Assembly (NCBI RefSeq): GCF_000350105.1
Contig: NZ_CAIY01000044.1
Location: forward strand, 1 to 64,000
Origin: Richelia intracellularis HH01
GTDB taxonomy: Bacteria; Cyanobacteriota; Cyanobacteriia; Cyanobacteriales; Nostocaceae
Length of the DNA: 64,000 bases
Direction: 5' to 3'
Shown: positions 1 through 64,000 of the stretch, piece by piece
Numbering within the stretch: the stretch's first letter is position 1
How the letters are laid out: each line of letters starts with the position of its first letter
Program-made: the position numbers and the translations under genes
Notes under the pieces: generated by a model
What the model was told of the DNA's origin: nothing
Database searches by the model: none
The model's input: only the letters and a program-made list of their open reading frames with translations

Positions 1-119
1 ATCTAAAAATAATATTTTTTATTCGTATTAACTAATTATTAATATTTCAATCTACCTTCGAATAGATATGTAAGCATTAATAATAAAAAGCCAAATTAGC
101 TTATCGGTAAACACATAAC

Positions 120-950
120 ATGTACTCACGCATTAAAAATTTACTGTCTTTATTCAATAAAGATACTTTTCATGATTTTCTTGAAATAATTCGCCTAAAA
201 TTCCATCTCAATTTTGCTTTTGTAATTCTAGGTGCGACTAGCTTTAGTGAAAGAATTGATACAGGACTAATATTCTCTTTACTATTAATGTATTTATCTT
301 TTAATGTATTTGTCTATGGCGGTATTTATACAATGAATGCCATAACAGATCTAGATAAAGACTCTCAACATCCCCTCAAATGTAATCGTCCTTTACCTTC
401 TGGAAGAATTAGTAAGCAATCAGCAATAAAATTAGCAGTAAGCCTAATGAGTATTGGTACATTCTTAGGATTTCTTCTTTTTGGAATAAATGTTGGACTT
501 ATATATGTTGTCTTTATTGCCATAAATCTATTCTACTCATTAGTAGCTAGAAATATTCCTTACCTAGAATTATTTGTTAATGCAAGCACTATGCCTCTTA
601 GATTATTGATGGGTACATATCTTGTTACTGATAGTTTAGTACCCACTTCATTGATGTTTGGAGCATTTTGTGTGGGGATTGGCTTCCTCTCTGTACGAAG
701 AATTGTCGAGAAAGACATTCAAAATAGTATCGAGGCTCGTCCTGCTCTAAAAGCCTATCAAGGAAATACTATGTTATGGATACAGTTAGTATCTTTCATC
801 GGACTGATACTAGCTTTTAGTTCTGATATTTTTATTCAGCAGACTTTCACTGCCTATTTATTGATGGTGATATATTTTATAATTTTTTGTTTAGGAGTAC
901 ATTTCTCTAAGTCTCTTAGAAGCTATTGGCGGAATTTCTATGGTCATTAG
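120..950 (+). CDS. UbiA-family prenyltransferase, DPPR-synthase-like
   Basis: Integral membrane prenyltransferase of the UbiA superfamily (276 aa), which moves a polyprenyl group or uses a polyprenyl phosphate as acceptor. Several hydrophobic segments are visible. The first Asp-rich motif NAITDLDKD (residues 73-81, with N73, D77 and D81) is followed by HPLKCNRPLPSG, the pattern I associate with decaprenyl-phosphate phosphoribosyltransferase-like members. The usual second DxxxD motif is not clear: around residues 194-204 only RIVEKDIQNS is seen. The ATG start is 120. A HAD phosphatase-like gene follows 181 bp downstream on the same strand, which would suit a lipid-linked sugar-phosphate pathway. 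Family is well supported; substrate is inference. Confidence 0.82.
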   Translation: MYSRIKNLLSLFNKDTFHDFLEIIRLKFHLNFAFVILGATSFSERIDTGLIFSLLLMYLSFNVFVYGGIYTMNAITDLDKDSQHPLKCNRPLPSGRISKQSAIKLAVSLMSIGTFLGFLLFGINVGLIYVVFIAINLFYSLVARNIPYLELFVNASTMPLRLLMGTYLVTDSLVPTSLMFGAFCVGIGFLSVRRIVEKDIQNSIEARPALKAYQGNTMLWIQLVSFIGLILAFSSDIFIQQTFTAYLLMVIYFIIFCLGVHFSKSLRSYWRNFYGH

Positions 951-981
951 TTAAGCTTGAGAAAGTCTATAAGCATTTATT

Positions 982-1038
982 AAGAGAGCAAAATACGAAA
1001 TAATTCACATTTGAATATAATTTCTACTCTCTTTTTTT
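982..1038 (+). terminator. Possible terminator after the UbiA gene
   Basis: The outer arms aagagag (982-988) and ctctctt (1027-1033) can pair, with further partial pairing inside (gaaat with atttc, attca with tgaat), and a run of T follows. The stem is long and imperfect, so this is a moderate call. Confidence 0.4.
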
Positions 1039-1131
1039 GCTTATTAGGCCAAAAAGCTAATCAAATATAGATTGGTATGTCTAAAAGAATTATTGCTGAT
1101 GATGATTACAGATTATTTATCATAAAAAAAT

Positions 1132-1785
1132 ATGTACTTATTCAATAGTTATAAACGCAAAAGTTTGGAAAATGAAATTGGTATTTACAAGTATAAAGCA
1201 GTAATATTTGATGTAGATGGTACGATGTACCATCTAAAGAAAATGTATCGAATAATGTTTCGTGAAGTCATAAATTATTATTTCTACCACCCACAAAATT
1301 TTAGAGAAATTAACATCATTATTGACTTCATAAAAGAGAGAGAAAAGCATGCATTAGAAGTTGTAGATGATGTGGAAAATGCCCAATACGAATGGACAGC
1401 TATAAAACATAAAATTTCACAACAGGAAGTGCGTGAATTAGTTGAAAGATGGATATTCCAAGTTCCTTTGCAACACATATATAGCTGTCGTCGTATAAAA
1501 GTAATAGACCTGTTTAATAGCTTGACAATACATGGCATTCCCACTGGTATATTTTCCGATTATCCATCTGAGGCTAAGTTGAAAAAGTTGGGTTTATCTA
1601 CGCAGTGCATTGTAAGTGCCACAGATCCAAATGTTGGTAGACTCAAGCCAGATCCTAAAGGATTGTTACTGGCTGCTAACATTTTGGGAGTTTCTGTAGA
1701 GGACTGTTTATTAATTGGTGATCGTGATGATCGTGATGGAGAGTGTGCTAGGAGAGCAGGAATGGAATACTTTATACTAGATTGA
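1132..1785 (+). CDS. HAD-family hydrolase (phosphatase-like)
   Basis: Haloacid dehalogenase superfamily hydrolase of 217 aa, probably a phosphatase of the phosphoglycolate phosphatase-like branch. Motif I is FDVDGT (nucleophile D27 and acid D29), motif II is the Ser in GIFSDYP, motif III is the Lys in LKPDPKG, and motif IV is GDRDDRDG near the C-terminus. A helical cap lies between motifs I and II. All four catalytic motifs are intact, so the gene looks functional. It sits between the UbiA gene and raf1 on the same strand; the pairing with UbiA suggests a lipid-phosphate or sugar-phosphate substrate, but the substrate cannot be read from the sequence. Confidence 0.85.
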   Translation: MYLFNSYKRKSLENEIGIYKYKAVIFDVDGTMYHLKKMYRIMFREVINYYFYHPQNFREINIIIDFIKEREKHALEVVDDVENAQYEWTAIKHKISQQEVRELVERWIFQVPLQHIYSCRRIKVIDLFNSLTIHGIPTGIFSDYPSEAKLKKLGLSTQCIVSATDPNVGRLKPDPKGLLLAANILGVSVEDCLLIGDRDDRDGECARRAGMEYFILD

Positions 1786-1859
1786 TGTGAAATGCACTAC
1801 TATAGGTCTTTTGACTATAGAATAATACTTGTGAATCAGAAATCTTAGCGTATAAATTC

Positions 1860-2948
1860 ATGACTAATATATTACCTAATAATACCTATAATTCGCATAA
1901 TCAGTCAACAGAAGAAGCCGCTGAATTAATACGCAGGCTAAGACAAAAAGAAGGTAGTTGGGTAGAATGGGGTCAAGCTTGTGCCTATCTGCAGAAAAAT
2001 GGTTATAATCCTCAGGAGATTTTTGAGTCAACCGGTTTTGAGCCAATTCAGCAGAATCAAGTGATTGTAGGCTCACAGGTTTATGCCTCCATAGAAAAAG
2101 TTGGAGTATCAGAGGCTACATCCTTGCATTACTTCCAAAAAGGAAGTGATGTACTATATGAGTTACGTTTGCTTAACCATGAAGAGAGAGCTGCAGCTGC
2201 TGATTTGACATTTCAACATCAAGTTGACTGCGAAGAAGCACGGGAAGTCGCCAGGGCCATAAAAGATTTTTCCCGGTTTGATAATCCACCTGCAGGATTT
2301 TCCAGGCATCCAGGTGATGCAGTAGCCTATCATTGTTGGAAACTAGCAAAACAAAACTCAGACTTAAAAGTGCGCTCGCGTCTTATCGCTAAGGGTTTAA
2401 AATTCTTACATACTCTGGAGACTAGACAAAAACTAGAACAACTACTAACAGACTTGACTGTCGATCCCAAACGCACTGCACCAACTCTACCTTTTTACCG
2501 TCCTAATGCTGATGCAGAAATTCCCCGTATTGTTCCAGTGGTAGGCAATTTACCATTAACGCTACAAGATATAAATAAAATTACTCGAGCAAAAGAAATC
2601 AAACCGTTTAATATCATTAAACTTTCTGGAGAACAAGCCTGGGTAGCCTTGCCAGGATGGCAAGTAGTATTAAGCGCAGAAGATCCCATAGTTATTTTAT
2701 GTAATAGTGATCGTTTTCTGCCTCAAACCCAAACTTGCCCAGAGAAAGTAATGGTAATAGTAGATTGTGCTCAGAGGAAATGGGAGACAGGTAGCTATTT
2801 TATGGTAGAAAATAATGGAGAACTAGATTTTCAGTGGTTTGCTGACATCCCTGACTTTGATTTATTCGGTCGGGTTTTAGTAATTATGCGTCCCAAGAAA
2901 ATTTTCGATGAGCTATTAAGTCTAGATTCCTGGCAGTTTGATGAATAA
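1860..2948 (+). CDS. raf1: Rubisco accumulation factor 1 (Raf1)
   Basis: Assembly chaperone that stabilises RbcL dimers during Rubisco biogenesis in cyanobacteria and plants. The 362-aa product has the family's usual length. The N-terminal helical domain carries the recognisable ELIRRLRQKEGSWVEWG and LQKNGYNPQEIFESTGFEP segments. A linker near residue 200 (with DPKRTAPTLPFYRP) leads to the C-terminal beta domain (IPRIVPVVGNLPLT and a final MRPKKIFDELLSLDSWQFDE). Start ATG 1860. It is intact and continuous, which implies that carbon fixation is retained. The 75-bp gap to the HAD gene allows co-transcription, but no shared function is known to me. Confidence 0.92.
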   Translation: MTNILPNNTYNSHNQSTEEAAELIRRLRQKEGSWVEWGQACAYLQKNGYNPQEIFESTGFEPIQQNQVIVGSQVYASIEKVGVSEATSLHYFQKGSDVLYELRLLNHEERAAAADLTFQHQVDCEEAREVARAIKDFSRFDNPPAGFSRHPGDAVAYHCWKLAKQNSDLKVRSRLIAKGLKFLHTLETRQKLEQLLTDLTVDPKRTAPTLPFYRPNADAEIPRIVPVVGNLPLTLQDINKITRAKEIKPFNIIKLSGEQAWVALPGWQVVLSAEDPIVILCNSDRFLPQTQTCPEKVMVIVDCAQRKWETGSYFMVENNGELDFQWFADIPDFDLFGRVLVIMRPKKIFDELLSLDSWQFDE

Positions 2949-4557
2949 TATAAATTTATTAAAAGCTTTGGAATCAAGATTAAATATATATCTGACTGTT
3001 GAGAAATCAGTTTGTCTAATAGCAAAGAAGTACTGAAGAAATTAATAATTAGTAATTTGCATATCTAATTAATTTTAGGATTCATTATGAATTATTATGC
3101 ATATAGATAATCGTTATCAAATAATAATAGGTTTCACAAACCTTTCCTCCAACTTTTTTAAACTCATAAAACCAGGAAAATTAAACTTTGAGTTTAAGCA
3201 ATACTAACCTTCAAAATAATCAATATAACTCAAGTTATTGAAAGTCTTCATCAGTTCAGACCAAAAGATTTTGATAAAATATCTTGGTTATTTAAACTGA
3301 GAAGTTTCACTAATTTTCATTTATTATTAAACATTTATATATGACATTTATATCGAGGTTGGATTTGATAAGCGCATAAGGATGTTTAATTATTCATTAA
3401 ACATCGCGATTGAACAGAGTATAAATTGTAAGAGAAATATGTTAATTTTACTTTAATACACAATCTATAAATATCAAGTATATCTTTAATGTCCTATAAT
3501 TAAAATTTGCCTTTATATTAATAAAACTACTTTCCAAACTTACATTTATGTTGGTTAACTACTGAATTCAGGATACCAAGAGGATTTGATATCGTCTGAA
3601 TGGGATATCTCGAATATATCTAATTAAGTAAATGCTATTTTGTTTAATTATACATATCTTATTTTTTAGTGCTCTAGGTTATTCTTTTATGTATATATAT
3701 ATTTATTTTTCTATTTTTTAGCATATTTTCCTGTAGTGCTTTTAATTATGTCTTACTATCTAAATACATGTCTATATTAGGTTTAATCTATTTCTCTTGC
3801 AGTTTTATAAATATGTCTTCTGGCTGCTCTATAATTTTTATATATACAACGATTATATCTAAGACATTTTCTAAAACTGACTATTTTAATGTTTTATTGA
3901 TTGGTTCAAGATTATACTAATAAAATTGTACATAATAATAAACTATACCCAGCTTTAAGATACCCAAAAATAATAACTTTTGGAATTAATAATAATTATG
4001 CTAATAGTATTCAATGTATGAAATTCACATGATAATATTTTATTATTACTTAGGATAAATTAATCCCTCAATGACAGTTAATTAAATCAATAATTAGTCT
4101 TTGATAATTGCTTTCATACAAAATAGCGTTACCATCAAATTTAATAAATATCTTCTCTCTAATATTTAATAATTTATAATTATTCTCTGATGATTTTAGA
4201 TGAATAATTGCTATTATCAAATAGGCCGTTTGGAAAGTTACTCTTGTATCTTTTTAATTCGACTATAAACCTTAATTTATAGACTAATTACACTAAAAAT
4301 GTGCGGCTAATTTTAAATTAAATATTTTTTGATTCATCGGAATTAACAACAAGCATATATTGGATTATTTACCATATAAATTGAAAAGGGAAAAGCTTAT
4401 ACTTATCATACTTTCACTCTATAGGAAAAGATTGTTAAGCATAAAGTAAATTTAAATTTGAGGTGAAGAAAATTAATATTGCTCCTTCTAATTATTAGAA
4501 GTCTGAATTACTATTTTCACTCTGTATCCAAAATTACTTCATGACAAAAGGATGCTC
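2949..4557. other. Gene-free AT-rich spacer
   Basis: About 1.6 kb between raf1 and pyrE. Both strands are broken by frequent stop codons and I recognise no protein, RNA gene or insertion sequence. It could be fully decayed former gene sequence. Confidence 0.6.
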
Positions 4558-5184
4558 TTACTTAAAATTCTCTAATTCCTTATATCGTTCTTTTATTTCT
4601 TCAATATCAAATAATGCAAAAAAATCTAACCCTTTAGATTGATACAAATCTTTTCCACCCTGCTTACGATCTATCAATGAGATTACTGTATCTACCACAT
4701 AACAACTATCCCTTAGATGATTAACAGCTCTCATGGCTGATTTTCCTGTTGTTACTACGTCTTCTAAAACTACTACCCTTGACCATGATGGTAAAGTGGG
4801 CCCTTCTATATAAGCCTTAGTACCATGTTCTTTAACTTCTTTGCGGATAATTAACCCTGGAATAGGTCGGTTTTCCAAAGCTGAAATAACACTTACAGAA
4901 CTCACAATGGGAACAGCACCAAGTTCCAGGCCAGCTACAGCATCAGTATTTATTGGCAGTAGAGATAACAATAGACGACTAATGAGTAAAGCACCCTCAG
5001 CATGAAGAGTAACCTGCTTTCCGTTAATATAATAGGAACTTTTTTGTCCAGAAGACAAAACAAAATCCCCATCCCTATATGCTAATTGGCAAAATAAATC
5101 TAGCAAATTTTTTCGCAAAATATTCATATCGCTAGTAATTGTCCACACACCCTGTTTAGTAGAATCATCATTTTTCTTAATCAT
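4558..5184 (-). CDS. pyrE: Orotate phosphoribosyltransferase
   Basis: Makes orotidine 5'-phosphate from orotate and PRPP, the fifth step of pyrimidine synthesis. The PRPP-binding motif VVVLEDVVTTGKSA is intact, as are SSGQKSSYYINGKQVTLH near the N-terminus and the mobile loop Lys region RKEVKEHGTKAYIEG. I choose ATG 5184 over the TTG two codons upstream; this gives about 208 aa, with a short cyanobacterial-style N-terminal extension before DLFCQLAYRDGDF. An internal ATG at 5127 would also keep the whole fold. The gene is isolated, with gene-free DNA on both sides, and there is no evident operon. Confidence 0.93.
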   Translation of the reverse strand: MIKKNDDSTKQGVWTITSDMNILRKNLLDLFCQLAYRDGDFVLSSGQKSSYYINGKQVTLHAEGALLISRLLLSLLPINTDAVAGLELGAVPIVSSVSVISALENRPIPGLIIRKEVKEHGTKAYIEGPTLPSWSRVVVLEDVVTTGKSAMRAVNHLRDSCYVVDTVISLIDRKQGGKDLYQSKGLDFFALFDIEEIKERYKELENFK

Positions 5185-5190
5185 TGCCAA

Positions 5191-5846
5191 ATATCAACAA
5201 ATTTGCCAGATAGAAAGTTACTCTATAATAAAAGTCAAATATTAGTAATAATAAACTAATGTTTATACAAACCAAATATTATAGAGAAGTAATATTAAAA
5301 AATAGATTTGAATTGATATTTATAAGCCATCATTATTTTCTATGCATTTATGACTACCAATATAGTTACGCTTTCAGTAGCGGGTACAGGAACTTAACAC
5401 CAAGTGAGACTACTGAAATAGGTTTTCAAAATAGCCTCAGTTTCCACGATAATGATGACTTAAATACAGATCAGGCATAGGTTAGACCATGCACTTAACC
5501 CCAATATACCTGAAATAAGTTTAACAATAAATGAAATTGCTAGAGATAGTGAGTTATTCAATATTATTTACTGTAGCATCATTCAACTACAAAATAAGTA
5601 AGAATATAAGTACCATTACTCATGGTTTGCCTGACTCTTAATAATAATTCTAATATTATACCTCACCATATTAATAATTAAATGTGGGTAATTTAGTCAC
5701 ATCATGGAATACAAATCCCTAGCAATGTTTAAATAGAATAAGAAAAAGAGTTATCGGATTATGTCTTGACTACATGTAGTCAAGACATAATCCGTATTGA
5801 TGATTAATTATTTGACTATAGATTTTTCTCATTTATTATTATTTAA
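5191..5846. other. Spacer with palindrome and a possible gene relic
   Basis: Between pyrE and the tRNA gene. A plus-strand stretch 5259-5480 stays open for 73 codons, and a different frame from 5482 to about 5600 stays open and reads like ordinary protein (DHALNPNIPEISLTINEIARD). Together they may be a frameshifted relic, but I do not recognise a family. The perfect palindrome at 5755-5794 is listed separately. Confidence 0.35.
5755..5794. repeat. Perfect 40-bp palindrome
   Basis: The left half cggattatgtcttgactaca (5755-5774) is exactly reverse-complementary to 5775-5794, with no spacer and no mismatch. It stops abruptly at both ends. It lies about 50 bp beyond the 3' end of the minus-strand tRNA gene. 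No T-run follows on either strand, so it is not a standard terminator. A fold-back in RNA or cruciform in DNA is expected. Confidence 0.9.
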
Positions 5847-5919
5847 TCCAGGGTGCAGGAGTTGAACCTGCCTAGGGCGAATTATGAGTTCGCTGCCTCA
5901 TCCGCTCGGCCAACCCTGG
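5847..5919 (-). tRNA. tRNA with anticodon CAU, probably tRNA-Ile2 (lysidine type)
   Basis: A 73-nt cloverleaf on the minus strand. The acceptor stem CCAGGGT pairs with ACCCTGG and the discriminator is A. The D arm is GCC...GGC, the anticodon stem GCGAA/TTCGC encloses the loop CTCATAA with anticodon CAT, and the T arm is GCAGG-TTCAACT-CCTGC. The variable loop is short. Position 1-72 is fully paired (C-G), which argues against the initiator tRNA. The loop CUCAUAA matches tRNA-Ile2 of bacteria and plastids better than elongator tRNA-Met. CCA is not encoded. Confidence 0.85.
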
Positions 5920-6228
5920 TAAACATTAATTGCTAGGAACTAATAATAACATGAACTTACATGTTTGTATCAACCCAAACAAAATATTATAATTTTAGAT
6001 GGTGGATACATTTATTGTTCAAATTAAGATAAATGAATCTTGTAAACAAAAAGGGGAAGACTTATAGCAGTAGTTATATTGGTTGGAAAAGTATGATTTT
6101 GCCAGAGGGCTCAATTGCCAACAAGTAAATATCATAACTGTATGTGCAAATGCTCTACCCATCATTGTTTAAGAGACTAACGACTGCAACTTGGATATAC
6201 CAATAAATTATAGAAGTATTTTCCCATA
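5920..6228. other. Gene-free spacer
   Basis: Just over 300 bp between the tRNA gene and the next plus-strand gene. I see no coding sequence or RNA gene here; it presumably holds both upstream promoter regions. Confidence 0.5.
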
Positions 6229-6918
6229 ATGAGACTAGATTCCACTGTAATCCTAACTTTGACTTTACTAACCCTAATGTTGGGTGCTGGTTCTTTAAGT
6301 GCTTTTTGGGGTTTTACTTTAGGAAGTGCTGCATTAGAAGGTGTTAGCACTCCTGATACTCGTCCGACAAACAAATTTGCCAACTCTAAGGGAAGTTCTT
6401 CAAATCCAGAAGGAACAATTATGTTGGATGAGAAAGAAATACTTAAAAAAGTCAAGTTAAGGATAGAAGGTAAAAGCAAAAATGCTGCTAAAAAACTTCA
6501 AAACCTTAGGAATAGAAGACCATATAAAAAAGAAGAAACTTTTTCCGAACAGAATAGGGAAAAATTTCGGCCTGGTTTCCCTATTAAGTCAGAAGATAAA
6601 AAGGTGAGCTTATCTGTCCAATCTGTTCGTTTCTCCGGAGGAGCCTTAGAAATGCAGGTAAAAATGCAGAATAAAAGCTCAGAAACAGCACGTTTTCTTT
6701 ATACTTTCCTAGAGGTGATTGATGATAAAGGTAGAACTTTAAGTGCTAGTACGGAAGGATTGCCTGTGGAATTGCTGCCAGAAGGACCTACTTATACTGG
6801 CAGAATAATAATTCCCACAATTTTGTTAGATGAAGTAGAAAAAATATCATTAACACTAACAGATTACCCTGATCAGAAACTACGTTTAGAGATATCAGAT
6901 ATTCCGATAGAAATATAG
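6229..6918 (+). CDS. Secreted or membrane-anchored protein of unknown function
   Basis: A 229-aa product I cannot assign to a named family. The N-terminus (residues about 7-28, STVILTLTLLTLMLGAGSL) is a strong hydrophobic segment that could be a signal anchor. A low-complexity Ser/Asn/Lys-rich stretch and a basic segment (about 82-125) follow. The C-terminal 100 residues form a beta-rich domain with alternating hydrophobic residues (SVRFSGGALEMQVKMQNKS, FLYTFLEVIDDKGRTL). The layout suggests an extracytoplasmic beta-sandwich domain on a tether. It is an uninterrupted reading frame in otherwise decaying DNA, so I take it as real. Function unknown. Confidence 0.65.
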   Translation: MRLDSTVILTLTLLTLMLGAGSLSAFWGFTLGSAALEGVSTPDTRPTNKFANSKGSSSNPEGTIMLDEKEILKKVKLRIEGKSKNAAKKLQNLRNRRPYKKEETFSEQNREKFRPGFPIKSEDKKVSLSVQSVRFSGGALEMQVKMQNKSSETARFLYTFLEVIDDKGRTLSASTEGLPVELLPEGPTYTGRIIIPTILLDEVEKISLTLTDYPDQKLRLEISDIPIEI

Positions 6919-7097
6919 TTAATATTTTCTGTATCTGGGATATTTATGATTAGAGGTAAAGATATCTGTCAAAAATATGGCAAATCTTTGGAATATTTTC
7001 CCAAACGGGAGAATAGATGTATTTTTAATGAAAACTTTGCATGTACTTTAGCTCCCAAATTCGCTATTGAAACGAGGCTTTTGGGCTGGGTTTTGCA

Positions 7098-8454
7098 GTG
7101 GTAGTTGTTAGTAATGTAAGTGGGTCGGATGTGAGTCTGCGATTATTGTCAGTGTTATTACTGATTGCGATTAATGCTTTTTTTGTGACGGCAGAATTTT
7201 CTATGGTAACAGTAAGGCAATCGCGTATCCGTCAGTTAGTTGAAGCAGGAGATATTCAGGCAATTTCCGTTGAGGGTTTACAGCGCAGTATTGATCGTCT
7301 GTTATCTACAACTCAATTAGGTATTACCTTATCAAGCTTAGCGTTGGGATGGATTGGGGAAAGTACAATTGTTGGATTGGTTAATACATGGCTTCAGTCT
7401 TGGTTTTTTCCTAGTGATACTAATCACTTCATTGCCCATTCCATATCCATTCCCGTTACCTTCTTTCTGCTTGCTTATTTGCAAATAGTTCTAGGTGAAT
7501 TATGTCCTAAATCCCTAGCAATGTTATATTCCGAACAGTTAGCAAGGTTTTTAGGGTCTTCAGTAAAAGCAATCGTCCGTTTTTTTAGCCCATTTATTTG
7601 GATTTTGAATCAATCTACTCGCTGTCTACTCAAATCTGTCGGTGTCGAATATACAGGTCAAAGCTGGAAACCGCCAGTCACACCGGAAGAATTACAATTA
7701 ATCATTTCCACGGAAAGAGAGTCTACTGGTTTACTAGCAGGAGAGAGGGAATTACTTAACAATATCTTTGAATTCGGAGAAGTAACAGTACAAGCTGTAA
7801 TGGTTCCCCGCTCAGGTATAGTTACTGTGCCAATACATGTGAATTTGCAAATTTTCCTTCAAACTATGGCGGATACAGGTCATTCTTGTTATCCAATCAT
7901 GGGTGAATCCCTGGATGATATTCATGGCATTCTACATTTTCAAGACCTGGCAAAATTTTTGGCTTCAGAAAAATTGCAGATGGAGACTGAAATCAAGAAA
8001 TGGATGCGCCCAGTTCGATTTGTCCCTGAAAATACCCTGCTTAAAGATTTGCTACCCACTATGCAACAGGCAAAACCAACAATGGTAATTGTCGTAGATG
8101 AGTTTGGTGGTACATCTGGCTTAGTAACAATTCAAGATGTGATTGCTCAAATTATTGGTGAAACTGGGGAAGCAGATAGCACTGATGAAGTTTTTAAATT
8201 GTTAAATGAGCAAACGTTTTTAGTACAAGCACAAATTAACTTGGAAGAACTTAATGAGATTCTGCATATAAATTTGCCACAGAGGGATGGATATCAAACA
8301 TTGGGGGGGATTTCTATTATATCAGTTGCAAAAAATACCCAGTGTTGGTGAGATTTGCCAGTATCAAAACATAGAATTCACTGTAATTTCCCTTGATGGT
8401 CCAAGATTGCATCAAATTCAAATACAGTATTTAGGGGAAAAATGTATGCGATAA
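7098..8454 (+). pseudogene. CNNM/CBS-domain (CorC/TlyC-type) membrane protein, frameshifted near the C-terminus
   Basis: Hemolysin-family transporter-like protein with an N-terminal CNNM (DUF21) membrane domain (INAFFVTAEFSMVTVRQSRI, LGITLSSLALGWIGE), two CBS domains (MVPRSGIVTVP to MRPVRFVPENT) and a CorC_HlyC C-terminal domain (DEFGGTSGLVTIQDVI). As written, the frame ends at 8351 (417 aa, with an unrelated tail ISIISVAKNTQCW). Removing one G from the seven-G run at 8303-8309 restores GGFLLYQLQKIPSVGEI and continues to TAA 8454 (about 451 aa), the expected family ending. Start GTG 7098. The truncated form keeps both CBS domains, so it may still work. The G-run may be a real indel or a base-calling error. 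Confidence 0.8.
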
Positions 8455-8479
8455 TGCAGTATTTTACTCCTAACAGAAA

Positions 8480-8545
8480 GAGAAAAAGTAAAAGGGAGAA
8501 GGTTAAATATTAATGTTTTTCTCTACACAGCTATTACTTTTTCTC
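8480..8545. terminator. Inverted repeat between convergent genes
   Basis: gagaaaaagtaa (8480-8491) and ttactttttctc (8534-8545) are exact reverse complements around a 42-nt loop, between the plus-strand CNNM gene and minus-strand queC. It could end transcription from both sides, but the stem is AT-rich and the loop long. Confidence 0.35.
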
Positions 8546-8549
8546 CTCC

Positions 8550-9227
8550 TTACTGGGCATAAGTAATAGGATCTACAAGTCCTAATTCAGTAAAAGCAGA
8601 TCGTCTTAAACGGCAGGAATCACAAACACCACATGCAAGGTTACCACCATTATAACAAGACCAAGTGAGTTCCCAAGGAACACTCAATTTGTTACCTAAT
8701 TGGATTATTTCTGTTTTTCTTAAATTAATTAAAGGAGTATAAATATGAATAGGATTTCCTTCTACTCCTTGCTTTGTACCTAGTCGAAATACTTTCTGCA
8801 TAGCTTGAATATAATCTGGACGGCAATCTGGGTATCCAGAATAATCTAAGGCATTGACTCCGATATAAATCCTTTCGGCATAAATACTCTCAGCATATCC
8901 TAAGGCAAAACTTAAAAAAATGGTATTGCGGGCAGGAACATATGTAACAGGAATATTTTGCGCTATCGTATCAAAAGGGCGTTCCTTAGGTACATCAATA
9001 CTATTATCTGTAAGTGCTGAACCTCCCCATAACCTCAAGTCAAAACGCACAATCTGATGTTCAAAAACCCCTGCTGCATTAGCAACTGCCAATGCAGATT
9101 GTAATTCTCGACGGTGACGTTGCCCATAATCAAAGGAAATTGCATATGGTTGACAACCATCTGCTAGTGCTTGATAGATAAGGGTAGTAGAATCTACACC
9201 TCCAGACAATAAAATTACAGCTTTCAT
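8550..9227 (-). CDS. queC: 7-cyano-7-deazaguanine synthase QueC
   Basis: ATP-dependent enzyme that converts 7-carboxy-7-deazaguanine to preQ0 in queuosine synthesis. The N-type PP-loop SGGVDSTT lies at the N-terminus. SFDYGQRHRREL follows, and the C-terminal zinc site is formed by the Cys residues of CYNGGNLACGVCDSCRLR. I place the start at ATG 9227 (225 aa, MKAVILLSGG), because the codon two positions upstream is TTG. Length and all motifs are normal. It converges on the frameshifted CNNM gene. No preQ1 riboswitch was recognised upstream. Confidence 0.94.
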   Translation of the reverse strand: MKAVILLSGGVDSTTLIYQALADGCQPYAISFDYGQRHRRELQSALAVANAAGVFEHQIVRFDLRLWGGSALTDNSIDVPKERPFDTIAQNIPVTYVPARNTIFLSFALGYAESIYAERIYIGVNALDYSGYPDCRPDYIQAMQKVFRLGTKQGVEGNPIHIYTPLINLRKTEIIQLGNKLSVPWELTWSCYNGGNLACGVCDSCRLRRSAFTELGLVDPITYAQ

Positions 9228-9233
9228 CAGCAA

Positions 9234-9569
9234 ATTTAAATTCTATAGAGTGCTTAGTTAAAGGTTACTTTAATTACCACTTAGGAATATATTTCCTTAT
9301 ATTTTTGGCATAAAAATCAAAATTTCAAGCATCATACAAAGCATACATACTTGGAAGAGCAAGTAATATTTTTTGAAATCCGCCATGAATAAGCCCTCTG
9401 TGCTACTATCTGGATGGTTTTCAATGGCCCCTAAATATAAAGAAAGTTAAGCATTTAGACTGGCACAACCGTAACATCTCTATTTTTTGATGGTTAAGGG
9501 GAAAATCATAGTGCGAGATAGCATTTTCATGACAAATACAAGTCTTTATAAAAAAATACCCAAATACAA
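9234..9569. other. Gene-free spacer
   Basis: 336 bp between queC and the oxidoreductase relic. It must hold the queC promoter. A 29-codon hydrophobic minus-strand frame exists, but it matches no small photosystem protein that I know. The first part of the relic's original reading frame may also be lost here: an in-frame TAA lies just upstream of its Rossmann strand. Confidence 0.4.
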
Positions 9570-10142
9570 TCAATTCGCATTACTGTAATTGATGTCGGAC
9601 AGATGGGACATAACTATACACGTGTTCTAAGCTTGATGAAAGGTATAAAATTGGTCGGTGTGGCAGATATTAATATTGAACGTGGTGTTGAAACTGCCAC
9701 AAGATATCAAGTCAAGTTTTTTGAAGACTATCGTGACTTACTACCCCATGCAGATGCTGTTTGCATTGCTGTCCTTACCATACTAAATCACACTGTGAGT
9801 GTTAATTGTTTACGGGCAGGAATTCATGTCCTCATCGAGAAGCTGATCGCAAAAAGTGTTTCTGAAGCAGAATCTCTTATTAAATCTAGATGTATTCTTC
9901 TTGTGGGACAGACTGAACGCTTTAGTCCTACTTTTCAAGAATTATGTAAAGTTCTTAAAACAGAAGAATTATTGGCTTTAGAAACTCGTCGTATGAATCT
10001 GTATACTAATAGGGCAAATTATGTATCAGTAATTCTATATCTAATGATCCATGATATTGATTTGCTCTTAGAAATAGCCGCAGCATCTGTAACTAAAAGG
10101 TTTTGGGAGAAGGATCTTGGGACTCCCGAATTTACCATATGA
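9570..10142 (+). pseudogene. Gfo/Idh/MocA-family oxidoreductase relic
   Basis: The N-terminal half of an NAD(P)-binding oxidoreductase. The Rossmann start ITVIDVGQMGHNYTRV lies upstream of the first ATG (9603), with no good start codon before an in-frame stop. The usual glycine-rich pattern is damaged (GQMGHN), and the conserved EKP catalytic motif reads EKL (HVLIEKLIAKS). The match continues through GQTERFSPTFQEL and MIHDIDLLLEIA. It then breaks off into RFWEKDLGTPEFTI and stops at about 180 aa, roughly half the family length of 330-350. No C-terminal half is recognisable downstream. I judge it a decayed gene. Confidence 0.8.
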
Positions 10143-10408
10143 CACAAAAATAAGCTCATTAACTCCTATAATTTAAGATGGAAAACTGGAATATTAGGTC
10201 CAATAATAATTAGTGTTTTGTTAAGATTTTTAGGATAATTAAATTATCAAAAGTACTAAGTGCCTCTATTCTCTAAAGTAAGTTTATTTTTGGGTCTATA
10301 TTTTTTTGATTTAAATTCTATTAGCAAAGAAAAACTTTGAATGAGTATAACCATTATGTATTATATGGCTAAGTGAAAAATATGGCTAGGTGACAACTGG
10401 GAGCTCTC

Positions 10409-11551
10409 ATGATAGATAAACCATCTGCAAACACCTCTATGAACGCTGCGGCTATTCCAATAAATAGAGTATCAAGTTCAAATAATATACATTCTGTACC
10501 CAATACTATGAGTGGTTTAGGGAATAATATTCTTAGTATTGATTTAGGTAGAACTTCTACAAAGACCTGTATCAGCCGTGAACCTGATAATGTCACTTTT
10601 GTACCATCTAATGTCAAACAGATGCCTATGGAACAAGCACGAGGGGGAGTTTTTGAGGCACGTGATACAGACCCACTGATGGATTTATGGTTGGAATATC
10701 AAGGTTATGGATATGCTGTTGGTCAATTAGCAGCAGATTTTGGAGCTAATCTAGGTGTGGGCCAATCCAAAGTTGAGGCTGCATTAATTAAGGTATTAGC
10801 CTCTGTTGGCTACTTCAATCTCAAGGGAGATATTTTAATTGTTATGGGTTTACCTTATTTATCCCAAGAGCAGTTTGAAAAAGAAAAGGCCCAATTGATT
10901 AGCCAATTAAGTGGTCCCCATATAATGAATTTTCGTGGTGAATCCGTAGAATTAAACATTGCCAAAGTTTGGGTGATGCCAGAAGGCTATGGAAGCCTTC
11001 TATGGTCTGAGGCTCAACATAAACAAGGGTCAGGAGATCCTGATTTTACACAGCTGTCAGTTGCACTGGTTGATATTGGTCATCAGACGATTGATTATTT
11101 GATGGTTGATAACTTCCGTTTTGCTAGAGGGGCTTCCAAGAGCGAAGATTTTGGCATGAACAAGTTTTATGAACTAGTTGCTAAAGAAATTGAAGGGGCT
11201 GATAGTCAGTCTCTAGCTTTGATATCTGCTGTAAATAAGCCCAAAGGTGATAGGTTTTATCGTCCTAGAGGTGCCAGCAAACCTAGTAATTTGGATGATT
11301 TCTTGCCTGCGTTGATAGAAGTTTTCTCTCGTGAAATTTGTGATCGTGTGCTAGCATGGCTACCAGAAAGAGTAACAGACATGATTCTAACAGGGGGAGG
11401 AGGAGAGTTTTTTTGTAAGGATGTACAACGTTTACTCAAAGATGCAAAAATCAATACCCACTTAGCTGCACCATCACGTCAAGCCAACGCTCTAGGACAA
11501 TATATTTATGGAGAGGCACAGGTCTCTTCCAAAAGTTTTTCTATATCTTAA
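10409..11551 (+). CDS. ParM-like actin-family ATPase (chromosomal)
   Basis: A 380-aa actin-fold ATPase of the ParM/StbA/Alp type, expected to form ATP-dependent filaments. After a 40-residue Asn/Ser-rich extension, phosphate motif 1 is ILSIDLGRTSTKT (residues 41-53), phosphate motif 2 is VDIGHQTIDY (221-230), and the adenosine motif is DMILTGGGGEFF (324-335). All nucleotide-site motifs are intact. The next gene, 6 bp downstream, has ParR-like architecture, so the two form an operon. ParM normally segregates plasmids, yet here it lies among core chromosomal genes and I saw no replication initiator. From memory, a chromosomal ParMR-derived pair in Anabaena (CorMR) has been reported to act in cell shape. 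Orthology is inference. Confidence 0.83.
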   Translation: MIDKPSANTSMNAAAIPINRVSSSNNIHSVPNTMSGLGNNILSIDLGRTSTKTCISREPDNVTFVPSNVKQMPMEQARGGVFEARDTDPLMDLWLEYQGYGYAVGQLAADFGANLGVGQSKVEAALIKVLASVGYFNLKGDILIVMGLPYLSQEQFEKEKAQLISQLSGPHIMNFRGESVELNIAKVWVMPEGYGSLLWSEAQHKQGSGDPDFTQLSVALVDIGHQTIDYLMVDNFRFARGASKSEDFGMNKFYELVAKEIEGADSQSLALISAVNKPKGDRFYRPRGASKPSNLDDFLPALIEVFSREICDRVLAWLPERVTDMILTGGGGEFFCKDVQRLLKDAKINTHLAAPSRQANALGQYIYGEAQVSSKSFSIS

Positions 11552-11557
11552 ATACTG

Positions 11558-12043
11558 ATGTTTCAATGGTCGAAAAGGGTAGTTAAATCGGTTACATTTG
11601 AGCCAGGAGCGGCGGATGAAAGTTTGCTGGCAATGATTAAAAGTTATTTGGAAAAACAACCAGAGAAAACCTTTAGCCAAATGTGTAAGGAGGCTTTATG
11701 GCAATCTTTATGTGTACCAAAATCAGTCAAGCCTAATCCGAAAGGAGCAATAAAATTAGAGGCTGAACAAAATATTGCTGATTTAAAAAATCAATTGTCT
11801 AGATTGGAAGAGTATTTTCTTTCCAATCAATCTTATCGTTTAGAACTTATAGAACACCAAATTGCACAACTAAGTCAACAAGTTACACAATTGGTAATTA
11901 CGGCAAACCAAGAACCACCTACTCAGACTGTCAAATCTTCGGAAACTGCCTTGGATAATTCGACCAATAATACTGTTTCTTCCACTCCAGAAGATATTGA
12001 CCCATTAATCAGCCGTCTTAGTCAATTCCTGGAAAATTTTTAG
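11558..12043 (+). CDS. ParR-like partner of the actin ATPase
   Basis: A 161-aa protein read as the adaptor of the upstream ParM-like filament. Residues 9-53 fit a ribbon-helix-helix: strand KSVTFEPG, helix DESLLAMIKSYLEK, helix TFSQMCKEALWQSLC. Residues about 66-115 form a coiled coil with heptad Leu/Ile (LKNQLSRLEEYF, LIEHQIAQLSQQVTQL). A Thr/Ser-rich linker leads to a short terminal helix IDPLISRLSQFLENF, the place where ParR proteins contact ParM. The first nine residues, MFQWSKRVV, are amphipathic and basic, and could bind membrane. The assignment rests on position and architecture rather than a strong sequence match. No iterated centromere-like repeats were seen upstream of the operon. 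Confidence 0.7.
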   Translation: MFQWSKRVVKSVTFEPGAADESLLAMIKSYLEKQPEKTFSQMCKEALWQSLCVPKSVKPNPKGAIKLEAEQNIADLKNQLSRLEEYFLSNQSYRLELIEHQIAQLSQQVTQLVITANQEPPTQTVKSSETALDNSTNNTVSSTPEDIDPLISRLSQFLENF

Positions 12044-12542
12044 ATTTATCAGAATCCTAAGATTAATAGTAATCCGAATCCTCCTAATTAATTATTTATT
12101 TGGGAGGAGTTGTTTTAGTTAATGTCTAAAACCCTAATCTTTCACGAAAATTAAATACTATGTACCATAGTATTCCTTAATTCGGATGACTTTTACCGCT
12201 ATTAAGTTAGAGTTATATTCCGAAAAACTCAATTTATATAGCTTTAAATAGGATATTACTCTGTATTTGCTTTTGCATTTGTATTGATAATTGATGATTC
12301 CAGTTTTAAATGAAGATATTTCTACAAAGCAGGGACTCCTATAAACCATAGAGTAATTATTGAAAACCCTATAATTTATCCATAGGTTAGTCTTAATAAT
12401 GATAATTATTTATGTGTATAATAAAGTTGTGCGTGAGATATAACTAACAAGCTATCAAAATATACAAGCCTCCATATATAAATCCTCAACGAAATTAAGT
12501 AAGGTTCAAATTAGAAGGGCTACTGGGTTTTGATAGGTCAAA
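12044..12542. other. Spacer between convergent genes
   Basis: Apart from the terminator near its left edge, I see nothing in these 500 bp between the ParR-like gene and the 3' end of cysS. Confidence 0.5.
12079..12115 (+). terminator. Probable terminator after the ParMR-like operon
   Basis: tcctcc (12079-12084) pairs with ggagga (12103-12108) around an 18-nt AT loop, and a T-rich tract (ttgtttt) follows directly, 36 bp after the stop codon. Confidence 0.5.
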
Positions 12543-14009
12543 TTAACCACGATGCCATCGGGTTCCATCCTTACCATCAACTAAATTAATTCCCTGTTCT
12601 TTTAGTTGATGGCGAATACGATCACTTTCTAGAAAGTTCTTATTTTTACGGGCTTCATGCCTTTCTTGAATTAACACTTCAATTTCTGAAGCGCTTAAAG
12701 TATCAGTATTATGGGTTTTTTCTTCAGGTATGGCATCTAAGCCTAACACATGAGCTAAACTAACTAAAGTCTGCCACTGGCTATATAACTCTACTGATGA
12801 TTTTTGAGTACTGCCTTCATGTACTAAAATATTAGCCTCCCGTCGTAGTTCCTTCGCTAGTTCAAACAACACAGCTAAACTACCAGAAAAATTAAAATCA
12901 TCATCCCCTGAAATTTGAAACTTTTCTACAACTTCTGTAATTAGGGATGATGATGTTGTTTGCCAAGCAAACCTTTCTCCATATCGAGGACCAAATAATA
13001 AAGCATCCTTGAGGTTATTCCAACTGTTTTCTGCCGTTATAAGTGCTTCACTGGTAAAATCCAGAGGTTTGCGATAATGAGCCTGTAGAACAAACAAGCG
13101 TACTGCCATTGGATCTACTGGTTGAGGATGCATAAACCATTTACCATCTAGTAAATCTCGAATAGTAATGAAATTCAACAATGACTTGGACATTTTTTGT
13201 CCATCCACCATGACCATTCCATTATGTGTCCAGTAACGTGCTAATGGCTCGTTCATGGCTGCTTCAGACTGAGCAATTTCATTTTCATGGTGAGGAAAAA
13301 TTAGATCGCTACCACCACCATGAATATCAATGGCACTTCCCAAGCTAGAGTGAATCATAGCCGAACACTCAATATGCCATCCTGGACGACCTCTACCCCA
13401 AGGAGAATCCCAAGCTGGCTCTCCTGGCTTTGCAGATTTCCATAAGGCAAAGTCAAATGGATGCTGTTTTTTGGTAAATTTACCATTTTTAGTGCCAACT
13501 CTACCACTGGCTCCAGATTTCATATCATCAAGTCTTCGACCTGATAGTTTGCCATAATTAGGAAAACTTTCTACTCTGTAATAAACATTACCATCAGTGG
13601 CATAAGCAAAATCTTTTTTTTGTAAATCCTGAATTAACTGCTGAATTTCGAAAATATATTCCGTAACACGGGGATATTCGTCTGCATCCTTCACATTTAA
13701 GCGGTGCATATCGACAAAGTACTCATCAATAAATCGATTAGCCACTAATGTCATGGTGGAGCTCGTTTCTTTAGCACGATTGAGGATTTTATCATCAATG
13801 TCTGTAAAGTTTTGAATATAGCGTACTTCATAACCGCGCCACTTCAAATATTGGCGAATAGTATCCCAAACAATATAAGAACGGGCATGACCAAGATGGC
13901 AGTAATCGTAAACCGTCACACCGCAACAATACATTTTTACTTTTCCTGGTTCTATTGTTCTAAAGGGTTCCTGGCGTCGTGTAAAAGTGTTGTAAACTGT
14001 CAGGTTCAT
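12543..14009 (-). CDS. cysS: Cysteinyl-tRNA synthetase
   Basis: Class I aminoacyl-tRNA synthetase charging tRNA-Cys. The HIGH-type signature is CHLGHARS near residue 40, preceded by MYCCGVTVYD with the zinc-binding Cys. Further zinc ligands lie in GWHIECSAM and GGGSDLIFPHHENEIAQSE, and the KMSKS loop is GQKMSKSLLNF. The C-terminal helical anticodon-binding region ends in GTRWHRG. I choose ATG 14009 (MNLTVYNTFTRRQEPF, 488 aa) instead of the TTG two codons upstream. Full length and intact; essential in nearly all bacteria. Confidence 0.96.
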   Translation of the reverse strand: MNLTVYNTFTRRQEPFRTIEPGKVKMYCCGVTVYDYCHLGHARSYIVWDTIRQYLKWRGYEVRYIQNFTDIDDKILNRAKETSSTMTLVANRFIDEYFVDMHRLNVKDADEYPRVTEYIFEIQQLIQDLQKKDFAYATDGNVYYRVESFPNYGKLSGRRLDDMKSGASGRVGTKNGKFTKKQHPFDFALWKSAKPGEPAWDSPWGRGRPGWHIECSAMIHSSLGSAIDIHGGGSDLIFPHHENEIAQSEAAMNEPLARYWTHNGMVMVDGQKMSKSLLNFITIRDLLDGKWFMHPQPVDPMAVRLFVLQAHYRKPLDFTSEALITAENSWNNLKDALLFGPRYGERFAWQTTSSSLITEVVEKFQISGDDDFNFSGSLAVLFELAKELRREANILVHEGSTQKSSVELYSQWQTLVSLAHVLGLDAIPEEKTHNTDTLSASEIEVLIQERHEARKNKNFLESDRIRHQLKEQGINLVDGKDGTRWHRG

Positions 14010-14157
14010 AACCAAGTAATTCTCAATTAAAGAGATTTAAGGAATAATAGGTTTAAGATGCTAGCATGTAATCTCACTGTTATCCATGCTAAAGTTACAC
14101 CAGTTTTTGCATTGCACTTCCAAATATTAAACCATTGATTTTTTTGATCCTATTACC

Positions 14158-15174
14158 ATGCAATCAGCAGTTAACTATAATCCCAATAACATATATGTAC
14201 CCAAGAAAGGATTACCAGTAACAATTATTACTGGTTTTCTTGGTAGTGGTAAGACAACTCTCTTAAATCATATTATTAAAAATCAGCATGGTTTGAAGAC
14301 AGCCGTTTTAGTTAATGAATTTGGCGAAATAGGTATTGATAATGAGCTAATTATTTCTTCAGATGGAAATATGGTCGAATTAAATAATGGCTGTATTTGT
14401 TGTACCATCAACAACGATCTAATTGATGCAGTTTATAAAGTTTTAGAACGCCAAGAAAAGATTGATTATTTAGTGATAGAAACTACGGGATTAGCAGATC
14501 CTTTGCCTGTTGCACTAACATTTATGGGTGCAGAACTGCGTGATTTTACTCGTCTTGATTCTATTGTCACTGTTGTAGATACAGCAAACTATTGTTTAGA
14601 TTTATTTGATTCCCAGGCTGCACATAATCAAATTGCTTATGGGGATGTAATAGTCCTCAATAAAGTTGATTTGGTGGATAAAGTATATTTGGATTCCTTA
14701 GAAGCAAGAATTAGGGAGATGAAGGAAGGTGCAAGGATTCTTCGTAGCAATAACTCTCAAGTACCCTTACCACTAATTCTGAGTGTAGGTTTATTCAAAT
14801 CTGATCAATATTTTGATCAAAGGGAAGCTAACAATCACCATGATCACCATGATCACCATGATCACCATGATCATTTGGAAAATGATGGTTTTACTTCGAT
14901 CTCTTTCGAAAGTGATAAGCCTCTCTCTGTAAGAGAATTTCAATATTTCTTAGATAATCTATTACCAGAAAATATCTTCCGTGCAAAAGGAATTATATGG
15001 TTTGATGAAAGTCCGAAACGTCATATTTTTCACTTATGTGGTAAGCGTTTTACACTGGATGATGATGAATGGAAAGGAGAGAGAAAAAGTCAGTTAGTGC
15101 TCATTGGTCAAAATCTAGATCATAATAATTTAAAGAAGCAACTAGAAAACTGCATCTGTAAGTCTTTCTGTTAG
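14158..15174 (+). CDS. CobW-family GTP-binding metal chaperone with a His-Asp repeat
   Basis: COG0523 (CobW/YeiR/ZNG) GTPase of 338 aa that loads or handles divalent metals such as Zn or Co. Walker A is GFLGSGKTT (26-34), the family metal motif CxCC is CICC (79-82, in NNGCICCTINNDL), ETTGLADP and LNKVDL supply the other G motifs, and a CobW C-terminal domain begins near FTSISFESDKPLS. A metal-binding loop of repeated His-His-Asp units lies at about residues 226-239. Start ATG 14158, divergent from cysS with about 150 bp between. Which metal it serves is not shown; no Zur box was confirmed. Confidence 0.9.
   Translation: MQSAVNYNPNNIYVPKKGLPVTIITGFLGSGKTTLLNHIIKNQHGLKTAVLVNEFGEIGIDNELIISSDGNMVELNNGCICCTINNDLIDAVYKVLERQEKIDYLVIETTGLADPLPVALTFMGAELRDFTRLDSIVTVVDTANYCLDLFDSQAAHNQIAYGDVIVLNKVDLVDKVYLDSLEARIREMKEGARILRSNNSQVPLPLILSVGLFKSDQYFDQREANNHHDHHDHHDHHDHLENDGFTSISFESDKPLSVREFQYFLDNLLPENIFRAKGIIWFDESPKRHIFHLCGKRFTLDDDEWKGERKSQLVLIGQNLDHNNLKKQLENCICKSFC
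14834..14874 (+). repeat. 9-bp tandem repeat coding for (His-His-Asp)n
   Basis: Four perfect copies of atcaccatg (14834-14869) plus a partial fifth copy. They are in frame with the CobW-type gene and read CAC CAT GAT. Such repeats change copy number by slippage without breaking the frame. Confidence 0.95.
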
Positions 15175-15830
15175 TTGGGAAAAAGGCTTTTGGGAATAAT
15201 ATAAAAAGAGATTAGAAAGGAGAAAAGTAGGAAAATATAATGCTTAGCTTAAAACCTCAAATCCGATATTTTTCAATTTAAAAGTAATAATTGTTTTTTC
15301 TAATTATTAGAAATGTGTTCATTACCGAAATCATCAAATAATGACAAGTAATTATTAAGAATATAATTGCTAGCTAAACAAGACTTAGATAAAATGTACT
15401 GATTAGTGTCTTTAGCAAACATCCCAATCCCAAATTAAGTCTAATAGTATTTAGGTGAATAAAGCTTTAATTATTATTGGTGCCATAAAAAGATGGTTAT
15501 TGATAATAATATATGCAGAATAAATAGTTGTTGTCATGGTAGTTTATTTTGCATGGATTATTATCCTGACTAACCTAGTATTAAGGAAGTCACCGATCTT
15601 ACTTGAGGATAGTCCTAGTGAAGAACTACTATTAGTTTGCTGCTGTTAAGTTTGGGGTTAGGGGAATAACAAAAATAAATATTTTCAATGGTGGACCTGT
15701 AATTATTACTAATTGAAACAAAAAATAATATATAGGTATAGGCAAAAATATATAGAAGGCTAGTTATTTAATGACTAAATGATGAGAGAATAAAATTCCA
15801 AACATTGATAAGGCTTGAAGTTTTTCAACT
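15175..15830. other. Gene-free spacer
   Basis: About 650 bp between the CobW-type gene and psb28. No open frame of useful length and no RNA gene recognised. It should hold the psb28 promoter. Confidence 0.5.
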
Positions 15831-16172
15831 ATGGCAAAAATTCAGTTTTCTAGGGGTATTGACGAAATAACCGTTCCAGATGTACGTTTGACGCGATCAC
15901 GCAGCGGTGGAACTGGTACAGCAAAATTTACTTTTCAGAACCCTAAAGCTCTAGATAGTAATAGCACTGCAGAAATTACTGGCATGTATATGATTGATGA
16001 AGAGGGGGAAATAATTACCCGTGAGGTTAAAGGAAAATTCGTTAACGGTAGACCGGAAATCATAGAGGCAATTTATTTGATTAAGTCTAATGAGGAGTGG
16101 GATCGTTTTATGCGTTTCATGAATAGATATGCAAAAGAAAATGACTTGGGATTAAGTAAGTCTGGAAGATAA
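15831..16172 (+). CDS. psb28: Photosystem II assembly protein Psb28
   Basis: Small soluble protein (113 aa, the normal length) that binds the cytoplasmic face of CP47-containing assembly intermediates during photosystem II biogenesis and repair. The start [12 protein letters not shown], the core [12 protein letters not shown] and [22 protein letters not shown], and the end [19 protein letters not shown] are all clear family features. The gene stands alone with gene-free DNA on both sides. Its intact state shows that oxygenic photosynthesis is kept. Confidence 0.95.
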
Positions 16173-16658
16173 ATATAAATTAAAAAGAGAATAGGAAAAA
16201 AAATACAGAATCTTCATTTTGAAATTGATAACTGTCCTGGGGGATATTGTTCTATGAAATATCAAATCAAACATTCCGAAGGCTAGGTTACAAATTTTTC
16301 ATCTAGATCCAAAAATATCAAAATCCAAGATCTGTTGGAGTATATTAAGGTAAATTAAGTTTTTTCTTCCTGGCCCTAGTAATACTGTTATTTTATATAT
16401 TGAGGGTTTTATCCTAGGATAATTCAACTGTTGGGTTGGCCAATTGCAAAATATTCAAACAAATTAAAAAATATACAAAAAAGATTTAATCATTTTCTGG
16501 GGAAGATTTTTTACTTTGTTCATACTTTCTTTTGAAGAAAAACCACCATTCTAAAGAAAAACTTATTACTTAATAATTTTCCTTACCCCTCTTACCAGTA
16601 GCTGCTGCAGACAGTTATAAACTGTATTTGAGAATTGAAAGGCATCTGGGTTATTTTT
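16173..16658. other. Gene-free spacer upstream of glgC
   Basis: About 490 bp without a recognisable gene. The last 100 bp probably holds the glgC promoter and leader. I see no known riboswitch. Confidence 0.45.
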
Positions 16659-17945
16659 GTGAAAAAAGTTTTAGCAATTATTCTCGGTGGTGGAGCAGGC
16701 ACACGCCTTTACCCCCTAACTAAATTACGTGCAAAACCGGCAGTATCCGTAGCAGGAAAATATCGACTGATAGACATTCCTGTGAGTAACTGTATTAATT
16801 CAGAAATATTTAAAATCTACATTCTTACACAATTTAACTCAGCCTCTCTGAATCGCCATATTGCTCGAGCCTACAATTTTTCTGGCTTTACAGAAGGCTT
16901 TGTTGAAGTCCTAGCAGCTCAACAAACTCCAGAAAGTCAGACCTGGTTCCAGGGTACAGCAGATGCAGTACGCCAATATATTCAACTTTTCGAAGATTGG
17001 GATGTAAATGAATACCTGATTTTATCCGGTGACCATCTCTACCGTATGGATTATAGAAAATTTGTCAAACGTCACCGAGATACCAAGGCTGACATAACTT
17101 TATCCGTACTTCCTATTGATGAGCGACGCGCTTCTGATTTTGGTTTGATGAAAATTGATGATGCTGGTAGGGTAGTTGACTTTAGTGAAAAACCCAAAGG
17201 TCAAGCTCTTAAACAAATGGCTGTAGATACTACCATTTTAGGATTAACACCAGAGCAGGCTGAACAAGAACCATACATTGCCTCAATGGGGATTTACATC
17301 TTCAAAAAAGATGTTTTACTAAATTTATTGAAAGAATCTTTGGAACGCACTGATTTTGGCAAAGAAATTATTCCCGATGCTTCTAAGGAATATAATATCC
17401 AAGCATACTTATTTAACAATTACTGGGAAGATATTGGAACTATTGAAGCATTTTATAATGCCAATTTAGCATTAACTAAACAACCGCAGCCACCCTTCAG
17501 CTTTTATGATGAGAAATATCCAATATACACCCGTGCTCGTTATCTACCACCGAGTAAGATGTTAGATTGCCAAATTTCTGAATCGATGGTGGCTGAAGGT
17601 TGTATTTTGAAAAACTGCCGAATTCATCACTCGGTTTTGGGTGTAAGATCACGGGTAGAGGAAGATAGCGTGATTGAAGATACCCTTATTATGGGATCTG
17701 ATTTTTATCAGCCCTTTATAGAGTGTCAATCTATTGACGATGATTTTATGCCTATTGGCATTGGCAAAAAATCCATTATTAGGCGTGTAATTGTTGATAA
17801 AAACGCACGAATTGGTAATTATGTCAAAATTATCAACAAAGACAATGTACAGGAAGCTAATCGTGAACAACAAGGCTTTTATATTCGTAGTGGTATTGTA
17901 GTGGTTTTAAAAAACGCCATAATTCCTGATAACACAGTTATATAA
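16659..17945 (+). CDS. glgC: Glucose-1-phosphate adenylyltransferase (ADP-glucose pyrophosphorylase)
   Basis: Makes ADP-glucose from glucose-1-phosphate and ATP, the committed step of glycogen synthesis. I use GTG 16659 ([21 protein letters not shown], 429 aa) because this matches the usual cyanobacterial start; the frame remains open to a TTG eight codons earlier. The GT-A nucleotidyltransferase motif [12 protein letters not shown], the catalytic [11 protein letters not shown] and the sugar-phosphate site FSEKPKG are present. The C-terminal left-handed beta-helix ([33 protein letters not shown]) ends with [18 protein letters not shown]. In this family 3-phosphoglycerate activates the enzyme through C-terminal Lys residues. 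Intact. Confidence 0.95.
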
Positions 17946-18085
17946 AGGATGAAAATTCGGAACTATGAATTGGTGACTTCTACTTAAAAGGCGGGAATAG
18001 AGGATATGAGGATATAAGGTTTGATGATCTATTCTTTTCCCTTAATTGTTTGTTTATAATATTTGATGTTGAAAACTAAAAAAAC

Positions 18086-18122
18086 TATGGGAGAGGATTA
18101 TAGTAACCTCTTCCATATTTTC
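18086..18122 (+). terminator. Probable glgC terminator
   Basis: tatgggagagg (18086-18096) pairs with cctcttccata (18107-18117), with one G-U wobble, around a 10-nt loop, followed by tttt-rich sequence. It lies about 140 bp after glgC. Confidence 0.55.
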
Positions 18123-18361
18123 TATTATTGATTATTTTGGGATTGACAAATTAATTCCTCTACTCTCCCCTTTGTAGCTTTTTCTTGGTGTACGGAAATT
18201 GCACTCTTTGAGTGAGAATAACCGCACTCTAAATTCCGTTATTGATTTGCTAACTTAGAATCATAATATTGCATATTTATTATGTTGTTTGACAATACAT
18301 TAACTAAGCAAAGTCATTAAATCCGTTAATTATATATAACAACTTCAAGGGAATTGGCGAT

Positions 18362-18367
18362 AGGAGG
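18362..18367 (+). promoter_or_regulatory. Strong ribosome binding site of dnaJ
   Basis: aggagg, seven bases upstream of ATG 18375. It favours MAAMDF over the ATG three codons later. Confidence 0.75.
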
Positions 18368-18374
18368 CTGGTAG

Positions 18375-19370
18375 ATGGCTGCAATGGACTTTAAAGATTA
18401 TTACTCAATTTTGGGGGTTAGTAAGACTGCCAGTCCAGACGAAATCAAAAAAGCTTTTCGCAAGTTAGCTCGTCAGTATCACCCTGATGTAAATCATGGT
18501 AATAAAAAGGCAGAGTCGCGCTTTAAGGAGGTGAGTGAAGCTTACGAGGTACTCTCAGATGCGGATAAGCGCAAGAAGTATGATAGATTTGGCCAATACT
18601 GGAAACAATCTGGGGAAAGTTATCCTAGTAGTACTGGGGTTGACATGGGGGGATTTGATTTTAGTCAATATGGCAGCTTTGATGATTTCATTAATGAGTT
18701 ATTAGGACGCTTTGGTGCTAATGGCCCTGCTGCTGGCAGAAATCCTTACAGCAATTATCGCCCAAACTCAGGTACCCCTGGTAACTTTGGTGGTTTCAGT
18801 GATTTTGGCTTCCAAGATGGTGGAACACCCGGCACCCAAGATAGTGAAGCTATTATTTCCCTGAGCTTTGCTGAAGCATTTAATGGTGTGCAGAAATCCC
18901 TGCGAGTAGGTCAGGAAATTATTGATGTTCGTATACCTGCAGGGGCAAAGACTGGTAGTAAGTTGCGGGTGAGGAGCAAAGGAGTTATAAATCCTTTGAG
19001 TAAGCAAAGGGGTGATTTATATTTGAAGGTAGAACTCAAGCCTCACAGTTTTTTCCAGTTTGATGGAGATAACCTGGTATGCGAAGTACCAATTACCCCA
19101 GATGAAGCAACTTTAGGTGCAGTTATTGATGTACCAACCCCGGATGGTAATGTGAATGTGAAGTTACCACCAGGGGTGCGTTCTGGACAATCATTACGTT
19201 TGAGGGGTAAGGGCTGGCCAACACCAAAAGGGGGAAAAGGAGATCAGTTTGTCAAAGTGGCAATAGCTCCCCCTAAAAACCTTTCTGTACAAGAGCAGGA
19301 ATACTATGAAAAGATACGTGCTATTCGTACTTATAATCCCCGTAGCCATTTGCAAGGAGTACATTTGTAA
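18375..19370 (+). CDS. dnaJ: DnaJ-type co-chaperone (type II, no zinc finger)
   Basis: Hsp40 co-chaperone that delivers substrate to DnaK and stimulates its ATPase. The J domain is at residues about 5-70, with the HPD motif in [10 protein letters not shown] Gly/Phe/Ser-rich linker (about 75-155) follows, then the two beta-barrel C-terminal domains ([31 protein letters not shown], and [19 protein letters not shown]). The CxxCxGxG zinc repeats of full DnaJ are missing, so at 331 aa it is the CbpA/DnaJ type II form. The start is fixed by AGGAGG at 18362-18367, seven bases before ATG 18375. No grpE or dnaK lies beside it. Confidence 0.9.
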
Positions 19371-19800
19371 CTTCTTCTAGGTTCTAGATGACAATTATAA
19401 ATCCTGAAAAGGATTTGAAAGATTTTTCAAATCCTTTTTTCATGCTATTTGCACGTTTATGCTAGAAAAAGAAACTACTTATCAATAGAAGCATGTATAA
19501 ATTTAAATAAAACATGGTACTGTTAGTCCATATGATTATATGGGCTAACATATTAGATTGTAAATTATCTAGCAATAAGCTGTAAAAATTTCTACCCCCT
19601 GATTTCTCAGTCGTGTTTTGATATGTTTATATCTCTAGGGTATCTGCAGGTATCCAACGCCTTAATTAATTTCATAATATTGAATTATCAGCAAAATAAG
19701 CAAGAGACTTTTACATAACCCTTAACATTTGCAACAACAGTGTTATATTAGTAGTTCTGGTATTATGTGTACATAATTAAAGTCTTTAGTGGAACTGATT
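19371..19800. other. Spacer between dnaJ and rpsT
   Basis: About 430 bp with the dnaJ terminator at its left end. The rest should include the rpsT promoter. No gene recognised. Confidence 0.45.
19407..19440 (+). terminator. Terminator after dnaJ
   Basis: aaaaggatttgaaa (19407-19420) and tttcaaatcctttt (19425-19438) are exact reverse complements (14 bp) around the loop gatt, ending in a run of T. It is a classical intrinsic terminator, 37 bp past the stop codon. Confidence 0.85.
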
Positions 19801-20103
19801 GTGGCGAATTCAAAGTCTGCTCTCAAACGAATCCAAATAGCTGATCGTAATCGATTACATAATAAAAACTATAAGTCAGCAGTAAGAACATTAATCAAAA
19901 AGTGCTTCATTGCAGTGGGTGATTATACTGAAAACCCCACCTTAGAGTCGAAACAAAAAGTGCTTGATCAAATGTCCAAAACTTATAGCAAGATTGATAA
20001 AGCAGTTAAGCGTGGGGTCCTTCATATCAATAATGGGGCACGGAAAAAATCTCGGTTGGCAAAGCAGCTCAAACAAGTTGTAGAAACTGCTACCACTGAG
20101 TAA
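19801..20103 (+). CDS. rpsT: 30S ribosomal protein S20
   Basis: Primary 16S rRNA-binding protein that helps the early folding of the small subunit. The 100-aa product starts at GTG 19801 with [21 protein letters not shown]; four codons further upstream another GTG is in frame, but ANSKSALKR is the normal N-terminus. Highly basic helices with the typical [10 protein letters not shown] and [15 protein letters not shown] are intact. It is followed 83 bp later by tatD, with an inverted repeat in between. The order rpsT-tatD-rpoB-rpoC1-rpoC2 is one I associate with cyanobacteria. Confidence 0.96.
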
Positions 20104-20111
20104 TAGTGTAA

Positions 20112-20142
20112 ACACTAGTCTTAATTTCACAAGGACTAGTGT
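20112..20142 (+). terminator. Stem-loop between rpsT and tatD
   Basis: acactagtc (20112-20120) and gactagtgt (20134-20142) are exact reverse complements around 13 nt. There is only a weak T-rich follow-up (caatgtttgtc), so it may be a partial terminator or an RNA-processing stem. It supports placing the tatD start downstream, at 20187. Confidence 0.5.
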
Positions 20143-20186
20143 CAATGTTTGTCGCGTTATATTTATTTTGTAACTATATTAAGAGA

Positions 20187-20975
20187 ATGAATCTGATTGA
20201 CACCCATGTTCATCTGAACTTTGATACATTCAAGCCTGATTTGTTGGAAGTGAGGTCACGGTGGCAAGATGCAGGTGTAGTACATTTGGTACATTCATGC
20301 GTTAAGCCATCTGAGTTTAGTCAGATTCAATCCATAGCAAAAAAATTCTTGGAAGTTAGTTTTGCTGTTGGACTGCATCCTCTTGATGTAGCAGATAAAT
20401 GGCATAACTGCATGGCAGAGGAAATTAAGCACCTGGCTATTTCTGATGCCAAAGTGGTAGCCATCGGCGAGACTGGCTTGGACTTTTACAAGGCAGATAA
20501 TCGTAAGCAGCAAATAATGGCACTAGAATCCCATCTGATGGTGGCAACTGAACTAGATTTGCCTGTAATCATACATTGCCGCCAGGCAGCAACTGAGTTA
20601 CGTAGAGTGCTACAAAAATGGTACAACGATAATCGTAAGGAAATTAGGGGCGTTATGCACTGCTGGAGTGGAACACCAGAGGAAACTCAATGGTTTCTGG
20701 ATTTGGGCTTTTACATCAGCTTTAGTGGAACAGTTACTTTCAAAAATGCTAAGGATATCCATGCATCAGCAGCTATGGTAAGTCCAGATCGCTTATTGTT
20801 GGAGACTGATTGCCCTTTCTTAGCACCTGTACCTAAAAGAGGAGAAAAGAGAAATGAACCTGCACACATACGCTATGTAGCAGATAAAGTGGCCAATTTA
20901 AGGAGAGAGACATTAGAACATGTTGCTTCTCAAACTACCACAAATGCATGTACGTTATTTGGACTTACAATTTGA
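20187..20975 (+). CDS. tatD: TatD-family metal-dependent DNase
   Basis: TIM-barrel metal hydrolase of the TatD family (262 aa), implicated in DNA or RNA 3'-end processing and repair. The metal ligands are visible in order: DTHVHLN at the start, [21 protein letters not shown], and [12 protein letters not shown] 20187 ([13 protein letters not shown]) is the conventional start. An upstream in-frame ATG at 20139 falls inside a stem-loop and adds an unusual hydrophobic peptide, so I reject it. It is between rpsT and the RNA polymerase operon and shares their strand. Confidence 0.92.
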
Positions 20976-21776
20976 GCTAAAGACTCACTAGGATAATTTT
21001 CCCGGTCATATTACAGAGTATTTGGAATTTTATTGAGGGAAAGTATGGTACAATGATACCCTCAAACAAGCCTATTCGTACAGTAATGGGCAAGTTGATG
21101 ATAGACAGTACCTGGGTCTTGTCCTATCTTCCGTATACTTTCTTGTATGGCTATCTCTACAAAACAGAATAAGTGCCAAACACTAGTAATTACCCACCAC
21201 TGAAAGGTGATTATCTGCCCCCCACTAAATAAATCCTATCCCCCTACCGAATGAACACTTGTATAACTTAGATGCCTAAATCTTTGACCAGCGAAAACCC
21301 CAGCAATTAATTGCCTGGAAACTGCCTTCAAAAGTTGCCGGCCTTAATGCCTTCACTGCATTAATTTGGTAAGCCTGTGCCTACACCACCTAGCATATCA
21401 CCTCTTTAGTATTAAGGCTACTGTCCGAGTATAAGCATGGATCAATATTCTATTGGTAAATGTAAATTTATAATTTGGCGTGAGCAAATAAGCTCAACTT
21501 TAGGGGGAATAGAAAAAAACATTAGCAGATTATTAATATTTTTTCCCTGGAATCATTGTAAAAATTGGTAAAACCGTTTATTGCAGTCCAGGCAAATATG
21601 ACTGGCTGCTTAGCTTATTGCTATTTTAGGGAGATATTTACATCCCATTGCTGGGATGTGCTTTTTCAATATGAGAAAGCAAATCATTGATTTGTAAGTG
21701 CCTGTATAGATCAGGCGGTTTCAGGAGAACTTATCGTACACCAAGTAAGTTAAGCAAGGTTGAGAAATATAGAGGT
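20976..21776. other. Long leader region upstream of rpoB
   Basis: About 800 bp with no recognisable gene. It contains at least two stem-loops (21480-21495 and 21640-21667). The second has terminator shape and lies about 110 bp before the rpoB start. The promoter of the RNA polymerase operon is presumably here. Confidence 0.5.
21640..21667 (+). promoter_or_regulatory. Terminator-like hairpin in the rpoB leader (attenuator candidate)
   Basis: acatccca (21640-21647) pairs exactly with tgggatgt (21652-21659) around the loop ttgc, followed by gcttttt. This is intrinsic-terminator architecture about 110 bp before rpoB. Either it ends a transcript from upstream or it attenuates the operon. Confidence 0.6.
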
Positions 21777-24700
21777 ATGACTAACGAAACCCTTATGACA
21801 CCCACCTTTTTATTACCTGACTTGATTGAAATTCAGCGTTCTAGTTTCCGCTGGTTTTTAGCAGAAGGGTTGATTGAAGAGTTAAACTCCTTTAGCCCTA
21901 TTACAGACTACACTGGGAAATTGGAGCTACATTTTTTGGGTCATAATTATAAGCTAAAAGAACCCAAGTACGATGTAGAAGAGGCTAAAAGGCGTGATAG
22001 CACCTATGCAGTGCAAATGTATGTTCCTACTCGGTTAATCAACAAAGAGACAGGTGAGATAAAGGAGCAGGAAGTATTTATTGGCGATTTGCCTTTAATG
22101 ACAGAAAGAGGCACATTTATCATTAATGGTGCAGAGCGGGTTATCGTTAATCAAATTGTGCGATCACCAGGAGTTTACTACAAATCAGAAATTGACAAAA
22201 ATGGCAGACGCACCTACAGTGCCAGTTTAATTCCTAATCGGGGAGCTTGGCTGAAATTTGAAACAGACCGCAATGACCTAGTTTGGGTAAGAATTGACAA
22301 AACTCGTAAGTTATCAGCACAAGTTTTATTAAAGGCATTAGGTCTATCAGATAATGAGATTTTTGATTCTTTGCGCCACCCAGAATATTTTCAAAAGACT
22401 ATTGAAAAGGAAGGACAATTTTCCGAGGAAGAGGCCTTGATGGAGTTGTACCGCAAACTCCGTCCTGGTGAACCTCCTACTGTTCTTGGTGGGCAACAAT
22501 TATTAGATTCTCGCTTTTTCGATTCCAAACGCTATGACTTGGGTAAAGTAGGACGTTATAAACTCAATAGAAAACTGCGGTTACAAATACCAGATACAGT
22601 GAGGGTACTTACCCCTCAAGATATTTTAGCATCAGCTGATTACCTAATTAACCTGGAATATGACATCGGCAGCACTGATGATATTGATCATCTTGGTAAT
22701 CGCCGTGTAAGAAGCGTTGGCGAATTACTGCAAAACCAGGTTAGAGTGGGCTTAAATCGTTTGGAAAGAATTATTCGAGAACGAATGACTGTATCGGATG
22801 CTGAAGTTTTAACACCTGCATCCCTAGTCAACCCAAAACCATTGGTAGCAGCAATCAAAGAATTTTTTGGTTCCAGCCAATTATCCCAGTTTATGGATCA
22901 AACCAATCCCCTAGCAGAATTGACCCATAAACGCCGTCTATCTGCTCTGGGGCCAGGTGGTTTGACTAGGGAGCGGGCTGGCTTTGCAGTGAGAGATATT
23001 CATCCCTCTCACTACGGCCGGATTTGTCCTATTGAGACACCAGAAGGACCAAATGCTGGTTTGATAGGCTCGTTAGCTACTCATGCCAAGGTAAATATGT
23101 ATGGCTTTTTGGAAACACCCTTCAGGCCAGTAAAAAACGGTCAGGTCAGGTTTGACTTGCCTGCAGAATATATGACAGCGGACGAAGAAGACGACTTGCG
23201 CGTAGCACCAGGAGATACCAAATTAGATGAAAATGGTTGTATTTTGGGTACTCAAGTACCTGTGCGTTATCGCCAGGACTGGTTAACCACAACACCAGAA
23301 CAAGTAGACTATGTAGCAGTATCTCCGGTACAAATTGTATCTGTGGCAACTAGTATGATTCCCTTCCTAGAGCACGATGATGCAAACCGTGCCCTGATGG
23401 GGTCAAACATGCAGCGACAAGCAGTACCTCTGTTGAAACCAGAACGCCCTTTAGTTGGTACAGGATTAGAAGCTCAAGCTGCTAGAGACTCCGGGATGGT
23501 GGTTGTCAGTCGAACTGATGGGCATGTTACTTATGTAGATGCAACAGAAATTCGTGTATGTTATCGTATTCCTACAGCTTTAACTGGCGATTCTGAAGAC
23601 ATAAGAAATACTCAACAGTCAGAAATCAAGTATTCCCTTTCTAAATACCAACGTTCTAACCAAGATACTTGTTTAAACCAAAAGCCTTTGGTACGTATTG
23701 GTGAGCGAGTTCTTGCTGGTCAAGTTCTTGCGGATGGTTCATCCACAGAAGGTGGGGAATTAGCACTAGGGCAAAATATAATAGTTGCCTATATGCCTTG
23801 GGAAGGGTACAACTACGAAGACGCTATTTTAATATCTGAACACCTGGTTCAGGATGACGTTTATACTTCAATTCACATTGAGAAATATGAAATTGAGGCA
23901 CGACAAACGAAACTAGGGCCAGAAGAAATAACTAGAGAAATCCCCAATGTAGGTGAAGATGCTCTACGGAATTTGGATGAGCAGGGAATCATTCGCATAG
24001 GTGCTTGGGTAACATCAGGGGATATTTTGGTAGGTAAAGTGACACCTAAAGGCGAATCAGATCAACCACCTGAAGAAAAGTTGCTGCGAGCAATTTTTGG
24101 TGAAAAGGCAAGAGATGTTCGGGATAATTCCTTGCGAGTTCCCAATGGTGAAAAAGGCCGTGTAGTTGATGTGCGTTTATTTACCCGTGAACAAGGCGAT
24201 GAACTACCACCGGGGGCAAACATGGTAGTGCGAGTCTATGTAGCACAAAAACGGAAAATTCAGGTGGGTGATAAAATGGCAGGAAGACATGGCAATAAAG
24301 GGATTATTTCCCGGATACTGCCCATCGAAGACATGCCATATCTACCAGATGGTTCCCCTGTTGATATTGTACTTAATCCCTTGGGTGTGCCTAGCCGGAT
24401 GAATGTTGGGCAGGTATTTGAATGCTTGTTGGGTTGGGCTGGACTAAACTTGGGAGTTCGTTTTAAGATAACCCCCTTTGATGAAATGTATGGCGAAGAA
24501 TCATCTCGCCGGATTGTTAATGATAAATTGCAAGAAGCCAGAGATGAAACTGGAAGAAATTGGGTATTTAATCCTGAAGATGCAGGCAAAATTCAAGTTT
24601 ATGATGGTCGTACAGGAGAACCATTTGATCGCCCTGTAACCATAGGTGTGGCTTATATGTTAAAACTGGTGCATTTGGTAGATGATAAGATTCATGCCCG

Positions 24701-25121
24701 GTCAACAGGTCCATACTCTCTGGTAACTCAGCAGCCCCTTGGTGGTAAGGCACAACAAGGGGGACAGAGATTTGGAGAAATGGAAGTATGGGCATTAGAA
24801 GCCTTTGGAGCAGCATATACATTGCAGGAATTATTAACTGTGAAATCTGATGATATGCAGGGAAGGAACGAAGCTTTAAATGCCATAGTTAAAGGTAAAG
24901 CCATTCCCAGACCAGGTACTCCAGAGTCTTTCAAGGTGTTGATGAGAGAATTACAATCCTTGGGACTAGATATTGCCGTTCATAAAGTAGAAACGCAAAC
25001 AGATGGTAGTTCTTTAGATCTGGAAGTGGATTTGATGGTAGATAATAATACCCGACGAACTCCCTCTCGCCCTACTTATGAATCTCTATCTAGAGAATCA
25101 ATTGAGGAAGAAGAATCTTAA
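21777..25121 (+). CDS. rpoB: RNA polymerase beta subunit
   Basis: Catalytic core subunit of RNA polymerase; the beta half of the active-site channel and the rifampicin pocket. I start at ATG 21777 ([28 protein letters not shown], 1114 aa), which matches the cyanobacterial N-terminus; the frame upstream to 21687 has no family resemblance. The rif region ([31 protein letters not shown]), [35 protein letters not shown] and the C-terminal clamp region [21 protein letters not shown] are intact. First gene of the rpoB-rpoC1-rpoC2 operon, with 125 bp to rpoC1. Confidence 0.97.
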
Positions 25122-25246
25122 AAGATAGGAAAGGGGTAATGGGTTGAAAGAATAATATTTTCTCTCTTCCTTCCTATTCCTTTATTCTTCTTATCTCTAA
25201 CTCAAAATTCATATATTCAATCCATAATTTAATATTTGATTGTGCC

Positions 25247-27124
25247 ATGAGATACACACAAAGTAATCAGTTTGACTATGTAAAAATTGCCTTGGCATCA
25301 CCAGAGCGTATTCGCAGTTGGGGTGAACGCACTTTACCAAATGGTCAAGTTGTTGGTGAAGTAACCAAGCCAGAAACAATAAATTACCGGACTCTAAAGC
25401 CAGAAATGGATGGCCTATTTTGTGAGCGAATTTTCGGGCCTGCAAAGGATTGGGAATGTCACTGTGGTAAGTATAAAAGGGTAAGACACAGAGGAATAGT
25501 TTGCGAACGCTGCGGTGTTGAGGTTACTGAATCACGAGTACGTCGTCACCGTATGGGCTACATAAAGTTAGCTGCACCTGTAGCCCATGTCTGGTATCTC
25601 AAAGGTATTCCCAGTTATATTGCAATTTTACTGGATATGCCTTTGCGTGATGTAGAGCAGATTGTCTATTTTAACTCGTATGTGGTGATAAGCCCTGGTA
25701 ATGTTGAGACTCTCACCTACAAACAGTTATTGACTGAGGACCAATGGCTGGAAATAGAAGACCAAATTTATAGCGAAGATTCTGAGTTAGTCGGTGTGGA
25801 AGTTGGTATAGGGGCTGAGGCCTTACTGCGCTTGCTAGCTGACATTGAATTGGAGCAGGAAGCAGAAAAGTTAAGGGAGGATATTACCAATGCTAAGGGC
25901 CAAAAACGGGCAAAAATTATCAAACGATTACGGGTAATTGATAACTTTATTGCTACTGGTTCTAAGCCAGAGTGGATGGTAATGAATGTGATTCCGGTTA
26001 TTCCCCCTGATTTACGCCCAATGGTCCAATTAGATGGAGGGCGTTTTGCTACTAGTGACTTGAACGACTTGTATCGCCGTGTCATTAACCGGAATAACCG
26101 CCTTGCAAGATTACAAGAAATTTTGGCTCCTGAAATCATTGTCAGAAATGAAAAGCGTATGCTACAAGAAGCTGTGGATGCTTTGATTGATAATGGTCGT
26201 AGGGGACGAACTGTCGTAGGAGCCAATAATAGACCCTTAAAGTCGTTGTCGGATATTATTGAAGGTAAACAGGGGCGTTTCCGACAGAACCTACTAGGTA
26301 AAAGGGTTGACTATTCCGGTCGCTCTGTAATTGTTGTAGGACCGAAATTAAATATTCACCAGTGTGGATTACCAAGGGAAATGGCAATCGAGTTATTCCA
26401 GCCCTTTGTAATCAATCGTCTGATTCGCAGTGGTATGGTCAACAACATAAAAGCTGCAAAAAAATTAATCTCTCGATCTGATCCCAGTATTTGGGATGTA
26501 CTTGAAGAGGTGATTGAAGGACACCCAGTCATGCTCAACCGAGCACCAACTCTTCACCGTTTGGGTATCCAGGCATTTGAGCCAATTTTGGTGGAAGGGC
26601 GAGCAATTCAGTTACATCCCTTGGTGTGTCCAGCATTTAACGCTGATTTTGATGGAGATCAAATGGCGGTTCATGTTCCCTTATCGCTGGAGTCTCAATC
26701 GGAAGCACGATTGTTGATGCTGGCATCAAGTAATATTTTATCTCCAGCAACCGGTAGGCCCATTGTTACTCCTAGCCAAGATATGGTACTAGGAGCATAT
26801 TATTTGACTGCCGATAATCCAAAGGCAATTAAAGGTGCAGGGAAATACTTTGCCTCTCTTGAGGATGTAATTATGGCTTATGAGCAGCATGTAGTGGACC
26901 TGCATGCTTATATTTTCGTCCGTTATGATGGGGAAGTTGATAGTGGTGAGCCAGATAATGAGCCTCAAGAAAATATTACACATGAGGATGGTTCTCGTAC
27001 TATTATCTACAAATCTCGGAGGGTAAGGGAAGATTCTCAAGGTGGTCTAATTTCCCAATATATTTACACTACACCTGGTCGCGTAATTTACAATAAAGCA
27101 ATTCAAGAAGCGGTTGCTAGTTAG
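25247..27124 (+). CDS. rpoC1: RNA polymerase gamma subunit (N-terminal part of beta')
   Basis: In cyanobacteria and plastids beta' is split; this 625-aa subunit holds its N-terminal part with the clamp and the catalytic Mg site. The zinc-binding Cys cluster ([20 protein letters not shown]) lies at about residues 70-90. The lid/rudder region [21 protein letters not shown] and the Mg-chelating [12 protein letters not shown] motif are intact. The split after about 620 residues is the normal cyanobacterial one, not a mutation. Start ATG 25247; rpoC2 follows after 114 bp. Confidence 0.97.
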
Positions 27125-27238
27125 TGAGTTTTTGGTCTTAGGGAAAATAAGATAAATGATTTTTCATCCCTTACCTGCACCTTATCAAGCACCCATAATC
27201 GAAAATACATAGATGCTCGCAGATTAATCCAAAATTCT

Positions 27239-30200
27239 ATGAATAGTGAAAAAGTAATTTTTAGGAACCGTGTTGTTGACAAAGGTCAGTTAAGAAAGCT
27301 AATTTCTTGGTCATTTACTAATCATGGAACTGCACGGACTGCTGTCATGGCAGATAAATTAAAAGATGTGGGGTTCCGCTATGCTACTAAAGCTGGGGTT
27401 TCTATTAGTGTTGACGACCTAATGGTTCCCCCTTCAAAGCGATCACTTTTAGATGAAGCTGAAGCAGAGATACGCTCTACAGAGGAACGTTACCAACGGG
27501 GTGAAATTACAGAGGTAGAGCGTTTCCAAAAAGTAATTGACACCTGGAATAGCACTTCAGAGGCTCTTAAGGATGAAGTAGTTAGATACTTTAAGGAAAC
27601 TAACCCACTCAACTCTGTTTACATGATGGCATTTTCCGGTGCTAGGGGTAATATTTCTCAGGTAAGACAGTTAGTAGGCATGCGGGGACTAATGGCAGAC
27701 CCCCAGGGGGAAATTATTGACTTGCCGATTAAAACGAATTTTCGGGAGGGATTAACAGTAACAGAATATATTATTTCCTCATATGGTGCAAGAAAGGGAT
27801 TGGTTGATACTGCTTTAAGAACTGCAGACTCTGGTTATCTTACCCGACGTTTGGTAGATGTATCTCAAGATGTAATTATTCGGGAAATTGACTGTGGTAC
27901 TCATGAGGGTATTCCCATTACTGCTATGAAGGAAGGGGATAAAACCTTAATACCCTTAGCAACAAGATTAATAGGTAGGGTTGTCTGTAAAGACATACGA
28001 CACCCCACTAGTGATGAAGTCATTGCTCCTCGGAATAGTCCCATAGATGAAGACTTAGCAAATACCATTGAGAGATTAGGTGTAAAAGAAGTATTTGTCC
28101 GCTCACCATTGACTTGTGAAGCAGCCCGTTCTGTTTGTCAGCATTGTTATGGCTGGAGTTTGGCACATGCAAAAATGGTAGATCGAGGTGAAGCAGTAGG
28201 AATTATAGCTGCTCAAAGTATTGGTGAACCTGGTACCCAATTGACTATGCGCACATTCCATACTGGTGGTGTATTCACTGGTGAGGTTGCAAGACAGGTG
28301 AGGGCAGATTCTGATGGTACTATACACATCCCCAGTAATTTGAAAACTAGACCATTTCGTACTCGTCATGGTGAAGATGCTTTATACGTAGAAGCTAATG
28401 GCTTTATGATTTTGGAGGTTCTACTAGCTGGCAGTAATACCACGAATAAGAAAATTACTGTTACACAAGGTTCTACTCTATTCATTGGTAATGGCAAAGA
28501 AGTCAAACAAGGACAGCTATTAGCAGAGGTTGCTTTAGGAGGACGTACAACTAGGGTAAATACTGAGAAAGCAGTAAAAGATGTAGCTTCTAACCTAGCG
28601 GGGGAAGTCAAGTTTGCTGATGTTGTTGCTGAACAAAAAACTGATCGCCAAGGTAATACCACTACGACAGCAACTAAGGGTGGTTTAATTTGGGTTCTAT
28701 CTGGGGAAGTTTATAACTTACCTCCGGGTGCGGAACTGGTAGTTAAAAATAACGATATAGTTCACACCAATGGTGTCTTAGCAGAGACAAGACTCACAAC
28801 TGCACATGGTGGTGTAGTCCGTTTACCTGAATCATCTCCAGGGAAAAGTACTAGGGAGATTGAAATTATTACTGCTTCTGTATTACTAAACCAAGCGACA
28901 GTAACAGTGCAAAGTTATCAAGGTCGTAACAATTATTTAATACATACAAGTAATAATCAACAGTTTAACCTTCGTGCTACCCCAGGGACAAAAGTGCAAA
29001 ATGGACAAGTAGTTGCTGAGTTGATTGATGACAATTACCGTACAAATACAGGTGGATTGCTTAAATATGCTGGTATAGAAATTCAGAAAAAGAGTAAAGC
29101 AAAGCAAGGCTATGAATTAGTTCAAGGAGGAACTTTATTATGGATACCCGAAGAGACCCATGAAGTTAATAAGGATATCTCCTTACTGTTAGTAGAAGAT
29201 GGTCAGTATATCGATACTGGTACAGAGGTGGTTAAAGATATATTTTGTCAAAATAGTGGAGTTTTAGAAGTAACCCAGAAAAATGACATACTCCGGGAAG
29301 TAGTGATAAAGCCAGGAGAACTTTTAATGGTTGATGATCCAGAGACAGTGATGGATAAGGATGATACCTTTATTCAACCAGGAGAAGAATTCTTAGGAAA
29401 AACTTTCACTGAGTTGCGTTATATTCAATATCTGGATTCTCCTGAAGGACCAGCTATTTTAAGTCGCCCTGTAGTTGAGTTTCCCGTATCTAGTAAGCCT
29501 GATATCCCATCTACTACATCAGTTAGCCAGCAAACAGGACGCTCTATTGAGTTAAGAGCAGTACAGCGTCTTCCTTATAAAGATTCTGAGCGTGTCAAGT
29601 CCGTGGAAGGAGTAGAGCTTTTACGTACTCAATTAGTATTAGAAATTGAGACTGAGGGTGAAAATGAACATGTTTCTTCTAACTTAGCTGCTGACATTGA
29701 GTTAATTCCCGATGAAAGAAATCCGGAAATTCAACGTATGCAAATGGTGATTTTGGAATCCCTGGTTGTCCGCCGAGATATAACTGCTGATGCTACTCAG
29801 GGTAGTACTAACACAATGTTAAAAGTGGAAGAAGGAGATACCATTCTTCCTGGCGGAGTAGTAGCCCGTACCCAAATTTTATGCAAAGAGGGGGGTGTTG
29901 TACGTAGTATACAAAAGGGAGCAGAGACAATTCGCCGCTGTCTAGTTCTTCGCAATCAAGATATGACAGAAATTTCCACTAGCATTGAGCCGAATATCAA
30001 AAAGGGTGATTTGTTAATAGAAGGTGTAGAAATTGCTCCCGGAATATTCTCCAGCGAATCTGGTCAAGTAGTAGAAGTCAAAAAACCTAACACTAGCTCC
30101 ATAAATGAGGGTTCTCCTCTAGCCACACAGAAGTATACAGTAACTGTTCGTAGTGGTCGTCCTTACCGTGTTAGTCCTGGTGCAGTACTGCAAGTAGAAA

Positions 30201-31264
30201 ATGGTGGTTTAGTACAGCGGGGGGACAACTTAGTACTTCTGGTATTCGAACGTGCGAAAACAGGGGATATCATCCAAGGTTTGCCAAGAATTGAAGAGTT
30301 GCTGGAAGCTCGTAAACCTAAAGAAGCCTGTATTCTGGCAAAACGCTCTGGAGAAGTAAAGGTAGTATATAGTGATGGTGATGAGGCCATTGCCATTAAA
30401 GTACTAGAATCTGGTGGAACAATTTCTGAATACCCCCTTGGACCTGGACAAAACCTAATTGTCCCGAATGGTCATATGGTAAGTGCAGGAGGGCCACTAA
30501 CTGATGGTCCTTGTAACCCACATGAGATTTTAGAAACTTTCTTTAATCTTGGTTCTGAGAGTGGGGTCTACCATTGTGCAAGTAATGCTTTGCAAAAAGT
30601 ACAGACTTTCTTAGTTAATGAAGTCCAATCAGTATATCAATCTCAAGGTATTGATATTGCTGACAAGCACATTGAAGTAATTGTTCGCCAAATGACTGCC
30701 AAAGTCAGAATTGATGATGGTGGTGATACTACTATGTTACCTGGAGAATTGATAGAGCTACGTCAAGTAGAACAAGTAAATGAAGCCATGGCAATTACCG
30801 GTGGTGCCAAAGCACATTATACTCCGGTACTTCTTGGTATTACTAAGGCATCTTTGAATACAGATAGTTTTATTTCAGCAGCTTCCTTCCAAGAAACAAC
30901 AAGGGTACTAACAGAAGCAGCCATTGAAGGGAAATCTGATTGGTTAAGGGGATTAAAGGAAAATGTAATCATTGGACGTTTAGTTCCTGCTGGCACTGGG
31001 TTTAATGCCTATGAAGAACCAACTACTATTGAGGATTATGCTACAGATATTACCAGTAGTGGATTAGATGAGGTAGATGATCCTTTGGATATGGTACTTG
31101 ACGACCGCACTGCCCGGAACTATCATTTGGATTCTCCCAACATGAGTGATTCTGGATTTATGAGCAGACATACAGATACTTCCATCCTAGATGATGAATA
31201 TTTCAGTGATCAAGTTGTAGATATGATTTCCGCTGATGATTACAACTTTGGTGAAGACGATTAA
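27239..31264 (+). CDS. rpoC2: RNA polymerase beta' subunit (C-terminal part)
   Basis: The 1341-aa C-terminal part of split beta', carrying the bridge helix and trigger loop. [23 protein letters not shown] and [16 protein letters not shown] (trigger loop) are present, as is the second zinc site ([15 protein letters not shown]). Between trigger-loop halves lies the very large cyanobacteria-specific insertion of repeated beta-barrel sandwich hybrid motifs, which explains the length. The C-terminus is acidic and ends in [11 protein letters not shown]. Last gene of the operon, followed by a strong terminator. Confidence 0.97.
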
Positions 31265-31276
31265 ACGTGACTGATG

Positions 31277-31302
31277 GAAACCGGGTAAAACCCGGTTTCT
31301 TA
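31277..31302 (+). terminator. Terminator of the rpoB-rpoC1-rpoC2 operon
   Basis: gaaaccgggt (31277-31286) and acccggtttc (31290-31299) are perfect reverse complements around aaa, with a short T-rich tail, 12 bp past the rpoC2 stop. It is the most GC-rich hairpin in the window. Confidence 0.85.
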
Positions 31303-31516
31303 TAGCTAATCTAGATATGCCAGGATGATAAATCCTAATTTATATCATCTTTTAACTTTTCGACTTTTTCTAGTCTTATCAAAAATTTGAGATAAGAGCC
31401 TCAATGACTGAGCATAAATTATTATGTTGAGCCGATAATATTACTAAGAAAATTTATATACTTAATATACCTTCAAATATTTCCTATGAAATAATAACAA
31501 GCATACAGCATTAAAA

Positions 31517-32731
31517 ATGCCTGAATTTGATATTCTCATTCTTTACAACATTCCTGGAGAAGTAAATACCTAGATACGCTCAGCAGTTAGAAATTTATCT
31601 AAACGATTAAAAAACCAAGGAATTCATAGGGAAATTTCAGTGATTTTATCACCATGTCCCCACGCTACAGGAAAAGAAATTGATATGGTGCCTTCTTGAT
31701 CAGAAGTAGATATTGTACAAGAGGCAGGGCATCTTTTATCATTCCTATTGAGAGGAAATACTGTATATAATTGGGATTCGAGTAATAGGGAAGTAATTGG
31801 TGATGATCAAATTGTTTCTATTATTCTTGCTCAAAGATTAGGCTATAGAACATTACTATATGCAGAATATAAAGCAAGATAGCATGATTTTATCGATAAG
31901 TTTGCAGTTATGAAACCTGAAATTATAACTAAAGTAGCCCCCAAATATGCTGGGAAATTCACCTTAGTTGTTGATTTAATGGCAGAGGTGAGCGCAAATA
32001 AAACCTTACATCCACATTCACCAAAGGAACTCATTGTTATTTTACCCGGTTGAAAAACTGCAAACCTGTCTCAGAGATTACTTTTAAAATTGGAAATTGC
32101 AGAATATATTCATTCTAAAAGGCCAAAAGTTAAGTTTATTCTTCCCATTGTCCCTAAATTAGATTTAGAAACCCTAATCAATTCTGATAGCCCTGATAAA
32201 AACCACCTAGTTAAAGTATTTGGTGGCAGTTCAGTAGAATTATTATATACTTAAGTTAAAAACAATAAGTGGATTAATAATAGAGCTAATTACTCTCTAT
32301 CCAGCTTACGAAGCCTTATCCCAATTAATTGTTGCAAATGCTATATAACTGGGCTAGCTAGGAGTGCCTATGATAATTTTACTACCCACCCAACAACTAG
32401 ATCTATAAGAGCATAGGATGGTGTAACAGGCTTATTAGCCAATTTCCCACTATTTGGTTTTGGTTTGGCCAAGGTGGTTAATTATTTATTCTTGAGACCC
32501 AGTGTTTTGTTAGCATGACCAAATATTTGGATACAGAAAGAAATTGTGCCAGAACTGGTTGGGAAATTGCATCTTCCACAAATTGGAGAAATAGTTTTAG
32601 ATTACTTACAAAATCCAGAAAAATTACGCTGTATACAAGAGCAAATGAAAAATGTGAGTGGTAAAGCTGGTACAGACCAGAAAATTACCAATTTAGCTAT
32701 GGAATAATTAGAATTAGAGAAGTTAATGTAG
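31517..32731 (+). pseudogene. Lipid-A-disaccharide-synthase-like glycosyltransferase, decayed
   Basis: Starting at ATG 31517 the frame reads MPEFDILILYNIPGEVNT, then a TAG. It continues in one frame through ISVILSPCPHATGKE, NREVIGDDQIVSIILAQRLGYRTLLYAE, FAVMKPEIITKVAPKYAGKFTLVVDLMAEV and LVILPG-like segments. It is a cyanobacterial LpxB-related protein. At least four in-frame stops occur before 32255. After a shift of frame the C-terminal part is recognisable (GVPMIILLPTQQLD, then DGVTGLLANFPLFGFGLAKVVNYLFL and EIVPELVGKLHLPQIGEIVLDYLQNPEKL), with more stops, to TAG 32731. Several stops fall where I expect Trp, as G-to-A changes would give. Non-functional. Confidence 0.85.
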
Positions 32732-32772
32732 TTGAGTAGATTATTAAAGTGTTGTATTGCGAGTCTGACATA

Positions 32773-34170
32773 CTACCTAACTTGTAAAACAACTAATGTC
32801 ATATCATCATTACTCTGTTTATTTGCACCAATGAATTTCTGAACTTGATCAAATAAATAATCTAGAATTTCTTGGGTGCTACTACAGTATCTACAAGCAA
32901 AACTCAAGTGAGAGATTAGATTTTCCTCATCAAAACGATTACCATCTGCTGCTGCCGCATCAGTTAGTCCATCTGTATAATAGATAATTGTATCTCCTGG
33001 TTCCAAATGTGCTTGAGCATCTTCATACTGACTTTGTACATCTAAACCAATCAGCATTCCCAAAGTATCCAAACGACTTACTGTTTTAGTATTAGCGTGC
33101 CACCACAAAGGCGGATTATGAGCAGCATTACTATAATATAAAGTTCGGCTGTTAGGGTCATATTCAGAATAAAAAAGAGTTACGAAGCGATTGGAGTTTT
33201 CTAAATCAACATACATCACTCTATTGAGATTTTGCAGGATTCTAGCAGGAGTGTGACTGTGAAGCACTTCACCCCTTAGCATTCCCCGCATCATAGTCAT
33301 AATTAGCCCTGCGGGAACTCCCTTACCCATGACATCGCCAATTACTAATGCCCACTTTCCATTATCTTTATTCTTAGAAAGGCTTGATGTTATATGATTA
33401 TTACTTGTAGGAATAAAATCATAATAGTCTCCACCAACACGATTTGCTGGCTTACAACGAGCAGCAATGGTAATACTGGGAATTGATGGACATTGACGTG
33501 GAAATAACCGCCGCTGAATTTCAGCCCCTATTTCTAGCTCTTGATCTAGACGCTCTTTTTCGCGTAGTTCTACAGCCAATTCATCATTTTCAATAGCAAC
33601 TGCAGTTTGATCTGCCACCAGACGTACTAACTTTTGTCGAGTCTCTGTCCAACTATATTCGGAATGGCTACTTAACACATAAAGCCATCCTCTTTCCTTG
33701 TGCTTAACTAAAATCGCAGTTCCAAATATTTGCATATCTGGTCCTAAGTAATGATGCATTTGGTCATCTAAAATACCAATAGAGTTAGAATTATGAGTAT
33801 TATTACTATTAGGTAATAACTTGATTTTACTACTGGCGGTTTCTAAAGCTTTGCGAATGTTTTTCCTCTGACGACTATTTTGCCAATGCAATTGTTCTAA
33901 TCTAACTTGACCATTAGGTTTGTATATAAATAATGCACTACCATCTGCATCTGTTACCCTAGTTGCCATTAATGGAATTAGTTCTAGGAATTGATTTAAA
34001 TTATTAAAACTTCTTAAGGCAAAACCTAAGGAACTTAACAAATCCTGTATTTTATTTTGTTCCCGGTGTAATCGCGCCACCAACTCTTTAAGTGCAACAA
34101 TTGGGGTCACATCATTAGCACTGCTACTATTACTGTCAGTCGGTTGGGATGGCACTTGAGACACTTGCAC
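32773..34170 (-). CDS. GAF and SpoIIE/PP2C-domain serine phosphatase
   Basis: Cytoplasmic signalling phosphatase of 465 aa. A short N-terminal helix (about 25-45) is followed by a GAF sensor-like domain (about 45-200), a linking helix rich in Glu/Arg (ELAVELREKERLDQELEIGAEIQRRLFP), and a SpoIIE/RsbU PP2C domain (about 220-465). The metal-binding motifs GGDYYDF, GDVMGKGVPAGLIMTMMRG and YYTDGLTDAAAADG are intact. Such enzymes dephosphorylate anti-sigma antagonists in partner-switching systems; no partner gene is nearby. The likely start is GTG 34170; an Asn/Ser-rich leader makes it uncertain. It lies downstream of ftsY on the same strand but about 2.3 kb away. Confidence 0.88.
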   Translation of the reverse strand: MQVSQVPSQPTDSNSSSANDVTPIVALKELVARLHREQNKIQDLLSSLGFALRSFNNLNQFLELIPLMATRVTDADGSALFIYKPNGQVRLEQLHWQNSRQRKNIRKALETASSKIKLLPNSNNTHNSNSIGILDDQMHHYLGPDMQIFGTAILVKHKERGWLYVLSSHSEYSWTETRQKLVRLVADQTAVAIENDELAVELREKERLDQELEIGAEIQRRLFPRQCPSIPSITIAARCKPANRVGGDYYDFIPTSNNHITSSLSKNKDNGKWALVIGDVMGKGVPAGLIMTMMRGMLRGEVLHSHTPARILQNLNRVMYVDLENSNRFVTLFYSEYDPNSRTLYYSNAAHNPPLWWHANTKTVSRLDTLGMLIGLDVQSQYEDAQAHLEPGDTIIYYTDGLTDAAAADGNRFDEENLISHLSFACRYCSSTQEILDYLFDQVQKFIGANKQSNDDMTLVVLQVR

Positions 34171-36280
34171 TGTTTCTTTGCTCTTAAATGTTGCTAATTT
34201 GGATGATAGCTAGTCAGCCTCAAAAGGGTGAGAATAGCCAAACAATACTGGGACAAATTCATGGCTTTTTTTAAAGTAAAAAATAACACACATGCTGTTT
34301 ATATGGTTGGTAATTTCCTCTATTAAAGCCTAAAGTGCCAGCTTAGCTCCCCTGAACTATAAGTTATAATTTAGGGTGGGCTGCTAGGATTTAAATTCGT
34401 TTCATCTAACTGCAATTATTCTGACTAGACTTCACTTAAAATCGACAGTAAAGTGGACTGGATGAAATTCAATTCACATGGTTTATAAAATAAACTGTGT
34501 AAATTGAAATATGAATCAAACATCAGAACTCATAATATATTGCGATCTCACTATTTGATTCACTTAATCATGAGGTCATATGTCTTTAGGGACGAAAATT
34601 ACTACATGAGTATATATCTTGTCAAGGTGTATACTCGACTCTTATTGGTCTGATACCCTAAGGGTATAACCTATGAAATAAATAGCACCTGAATGGTAGG
34701 ACTCATTGATGCTAACTATACATAGTCTAGTTGATAATGCGTATTTTGATTTCCTTTCCTAGAGAAGGAGTAAAAGTAAAATAAGTATTTCATTTTTTAG
34801 GAAATAGTGGGACTCTTCAAGCAACTGAGGACGATTTATATAAAATAGCCAAAAAATATAATCGGGGTTGATTCTAACAAAGCTTAATACTCAGAAATGA
34901 AACTAGTGAATCATTTTGTTAATTTATTTTTGTTAGCTATATCACTTACTATATTTCTTAAAAAGACATTAATGGGGTTTTAGGAAATATATGTATAAAA
35001 TACTAAGAATTTTATGTTTCTTTATTTGATTTAAATTAATGAAATCTTTGAAAAATAAATCACAAACAAAGTGCAGTTACTTAATTCCACTTTGTTTGTG
35101 AAGATTAATGTCTAATATCATTGGACCAAATTTTCACGATTAAGTGGGAAGTGAGAATTAAGTAATTGTCAGAATCATCCACTAGATTTACATAAACTAT
35201 ACTAAACACTACCAGGTCTTACTCAGGTAAAAGTACTTTTATTCTCTACCCCAAAGGGTATATTCCTATCTGTTATATTGGCTCTTTATCAGTCGGGAAA
35301 AGATTATGCGTTTTTAAATTCCTAAAAACCTTAAGTCTCCTGTCACTAAAACATCATCGGACAAACTTACTGCTATAGACAGGTAGATTTGTCAAACTTT
35401 TCTTCATAAACATTTTCTGATTTTTAGGAGTACTGAATGGAATGTCGAATTTAAATCTTAAGTAATGCTTTTCCTTCGCCCAAAGTATATTTCAATATTC
35501 CTTATAGGTTTACCCATCCTAATGACGAGTAAACCAAGTGAAATAACTGTTAGATTAAATTAGGTGCTTTACAATATGTGAAGCAGTATAGGAGCCAAAT
35601 CAATATTTTTGATGACTTTCCATGAGTATCAAGTAGCTAATTTTTGTATTCCCATTCAGAAATACAATAGGGTAAAAAAGAAAACACTTGTTTTTGTATG
35701 CAGGTCATTCTATAAATATAAAAGGGTAAAGTCAATAGATAATTTAAGTAACTGATAACGAAATTGGATTATTATCTAAATGAATTATCTTAGTTCAATA
35801 CCCACTCAATATTTAGCATTATCTATCTATCTATGATTGCTAACTTTATTCTTCTCTTTTATTGCTCAATAGTCCTAACAATATAGTGATGCAGATATCA
35901 AAAAATTCGACATAAAATTCGACATATATAAACTCTAGAAAAAGAGAAATGAGCTACAATTTAAAAGATATGGATTTAGCTGTATACTTTAGTTTCATTT
36001 TCGATAGAAAATATGGCTTGGTGAATTATTCTTTTACCATGATGACTGGGTTTCAGGTTAGATTTTTGGGACCTATAAAACTTACTCAATAGTCACTAGG
36101 GCTAAAAACCTAAATAGAAATTATCCTTGAGATTCTTAGGTAATGCCTATTCTCTTATATCCTTTGTCAATTTCCAAGTGATTCAGTAATTTACCAAACT
36201 ATTCAACAAGTTTCTGTATTGGTACAATTACCTCATAGTAATGACTCAAGTTAACTGCCTTATGGATTGTTGAAACACAT
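34171..36280. other. Large gene-free AT-rich region with an inverted repeat
   Basis: About 2.1 kb between the phosphatase gene and the ftsY side. I see no gene. It holds a 13-bp perfect inverted repeat spanning 40 bp (35061-35100) and a smaller one (34653-34667, ataccc-taa-gggtat). Confidence 0.6.
35061..35100. repeat. Inverted repeat, 13-bp arms, 40-bp span
   Basis: cacaaacaaagtg (35061-35073) and cactttgtttgtg (35088-35100) are exact reverse complements with a 14-nt loop. No T-run follows and no gene lies within a kilobase. Confidence 0.85.
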
Positions 36281-36409
36281 ATGGATGATGTGTTTCAATT
36301 GACTGGGTTAATACAACAATATATTTCCCGGCAATTTCCTGGTAATATTCAAGTTGAGTTCGCTAAAGTCTAGCCAGAAGAATTACCATTTCAAATTATA
36401 CCAGACTAA
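36281..36409 (+). pseudogene. Short relic of a small protein
   Basis: From ATG 36281 the frame reads MDDVFQLTGLIQQYISRQF and PGNIQVEFAKV, then TAG (36371-36373), then PEELPFQIIPD and TAA (36407-36409). It reads like a genuine protein ending interrupted by one stop, next to the 3' end of ftsY on the opposite strand. I do not recognise the family, and chance cannot be excluded. Confidence 0.35.
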
Positions 36410-36437
36410 GATTTTAAACTGAAAAATTACAAAATTC

Positions 36438-37990
36438 CTAACCACCTAAAAGAGCCTCAACAAACTCATAACTAGAAAAGGGGCGTAAATCATCAATACC
36501 TTCTCCTGCACCAATAAACCGAATTGGTAAGCTAAGTTGTTGAACTACAGCTAAAGCTACTCCGCCTCTAGCAGTACCATCTAATTTTGTTAAGACCACA
36601 CCACTCAATTTAGCTGCTTGGGAAAATACTTCCGCTTGTCGTAGACCATTTTGCCCCAATGTAGCATCTAATACTAATAAGGATTCTACTTTAGCATCAG
36701 GGGCTTTTTTACTAATAGTTCGTCGGACTTTACTAAGTTCGTCCATTAGATTTTTCTTGTTCTGCAATCGTCCTGCAGTATCGACTAAAAGTAATTCAAT
36801 ACCGCGGGACTTAGCAGCATTAATTGCATCAAATACCACTGATGCTGGATCAACATTTTTACTGGGGTTTGCAACTACCTCTACACCACTTCTTTCCCCC
36901 CATATTTTCACTTGTTCAACTGCCGCGGCTCGGAAAGTATCAGCAGCACCAATCAAACAGTTATAACCGGATTTTTGGGCAAGGCGAGCCAGTTTACCAA
37001 TGGTGGTAGTTTTGCCTGCACCATTCACTCCAGTTATTAACCAGATATTCAGGTTCCCTCTTTCTAAAGAAAAGCTGCCTGACTCTTTCAAAGGTTTATC
37101 TAGCATATCCCGGAGAATTTTCTTAAGGTAAGTTATTGCTTCATCTGGGGGTAGTGCTTTTTCCTTTAATTTTTGCTGAAGAGAATGAATAATATAATCT
37201 GTGGCTTCTACTCCTACATCAGCTTGTAATAGAGCAGCTTCAATTTCGTCTACTGCAACCTGATTGAGAGGACCTTGACCCACAATAGCTTTTAGCTGGT
37301 TTACAATATTACGACGGGTTTTATCAAGACCTTGACGGAGCCGTTTAAGCCAGGTAATTTCTTCTATAGAAATATCATCTGCACGTTTTCCCTGAGATCC
37401 TAGTACTTCTACTGACCAAATAAAGCCATCATCAAACTCTATAAGAGCAGTTTCATCTATTGAAGTATTGGCAGTAGTTTGTGCCAGTTCTATATTATCC
37501 AACTCAATGGCACTGGCAGTTAACCGTTCTTCCTTACTATATCTTTCAGCAGTAGCTCTTTCTATAAAGGATAGATTAGTAGGAGTAGATTCTAACTTTT
37601 CTTGGATAGTTAGTGAGGTTTCGTTAATAGTACTTCCAGAAAGAATATTTGTGGTTATTGTAGTGACTGCTGTTGTTAAGTTGTCTGCTGATTCAGTTAA
37701 GCCACTAACGTCCGTGAATTCAGCTTTTAAATCTTCTGCAGGAGAAGATAATTTGTTTCTTACATCAGTCCTAGTCTGAGCTTCTTTTTTTCTTGAATAT
37801 TACTATAAGCTGCTTTTGCAAAAGCTAGTAAGTCTTTTGATATTTCTGATGTACTTGCATTACTATAACAGTCTTCTGAAGTGAAACAATCTTCATTAGC
37901 ACTAGGAATACCTTTCTCCTTGTTCTCTGGATTAGCACTAGCATTAGTAGTACCCTCTTCATTTTGACGGTTAAACCAATTAAAAGCCAT
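36438..37990 (-). pseudogene. ftsY: Signal recognition particle receptor FtsY, frameshifted in the N-terminal acidic domain
   Basis: SRP receptor GTPase for co-translational membrane targeting. The start MAFNWFNRQ (ATG 37990) opens the acidic N-terminal domain to NIQEKKK, then the frame is lost at a seven-A run (37785-37791) and would end as KLRLGLM. One extra A gives QEKKEAQTRTDV and joins the long frame to 36438 (about 517 aa). The NG GTPase domain is intact: GVNGAGKTT (G1), DTFRAAAVEQ, VDTAGR, TKLDGTARGG. An ATG at 37502 could give a 354-aa product with the whole NG domain. FtsY is essential in most bacteria, so I expect restart, slippage or a sequencing error, not real loss. It is marked pseudogene only for the broken frame. 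Confidence 0.85.
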
Positions 37991-38989
37991 AATAACTAGG
38001 TTTATGAGTTGTTGTATTAGTTAATACGTGATGAGAAATTTGGTTATGAGTTGAGCCAATCCTTTAACTCAAATTACTAATAAAAAGCTGGATTTTTCTA
38101 TGCTCAATTCACAACTTAACATTGATTTAGGTTCTCTAGAACTGAATTGTATGTCAATGATATTGTGTAACTTTACTATCTATTTCTGCATTTGAACTTT
38201 AGGTCGAAATATTTATCCGTAGTACGCCTGTAGATTCTATAGATTAAGACTATTTACAATAACCATTACATCATAAAATTATGATAGTAAATCAATAATA
38301 CAATTAATCCTCGACCTTCTTTATGGAACCCAATATTCGTCTCTACTCACAATCATCAAAGACAACATGTTGTATCTAAGGTAAATAAAAAATGTTACTT
38401 GTTCATATTAAAACTGAATAAAGGTAATTGTCTTTAGAAGAAAGTAATAGCATTGTTCATTCTTTTATATAAAGTATTGGATTTTCAGTAGCCAAGTATC
38501 TATAAAAGCATTCATTAGGATTAGAAAACCCAAAATTGGGTACTTCAAAAATTTTATTGTGGAATGGCTTGTAAGTAATTAATACAAATACAAACAAGTT
38601 AAGTATATAGAACATCCCAATATCATTATTATTTATTCAAGGTCTTCTTGTAGAAGACTTTTGTGACAATATTCATAATAGATATCAGCACAAATTCTCC
38701 AATCCATGATTATCCGAACAGATAGGGTATTCTAGTATCCATTATTTATCAGTTATAAACAATCTTTATTTGCTAGCAAAAGTTAATTCCAAATGCAATT
38801 ATTGGAGAGTTTGTACAATCACTAAGTAGATTTGTATTTAAGCATCTTGTGCTTGAAAAGCAAATTAGATTCAGAGAAAAAAGTAATCTAACTCAGCTTA
38901 AAAAAGTTGATTAATTTATTCTCATCTTAATGGGTATCAAAATTTTGTAAATATACTTTTTCATATTTATGTATTCTTCTGAAATACAG
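37991..38989. other. Gene-free spacer between ftsY and nusB
   Basis: About 1 kb of AT-rich sequence without a recognisable gene or RNA. Confidence 0.55.
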
Positions 38990-39604
38990 TTATTCTGTTA
39001 CCCGACGCAAAACCCCATTAATAAAGCGATGACTATCATTGCCGCTGTAACGCTTTGCCAATTCCACAGCTTCATTTATTGCTACTTTGTTAGGAATATC
39101 AAGAAACATCATTTCCAGTACTGCAATCCTCAAAATATCACGATCTATTTGTGCTAGGCGGTTAACTTGCCAATCTACTAAAGCTGAGCTTATCGTTTCA
39201 TCTATAATTTTCCGCTGATCGTTAACAATGCGAATAATCTCAATGGTATATCTTCCCACCTCCTTATCTTGATTAGCCAGCTGAATTAATTCCGGAAATT
39301 CTATAGCCGCTCCTAATTGATTAATTGCCGTTTGAGTACAAGTAATTGCATCTTGTAACATGTCTCTAGAAGTATTTAGGTCTATAGCACGGGTTTGACT
39401 ACTGAGAAGATAGTCATTACTACGTTGTAGTTCTGCAGTAGCATTATCTAAGGTCTCTTGCACCTCAGATGTTAAAGTCCTTACAGAAGCTAGTATCAAT
39501 TTTGACAATTCCTCTTCCGTAAGTTTTTTATGATTTACAGGAAGTTGGGAAATACTTAAAAGTGCTAATTCACGAGCGATTTGCCGGGGTTTACGAGGTT
39601 GCAT
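38990..39604 (-). CDS. nusB: Transcription antitermination factor NusB
   Basis: RNA-binding all-helical protein which acts with NusE (S10) on boxA of rRNA operons. The 204-aa product has the longer cyanobacterial form. The N-terminus [20 protein letters not shown] and the C-terminus [50 protein letters not shown] are typical, with a Gln/Thr-rich helical insert between them (about 60-110). Start ATG 39604. ftsY follows on the same strand; the nusB-ftsY order is one I remember from other cyanobacteria, but here 1 kb of gene-free DNA lies between. Confidence 0.92.
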
Positions 39605-39887
39605 AAGAATATAAGGAGTAAAATACTACTAAAGTCATCATAGTCAAGGAAAATTTATAATTAGGAATTATTCCTCATATTGAGTAGCTATTTTAATGTT
39701 CATAAACTCGAATATTCTCCAAAATAATAATTTCAGAGACCACATAATTAAGTATGAGGCTTTCAGGATTCAATAGATATGAAGCGTAATTATTTGATAT
39801 TCTGAAATTTTAGGTTGATTATTACAGCTAGCGTTGTGTAATTGCCTTGAGGTATACATATGGGGAATGCTGTGTCTCCTCAAGACC

Positions 39888-40661
39888 TTATCCTTCTTCG
39901 ACAGGCATGGTTTGTTGCTTAACTTCCAAGTTCGTGATTCCCATAGTATGTTCTTGACTAATGACCAAGGGTGAGAGGACTGTACTGGGAGCTACAATCC
40001 CCCCAGAAACAACTATTTTAAGTGCATCTTCTATGGATATTGATAGGTTTACCACTTCATTCTCTGGTACTAATGCGTACCATCCACTTGTAGGATTGGG
40101 CGTAGTAGGAATAAACACACCCACCATGGAACCAGATAACTTGGCTTTAATCTCAGAACTAATAGAACCTGTAACAAAAGCAATAGACCACATACCACGT
40201 CTCGGGTATTCTAACAAAACAACCCGACGAAATTTATTATTAGAGTCTTTAATTAAAGTTTCAAGTAACTGCTTGAGGGTTTTATAAACTTGTCCTGCTA
40301 AAGGAATAGCTTGTAATATCCGTTCACCTACATCTAGCAACCATCGTCCAGCAATATTCCTAGCCATCAAGCCAATAATCAAAATGCTTAGCAGAGGAAC
40401 TGCTAATCCTACAACCAAGTTGAGTAAGTTGACTAAAATTGGATGCATTCCATCAAAAGGATTCAGCTGTTTAGGAATTCGAGTAAGAAAATTAATCACC
40501 CAGATAGCTATTGTAACAGTTAGCCAAATTGTAGTGGCCAGAGGAATGACCAATAATAAGCCAGCAATCAGGTCATTTTTCAAGTCTTGTTTCCAACGAT
40601 GAAATGCCAAAACGCCATTCTCCTGTTTTCGGCTACCAAAATTTCTATTATTGATATTCAT
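39888..40661 (-). CDS. DUF502 membrane protein
   Basis: A 257-aa protein of the DUF502 family. Two hydrophobic segments, LIAGLLLVIPLATTIWLTVTI (about 31-51) and LLNLVVGLAVPLLSILIIGL (about 78-98), flank a short loop. Then the family core GERILQAIPLAGQVYKTLKQLLETL and RRVVLLEYPRRGMWSIAFVTG follows, with VFIPTTPNPTSGWYALVP and a C-terminal GGIVAPS. Function is not established; a membrane-associated scaffold role is usually guessed. Start ATG 40661. It lies upstream of nusB on the same strand, 283 bp away. Confidence 0.9.
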   Translation of the reverse strand: MNINNRNFGSRKQENGVLAFHRWKQDLKNDLIAGLLLVIPLATTIWLTVTIAIWVINFLTRIPKQLNPFDGMHPILVNLLNLVVGLAVPLLSILIIGLMARNIAGRWLLDVGERILQAIPLAGQVYKTLKQLLETLIKDSNNKFRRVVLLEYPRRGMWSIAFVTGSISSEIKAKLSGSMVGVFIPTTPNPTSGWYALVPENEVVNLSISIEDALKIVVSGGIVAPSTVLSPLVISQEHTMGITNLEVKQQTMPVEEG

Positions 40662-42041
40662 AGCAACATGTGAATCAATTTACGAAGCTAGTTTATCTCA
40701 GTGTTTAGGTGTAAATCATATTTCATAGACTTCGCACCTAAACTTATAATCGGTATAGTAAGGACGGCACTAAATTTTTTGCTATTACCCAAGACCAACA
40801 ATTTTAAGAGTTGTAAATGATTATTAGAAGTATTTTAGTGTATTATCCATAATATTGTGCGAAAAAAATAGCTACAATAATCGTAGTTCAGAGAATAACC
40901 CAACTACTGATAGCCTTTATTGGTAAACAGTTGGATACTAATTTAGTAAAAACTATAGTCAGATTGGATAATTTTTTGGATGATTACCGGTAAAAATGTC
41001 CTGCTTTAAAAGCTTATATTTGGTGATTATAGTTGGGTTTAGTTGATTGTTTGTTTAATAGATCACTATGGTTATGCAAGACTCACAGCCTAAGACCCTA
41101 AGCAGGTGAAATTTAACACTCATAAAATAATTACAAAACACACAGGGCTATTCCAAATCTTCTATTTAAAAACCACCTGGGAACAAGTAAATACATGTGT
41201 AAAAGTATATAAATAGTCTAGCTGATAGTCTTTTAAGATGAGGCATTTAAAGCTTCCAACTTGCTAGGGATTATACCTCGAAAGTTAGTTGTAATATTTT
41301 CTAACTTGATTCAGTATTTCCCTTAGTTGATAGGTATAATGGCAGTCTTACTTATATGTATATCTGAATATCACCCTTTCTATAGTTGTAATATGGGTGT
41401 GTGTTGTCTGTAAAAACTGGTTTGTAGTCCTAACCTTTTAGTATGAGAATAACCTATAAAGTGAACCTCAAAGTGACAAGATAAACTCATTTATTAATAG
41501 GGTATTATGTAATGTAGTAAATCTAATAGCCTATAAACATAGGCATTCTGGTTATGTAATAGCTTGTATAATAGGATTATGATAAGAATTTTTTTATCCT
41601 TCCTGTATGTTGGCATTCAGGAGATAATTCTGGGAGTATACATACTGTTAATCTCTTCGGTGAATTGACCCTAAACCCTATTTATTTTACCTATTGGTAG
41701 ATTATAAAGTGATGACTTAAAAATTTCTTAGGGCAGGTAGTAGCAATAATTTGCACGGCCTGATAGCTCAATTAACCCACCAATCGGATAAAATAGCTAA
41801 TTTAATGCAATAATATGTAGTTATTTGTTACCAGTCAGCATGTAAATTTAGAATATGTGGTTTTAATCGATAAATGAAAACCACATATTCTTATAAGTTT
41901 CTACCCTTTAGGTTTTATTTCTAGAATTGAAAAGGAAGTAAGAAAAAATCATAAAGTGGTAGTTTTTCATGTGAAAGAAATAAATTTAGCCCCTTAGCAC
42001 ATTATATTCTTAGATTTTGCATTCTGAATTTAATATCAAAT
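40662..42041. other. Gene-free spacer with a 40-bp inverted repeat
   Basis: About 1.4 kb between the DUF502 gene and the HpsJ-like gene. No open frame I would defend. It holds the inverted repeat at 41851-41890. Confidence 0.55.
41851..41890. repeat. Inverted repeat, 14-bp arms, 40-bp span
   Basis: gaatatgtggtttt (41851-41864) and aaaaccacatattc (41877-41890) are exact reverse complements around a 12-nt loop. It is 150 bp past the 3' end of the minus-strand HpsJ-like gene; read on that strand no T-run follows. Confidence 0.85.
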
Positions 42042-42890
42042 CTAATGTATAGCATTTTTATGTTTCTTATCAGAATAATTATGCATTTCCCTTAAACTAC
42101 TCCAGCCAATAATTGTATAACCAACAGATAGTAGCAAACTATTCAAGCCAATGCTTATGAATGATTTCCAGGCTTCTTGCTTGGTGTTTTTTTCTAATCT
42201 TTTCCTCCTGACACGAATTTTAGTCAATTGTTCATTTGCGCTTTGCTGGGCTGCTGAAAGGGGATTGGTTTGTTGACTAACTAGTTTGTCTAATTCTTTA
42301 GGATTTACCTTGGCTTTTTTGAGCACATCTTTCACTAAATCTGGTATTTGATTATTTGCCAAGACCTGTTTATATTTGGTTTCATCCTCAATAATTTCGG
42401 TTAATTGAGTTTTTGTTCTATCTCTTAACTGTTTTAGCTGAGCTTTTCCTTGTTCGCTATTGAATTGGGCTTTAGTCTGAAACAAACTTGTTTCTAGTTG
42501 TTTTTCTGCCCTATCTGCCTCTTGGTTTATTTCCTTTAACTTCTGCTTGCTAAATTGGTTCATATTGTTGACGTGTAAGGGGAAAAATGCCAAAAACATC
42601 ATTCCTAAAATTACAGCAAAAATTGAGGCAGGTATTTTTAAATGGAGTGAAAATCTGTGACTTTCATTTTTATTATCAATCCAATATCCAATAAATAGCA
42701 TACCCAAGCCCACCATTGGTATAATTCCCCGGTCTACTAACGCAGTAACTAAACTAATTTGCCATTTGCTATCAGTGACTTGGAAAGGAAATATCAAAAC
42801 CAAAACATCTAGCAAGAAAGATAAAATAAGAATAACGGCAATAATTTTGAGTGTTCTAGAAGTAATTGCTGTTGATAAATTATTAATCAT
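42042..42890 (-). CDS. HpsJ-like membrane protein
   Basis: A 282-aa protein resembling HpsJ, a protein linked to hormogonium polysaccharide secretion in filamentous cyanobacteria. Hydrophobic segments lie at about 15-35, 50-70 and 85-105. A long Gln/Lys/Glu-rich coiled-coil region (about 110-240, with LKEINQEADRAEKQLETSLF) and one C-terminal membrane segment (SFISIGLNSLLLSVGYTIIGW) follow. Start ATG 42890. Its neighbour downstream is a gene-free region, and no other hps genes are in the window. The family name is from memory of the layout, so it is moderate. Confidence 0.7.
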   Translation of the reverse strand: MINNLSTAITSRTLKIIAVILILSFLLDVLVLIFPFQVTDSKWQISLVTALVDRGIIPMVGLGMLFIGYWIDNKNESHRFSLHLKIPASIFAVILGMMFLAFFPLHVNNMNQFSKQKLKEINQEADRAEKQLETSLFQTKAQFNSEQGKAQLKQLRDRTKTQLTEIIEDETKYKQVLANNQIPDLVKDVLKKAKVNPKELDKLVSQQTNPLSAAQQSANEQLTKIRVRRKRLEKNTKQEAWKSFISIGLNSLLLSVGYTIIGWSSLREMHNYSDKKHKNAIH

Positions 42891-42999
42891 AAGCTTTTGT
42901 TATTAAATAGTTTTTAAGGCTTTAATTATGTTGGTTACTTATATAAAGATAATTGGTCTCTATGTAATGATATGGTATGAATCTTAGACTGGAAATGCA

Positions 43000-43647
43000 C
43001 TAATGAGTATTCCATACTTTTGAGTAAGATTGCCAAACTAATAAGTCTTCTGGTCTATCAATATCTGTAAGAGTTTGTAACTGCATTTGAGATAGACCCA
43101 GTCTCTGGGCTGTACTTATAGTCTGTTGTAAAACTCTTGCTGTTCCCCAACTGATGTTGATAAATAATTCTGGTATATATCTTTTTAGACCAAGTAAGTA
43201 ATAGCCACCATCGACTGCAGGACCAATGATCAAATCGTAATTAACCAGTTGATCAAAAGCTTGGGTAAGAATATCAGCATTTAGCCCTGGGCAATCAATA
43301 CCGATTAGTAAAACTTGTTGGGCATTATTTTGAAAAGCATTGAAAAGTGAGCGCCCCATGTTATTTCCCAAATCTCCTTCTCCTTGAGATTCGTAAATTA
43401 ATTTGTCCCCTAACCAAGCTTTCATAAGCTCTAAGTTACCACCATTAAATCTAACTTCTATGGATGTATAACTAGTATTTACTAATTTTTTTGCCCAGGC
43501 AAGTGTATACTCGGTCATTTGGCGTTGTAAATCAGCTGCACCCTCTGGGCCCAAAGTATTTATAAGTCGGGTTTTGGTGTTTCCTGGTTCTGGATAACGA
43601 GTAAAAATGATTAAATGCCGTTGATTGATTTTTGGGTTATTAAGCAA
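43000..43647 (-). CDS. TIGR04282/DUF2064 glycosyltransferase-like protein
   Basis: A GT-A-fold protein of 215 aa from the family annotated as arsenosugar-biosynthesis glycosyltransferase (DUF2064). The N-terminus HLIIFTRYPEPGNTKTRLINTLG is the nucleotide-binding start; LIGIDCPGLNADIL supplies the acidic metal site; LIIGPAVDGGYYLLGLKRYIPELF is the family hallmark. The start appears to be TTG 43647 (MLNNPKINQRH), with no ATG nearby. The HpsJ-like gene follows 109 bp downstream on the same strand. The true substrate is not visible from sequence. Confidence 0.88.
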   Translation of the reverse strand: MLNNPKINQRHLIIFTRYPEPGNTKTRLINTLGPEGAADLQRQMTEYTLAWAKKLVNTSYTSIEVRFNGGNLELMKAWLGDKLIYESQGEGDLGNNMGRSLFNAFQNNAQQVLLIGIDCPGLNADILTQAFDQLVNYDLIIGPAVDGGYYLLGLKRYIPELFINISWGTARVLQQTISTAQRLGLSQMQLQTLTDIDRPEDLLVWQSYSKVWNTH

Positions 43648-44861
43648 ACGATTTTCCTAATAAAAGTACTTTTTAACTACTGAAAGGGAGTTAAGCAAAA
43701 CAATTCATAATAACAAATAAGCATGACTATATTATTTACTCTATTGCCTTTCTCATTCATCTCCATATAATCTCTATCAAACTCCACCCTTTATCAAACC
43801 AACACATATTTTTATTTAAAATAAAACTTGTTCTTATCACTTCTAATTTTCAATAATCCTTTAATATCATAAATACTTAAATCCTATAAGTAAATGTGCG
43901 AGATTTTATTTTTCTCAACTTCATTACTAGAGATTTTAATCTTTATCTTCTAAAACAATTTATATCACCTAGCATATTTGCATTTGAATTGAATACAAGG
44001 GTTCATGACCGCATTTTAGGGATTAATCGGGGATAAATGATACAGCAAGAACAAGTCTAGAAAATATTTGCAACATTGCCGGAGCCAAAAAATCATGCTA
44101 TACAACTCGCGATGTCGTTTCGCTTGCCAATATGCTAAGAAAGAACTCGTGCTTTTGGGAATAAATAACTAATATTCCTGTCTTAATCACCTCAATTAGA
44201 GTACACCAAACAACTGCAAACTCTAAATAAAACCCTATTTTTTTTGATCAATATAGCCTTTTCTTTATTGAGTTTTATGTACGAATTGTAAATTCAAACT
44301 GTGAAATTCCCTACTTTTCATATAAAAGGCAAAAGGTTTTACATCAGAGATAATGTGAAATTCTATATTTTGTTAAATAATATTACAACCGAAACTACTT
44401 AAACTCTTTGAAGAGTTTTGGAAATTTTTATAACCCCAAACATATTTGCCTCTTATAACTAAGAATTATGGTAGCTATTTTAAATCATAAACTATAATAA
44501 GCATCTTACATCCTTTGATATCTCGACCATTATTTTTGAATAAACACCTACATAGTTTTAATAAAATAACTATCCATCCGAAGTAGGTATTTTAATAATA
44601 TTCTGGCAATATTAAGTTTTGCTATCTTCTTCTATACTAAGATTTTTGCGGAATTTAATGAATAAAGTACTTATACAAAGGCTAACTGTATTTATTCTTC
44701 AAGGATAGAGGAATTAATTAACAATTATGAAGTTTGAGTCTTCAAATATTTCGGATAAATTCATGTTTGAATTTATTAAATAGTAATATAGGCACTAATA
44801 AATAGCGTATGATATCCAAGGTAAAATAAAGCCTTAAACTTTAATTATTGTTGAAAACTTT
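43648..44861. other. Spacer with a slightly GC-richer islet
   Basis: About 1.2 kb between divergent genes. Most is AT-rich and empty. At about 43980-44165 the composition rises and both strands carry frames open for 35-40 codons; it could be a gene relic, but I cannot name it. The lepB promoter should be at the right end. Confidence 0.45.
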
Positions 44862-45443
44862 ATGTCTTCCCAGGAAAACGATAAAAAACAAACCACTGAA
44901 ACTAATTTATCAGCCGGAGTCAGGAGTGGCTTACGAGAAAATTTTAGTTTAATTGTCATTGCTTTGCTTTTAGCCTTCCTGATCCGTACATTTGTTGCCG
45001 AACCTAGGTATATTCCATCGGATTCTATGGTTCCCACTCTACTCACAGGTGATCGTTTAGTAGTGGAGAAAGTGTCCTACTATTTTCATACCCCCAAATT
45101 TGGCGAAATCATTGTTTTCCAACCGCCAGAAGAGTTAAAAAATCGTGGCTATCAGAAGAATCAAGCTTTTATAAAACGAGTAATTGGTGAACCAGGGAAT
45201 GTTATAAGCATTAATGCTGGTCAAGTTTACTTGGATGACAAGTCTTTACAAGAAGACTACATTGCAGAACCTCCCAATCAACCCTTTCTACCAGTCAAAG
45301 TTCCCCCAGATAATTTGTTTGTCATGGGAGATAATCGCAATGATAGCAACGATTCCCGTTACTGGGGTTTTGTACCTCAAAAGAATGTTATTGGTCGAGC
45401 TATATTCCGTTTCTGGCCGCTTAGTAGAATTGGTTTTATTTAG
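44862..45443 (+). CDS. lepB: Signal peptidase I
   Basis: Membrane-anchored serine protease that removes signal peptides from exported proteins. One N-terminal membrane segment (about 29-45, SLIVIALLLAFLIRTFV) is followed by the catalytic Ser55 in IPSDSMVPTLLTGDRLVVEK and the catalytic Lys105 in FIKRVIGEPG. Box E is GDNRNDSNDSRYWG, and the C-terminus is VIGRAIFRFWPLSRIG. Length (193 aa) and all boxes are normal. ATG start 44862. It converges with the helix-hairpin-helix gene at 45492. Confidence 0.95.
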   Translation: MSSQENDKKQTTETNLSAGVRSGLRENFSLIVIALLLAFLIRTFVAEPRYIPSDSMVPTLLTGDRLVVEKVSYYFHTPKFGEIIVFQPPEELKNRGYQKNQAFIKRVIGEPGNVISINAGQVYLDDKSLQEDYIAEPPNQPFLPVKVPPDNLFVMGDNRNDSNDSRYWGFVPQKNVIGRAIFRFWPLSRIGFI

Positions 45444-45491
45444 ATCTGGAGAAGGCTATTATAGGTTTCTTTTTTTGTAATTGATCTATGT

Positions 45492-46034
45492 TTAAAAACG
45501 TAGATGATACATTAACTTTGCTATTACATCACTAGATAAGTTTAACCTTTGTTGAAAATCCGCCAAGTTTTGGTATAAGCCATTCGTAAATCTGTTGTCA
45601 ATTAAAGCTTGTGCCAATTCAAAATTAATATAAGGAACCTGGAGTAAACTTTCTAACGTTGCAGTATTAGGGTCTACCACATAAACTAAACCTTCTGTAT
45701 CTTCATCTTCGTAATAACTAAAATTGAGAATTACCTCTAAATATTTGAGTCTATGAACTGATATACTTAAGGCGGCAGCCATATCCTCGATACAATAAAA
45801 TCTTACTCCTACACGAGAAAGTTCTACTAAATTTCTTGCTTGATGGATCGATAAACCCGGCAAGCGTAGCCAATCATCTACAGCAGCTCGATTGACATCA
45901 ATCCGTACACCCAAATGTGCTGCCATCAGAATCTCCTCCTCAGATTGCAGGCGATAGTAAGGATCGGAGCTCAATTTGTGACGTAGTCTTTTAAGTCTTG
46001 GATTAATGCCAAATGATAGCCAGTTTTGATTCAT
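45492..46034 (-). CDS. ComEA-like helix-hairpin-helix protein
   Basis: A 180-aa protein with two helix-hairpin-helix units: IDVNRAAVDDWLRLPGLSIHQARNLVEL (about 48-75) and VDPNTATLESLLQVPYINFELAQALIDNR (about 117-145), each with the spacing seen in ComEA and other DNA-binding helical hairpins. I see no signal peptide, so it is not a typical periplasmic ComEA. I take ATG 46034 (MNQNWLSFGINPRLKRL) as the start; a longer frame to 46109 would overlap the upstream TM2 gene by 47 bp. It is the second gene of a probable two-gene operon. Function unknown. Confidence 0.72.
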   Translation of the reverse strand: MNQNWLSFGINPRLKRLRHKLSSDPYYRLQSEEEILMAAHLGVRIDVNRAAVDDWLRLPGLSIHQARNLVELSRVGVRFYCIEDMAAALSISVHRLKYLEVILNFSYYEDEDTEGLVYVVDPNTATLESLLQVPYINFELAQALIDNRFTNGLYQNLADFQQRLNLSSDVIAKLMYHLRF

Positions 46035-46062
46035 ACAATGCCAATCTAAATAAATATGCAAA

Positions 46063-46437
46063 TCACGAAATTTGTTCGAGAATATAGCGACGCTTTTGTT
46101 CGAACTCATACTCAGAAATTAAACCTTCCTGACGCAAAGTATCCAACTCTCTTAGAGCCTCAGCTAATTGAGCCATTGTATTTTCACTTTTTATTCCATT
46201 TGTAACTAGTGATTTGCCTCCATTAAAATTATTATTAAAACTATCTTCATCTTGGGTAAGATACCACACACCTTCAATAGCACTTGCAACCCTTGGAATT
46301 GGTGTCCAAGAAAGTATTACATACAATAATCCCCACAATGGTTGACCTAGATAAAATTTATGTAGTCCAGAAACTGTTAATATACTAGCAAATGCCAAAA
46401 TGGCAGCTACACTGCGGCTTTTATACTTGATTGACAT
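46063..46437 (-). CDS. TM2-domain membrane protein with a SHOCT-like tail
   Basis: Small membrane protein (124 aa from ATG 46437, MSIKYKSRSVAAILAF). The TM2 domain has two hydrophobic segments joined by the conserved GLHKFYLGQPLWGLLYVI; the second half holds WTPIPRVASAIEGVWYL. The C-terminus LAEALRELDTLRQEGLISEYEFEQKRRYIL is a short SHOCT-type helical motif, often found on such proteins. An upstream in-frame start at 46467 adds ten residues that look unrelated. Function unknown. The ComEA-like gene follows with 28 bp between my chosen ends. Confidence 0.8.
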   Translation of the reverse strand: MSIKYKSRSVAAILAFASILTVSGLHKFYLGQPLWGLLYVILSWTPIPRVASAIEGVWYLTQDEDSFNNNFNGGKSLVTNGIKSENTMAQLAEALRELDTLRQEGLISEYEFEQKRRYILEQIS

Positions 46438-47397
46438 AATGGAATATACCCCCGTAACTATAGTCAAATAACAATGCCAACAAAATAATTACAAAAATCA
46501 AGTATTATTACCTTCTTCAATTCTTCTTTCAGATAAAAGCCTGGTTATTAATTACTACATAATCTTACTGATGATATATTGGAAAACTACAAAAATAAAT
46601 GATTTAAGTTCAATAAGGGGTTATAATTACCAATCTTATTGGCAATTATAACCCAAGTACAAATATTCATAAGCAACCCACCCCAGTGTTAACCATCGTT
46701 GCTTACAGTGATAATAAGCCGAATATTAAGGTATATAAGACAGGTAGAGGTGTTGGTCCCAACATAGGTTCTTTCCGACCACACTGTTATAGCCTTCTCC
46801 ATATACTTCTTCCATTACTCGACTTACACTCAACTTAACATAAGTAAGAAAAACAGTTTATCTACTAATAAATCTAACGAACTCAGTTACCATTGTTCAA
46901 GTTTTCGAGCATTTATAGTGATTAACAATTCTGAATATTTAGCCTGAGAAATTGTTTACTTGGTTTTATAGGATAAATATACTGCTGCAATTCTTGTATT
47001 CACTATGCTTCGGTATACATGTTCTTTTAATCTTTTTACCCATTCTAGACAGTTATAACAACTCATATAAATTTTGCAAGATAGTTGCTTAAAGGCTGCT
47101 TATTATATATTTGATTACATATGCTCAGTGAATTACTAGGTCAATTTCCTTTTTTCAAACTAGTAATTGTAGAGATACTAAGTGATAAATCATTAATTAT
47201 GAAAACATAAAACAAGAATTGAGGAGTGCTGCAACTGGTATTTAATAGAAAGCATTATAGAATAGACTCAAAATATTTCATTATAATTTTATGTTTTCCC
47301 TTCTCCTATACACTCTGGTAATTACCAATATTGAGGAGGAGAAAGCGAAAATATCAATACATTACAACAACTTAATAGTGTTTTAATCATGTCCTGG
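46438..47397. other. Gene-free spacer with an inverted repeat
   Basis: About 960 bp without a recognisable gene; the inverted repeat at 46618-46654 is the only structure. Confidence 0.5.
46618..46654. repeat. Inverted repeat, 16-bp arms with one mismatch
   Basis: gggttataattaccaa (46618-46633) and ttggcaattataaccc (46639-46654) pair with a single mismatch around a 5-nt loop. No T-run. It lies upstream of the minus-strand TM2 gene. Confidence 0.8.
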
Positions 47398-48564
47398 CTA
47401 GTTACCATTACTACCTAGTAACTCTGTAATTGCCTGACGTTCTATAGGAGTTTGAACCGGTGGAGTCTGTCGGGCATCAGTGATAAGCCAATCCAAAGCA
47501 GCAGCTTGAACGTCAATAGCAGCTCCAGTCTTATCTACACAATACCTACCAAACACCAATTTATCAACCAAACGAACCCCTAGACCTAAACGAGACCATT
47601 CAAAAATAACACTATTTTCAACAGTGGTATCACTGCATATCCAACAGTTAGGACCAATCATTGCTGGACCAATAATTTTTGCTCCATCTTCAATCCTAGT
47701 CATTCCCCCGATATATACTGGCCCTATAATATCAACCCTATCCCAGTTAATATCTACATTCAACCCAGTATATATCCCTGGGAGCACCTCCTGGCCAGGA
47801 ATTTGCACATTTTTGATGCTCCCAGATAAAACACCACGAATAGCCCGCCAATAATCTGGTACCTTACCAATGTCTACCCACTCAAATTCCATTGGCAAAG
47901 CATAGAAAGATGCCCCTATTTTCACCAATTTTGGAAATAAATCCCTGCCAATATCGTACTCAACACCTGAAGGTATGTAATTTAATACCTCTGGTTCGAA
48001 AATATAAATACCAGTGTTAATATTAGTACTTAAAGCTTCTTCTACTTTTGGCTTTTCCTGGAAAGCTTTTACACGGCCATCATCATCTGTTACAACGACA
48101 CCATAGCTAGAAACCTTTTCTTTGGGAACGGGCTTGGTAATAATAGTGGCAATAGAATCTTTTGCCCGGTGCCACTTAACTGCTGTGGTTAAATCTAAAT
48201 CGATTAAAGCGTCCCCACATATTACCACAAAAGTATCATCAAAAAACGGTGAAAAGTCCTGGATTTTACGCATACCACCAGCAGAACCGATAGCTTCTCC
48301 CACCAAATTACCATCGACTATTCGCCCTTCAAAAGAATAGGCAATCTGTACTCCAAACCTTTGCCCATCACGGAAATAACTTTCTATTTCTTCCGCCAGG
48401 TGGCTTACATTAACCATAATTTGGTCAAACCCATGTTGACGGAGTACTTCTAATAAAAACTCCATCACTGGCTTTTGTAAAATGGGAATCATTGGTTTAG
48501 GAATTGTATAGGTAATTGGGCGAACGCGAGTACCTTTACCAGCAGCGAGAATCATCGCTTTCAT
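47398..48564 (-). CDS. NDP-sugar pyrophosphorylase (mannose-1-phosphate guanylyltransferase-like)
   Basis: Nucleotidyltransferase of 388 aa that makes an NDP-sugar for polysaccharide or glycan synthesis. MILAAGKGTRVRPITYTIPKPMIPI is the nucleotide-binding motif, FVVICGDALIDLDL the metal site, VKAFQEKP the sugar-phosphate site, and INTGIYIFEPEVL and EFEWVDIGKVPDYWRA the remaining family blocks. The C-terminal part is a left-handed beta-helix (VYIGGMTRIEDGAKIIGPAMIG). The single-domain form has no attached phosphomannomutase. Nucleotide and sugar (GDP-mannose or dTDP-glucose) cannot be decided. ATG 48564. Confidence 0.9.
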   Translation of the reverse strand: MKAMILAAGKGTRVRPITYTIPKPMIPILQKPVMEFLLEVLRQHGFDQIMVNVSHLAEEIESYFRDGQRFGVQIAYSFEGRIVDGNLVGEAIGSAGGMRKIQDFSPFFDDTFVVICGDALIDLDLTTAVKWHRAKDSIATIITKPVPKEKVSSYGVVVTDDDGRVKAFQEKPKVEEALSTNINTGIYIFEPEVLNYIPSGVEYDIGRDLFPKLVKIGASFYALPMEFEWVDIGKVPDYWRAIRGVLSGSIKNVQIPGQEVLPGIYTGLNVDINWDRVDIIGPVYIGGMTRIEDGAKIIGPAMIGPNCWICSDTTVENSVIFEWSRLGLGVRLVDKLVFGRYCVDKTGAAIDVQAAALDWLITDARQTPPVQTPIERQAITELLGSNGN

Positions 48565-48772
48565 ATAATGTACTCCTCAGCCACAAGCCAGTTTACTATC
48601 ATTAAATAATACCCAGTTATTTATTGATTGACGATCAAATGCCATGATCCTATTTGGAAAGCAGCAACTTCTGTCACTTTCTGCAACCATCAGTATAACT
48701 AGAGATAAACAATCGAGGAATATAAACCAATAAATTATCGAAAGCCATACAGAAAAGTAAGAGTAAAAAAGA

Positions 48773-49663
48773 CTATACTGCTTTGCTTACAGTATCTAAG
48801 CTTGCCATAGGTAATTCCGCTGGCAATTTACTTCTATTTTCTTGAGGATGGATAATTAGACGAATCTTAACATCTTGGTAGAATTCCTCTTGAACTAACT
48901 CAACCTTCGATTGAGCTGAAAGTAATAATAATGCCCAAAAAACTCCAACAGTATTACTTTGGGACAAATTATGGGTTGAAGCATTACATGTTACCCCAAA
49001 AACATTTGAAGGAGTAATAGATTGATTCTCAGCCCAAAGCTCAACTAATTGTTCCAAATCCAACCAATTTTCTTCCAAACACAATTCATCTGCCTTCAAT
49101 CTTAGTAACTGTTCTAATTGACTAGCAACTTCTGTCAAATTTTCTCGGTGTGCCAGTTCCAAAGCTGCTCTCATGCTTTTGACAGTAGCTTTTTGTCTAG
49201 TACAAATTGTCCCATTTGATTTTTCCAGACTTTTCAGTCTTTCTGCCATGATATGTAATTGTCCAATGAGTTCTTGCAGTGATACTCGGCGTTTTGGAGG
49301 TGGCATCGCCGCAGTACGACGACGTAGTTGTTTTTCCAGTGGTAGTCTTTGTCTATGGTGTTGTAGAATTTCATCTGTGCTTTCCAATAGCTCATCTTCT
49401 GCTAATACTTCTATTTCTTCAGCTGCAGATTGCAATTCCACCAATGAGTTAGCCTTAAATAGTACTAACATTGATGCTGATAGGAAAGCCTGTCCTGATT
49501 GGGATAAATCAGATTCATAACCTCTTGGGCTAGATTCCCCACCCATAAGTTCTAAGTAACGGTCAATCACCTCAATAACCTTCACATCCCAAGGGTCAAT
49601 TTCACCTTGTTCTGCTTGTTGAATTAAGTTGGTAATTGTTTCCAGCAATTCGGAAGCATCCAT
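48773..49663 (-). CDS. scpA: Segregation and condensation protein A
   Basis: Kleisin subunit of the SMC-ScpAB condensin complex, which compacts and separates replicated chromosomes. The 296-aa protein has the N-terminal helical domain binding SMC (LLETITNLIQQAEQGEIDPWDVKVIEVIDRYLELM, FLSASMLVLFKANSLVEL), an acidic middle with Glu-rich helix, and a C-terminal winged-helix-like region (VFWALLLLSAQSKVELVQEEFYQDVKI). The PPPKRRVSLQELIGQL linker is typical of cyanobacterial ScpA. Start ATG 49663. The downstream NDP-sugar gene is on the same strand, 208 bp away; no scpB or smc is in the window. Confidence 0.88.
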   Translation of the reverse strand: MDASELLETITNLIQQAEQGEIDPWDVKVIEVIDRYLELMGGESSPRGYESDLSQSGQAFLSASMLVLFKANSLVELQSAAEEIEVLAEDELLESTDEILQHHRQRLPLEKQLRRRTAAMPPPKRRVSLQELIGQLHIMAERLKSLEKSNGTICTRQKATVKSMRAALELAHRENLTEVASQLEQLLRLKADELCLEENWLDLEQLVELWAENQSITPSNVFGVTCNASTHNLSQSNTVGVFWALLLLSAQSKVELVQEEFYQDVKIRLIIHPQENRSKLPAELPMASLDTVSKAV

Positions 49664-50254
49664 TAATAGTTTCCAATGAAAATAGAAGTTAGTAGTCAGA
49701 AATTTTAGAGGTAAACAGATATTATTTTCATTTTTTATTTGGTGGATGTATTATTTATTGTTAGTTTTGACTTGTTTAAGAACTAGATAGAGAAAACAGA
49801 ATAAGGCTGAAGAATAATAGCTAGCACCGTTATTTAATTTCCGTCTTGCCATTTAGCCTTGAGATATTAAAAGTCAAAGACTTACTTCCATTAATGCTTT
49901 AACTATAGACTTAGCCTTTATTCATGTTTACAGCAAACATAATCACCAGATAAACTTATCACAACATTTAATGATTGCAATAGTCATACCTATGAATTTC
50001 CAGTGATTCTGAAATGATATGATGTCAAATGGAAACCCAGCCATAAATATCTTTATTTTTTACTCCACTATTCTCTAGTACAACACAGAGAAAAAATAAA
50101 CAATTAGTGAGAAAAATAAGGTTTATATAAAAAGTGCCAGTCTAGCACGATTATCAAAAATCTGGTGGAATGTCACACCAGATAACATCATGAACAAAAA
50201 TTCTTAAAATTAAATAAAAGCACACAAGATATCTTCCGTATTGACTTTTATATA
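49664..50254. other. Gene-free spacer
   Basis: About 590 bp between two minus-strand genes. Nothing recognised. Confidence 0.5.
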
Positions 50255-51343
50255 CTAGTTAGATAAAAAGTCATTATCCACAATAATTGTTTGAGATATA
50301 TCCATACCTCTCTTTTGTTTTTTAACAGCCTCTACAGTTTCCTTGATAGTCCCAGCAATTGGTACTGCTACTAATGCTCCCAAAAAACCACCAATTTCAA
50401 AACCCGTTAATATAGCTACAAAAATCCATATGGGATTCAGTCCAGTAATATTACTCAGTAACCTTGGTGCCAGGATATTATCTTTAATTTGCTGCAATAG
50501 TATGGATACTGAAGCAAGTTGTACTGCTAACCACCAACCTTGTAATAAAACTAACAGGGTAGCAATACCAATGCCAAGGGTAGCCCCGAAAAAGGGTATT
50601 AATTGGGATATACCAATTAGTATTGCTAGTACTAATCCAAAAGGGACTTGGAGAATTATAAATATGGGAGTTAAAGTTACTACCATAAATAATCCTAGTA
50701 ATAGTTGACTAAGAAAGAAATTGTGAAAGTTTAACTTGAATGATTTGTTAATAGGCTCTCTCACGCCTACTGGCAAAAGATTAATTAACTCATACCAAAC
50801 ACGTTCACCATAAGACAACATATAAAACGCTAATACTGTTACCAAAACAAGGTTAATAAATGTAGATACAACAGTACCAGCTATACCAACTGCCCCAGAA
50901 GCTAAAGTTTGTACTAGGCGTTCGATATTAGCGTTAATTTGATTGCTAACTAGGTTTAAATCGATGGGTAATCTTCGTCTTCTAACTATAGCTTGAAGGT
51001 ACTCCAAATTGTTCTGAGAACTGCTTAACCAATCGGGGATTTGATTTAACAATTGAATTGTCTGTTCTATGACTATGGGTACTAGAGTAATACCCACAAT
51101 AATTATGATAGCTAAACTTAGCAATAAAACAATAATAATGGCTTGTGTGCGAGAAAAGCGAACTTTTCGTAAAAATTTGACTGGATAATTCAGCAAAAAA
51201 GCTAAAATTGCAGCAATACTAAGAATAGTAATTGAATGATGGAAATATCGAAATAATTCAGATAGTAGCCATATATTCAGGGCAATAATTGGACCACTAA
51301 GACCATATACCAATAAATTTTGTAAAGAATTCCACCGCTGCAT
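50255..51343 (-). CDS. AI-2E family transporter (PerM/YdiK-type permease)
   Basis: Polytopic membrane protein of 362 aa. Hydrophobic segments occur in the usual pattern: two or three at the N-terminus, a soluble stretch (LLNQIPDWLSSSQNNLEYLQAIVRRR), then five more. The family signature is visible in LVLAILIGISQLIPFFGATLGIGIA and in NITGLNPIWIFVAILTGFEIGGFLGALVAVPIAGTIKE. Members export autoinducer-2, ions or unknown small molecules; the substrate here cannot be told. Start ATG 51343. Divergent from pdxH. Confidence 0.9.
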   Translation of the reverse strand: MQRWNSLQNLLVYGLSGPIIALNIWLLSELFRYFHHSITILSIAAILAFLLNYPVKFLRKVRFSRTQAIIIVLLLSLAIIIIVGITLVPIVIEQTIQLLNQIPDWLSSSQNNLEYLQAIVRRRRLPIDLNLVSNQINANIERLVQTLASGAVGIAGTVVSTFINLVLVTVLAFYMLSYGERVWYELINLLPVGVREPINKSFKLNFHNFFLSQLLLGLFMVVTLTPIFIILQVPFGLVLAILIGISQLIPFFGATLGIGIATLLVLLQGWWLAVQLASVSILLQQIKDNILAPRLLSNITGLNPIWIFVAILTGFEIGGFLGALVAVPIAGTIKETVEAVKKQKRGMDISQTIIVDNDFLSN

Positions 51344-51580
51344 TTGATAATATCTATATGAGAATTTTTAGACAAAGTATTGTAGTCAAACAGTTTGAAA
51401 TTGTAGATTTCCCTGGAAGTATTACCATCAGTATTTGTATTTTTGCTTCCATAGATATACTCATAAATATAAGTTATTAAATCAATAATAGCGATTATGC
51501 TGATATCAGATTTGCATCATATGTATTTTCATTGGATGTAAGAGATAAATACTTAACTATTTTTTAAAAATTAGGTGGTC

Positions 51581-52225
51581 ATGGAAAAAATTACAGATGG
51601 AATCCGCAAAGACTACAATTTAGAAAGATTGTATGAACATGATATTAATCCTAATCCCTTTCAACAATTTAGTACCTGGTTTAAAGAAGCACTCAGTTCA
51701 AAATTGCCAGAGCCCAATGCTATGACTGTAGCAACTTCTACTTCTGATGGTAAACCTTCAGCCAGAATAGTACTACTGAAGAATTTTGATGAAAGAGGTT
51801 TTGTTTTTTATACCAATTATCTTAGTCGTAAGAGTTTAGAGTTAACCAACAACCCCCAGACAGAATTGGTATTTTGGTGGGCAGGTTTAGAGCGTCAAGT
51901 ACGTATTTATGGCAGAGTTAAGCAAGTCTCTGATGAAGAATCCGATGAATATTTCTACAGCCGTCCTCTAAATAGTCGTTTGGGAGCTTGGGCTTCCGAA
52001 CAAAGTCAAGTGATTGCAAGCCGTAAAATACTAGAACAGAGGTTTCAAGAGTTACAAATAAAATATACAAATCAAAATATTCCACGTCCTACTCATTGGG
52101 GTGGCTTCCTAGTAGTTCCTCAACAGTTTGAATTTTGGCAAGGTCGTGCTAGTCGTCTACATGATCGCTTGCGTTATAATCTTTTAAAGAATAAAACCTG
52201 GCAAATTGAACGTTTATCCCCTTAA
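51581..52225 (+). CDS. pdxH: Pyridoxamine 5'-phosphate oxidase
   Basis: FMN enzyme that oxidises pyridoxamine or pyridoxine 5'-phosphate to pyridoxal 5'-phosphate. The N-terminal IRKDYNLERLYEHDINPNPFQQF, the FMN-binding ARIVLLKNFDERGFVFYTNYLSRKS, VRIYGRVKQVSDEESDEYFYSRP, ASEQSQVI and the C-terminal WGGFLVVPQQFEFWQGRASRLHDRL are all present. I choose ATG 51581 (214 aa); it is preceded by an AGGTGG-like ribosome site, and the in-frame GTG two codons upstream falls within that site. Converges on htpG. Confidence 0.95.
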   Translation: MEKITDGIRKDYNLERLYEHDINPNPFQQFSTWFKEALSSKLPEPNAMTVATSTSDGKPSARIVLLKNFDERGFVFYTNYLSRKSLELTNNPQTELVFWWAGLERQVRIYGRVKQVSDEESDEYFYSRPLNSRLGAWASEQSQVIASRKILEQRFQELQIKYTNQNIPRPTHWGGFLVVPQQFEFWQGRASRLHDRLRYNLLKNKTWQIERLSP

Positions 52226-52553
52226 TTTGGAATTGCTTAATTTGGAGTTGACAATGTTTAATAAGCTCAAAGAATCCAATTAAATAAATCCAGTTCAACT
52301 GCAATGATTATCGACAAAAGTTAGTAGTATAAGTGTATTATAAATCTATATTAGGTTAGGGATTTGGGAGGGTTGGCTTTGAAGGAGAAAAAACTTCAAG
52401 CTACTGGCTGTATAATTCCACAAAAAATAATTTTTTATTTGGAAATTAAATACCTAATCAATCATACCAATCCTGGCTTCCACGTGCTATTTAAGAGGGG
52501 GAGAAAAGAATAATAAAAATTAGCAAAATCAGCTTTCTCTCTTCCCCCTTTCT
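52226..52553. other. Spacer between convergent pdxH and htpG
   Basis: About 330 bp. Purine-rich agagggggagaaaag (near 52493) and pyrimidine-rich cttccccctttctc (near 52540) can partly pair and may end transcription from both sides. No gene seen. Confidence 0.4.
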
Positions 52554-54530
52554 CTATTTAGCTACTTCTTCTGCCAGTTTAGTAAGAACATCATTTGAAC
52601 GTTCTACAAAAGACTTCATTCCTTCTGCATCAAAACCCTTTTGTGACATTAGTGCTAAATCGTATATATGTTGACACATCATTTTGACTAACTTTCCTGT
52701 AGGTGATTCACCATCTCCCTGAATAATACCCCCTTGACTGAGCTCGACAAGACTTTGAATCAGAGGATGAGAAGTATTTACCAGTAAAACATGTTCTTCA
52801 GGAAACTCTAGATTTTGCTGTTGCATTAGGGCATTCATATCCCGCAAACGTCGGAGAATTTCCGGTAATAATACCATAGCTGGTGGAGTCATTTGCTGGG
52901 CTTCTGACTTTAAAGCTTCCGTGCGGATATTTACCTTGGGTTTATTAATAGCTTTCTCAAAAAGTTCCTTAATTGAGTCACTACGAGTTTTATTGGTTTT
53001 TGGATTAACAATTTCCCCTGATTTGTCTTTATCTAATAAGGTGTTATCCAAGTCAGAATCTACTCTAGTAAATTTGACATTCTTATATTCCTGTTCCAAG
53101 AGATTTATAAAATGTGTGTCAATAAAGGAATCCATAAAGAGTACTTCTAAACTTTGACTCTTGTATAGTTCTATATAAGTAGCTTGGAACGCTTCATCAG
53201 TACAGTAAAAAACCTTATTCTCATGAATAGCTTTATTCCGCTCCAGATATTCTTTGAGAGTGGTGTAAGAATTTCCACTATTTCCAGAAGAAGATGAAGC
53301 CACATTCTCCCAAACATCTCCTTCTTGTGTTTGTATTTGAGGAACTGGAGTTTCTACTGTGTTTGTTCCGGAATTGATAGTACTACGGAAAATAATTATA
53401 TCTTCTACTTGTTTCTTAAACTTCTCATCATTAAGTACACCAAACTTAACAAAGGTGCTTAAATCTCTCCATACATTAATGTACTGTTGGCGATCATTGC
53501 GGTATAGCTCCTTTAAACGGTCTCCCACTTTTTTAGCTATGTAATCACCGATCTTCTTTACCGTACGGTTCCCTTGCAATGCGCTCCGTGAAACATTTAA
53601 GGGTATATCAGTACTGTCAATAACCCCACGCATAGGTAAAAGAAACTGGGGAATAATCTCTTCACAGTTGTCACTAACAAAGACCTGATTGCAGAAAAGT
53701 TTGATTTGTCCCTTGTTGACATCTACGTCGGGTTTGAGTTTTGGAAAATAGAGAATACCATTAATAATAAAAGGATAGTCAGTATTCAAATGAACCCATA
53801 GTAGGGGTTCTTCCTGAAAAGGATATAGATAGCGATAGAACTCTAAATAATCCTCTTTGCTTAAACTGCTAGGTGAATCTCGCCAAGAAGCTTTTTGCTT
53901 ATTTAATTGCTCCCCACTCATTTTAATGGGTATTGGCATGAAGTCACAGTAGGTTTTGACCAGATTCTTCACCCGTTCGGACTCCAAGTACTCCTGTTCT
54001 TCCTCCATTAGATATAGAGTAATAGTAGTACCACGACTGCTACGGGTAGATTCTTGTAGTGTAAAATTGGGGGAACCATCACAACTCCAGTGAACAGCCT
54101 GTGATAAATCCTTGTAAGATAGAGTATCAATTTCAACCTTACTTGCGACCATAAAAGAGGAGTAGAAACCTAAACCAAAGTTTCCAATGATTGAGCTGTC
54201 TGAATTACCTTGATACTTTTGGACAAATTCCTGAGCACTAGAGAAGGCCACCTGATTAATATATTTTTTTACCTCATTGGCAGTCATGCCAATTCCATTG
54301 TCTGTAATAGAAAGGGTTTTTTTACTTTTATCTATATTTATCTGAATTTCTGTTTCCCCTATTTCTCCTGAATATTCTCCACTACTAGATACCATGTGCA
54401 GCTTCTGGATAGCATCGACGGCATTAGATACTAATTCCCGCAAGAAGATTTGGTGGTCTGAGTATAGAGACTTCTTAATAATAGGGAAAATATTTTCAGT
54501 ATGAATACTGATAGTTCCTTGTTCTAGCAT
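52554..54530 (-). CDS. htpG: Chaperone HtpG (Hsp90)
   Basis: Bacterial Hsp90, 658 aa. The N-terminal GHKL ATPase domain has the N-box LRELVSNAVDAIQKL, DNGIGMT and NFGLGFYSSFMVA; the middle domain holds the catalytic Arg segment (IPLNVSRSALQGN); the C-terminal dimerisation domain ends in FVERSNDVLTKLAEEVAK. In cyanobacteria HtpG helps with heat and oxidative stress and phycobilisome and tetrapyrrole proteins. Full length, ATG 54530. The upstream 1.8 kb are gene-free, so it is transcribed alone. Confidence 0.96.
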   Translation of the reverse strand: MLEQGTISIHTENIFPIIKKSLYSDHQIFLRELVSNAVDAIQKLHMVSSSGEYSGEIGETEIQINIDKSKKTLSITDNGIGMTANEVKKYINQVAFSSAQEFVQKYQGNSDSSIIGNFGLGFYSSFMVASKVEIDTLSYKDLSQAVHWSCDGSPNFTLQESTRSSRGTTITLYLMEEEQEYLESERVKNLVKTYCDFMPIPIKMSGEQLNKQKASWRDSPSSLSKEDYLEFYRYLYPFQEEPLLWVHLNTDYPFIINGILYFPKLKPDVDVNKGQIKLFCNQVFVSDNCEEIIPQFLLPMRGVIDSTDIPLNVSRSALQGNRTVKKIGDYIAKKVGDRLKELYRNDRQQYINVWRDLSTFVKFGVLNDEKFKKQVEDIIIFRSTINSGTNTVETPVPQIQTQEGDVWENVASSSSGNSGNSYTTLKEYLERNKAIHENKVFYCTDEAFQATYIELYKSQSLEVLFMDSFIDTHFINLLEQEYKNVKFTRVDSDLDNTLLDKDKSGEIVNPKTNKTRSDSIKELFEKAINKPKVNIRTEALKSEAQQMTPPAMVLLPEILRRLRDMNALMQQQNLEFPEEHVLLVNTSHPLIQSLVELSQGGIIQGDGESPTGKLVKMMCQHIYDLALMSQKGFDAEGMKSFVERSNDVLTKLAEEVAK

Positions 54531-56301
54531 GATTTTCTAATGAATTAAGGTTTCCCATTAAAGATTCTACCGGTTAGTTAGAATTCGCAACACCAATTTA
54601 AGTTCAGTAATATCTACATACATTAGATTCGGTTTTCCCTACCTAACTAATGCGGTTAACTTAACTTTTAGTTCTCATGTAGTTATAACTGAATAACTCT
54701 GACAAGGATAGAAATTCAGCTGTTCTGGAGGATTAATAAAATTAAAATGTCTTGGAAAATATTACAGGTTTAAAAAAAAATGTGTGCTCATAGTAGAAGC
54801 TATACAGGAAATTATTATCTGTAGATACAATAAAAAAGGTGGGAATGAACAAAAATATTATATAAATAAGGAGGCGAGCAAATCTCAAATAAGGATTGTA
54901 GTAGGACATCTGAGAGGACACAGAATAGGATTTATTTTAAAATATAATTTTGAGGTATTTTAGTTATTAAAAAATAAATGAGTATTTTGAAATTTAAATT
55001 TCATTATTCTATTAGCTTATAAAGCTTTTTTCCTATTACCTTTAAATGAAGTTTCTATAATTTAGTGAGATTTAGCTTTAATGAATTAGTATATTAATAC
55101 TCCTAATTGCAATGAGATTCACCCATCAAAGGAAAGAACATGAAGTATAGAACATATTTGTTGCTCATTAGGTAAACCCTAGGTTAATTGTTAAAATTGG
55201 TCCTGTATTCCATTATTTTACCCTTAAATTGAGGAATATTTTCTAATCTAATTACTATGATACTTAAATTGATAACTTTGCTCTTGTCTCTTTTCTCGTA
55301 TTTCAATAAACATAGCTTAGTAAAAACATATTGAGCATTAATAATTGGGATTAATAAAACAGAACCAATAGAGCTATATGTGATGTTTGAAGGCAGACAC
55401 ATAATTTTTCTCTTAACAAGAGACGATATAATCAAAAATAATGTCTAATGGGGAAAAACCAGAGATTTTGGTTTTAGACAATGTGAAATTAGTGTAATTT
55501 TCATAAATCTGCATACATAAGAATTACATTAACTGATTATATTTCTACTCATTCAAAATATCTATATTAGAATAATCACATTTTATAGAAAATCATACTG
55601 GAACCAATTAATCTAAAAGTAAAAGAATGAGAATTGAAGGTTGAGTCAAGTATAGTGTTTGAAAAACATTTTACTTAATTGAAATATTATATATATATAT
55701 TGGTATATCTGCTATTTTTTTCAGTATCATCCTGAGTTTTGACTATTAATTTTGTAATACCTGCTACTTGTTAATTATGGAATCTTAATTTTAAAATTTT
55801 TACAAAATACTATAGTTACATGGAAAATTAAGATTACATGGTTTCAACTTCAAATCTGACTTAATCCCAAAAAAATATTTGCTACTATGAAAATCTAAGT
55901 GATAATGAAAGGCTAGTAAAAATATTTTGGTTATAACTAAAGAATTTATTTCCCTTTAGATTGAATCTATATGACTATACTTACGACAGATTCCTTTCAT
56001 TCGTTAGTATGTTTCTACGATTGATACACCTAAAACATCTCCAATATCTGGTGGAAATTACCCAGATGAGAACTATAGCTAAAGCTCCCAAGTCGAACAA
56101 ATTAATTTTTAATTAAAATAACAGTCAGGATTTACAGTGAAAAGAAACCAAAATCCATTTAAGGAATTGATTAAATTATTCTTTATATTTTACATTAGAG
56201 CAAACCAAAAGTTGTGAATCAAGTTAGTGAGAATTGACGATATAGTTTCCTTACTTACTTTCTTAATTTTCTAGTTGGCTACCCAAGTAGTAATAGCCTA
56301 T
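54531..56301. other. Large gene-free AT-rich region
   Basis: About 1.8 kb between htpG and ccsB. Stops are frequent in all frames; an 83-codon minus-strand frame near 55184-55435 is AT-rich and resembles nothing I know. No RNA gene or mobile element recognised. Confidence 0.55.
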
Positions 56302-57282
56302 TCAATTAATAATTATATTGAAAAGCCAACCATAGGAGTGTAAACCCTTGCCAAGTAAATTGACCCCTAAATAACAAATCCAGACGATAAAAAAGCCACT
56401 AGCAGCTATGATTGCAGGACGGCGACCTTGCCAGCCACGGGTAATACGAGCATGAAGATAAGCTGCAAATACTAACCAAGCAATTAATGCCCAAGTTTCT
56501 TTCGGGTCCCAACTCCAATATGAGCCCCAAGCCTCATTTGCCCATACAGCACCGGAAATGATGCCAATGGTTAGCAGTGGGAATCCAAGACCAATCATAC
56601 GATAACTAACATTATCTAAGGTTTCTGCAATGTTGAGACGTTGTGGTGAAAGTAACTCTTCAGATCCAATTGAAGTGCTTACATCACTATTAGCTATTGA
56701 TGTGCCAAGTTTGTGTAAATAATAACCATTATGACGATAACCACTAGCAGCTCCAGTAGAACTACCTGTGAGTTGGATATTCTGACCGCGAGTTACAAAC
56801 AGAAAAGCGATCGCTAATAATGAGCCCACCATTAAAGCAGAATAACTGAGCATTGTTACACTGACATGCATCATTAACCAGTTGGACTTCAGTGCTGGTA
56901 CTAAGGGTTCTGCCATTTGCATTCCTGGCGGTAATGACAAGGCTGCAAAGGCTGTAAGTCCCATGACTATAGGGGATGTAAATGCTCCAACTAAACGACT
57001 ACCACTAACATTTTCCGCAATTAGGTGAATAGTAGTAATACCCCATGCAAGAAAGAACAGAGACTCATACAAATTACTGAGGGGAAAATAACCAGCTTCC
57101 AACCACCTAGCTCCAAGGAGAGTAGCTATACACAAATTAGCTATAATTATTCCTGTAGTACCTACAATTTGAAAACCTTTAAATTTGGGGAAAAATGCAC
57201 CACACCAGTAAATTAAAACCGTACAAAATAATACAGCAAAAGTTGTATTATCTAAATAGTTTTGGAGTAGAACCAAATTCAT
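56302..57282 (-). CDS. ccsB: System II cytochrome c biogenesis protein CcsB (plastid CcsA homologue)
   Basis: Membrane haem-handling subunit of the System II (Ccs) pathway, which attaches haem to c-type cytochromes on the lumenal side of the thylakoid; needed for cytochrome f and c6. The Trp-rich motif [18 protein letters not shown] and the flanking His residues (for example LHSYGW at the C-terminus and [15 protein letters not shown]) are intact. About eight hydrophobic segments in 326 aa. Naming varies: this is called ccsB in bacterial annotation and ccsA (ycf5) in plastids. ATG 57282. The DUF3352 gene lies upstream at 129 bp on the same strand. Confidence 0.92.
56807..56814. repeat. HIP1 octamer GCGATCGC
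   Basis: A single copy of the highly iterated palindrome of cyanobacteria, inside ccsB. By eye it is the only one I found in the window. Confidence 0.8.
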
Positions 57283-57410
57283 TAACTTACTCTCTCCGAT
57301 AATTTTTTGTTTAGAATAAATGCAGATATTTAAGATAACACCTGTATTTTGAACTGTAGATGAGAAGGGGAAATAGTTAATAGTAAAACCATATATTCAA
57401 ATTAGGTTTA

Positions 57411-59144
57411 TTATCTATTAGTGTTATCAGTTAAACTTCTTACATCATCACTCTTCTTCAACTCCACAAAAATTTTATAGTACTGGCTATGAGAATCCTG
57501 AATCCTAGATGTTATACCAAGTAAACGCGAACTATCTAAGAGGAGATTTTGATTTGGGAAAATATTCGGTAAGGAGAAATTTCGAAGACCCCTCTCAATA
57601 TCTATGAATAATTCACCACTACTAGGAGTCAGCTCTGAAGAAACTATATTTTTATATACTTGGCTATTTGCTAAAGAGTTATGGGGTAGGGAAATAATTC
57701 TATTAGTAATTGGATTGCCCAAAATAAAAAAGGAAGTCTCATGATCTAACCACCCATGTGTTGCATTCAAAGTTCCAAAAGGTGAAATCCAAGTAATTAC
57801 TGGTTTACCCCTCACGTTCTCCTTCTTGATTTGAAACTGATACTGAGTTTTCATGATGTTATCTAACTTCGTGAAAAATGTTTCCGCTCTTCGGCGGTCA
57901 CTTGTCTTAACCATTAATAATATGGCTGCATGAAAATCTTCTTGTTTTCCTTCTTGTGGAATATTCGGAACCATAGATACAGAAAATTCTTCTGCCATCC
58001 AACTCAGAATATCCTGCTCTAAATCGAGACTCAGATAGTCCTTAATACTTGTTTTTATTTGTTCTGGAGGGATTGGAGCAAAGGGATTATTTTTGGATAT
58101 GGAAACATAGTCCAACCATAAATGGTGTAAATTCCTCCCGGATAGCATAATTAAAGTCTCAGGGGGTAGAAATTTTGCCATATTTTCCCTTTCATATTCA
58201 ACTTCTAACTGACGTTGACTATTAGGGTTTAACCAGGAAATTCCTTGCAATTGAATACCTGTAGGTTTTAAAGATATGCTTCCAACTAAACCCTGATTAT
58301 CTTGCAAACGTGTTAAGACCTCGGGCGGTAAACGACTTTTAGTTACTGCATCCATGATTTTAACTGATGCAGGAATATTAAAGTAAAATTGGATAAAGGA
58401 ATTAGAATGCTTTATTTTGGAAAAATTCTCGGCGAATCCATTAGTACTAGCTATAGTTAACTTGCTTTTATAGGCATTAGTTATTTGTTGAATTGTTGAG
58501 GGATTATTGGCTACTACTAAGAACTTTTGATTTATGAATGCCGTGAATAATCTGCTTCCAGATGGGGATTTGACTGTTCGAGTCAAAATTCTCTTGCTGG
58601 GATTTTCGCGTTGTATTAGACTACCTGAAATCTTCGATGTTTGAGATAAAACTTGTTGTGCTTTCACAAGGTTTTTGATGGGTAGTATGATTGCCAGATG
58701 CTGTTCTTGAAGACTTTTACTATTAGTAGAAACAGAGGTATTGATTGTTATACTTTTCTTATTAGAGGTTAAGACAACAAAGGTAATGCGATTACCCACC
58801 CAAGGTTGAATATCCTTATGAAAATCATAACCTTTGCTGTTAAAGAGGATGTCAACCCATATCGCTAAATTTTTATCCAGTTCTTTTTGGGCTACCAGTG
58901 TTCCAAATTCCCGCAGTTGTTTCCACTGACTAGGATCAGTTGTTAAAGAAAAAGATAATAAAGCATCCTGGGGAATCAAATCATTACCAGGAAGAGAATT
59001 ACTATTAAAATATTTACTTTGAATTAGAAGACAATATACTCCTAATCCACTGGCAATTAAGAATATAGCAATTGAAAATTTTAAAGCAAGGTATGATTTA
59101 TTTTTTTTCTGCCTTCTTACAGAAGAATCTACTGGTATTGTCAT
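57411..59144 (-). CDS. DUF3352 protein, membrane-anchored
   Basis: A 577-aa protein of the cyanobacterial DUF3352 family, function unknown. I take ATG 59144 (MTIPVDSSVRRQKKNKSYLALK) as the start: a basic N-terminus and one hydrophobic segment (about 24-42, FSIAIFLIASGLGVYCLL) then form a signal anchor, whereas the longer frame to 59228 has none of this order. The remainder is a large extracytoplasmic domain with DALLSFSLTTDPSQWKQLREFG, QPWVGNRITFVVL and repeated AEEFSVSM/FFTKLDNIM-type blocks. It lies upstream of ccsB on the same strand and downstream of gatA. Confidence 0.82.
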   Translation of the reverse strand: MTIPVDSSVRRQKKNKSYLALKFSIAIFLIASGLGVYCLLIQSKYFNSNSLPGNDLIPQDALLSFSLTTDPSQWKQLREFGTLVAQKELDKNLAIWVDILFNSKGYDFHKDIQPWVGNRITFVVLTSNKKSITINTSVSTNSKSLQEQHLAIILPIKNLVKAQQVLSQTSKISGSLIQRENPSKRILTRTVKSPSGSRLFTAFINQKFLVVANNPSTIQQITNAYKSKLTIASTNGFAENFSKIKHSNSFIQFYFNIPASVKIMDAVTKSRLPPEVLTRLQDNQGLVGSISLKPTGIQLQGISWLNPNSQRQLEVEYERENMAKFLPPETLIMLSGRNLHHLWLDYVSISKNNPFAPIPPEQIKTSIKDYLSLDLEQDILSWMAEEFSVSMVPNIPQEGKQEDFHAAILLMVKTSDRRRAETFFTKLDNIMKTQYQFQIKKENVRGKPVITWISPFGTLNATHGWLDHETSFFILGNPITNRIISLPHNSLANSQVYKNIVSSELTPSSGELFIDIERGLRNFSLPNIFPNQNLLLDSSRLLGITSRIQDSHSQYYKIFVELKKSDDVRSLTDNTNR

Positions 59145-59321
59145 AAGACCCCTCAGACTATTTTTGATTTTGGATGAGAAAGGAAAATGAGGAATAAATA
59201 CTAGTGAGACCTTATGTGAAGAGAACATTTTTAGATTATTGCATTGCTTTTTGCTACTACTTACATTCCTTACCCCATTGCCAATTAAGGCCTATCTCTC
59301 TTGAAAGGTCTTACTCTTCTC

Positions 59322-60779
59322 TTATACTTGAGGTCTGCATAGATGCCAGTCTGTAGACTGTTCATAGGCATAGGCAACTTGGAAAAGTAAATCCTCTCTA
59401 AGAGCATTACTAATTAGTTGTAAGCCAATGGGCAAATTCTTGTTATCAAAACCACAGGGTATGCTTATACCAGGTAAACCTGCCAGATTAACTGGTATTG
59501 TCATCAAATCTGTTAAATACATACTTAGAGGGTCAGCATTTTTCTCACCTGATTTAAATGCGGTGACTGGAGAGGTAGGACATGCTAGCACATCAACCTG
59601 AGTAAAAGCATTCTCAAAGTCTTTTTGGATTAGTGTCCGTACTTTCTGAGCTTTTAGGTAATAAGCATCATAATAACCTGTAGATAAGGCATAAGTACCA
59701 ATGATAATCCGACGTTTTACCTCTGTACCAAACCCTGATGACCTAGTCTTTGCATACATAGATACTAAGTCATCCCCGTTCTCGTTACGGTAGCCATACT
59801 TCACCCCATCATAACGGGCCAAATTAGCAGAAGCTTCGGAGGGGGCAATAATGTAGTAACTGGGTAACCCGTAGCAAAAATGTGGGCATGATATTATACG
59901 GATTTCTGCACCCAAAGCTTGTAATTGATCAATAGCTTTCAAAAATGCCTGGTTTACAAAATAATCCAAACCTTCCCCAATAGTTTCTTTGATTATACCT
60001 ATTTTGATTTTTCCCTTGGGTTTAAAATCTGGTATTAGATTAGCTGTGTAATTTGGGATACATATACTTAGACTAGTGGAATCTTTAGGATCATGACCGG
60101 CAATCACACTTAATGATATAGCTGCATCTTCTACAGAACGACTAAAAAGTCCTATTTGATCTAAAGATGAAGCATAGGCAACTAAACCATATCGGGAAAC
60201 CAATCCATAAGTTGGTTTGATCCCTACCACACCACAGAAAGATGCTGGAAGGCGAATAGAACCACCAGTATCAGAACCAAGGGACACCACACATTCATCT
60301 GCAGCGACCGCTGATGCTGAACCCCCTGAGGAGCCCCCAGGAACTCTGGAAATATCCCAAGGGTTTGCTGTTACTTGATAAGCTGATGTTTCACAAGAGC
60401 TGCCCATGGCAAATTCATCCATATTGGCTTTACCAATCATCACTGCTCCGGCATCAAATAATTTCTGGGTTACTGTAGACTCATATGGAGGAACAAAATT
60501 TTCTAAAATCCGTGAAGCGCAGGTAGTAGTAATTCCTTTAGTACAAATATTATCTTTAATGCCAATGGGTATTCCTGCCAATAGACTAATTTGTTCCCCA
60601 GCTGCAATTCTGGCATCTACTAATTGAGCTTGTTTCAATGCCTTTTCCTCTGTTATACACAAAAAGCTATGCAGTTTAGGCTCCAAGGATTGAATTTTTT
60701 CCAAAGTCTCCCGGGTAATTTCCACAGCTGAGCGTTCTTTGTTAACTAGCTGGGTATGCAATTCGAGGATATATGCCAT
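59322..60779 (-). CDS. gatA: Asp/Glu-tRNA amidotransferase subunit A
   Basis: Glutaminase/amidase subunit of GatCAB, which converts Glu-tRNA(Gln) and Asp-tRNA(Asn) to the correct amidated forms. The amidase catalytic triad is at the expected places: Lys75 in [10 protein letters not shown], Ser150 in [10 protein letters not shown] and Ser174 in [13 protein letters not shown]. The C-terminal blocks [11 protein letters not shown] and [13 protein letters not shown] are present. 485 aa, ATG 60779, full length. Essential in organisms without GlnRS. It is divergent from the dnaE C-terminal gene, with about 220 bp between. Confidence 0.95.
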
Positions 60780-60997
60780 AATTCCCTTCTTGTATGAATA
60801 AGGTGTTTGATTTTAATAATATAAATTGCCGGCGGTAACTCAAGTGGAATTAAGTCATATAAATAATATAAGTTTATCAACCTAACATAGAGTTTCAAAA
60901 TGCATTAAATCATACAGAGTTATTAGGCACATATTGAGCCCAGACACAAAATAATTTGTTAGTTTTTCATTTGAAATATTAATTAATGGGAATAAAA

Positions 60998-61105
60998 ATG
61001 GCAAAAATCTTATCCTACAAATCTTTAGGTACTGGGAAGGTATATGACATAGGGGTCAAAAACACCCATAATTTTGCCCTCAGTAATGGTTGTATTGCAT
61101 CTAAC
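60998..61105 (+). other. C-terminal split intein (IntC) of DnaE
   Basis: 36 codons at the start of the dnaE C-half. The block F pattern YDIGV-(4)-HNFAL and the terminal block G with the last Asn before Cys +1 are complete, so trans-splicing should work. It matches the known Nostoc/Synechocystis DnaE type by length and motifs. Confidence 0.92.
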
Positions 61106-62353
61106 TGTTTTAACAAATCCCATTCCACCGCCTATGGTTATGTTACTTATCAAACTGCATATCTCAAAGCAAATTATCCATTAGAGTACATGGCAGCATT
61201 ATTGACTGCTAATAGTGGTGACATAGATAAAATACAGAAATATATTTCTGCTTGTATGAGTATGAATATTACTATATATCCTCCAGATATCAATTGTTCC
61301 AGAGTAGATTTTACGCCCCTGAATGGGAAGATTTTATTTGGGTTGTCAGCGGTACGTAATGTAGGACAAAATGCAATTGCAGCAATTTTAGAAGCCAGGG
61401 AGAAAGGAGGGAAATTTAAAGCCTTAGCCGATTTTTGTGATCGTGTTGATTTGAGCACAGTTAACCGAAGAACGTTACAATCTCTAATTTATTGCGGTGC
61501 TTTTGATAAAATCAATTCTAACCGTCACCAATTAATTCAAGATTTGGAACTAGTCTATAACTGGGGACAATCTCGTGCCAGAGACAGGGCTAGTGGCCAA
61601 GGAAATTTGTTTGATTTGCTTGGAGGAGAATTTACTTCTCAAAATACCCCCAGCCTAACCAGAAATGCCTTTGAATTAGCCCCTAAAGCCAAACCAACTC
61701 AGGACTTTCCTCCTCAGGAGAAACTACGTCAAGAAAAAGAAATTCTTGGCTTTTATGTTTCCGAGCATCCCTTAACTTCATTGCGACAATCTACCAAGGT
61801 TTTATTTCCTATAAACCTTTCTCAAATTGATGAATATAAACAAGAAGCTTTAATCTGTGCTGTTGTTATGCTCAATGGGGTTAAAAAGGTAATTACAAAA
61901 AAAGGCGATCCTATGGCCATTCTGCAAATAGAAGACTTAACTGCTCAATCAGAAGCTGTCGTTTTTCCCCGGACCTATGAACGTATTCATTCCTTGCTGC
62001 AACTTGATGAAAGACTAATTCTATGGGGAAAAATAGACCACCGTGATGAGCAAAATCAATTAATTATTGAGAATGCAGAAGCAGTCGAAAAGATGCAGAT
62101 GGTTATGATAGAGCTTACCCCTTATCAGGCAAGTACCATCGAAGAACAAAACCGTTTAAGGAATATTTTAAAAGAACATTCTGGAGAAGGGGAAAAATCC
62201 AAAATCCCAGTTATTGGGATCGTTCGAGCCGGAAATTCCCAAAAATTAGTTATGTTTGGTAGACAATTTTGGGTACATGACTCTATGAGTACTATTCAGA
62301 CCTTAAAAAATGAAGGTCTTGCAGCTCGTATTCAGCAGCTAAATCAGTCATAG
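60998..62353 (+). CDS. dnaE: DNA polymerase III alpha subunit, C-terminal half with C-part of a split intein (DnaE-C)
   Basis: This gene begins with the 36-residue C-terminal intein fragment: MAKILSYKSLGTGKVYDIGV, then HNFALSNGCIASN, ending in Asn (codon 61103-61105). The extein follows at once with CFNKSHSTAYGYVTYQTAYL (Cys +1 at 61106). The first ATG (60986) would add four residues; I prefer 60998 because it gives the usual 36-residue length. The 415-residue extein is the C-terminal part of DnaE: helix-hairpin-helix, OB fold (AVVMLNGVKKVITKKGDPMAILQIEDL) and tail. The N-terminal half with its intein part must be elsewhere on the genome; the two halves splice in trans to make the replicative polymerase. 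Confidence 0.95.
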   Translation: MAKILSYKSLGTGKVYDIGVKNTHNFALSNGCIASNCFNKSHSTAYGYVTYQTAYLKANYPLEYMAALLTANSGDIDKIQKYISACMSMNITIYPPDINCSRVDFTPLNGKILFGLSAVRNVGQNAIAAILEAREKGGKFKALADFCDRVDLSTVNRRTLQSLIYCGAFDKINSNRHQLIQDLELVYNWGQSRARDRASGQGNLFDLLGGEFTSQNTPSLTRNAFELAPKAKPTQDFPPQEKLRQEKEILGFYVSEHPLTSLRQSTKVLFPINLSQIDEYKQEALICAVVMLNGVKKVITKKGDPMAILQIEDLTAQSEAVVFPRTYERIHSLLQLDERLILWGKIDHRDEQNQLIIENAEAVEKMQMVMIELTPYQASTIEEQNRLRNILKEHSGEGEKSKIPVIGIVRAGNSQKLVMFGRQFWVHDSMSTIQTLKNEGLAARIQQLNQS

Positions 62354-62769
62354 ACTTATAAATTTGTATGGTGTACTGGTGTGTGCAAGCTAAAAATCGA
62401 GCAAAAATATTAATCAAAAGTTTGGGCTTGGGATAATGTTAACTATAAGCCCAGTAGTATCAGCATCTTAAATATACTATGGGCTAATATTGTTAAATAT
62501 CCCTGCCATTAAATTCCCCTTCACATAGCCACTGTCATAATCAACACAGTTTGTTCAGATCAATACTGATTAAGATTGGCGACTACGATATTCTAATTTC
62601 AAATATAAGGGTAATGTATTTATTAAGTATATAAACGTATTATTATCTATAAAGTATGTCTTTTGGTTACTTACTCGGATGATAAATACTTAGGAATAGT
62701 GATACTTTAGAATTCCATAACTAATAATCATTTTTATGTTTTATGTTGAGGATAGGAGGAAAGATACCT
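62354..62769. other. Gene-free spacer
   Basis: About 415 bp between dnaE-C and the next gene. No gene seen. It holds a ribosome-binding site, ggagg at 62756-62760, for the following gene. Confidence 0.45.
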
Positions 62770-63327
62770 ATGACCGCACATCAGATATATACGGCATCGC
62801 CTGCAATTAGCAAATTTGTAAGATATTGCAAAGTCATACAACCTCAAACCCACAATGAAATTAGCAGATTTTTTGATGGTGTAATTGGATTTCCATACGA
62901 TAAGGAACTCTTATTACAGGCTTATTTATTTATGAATACAAAAAAACTGTTTCCTCTGTGCTCTGAGTTGCTACTTTTTGAAAAATCACCCATATCAGAC
63001 TACACAGATCTAGGAAAATGTGATTTTGTATACCTTACCCCTCAATTTAAATTATTTTTAATTGAAACTAAATTTATTGATACCCAGGCGACAGGAGCAA
63101 CTGAGAGAAAAAGACGAAATAAACATAGAAATAAAGTTTTTGATCAAGTAATCACTTTAAAAAGTAGATTTAGTGAATATTGGAATATTAATGCCAATGA
63201 ATTAGAAACAGGAGTTTTTTCGACTGACCCAGAAATATACTGGCGTGGTAGTGGGGTAAATGTATTAACAAAATCGGTTTCCATTGAAGAGTTGGAAATA
63301 TGGCGGAGAAATTATCTATATTCCTAA
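62770..63327 (+). CDS. Unassigned protein with a possible PD-(D/E)XK nuclease core
   Basis: A 185-aa protein I cannot place in a named family. The middle part reads KCDFVYLTPQFKLFLIETKFI, a pattern of Asp, a beta strand, then Glu-x-Lys within a second hydrophobic strand, followed by a basic helix with VFDQVITL. This order (D ... ExK ... helix with Q) is what PD-(D/E)XK nucleases show, for example restriction and Holliday-junction enzymes. I use ATG 62770 with GGAGG ten bases upstream; the frame is open to 62743. It is one intact frame amid gene-free DNA, so likely under selection. Nuclease activity is inference. Confidence 0.5.
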   Translation: MTAHQIYTASPAISKFVRYCKVIQPQTHNEISRFFDGVIGFPYDKELLLQAYLFMNTKKLFPLCSELLLFEKSPISDYTDLGKCDFVYLTPQFKLFLIETKFIDTQATGATERKRRNKHRNKVFDQVITLKSRFSEYWNINANELETGVFSTDPEIYWRGSGVNVLTKSVSIEELEIWRRNYLYS

Positions 63328-64000
63328 ATTTAGATATTGAATTATTTACACAAAATGATATCTTTTAGGTTAACATTATAATTATGAAATAATGCTTATA
63401 CCTATAAGCAAATAGTAAAACACTAAGATGACAATAAGTAAATAAAATTATCTAGCAGAAATAAATCAAATTACTAGCAATAGAGTTATAGCAATAAGAC
63501 AAAAGTCTATACTAAATTTTAGGGTTTAAATAAACTTACTCAAAATAAATTATAAAGTGAAAGATAATCATATATTAAATTTCATAGGGTATCTAGAACA
63601 TTAAATAAGTCCTTAATTCTGCATTATTTGTTATATTTAAACAACTCAATATAAAGTAAACACTTTCAAAAAATATCATAATTTTATTATCAACTTTTAA
63701 TAGAAAATAAAAACTATTATATTACAGAATTTTTATCATACTTAGATACATAGTAAATAGCTATAAACTATTGAATAAATACAGCAATTCTTAAGTGATA
63801 AGTTTCTTTTAAAACTAAATAAATCTAAGATTATTTGGAAAGGCTCCGTATATTATATGGTTAATTAAATATGCTTGGATTCGCAACAAATAATTTAGAG
63901 AAATAATTAACTAGACTATATGTTACCTACAGTTTACACTCTCTCAAAATTCCTAAATAATAAATACACAGTATATAGTAAATAGTACCCTTATAAAGGA
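63328..64000. other. Gene-free AT-rich end of window
   Basis: About 670 bp, very AT-rich with stops in all frames. Nothing recognised; the next gene lies beyond the window. Confidence 0.5.

Follow-up and report, generated by a model that had tools for sequence, protein, structure and literature searches.

The window analysed here, a stretch of 64,000 nucleotides at the start of a 383-kb contig of Richelia intracellularis HH01, carries two adjacent genes on the forward strand, and these correspond to the pair described in an earlier note on this DNA as an actin-fold ATPase followed after 6 bp by a small protein. In the list of open reading frames of the window, both frames lie on the same strand with a gap of 6 bp. 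The first gene, fcmB (corM; 10409–11551), encodes an actin-like ATPase of 380 aa with the Pfam domains ALP_N (1.2e-16) and MreB-like_C (4e-9), and the second, fcmC (corR; 11558–12043), encodes a partner protein of 161 aa that matches no Pfam family above the cut-off and is presumably the CorR of the CorMR system. The nucleotide motifs of the ATPase had been described as complete; DLGRT at residue 45, DIGHQT at 222 and GGGG at 329, which we take to be the nucleotide motifs of the actin fold, show no variation across 15 divergent family members. A stretch of about 28 residues (residues 1–29; 10409–10495) precedes the actin domain of FcmB and is near-invariant in Nostocaceae, mostly retained in L076 and partly in L078, and absent or different in most other members. 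The pair lies, as had been stated, between an oxidoreductase relic and cysS, the latter downstream of fcmC on the opposite strand. The relic (gfo/idh/mocA type; 9552–10142, forward strand, with an open reading frame at 9603–10142) is what is left of the usual upstream neighbour in relatives, and about half of it is lost: the tblastn match, at 9552–10097, covers residues 23–208 of an intact relative of 368 aa.

Both proteins fall within curated families. FcmB scores 695.4 bits against the NCBIfam equivalog NF052678 (morpho_FcmB; cut-off 300) and FcmC 202.3 bits against NF052682 (morpho_FcmC; cut-off 90), whereas the NCBIfam model of plasmid ParM gives FcmB 53 bits against a cut-off of 417. The pair of Nostoc punctiforme NIES-2108 (L124) scores 743.5 and 235.4 bits on the same two models. 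Comparison with N. punctiforme rests here on this NIES-2108 pair, with which Npun_R4472/R4471 share their families by the curated models. The likeness to CorMR, which is said to be a chromosomal ParMR-derived cell-shape system of Anabaena, was borne out by the actin: residues 1–375 of FcmB match a PDB chain named CorM (9rmi) with an E-value of 9.7e-201, and no difference of kind was seen between the two. With the FcmB family profile, the ParM chains in the PDB trail far behind CorM (4e-6 and weaker). The earlier note had proposed a phylogeny with plasmid-type ParMs; in such a tree, built from 58 proteins, these and the FcmB family fall on opposite sides of a branch supported at 100/100. Among the matches listed, family members share at least 54% identity with FcmB, and ParM-type relatives at most 33%. 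On these sequence comparisons, the window pair appears to be the ortholog, in a reduced genome, of fcmB/fcmC of N. punctiforme.

The family is widespread. All 118 Nostocaceae genomes in the sample contain an FcmB match, with an identity of at least 70% in 117 of them, and 117 contain an FcmC match. The single exception is G096, in which FcmC is missing and the FcmB match is limited to 79 residues at the edge of a contig. In G006, FcmC lies in two pieces in separate frames, and a split FcmC frame of two pieces was seen at L014. In a class-wide sample of 388 genomes, 138 have some FcmB match; by hand count, 90 genomes reach an E-value of 1e-70 or better, and the rest hold weak ParM-type matches or fragments. 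Gene neighbourhoods were counted in flanks of 4 kb for 80 named loci kept from 273 found, and within these flanks of fcmB occur FcmC (80/80), gfo (76/80), queC (72/80) and cysS (0/80). The downstream frame picked up at L088 is an unrelated one. Because the same gfo, FcmC and queC neighbours recur across loci, the operon has a fixed chromosomal address, and the rearrangement of the window locus is confined to the cysS side. A second, degraded FcmC-like copy with 46% identity and four stop codons was seen in a same-genus genome (G043:C245:20964-21398), some 14 kb away from the intact operon.

FcmC consists of a conserved N-terminus, two short helices, a coiled coil and a conserved C-terminal helix. 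Among 30 selected FcmC proteins, F14, D20, F39, C43 and L47 are invariant, the middle part is very variable in length, and the C-terminal motif comprises D148 (29/30), P149 (29/30), R153 (26/30) and F161 (30/30). The structure predictions that the earlier note had suggested were informative for one protein of the two. The AlphaFold2 model of FcmC (mean pLDDT 63.8) has helices, predicted with moderate confidence, at residues 21–33, 39–52, 64–117 and 149–159, while the prediction for FcmB reached a mean pLDDT of 33.2, probably because its alignment comprised only close relatives. From the ParR architecture ascribed to FcmC, the coiled coil and the terminal helix are thus present in the model; the ribbon-helix-helix fold is not confirmed, as residues 1–16 have pLDDT below 50 and no strand, although a monomer model cannot show an intermolecular strand. 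Pfam gave no ribbon-helix-helix match for the window FcmC, and of four relatives a single one had a weak match (E 0.1); a comparison with the PDB returned coiled-coil and other chance matches with no ribbon-helix-helix protein among them. A fold search with the model gave a sole match, which was discarded as meaningless (E 6.1). The predicted helix layout is nevertheless compatible with an adaptor that has a ribbon-helix-helix domain and a tail for filament binding, in which residues 1–56 (11558–11725) would be a possible ribbon-helix-helix or membrane-contact segment. The C-terminal end of ParR binds the ParM filament, and by analogy residues 148–161 of FcmC (11999–12040; helix 149–159) are proposed to be the end that binds the FcmB filament.

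The first 12 residues of FcmC are basic and weakly amphipathic, with a helical hydrophobic moment of 0.59 that about 3% of 2000 shuffles reach; for the other FcmC proteins among the 13 tested, 2 to 65% of shuffles reach the observed value. MFQWSK is near-invariant in the Nostocaceae alignment; a similar sequence occurs in L076 and L077, which represent two further families of the order, and most of the remaining rows lack it. In three proteins from a family with small genomes (L095, L097 and L098; f31), inspection by eye suggests a second N-terminal segment resembling strand-helix-helix, with SITF...FSELCK followed by SVTF...FSEWVK.

The function of the family has been studied genetically in N. 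punctiforme. According to the published account, FcmB filaments at the membrane encircle the cell and are needed for rod shape, deletion of fcmB or fcmC yields wide, round cells that have lost the rod shape, FcmC forms membrane foci, FcmB requires FcmC for its membrane localisation, and the two proteins interact in a two-hybrid assay (PMC12645912). The same study reports fcmB/fcmC in all heterocyst-forming species of a set of 126 genomes (PMC12645912). By analogy, FcmB would bind ATP and polymerise into actin-like filaments, and FcmC, a former ParR-type adaptor, would bind these filaments through its C-terminal helix, oligomerise through its coiled coil and tie the filaments to the cytoplasmic membrane, not to plasmid DNA; the filaments would then encircle the cell and maintain its rod shape. 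We infer these roles for the parts of FcmC, and that the operon probably works in this organism as it does in N. punctiforme. The window locus is thus almost certainly the chromosomal fcmB-fcmC operon of heterocyst-forming-type Nostocaceae, whose membrane-tied actin filaments would hold the rod shape. The proposal that the pair has been exapted for cell shape is therefore right, given the membership of both proteins in the curated families and the loss of rod shape upon deletion in N. punctiforme, but it is already published (PMC12645912). The locus itself is neither unusual nor new, because FcmB is present in every Nostocaceae genome sampled.

Two other explanations have to be weighed against rod-shape maintenance, and the one in which the pair is a working ParM/ParR system for DNA segregation, whether derived from an integrated plasmid or working on chromosomal DNA, is highly improbable. 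FcmC would then bind centromere repeats and FcmB would push DNA apart, and the ParM-type actin fold, a PHROG match to 'partition protein' (3.6e-36), the parMR-like order of the two genes and the possible ribbon-helix-helix segment of FcmC would all suit such a role. However, no iterated centromere-like repeats were found upstream of fcmB (intergenic region 10143–10408, forward strand), in agreement with the earlier note; shuffling equals the best direct repeat, 2 x 17 nt at 10363–10396, in 9 of 100 trials, and the most extreme of the 21 upstream regions inspected for repeats (L006) in 3 of 100. This 17-nt tandem repeat was considered as a vestigial centromere and rejected, being within chance and absent from aligned relatives. 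The claim that there is no plasmid replication gene nearby also holds for the frames scanned: no plasmid gene was found among 14 flanking open reading frames, out of about 35 of at least 150 aa, all those scanned lying in the left half of the window. The flanking frames include RNA polymerase subunits, dnaJ, Raf1, TatD, an SRP54-type GTPase, UbiA, queC and cysS, and two of the 14 scanned have no strong family. A megablast search of 72,556 plasmids with positions 1–24000 of the window gave no match, nor was a relative of FcmC found in these plasmids at E 0.01. The chromosomal neighbourhood shared by 72–76 of the 80 named loci also argues against segregation, as does a profile comparison in which FcmC matched none of eight partner proteins that accompany ParM-type actins in the same bacterial family. 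Plasmid-type ParM systems of Nostocaceae resemble the window pair in actin fold and two-gene layout but differ from it in identity (at most 33% among the matches listed) and in the partner protein, and the window lacks parC-like repeats. Finally, in the N. punctiforme study the nucleoid of fcmB/fcmC mutants showed no obvious alteration (PMC12645912).

The operon could instead be a functionless remnant that is decaying in the symbiont, which is very unlikely. R. intracellularis HH01 is a diatom symbiont with a genome of about 3.24 Mbp (PMC8969518); the assembly used here has 3,240,816 bases in 90 contigs, a completeness of 89% and a low G+C content. Decay would be in keeping with the end branch of the window FcmB in the 58-protein tree (0.2, compared with 0.027 and 0.061 for the two nearest rows), with an open frame for MreC of 199 aa as against 270 aa in a same-genus genome, and with the state of the neighbours. 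The description of the pair as intact amid decayed neighbours applies to the upstream side, where gfo is half lost and no match was found in the window to the DedA-type gene that separates gfo from fcmB in N. punctiforme NIES-2108, but not to queC and cysS, which appear intact. A distant DedA-type relative with 27% identity occurs elsewhere in the source genome. The window also lacks any match to the phosphomutase that N. punctiforme NIES-2108 has downstream. In comparisons of the window with three relatives, dN/dS (NG86) was 0.105, 0.047 and 0.067 for fcmB and 0.305, 0.238 and 0.222 for fcmC, above the 0.032 and 0.107, respectively, found between two relatives, and by YN00 the value for fcmC rose to as much as 0.41 in the window as against 0.19 between two relatives; several dS values are 1 or more and therefore saturated, so that all of these ratios are rough. 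Because FcmC evolves faster in the window than between the two relatives, partial relaxation is possible. Nevertheless, the frames of fcmB and fcmC are intact with dN/dS well below 1, the nucleotide motifs and the C-terminal motif of FcmC are retained, and homologues of MreB, MreC and FtsW/RodA are also present in the source genome. The operon thus appears, from these substitution ratios, to be under purifying selection, with a constraint that looks looser than in larger genomes.

The rod-shape operon of the window shares with FcmB/FcmC of N. punctiforme (Npun_R4472/R4471; PMC12645912) the curated NCBIfam families, the gene order, the chromosomal location and the bacterial family. Unlike that pair, it resides in a reduced genome of 3.24 Mb, is more diverged, has lost the DedA-type neighbour and has a changed upstream region. 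The block at 10269–10408 upstream of fcmB is conserved in most of 20 aligned relatives and clearly diverged in the window, and hormogonium-linked regulation of fcmB/fcmC, reported for N. punctiforme (PMC12645912), may therefore be altered in the symbiont.

FcmB also occurs outside the chromosomal operon. A plasmid search with FcmB returned four records at 60–80% identity, all of them fusions without FcmC. In six fusion copies (three on plasmids and three on genome contigs), the FcmB part terminates open frames of 513–633 residues, which, judged by eye, begin with a hydrophobic segment resembling a glycine zipper, together with a coiled coil. In four of the six, the fusion gene is preceded by a gene for a glycine-rich protein of 336 aa with a weak HNH-like motif (Pfam 0.07; PHROG 0.0024); this protein has matches, many of them weak, in 71 of 217 Nostocaceae genomes, and none in the genome of the window. 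Examples of the resulting cassette are L196 (4470–7026, pNPM2), L197 (4477–7050, plasmid A of Trichormus variabilis ATCC 29413) and L199–L218. In the 20 cassette loci listed (78–100% identity in the 336-aa protein; some are plasmids already among the six copies), the gene after the 336-aa gene encodes the same N-terminal module and then a variable domain, which is the FcmB actin in 12 (blastp), a dynamin-like GTPase in six (confirmed by Pfam in L213 and seen by eye in the other five), GUN4 in one (L202) and, by eye, no recognised domain in one (L210).

In the 58-protein tree, six fusion-type FcmB proteins group together in a single clade (100/99), which lies inside the chromosomal clade of heterocystous cyanobacteria. 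In a tree of the actin domain only, with more rows, well-supported branches require three or more switches of label between chromosomal and fused, and three fusions group with the N. punctiforme-type chromosomal FcmB. The actin domain may therefore have been captured repeatedly from chromosomal FcmB; a single fusion gain with losses, or gene conversion, could also account for these trees. No convincing match to defence models was obtained for the cassette (best 0.0014), and a literature search on it that required most terms together found nothing. We see about an even chance that chromosomal FcmB was recruited, on one or perhaps several occasions, into a mobile Nostocaceae cassette of two genes, where it forms the C-terminal domain of a protein that looks membrane-anchored. 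Its place next to the HNH-motif partner can also be taken by a dynamin-type GTPase or GUN4, and the cassette could be a conflict or defence system with host-like domains as sensor or bait. On this reading, the window locus would be the ordinary chromosomal parent. The step from plasmid actin to chromosomal shape actin is already known; the cassette, should it prove a genuine system, would be a case in which mobile DNA puts a cytoskeletal protein to new use as an exchangeable module.

For the window locus, the only new element is that a genome of 3.24 Mb retains the operon under purifying selection while gfo is half lost and the DedA-type gene is gone. A plasmid-derived shape actin is thereby retained together with MreB, itself an actin-fold shape protein encoded by a separate gene, in a strongly reduced Nostocaceae genome, and this co-retention is in keeping with the idea that neither shape system can replace the other.
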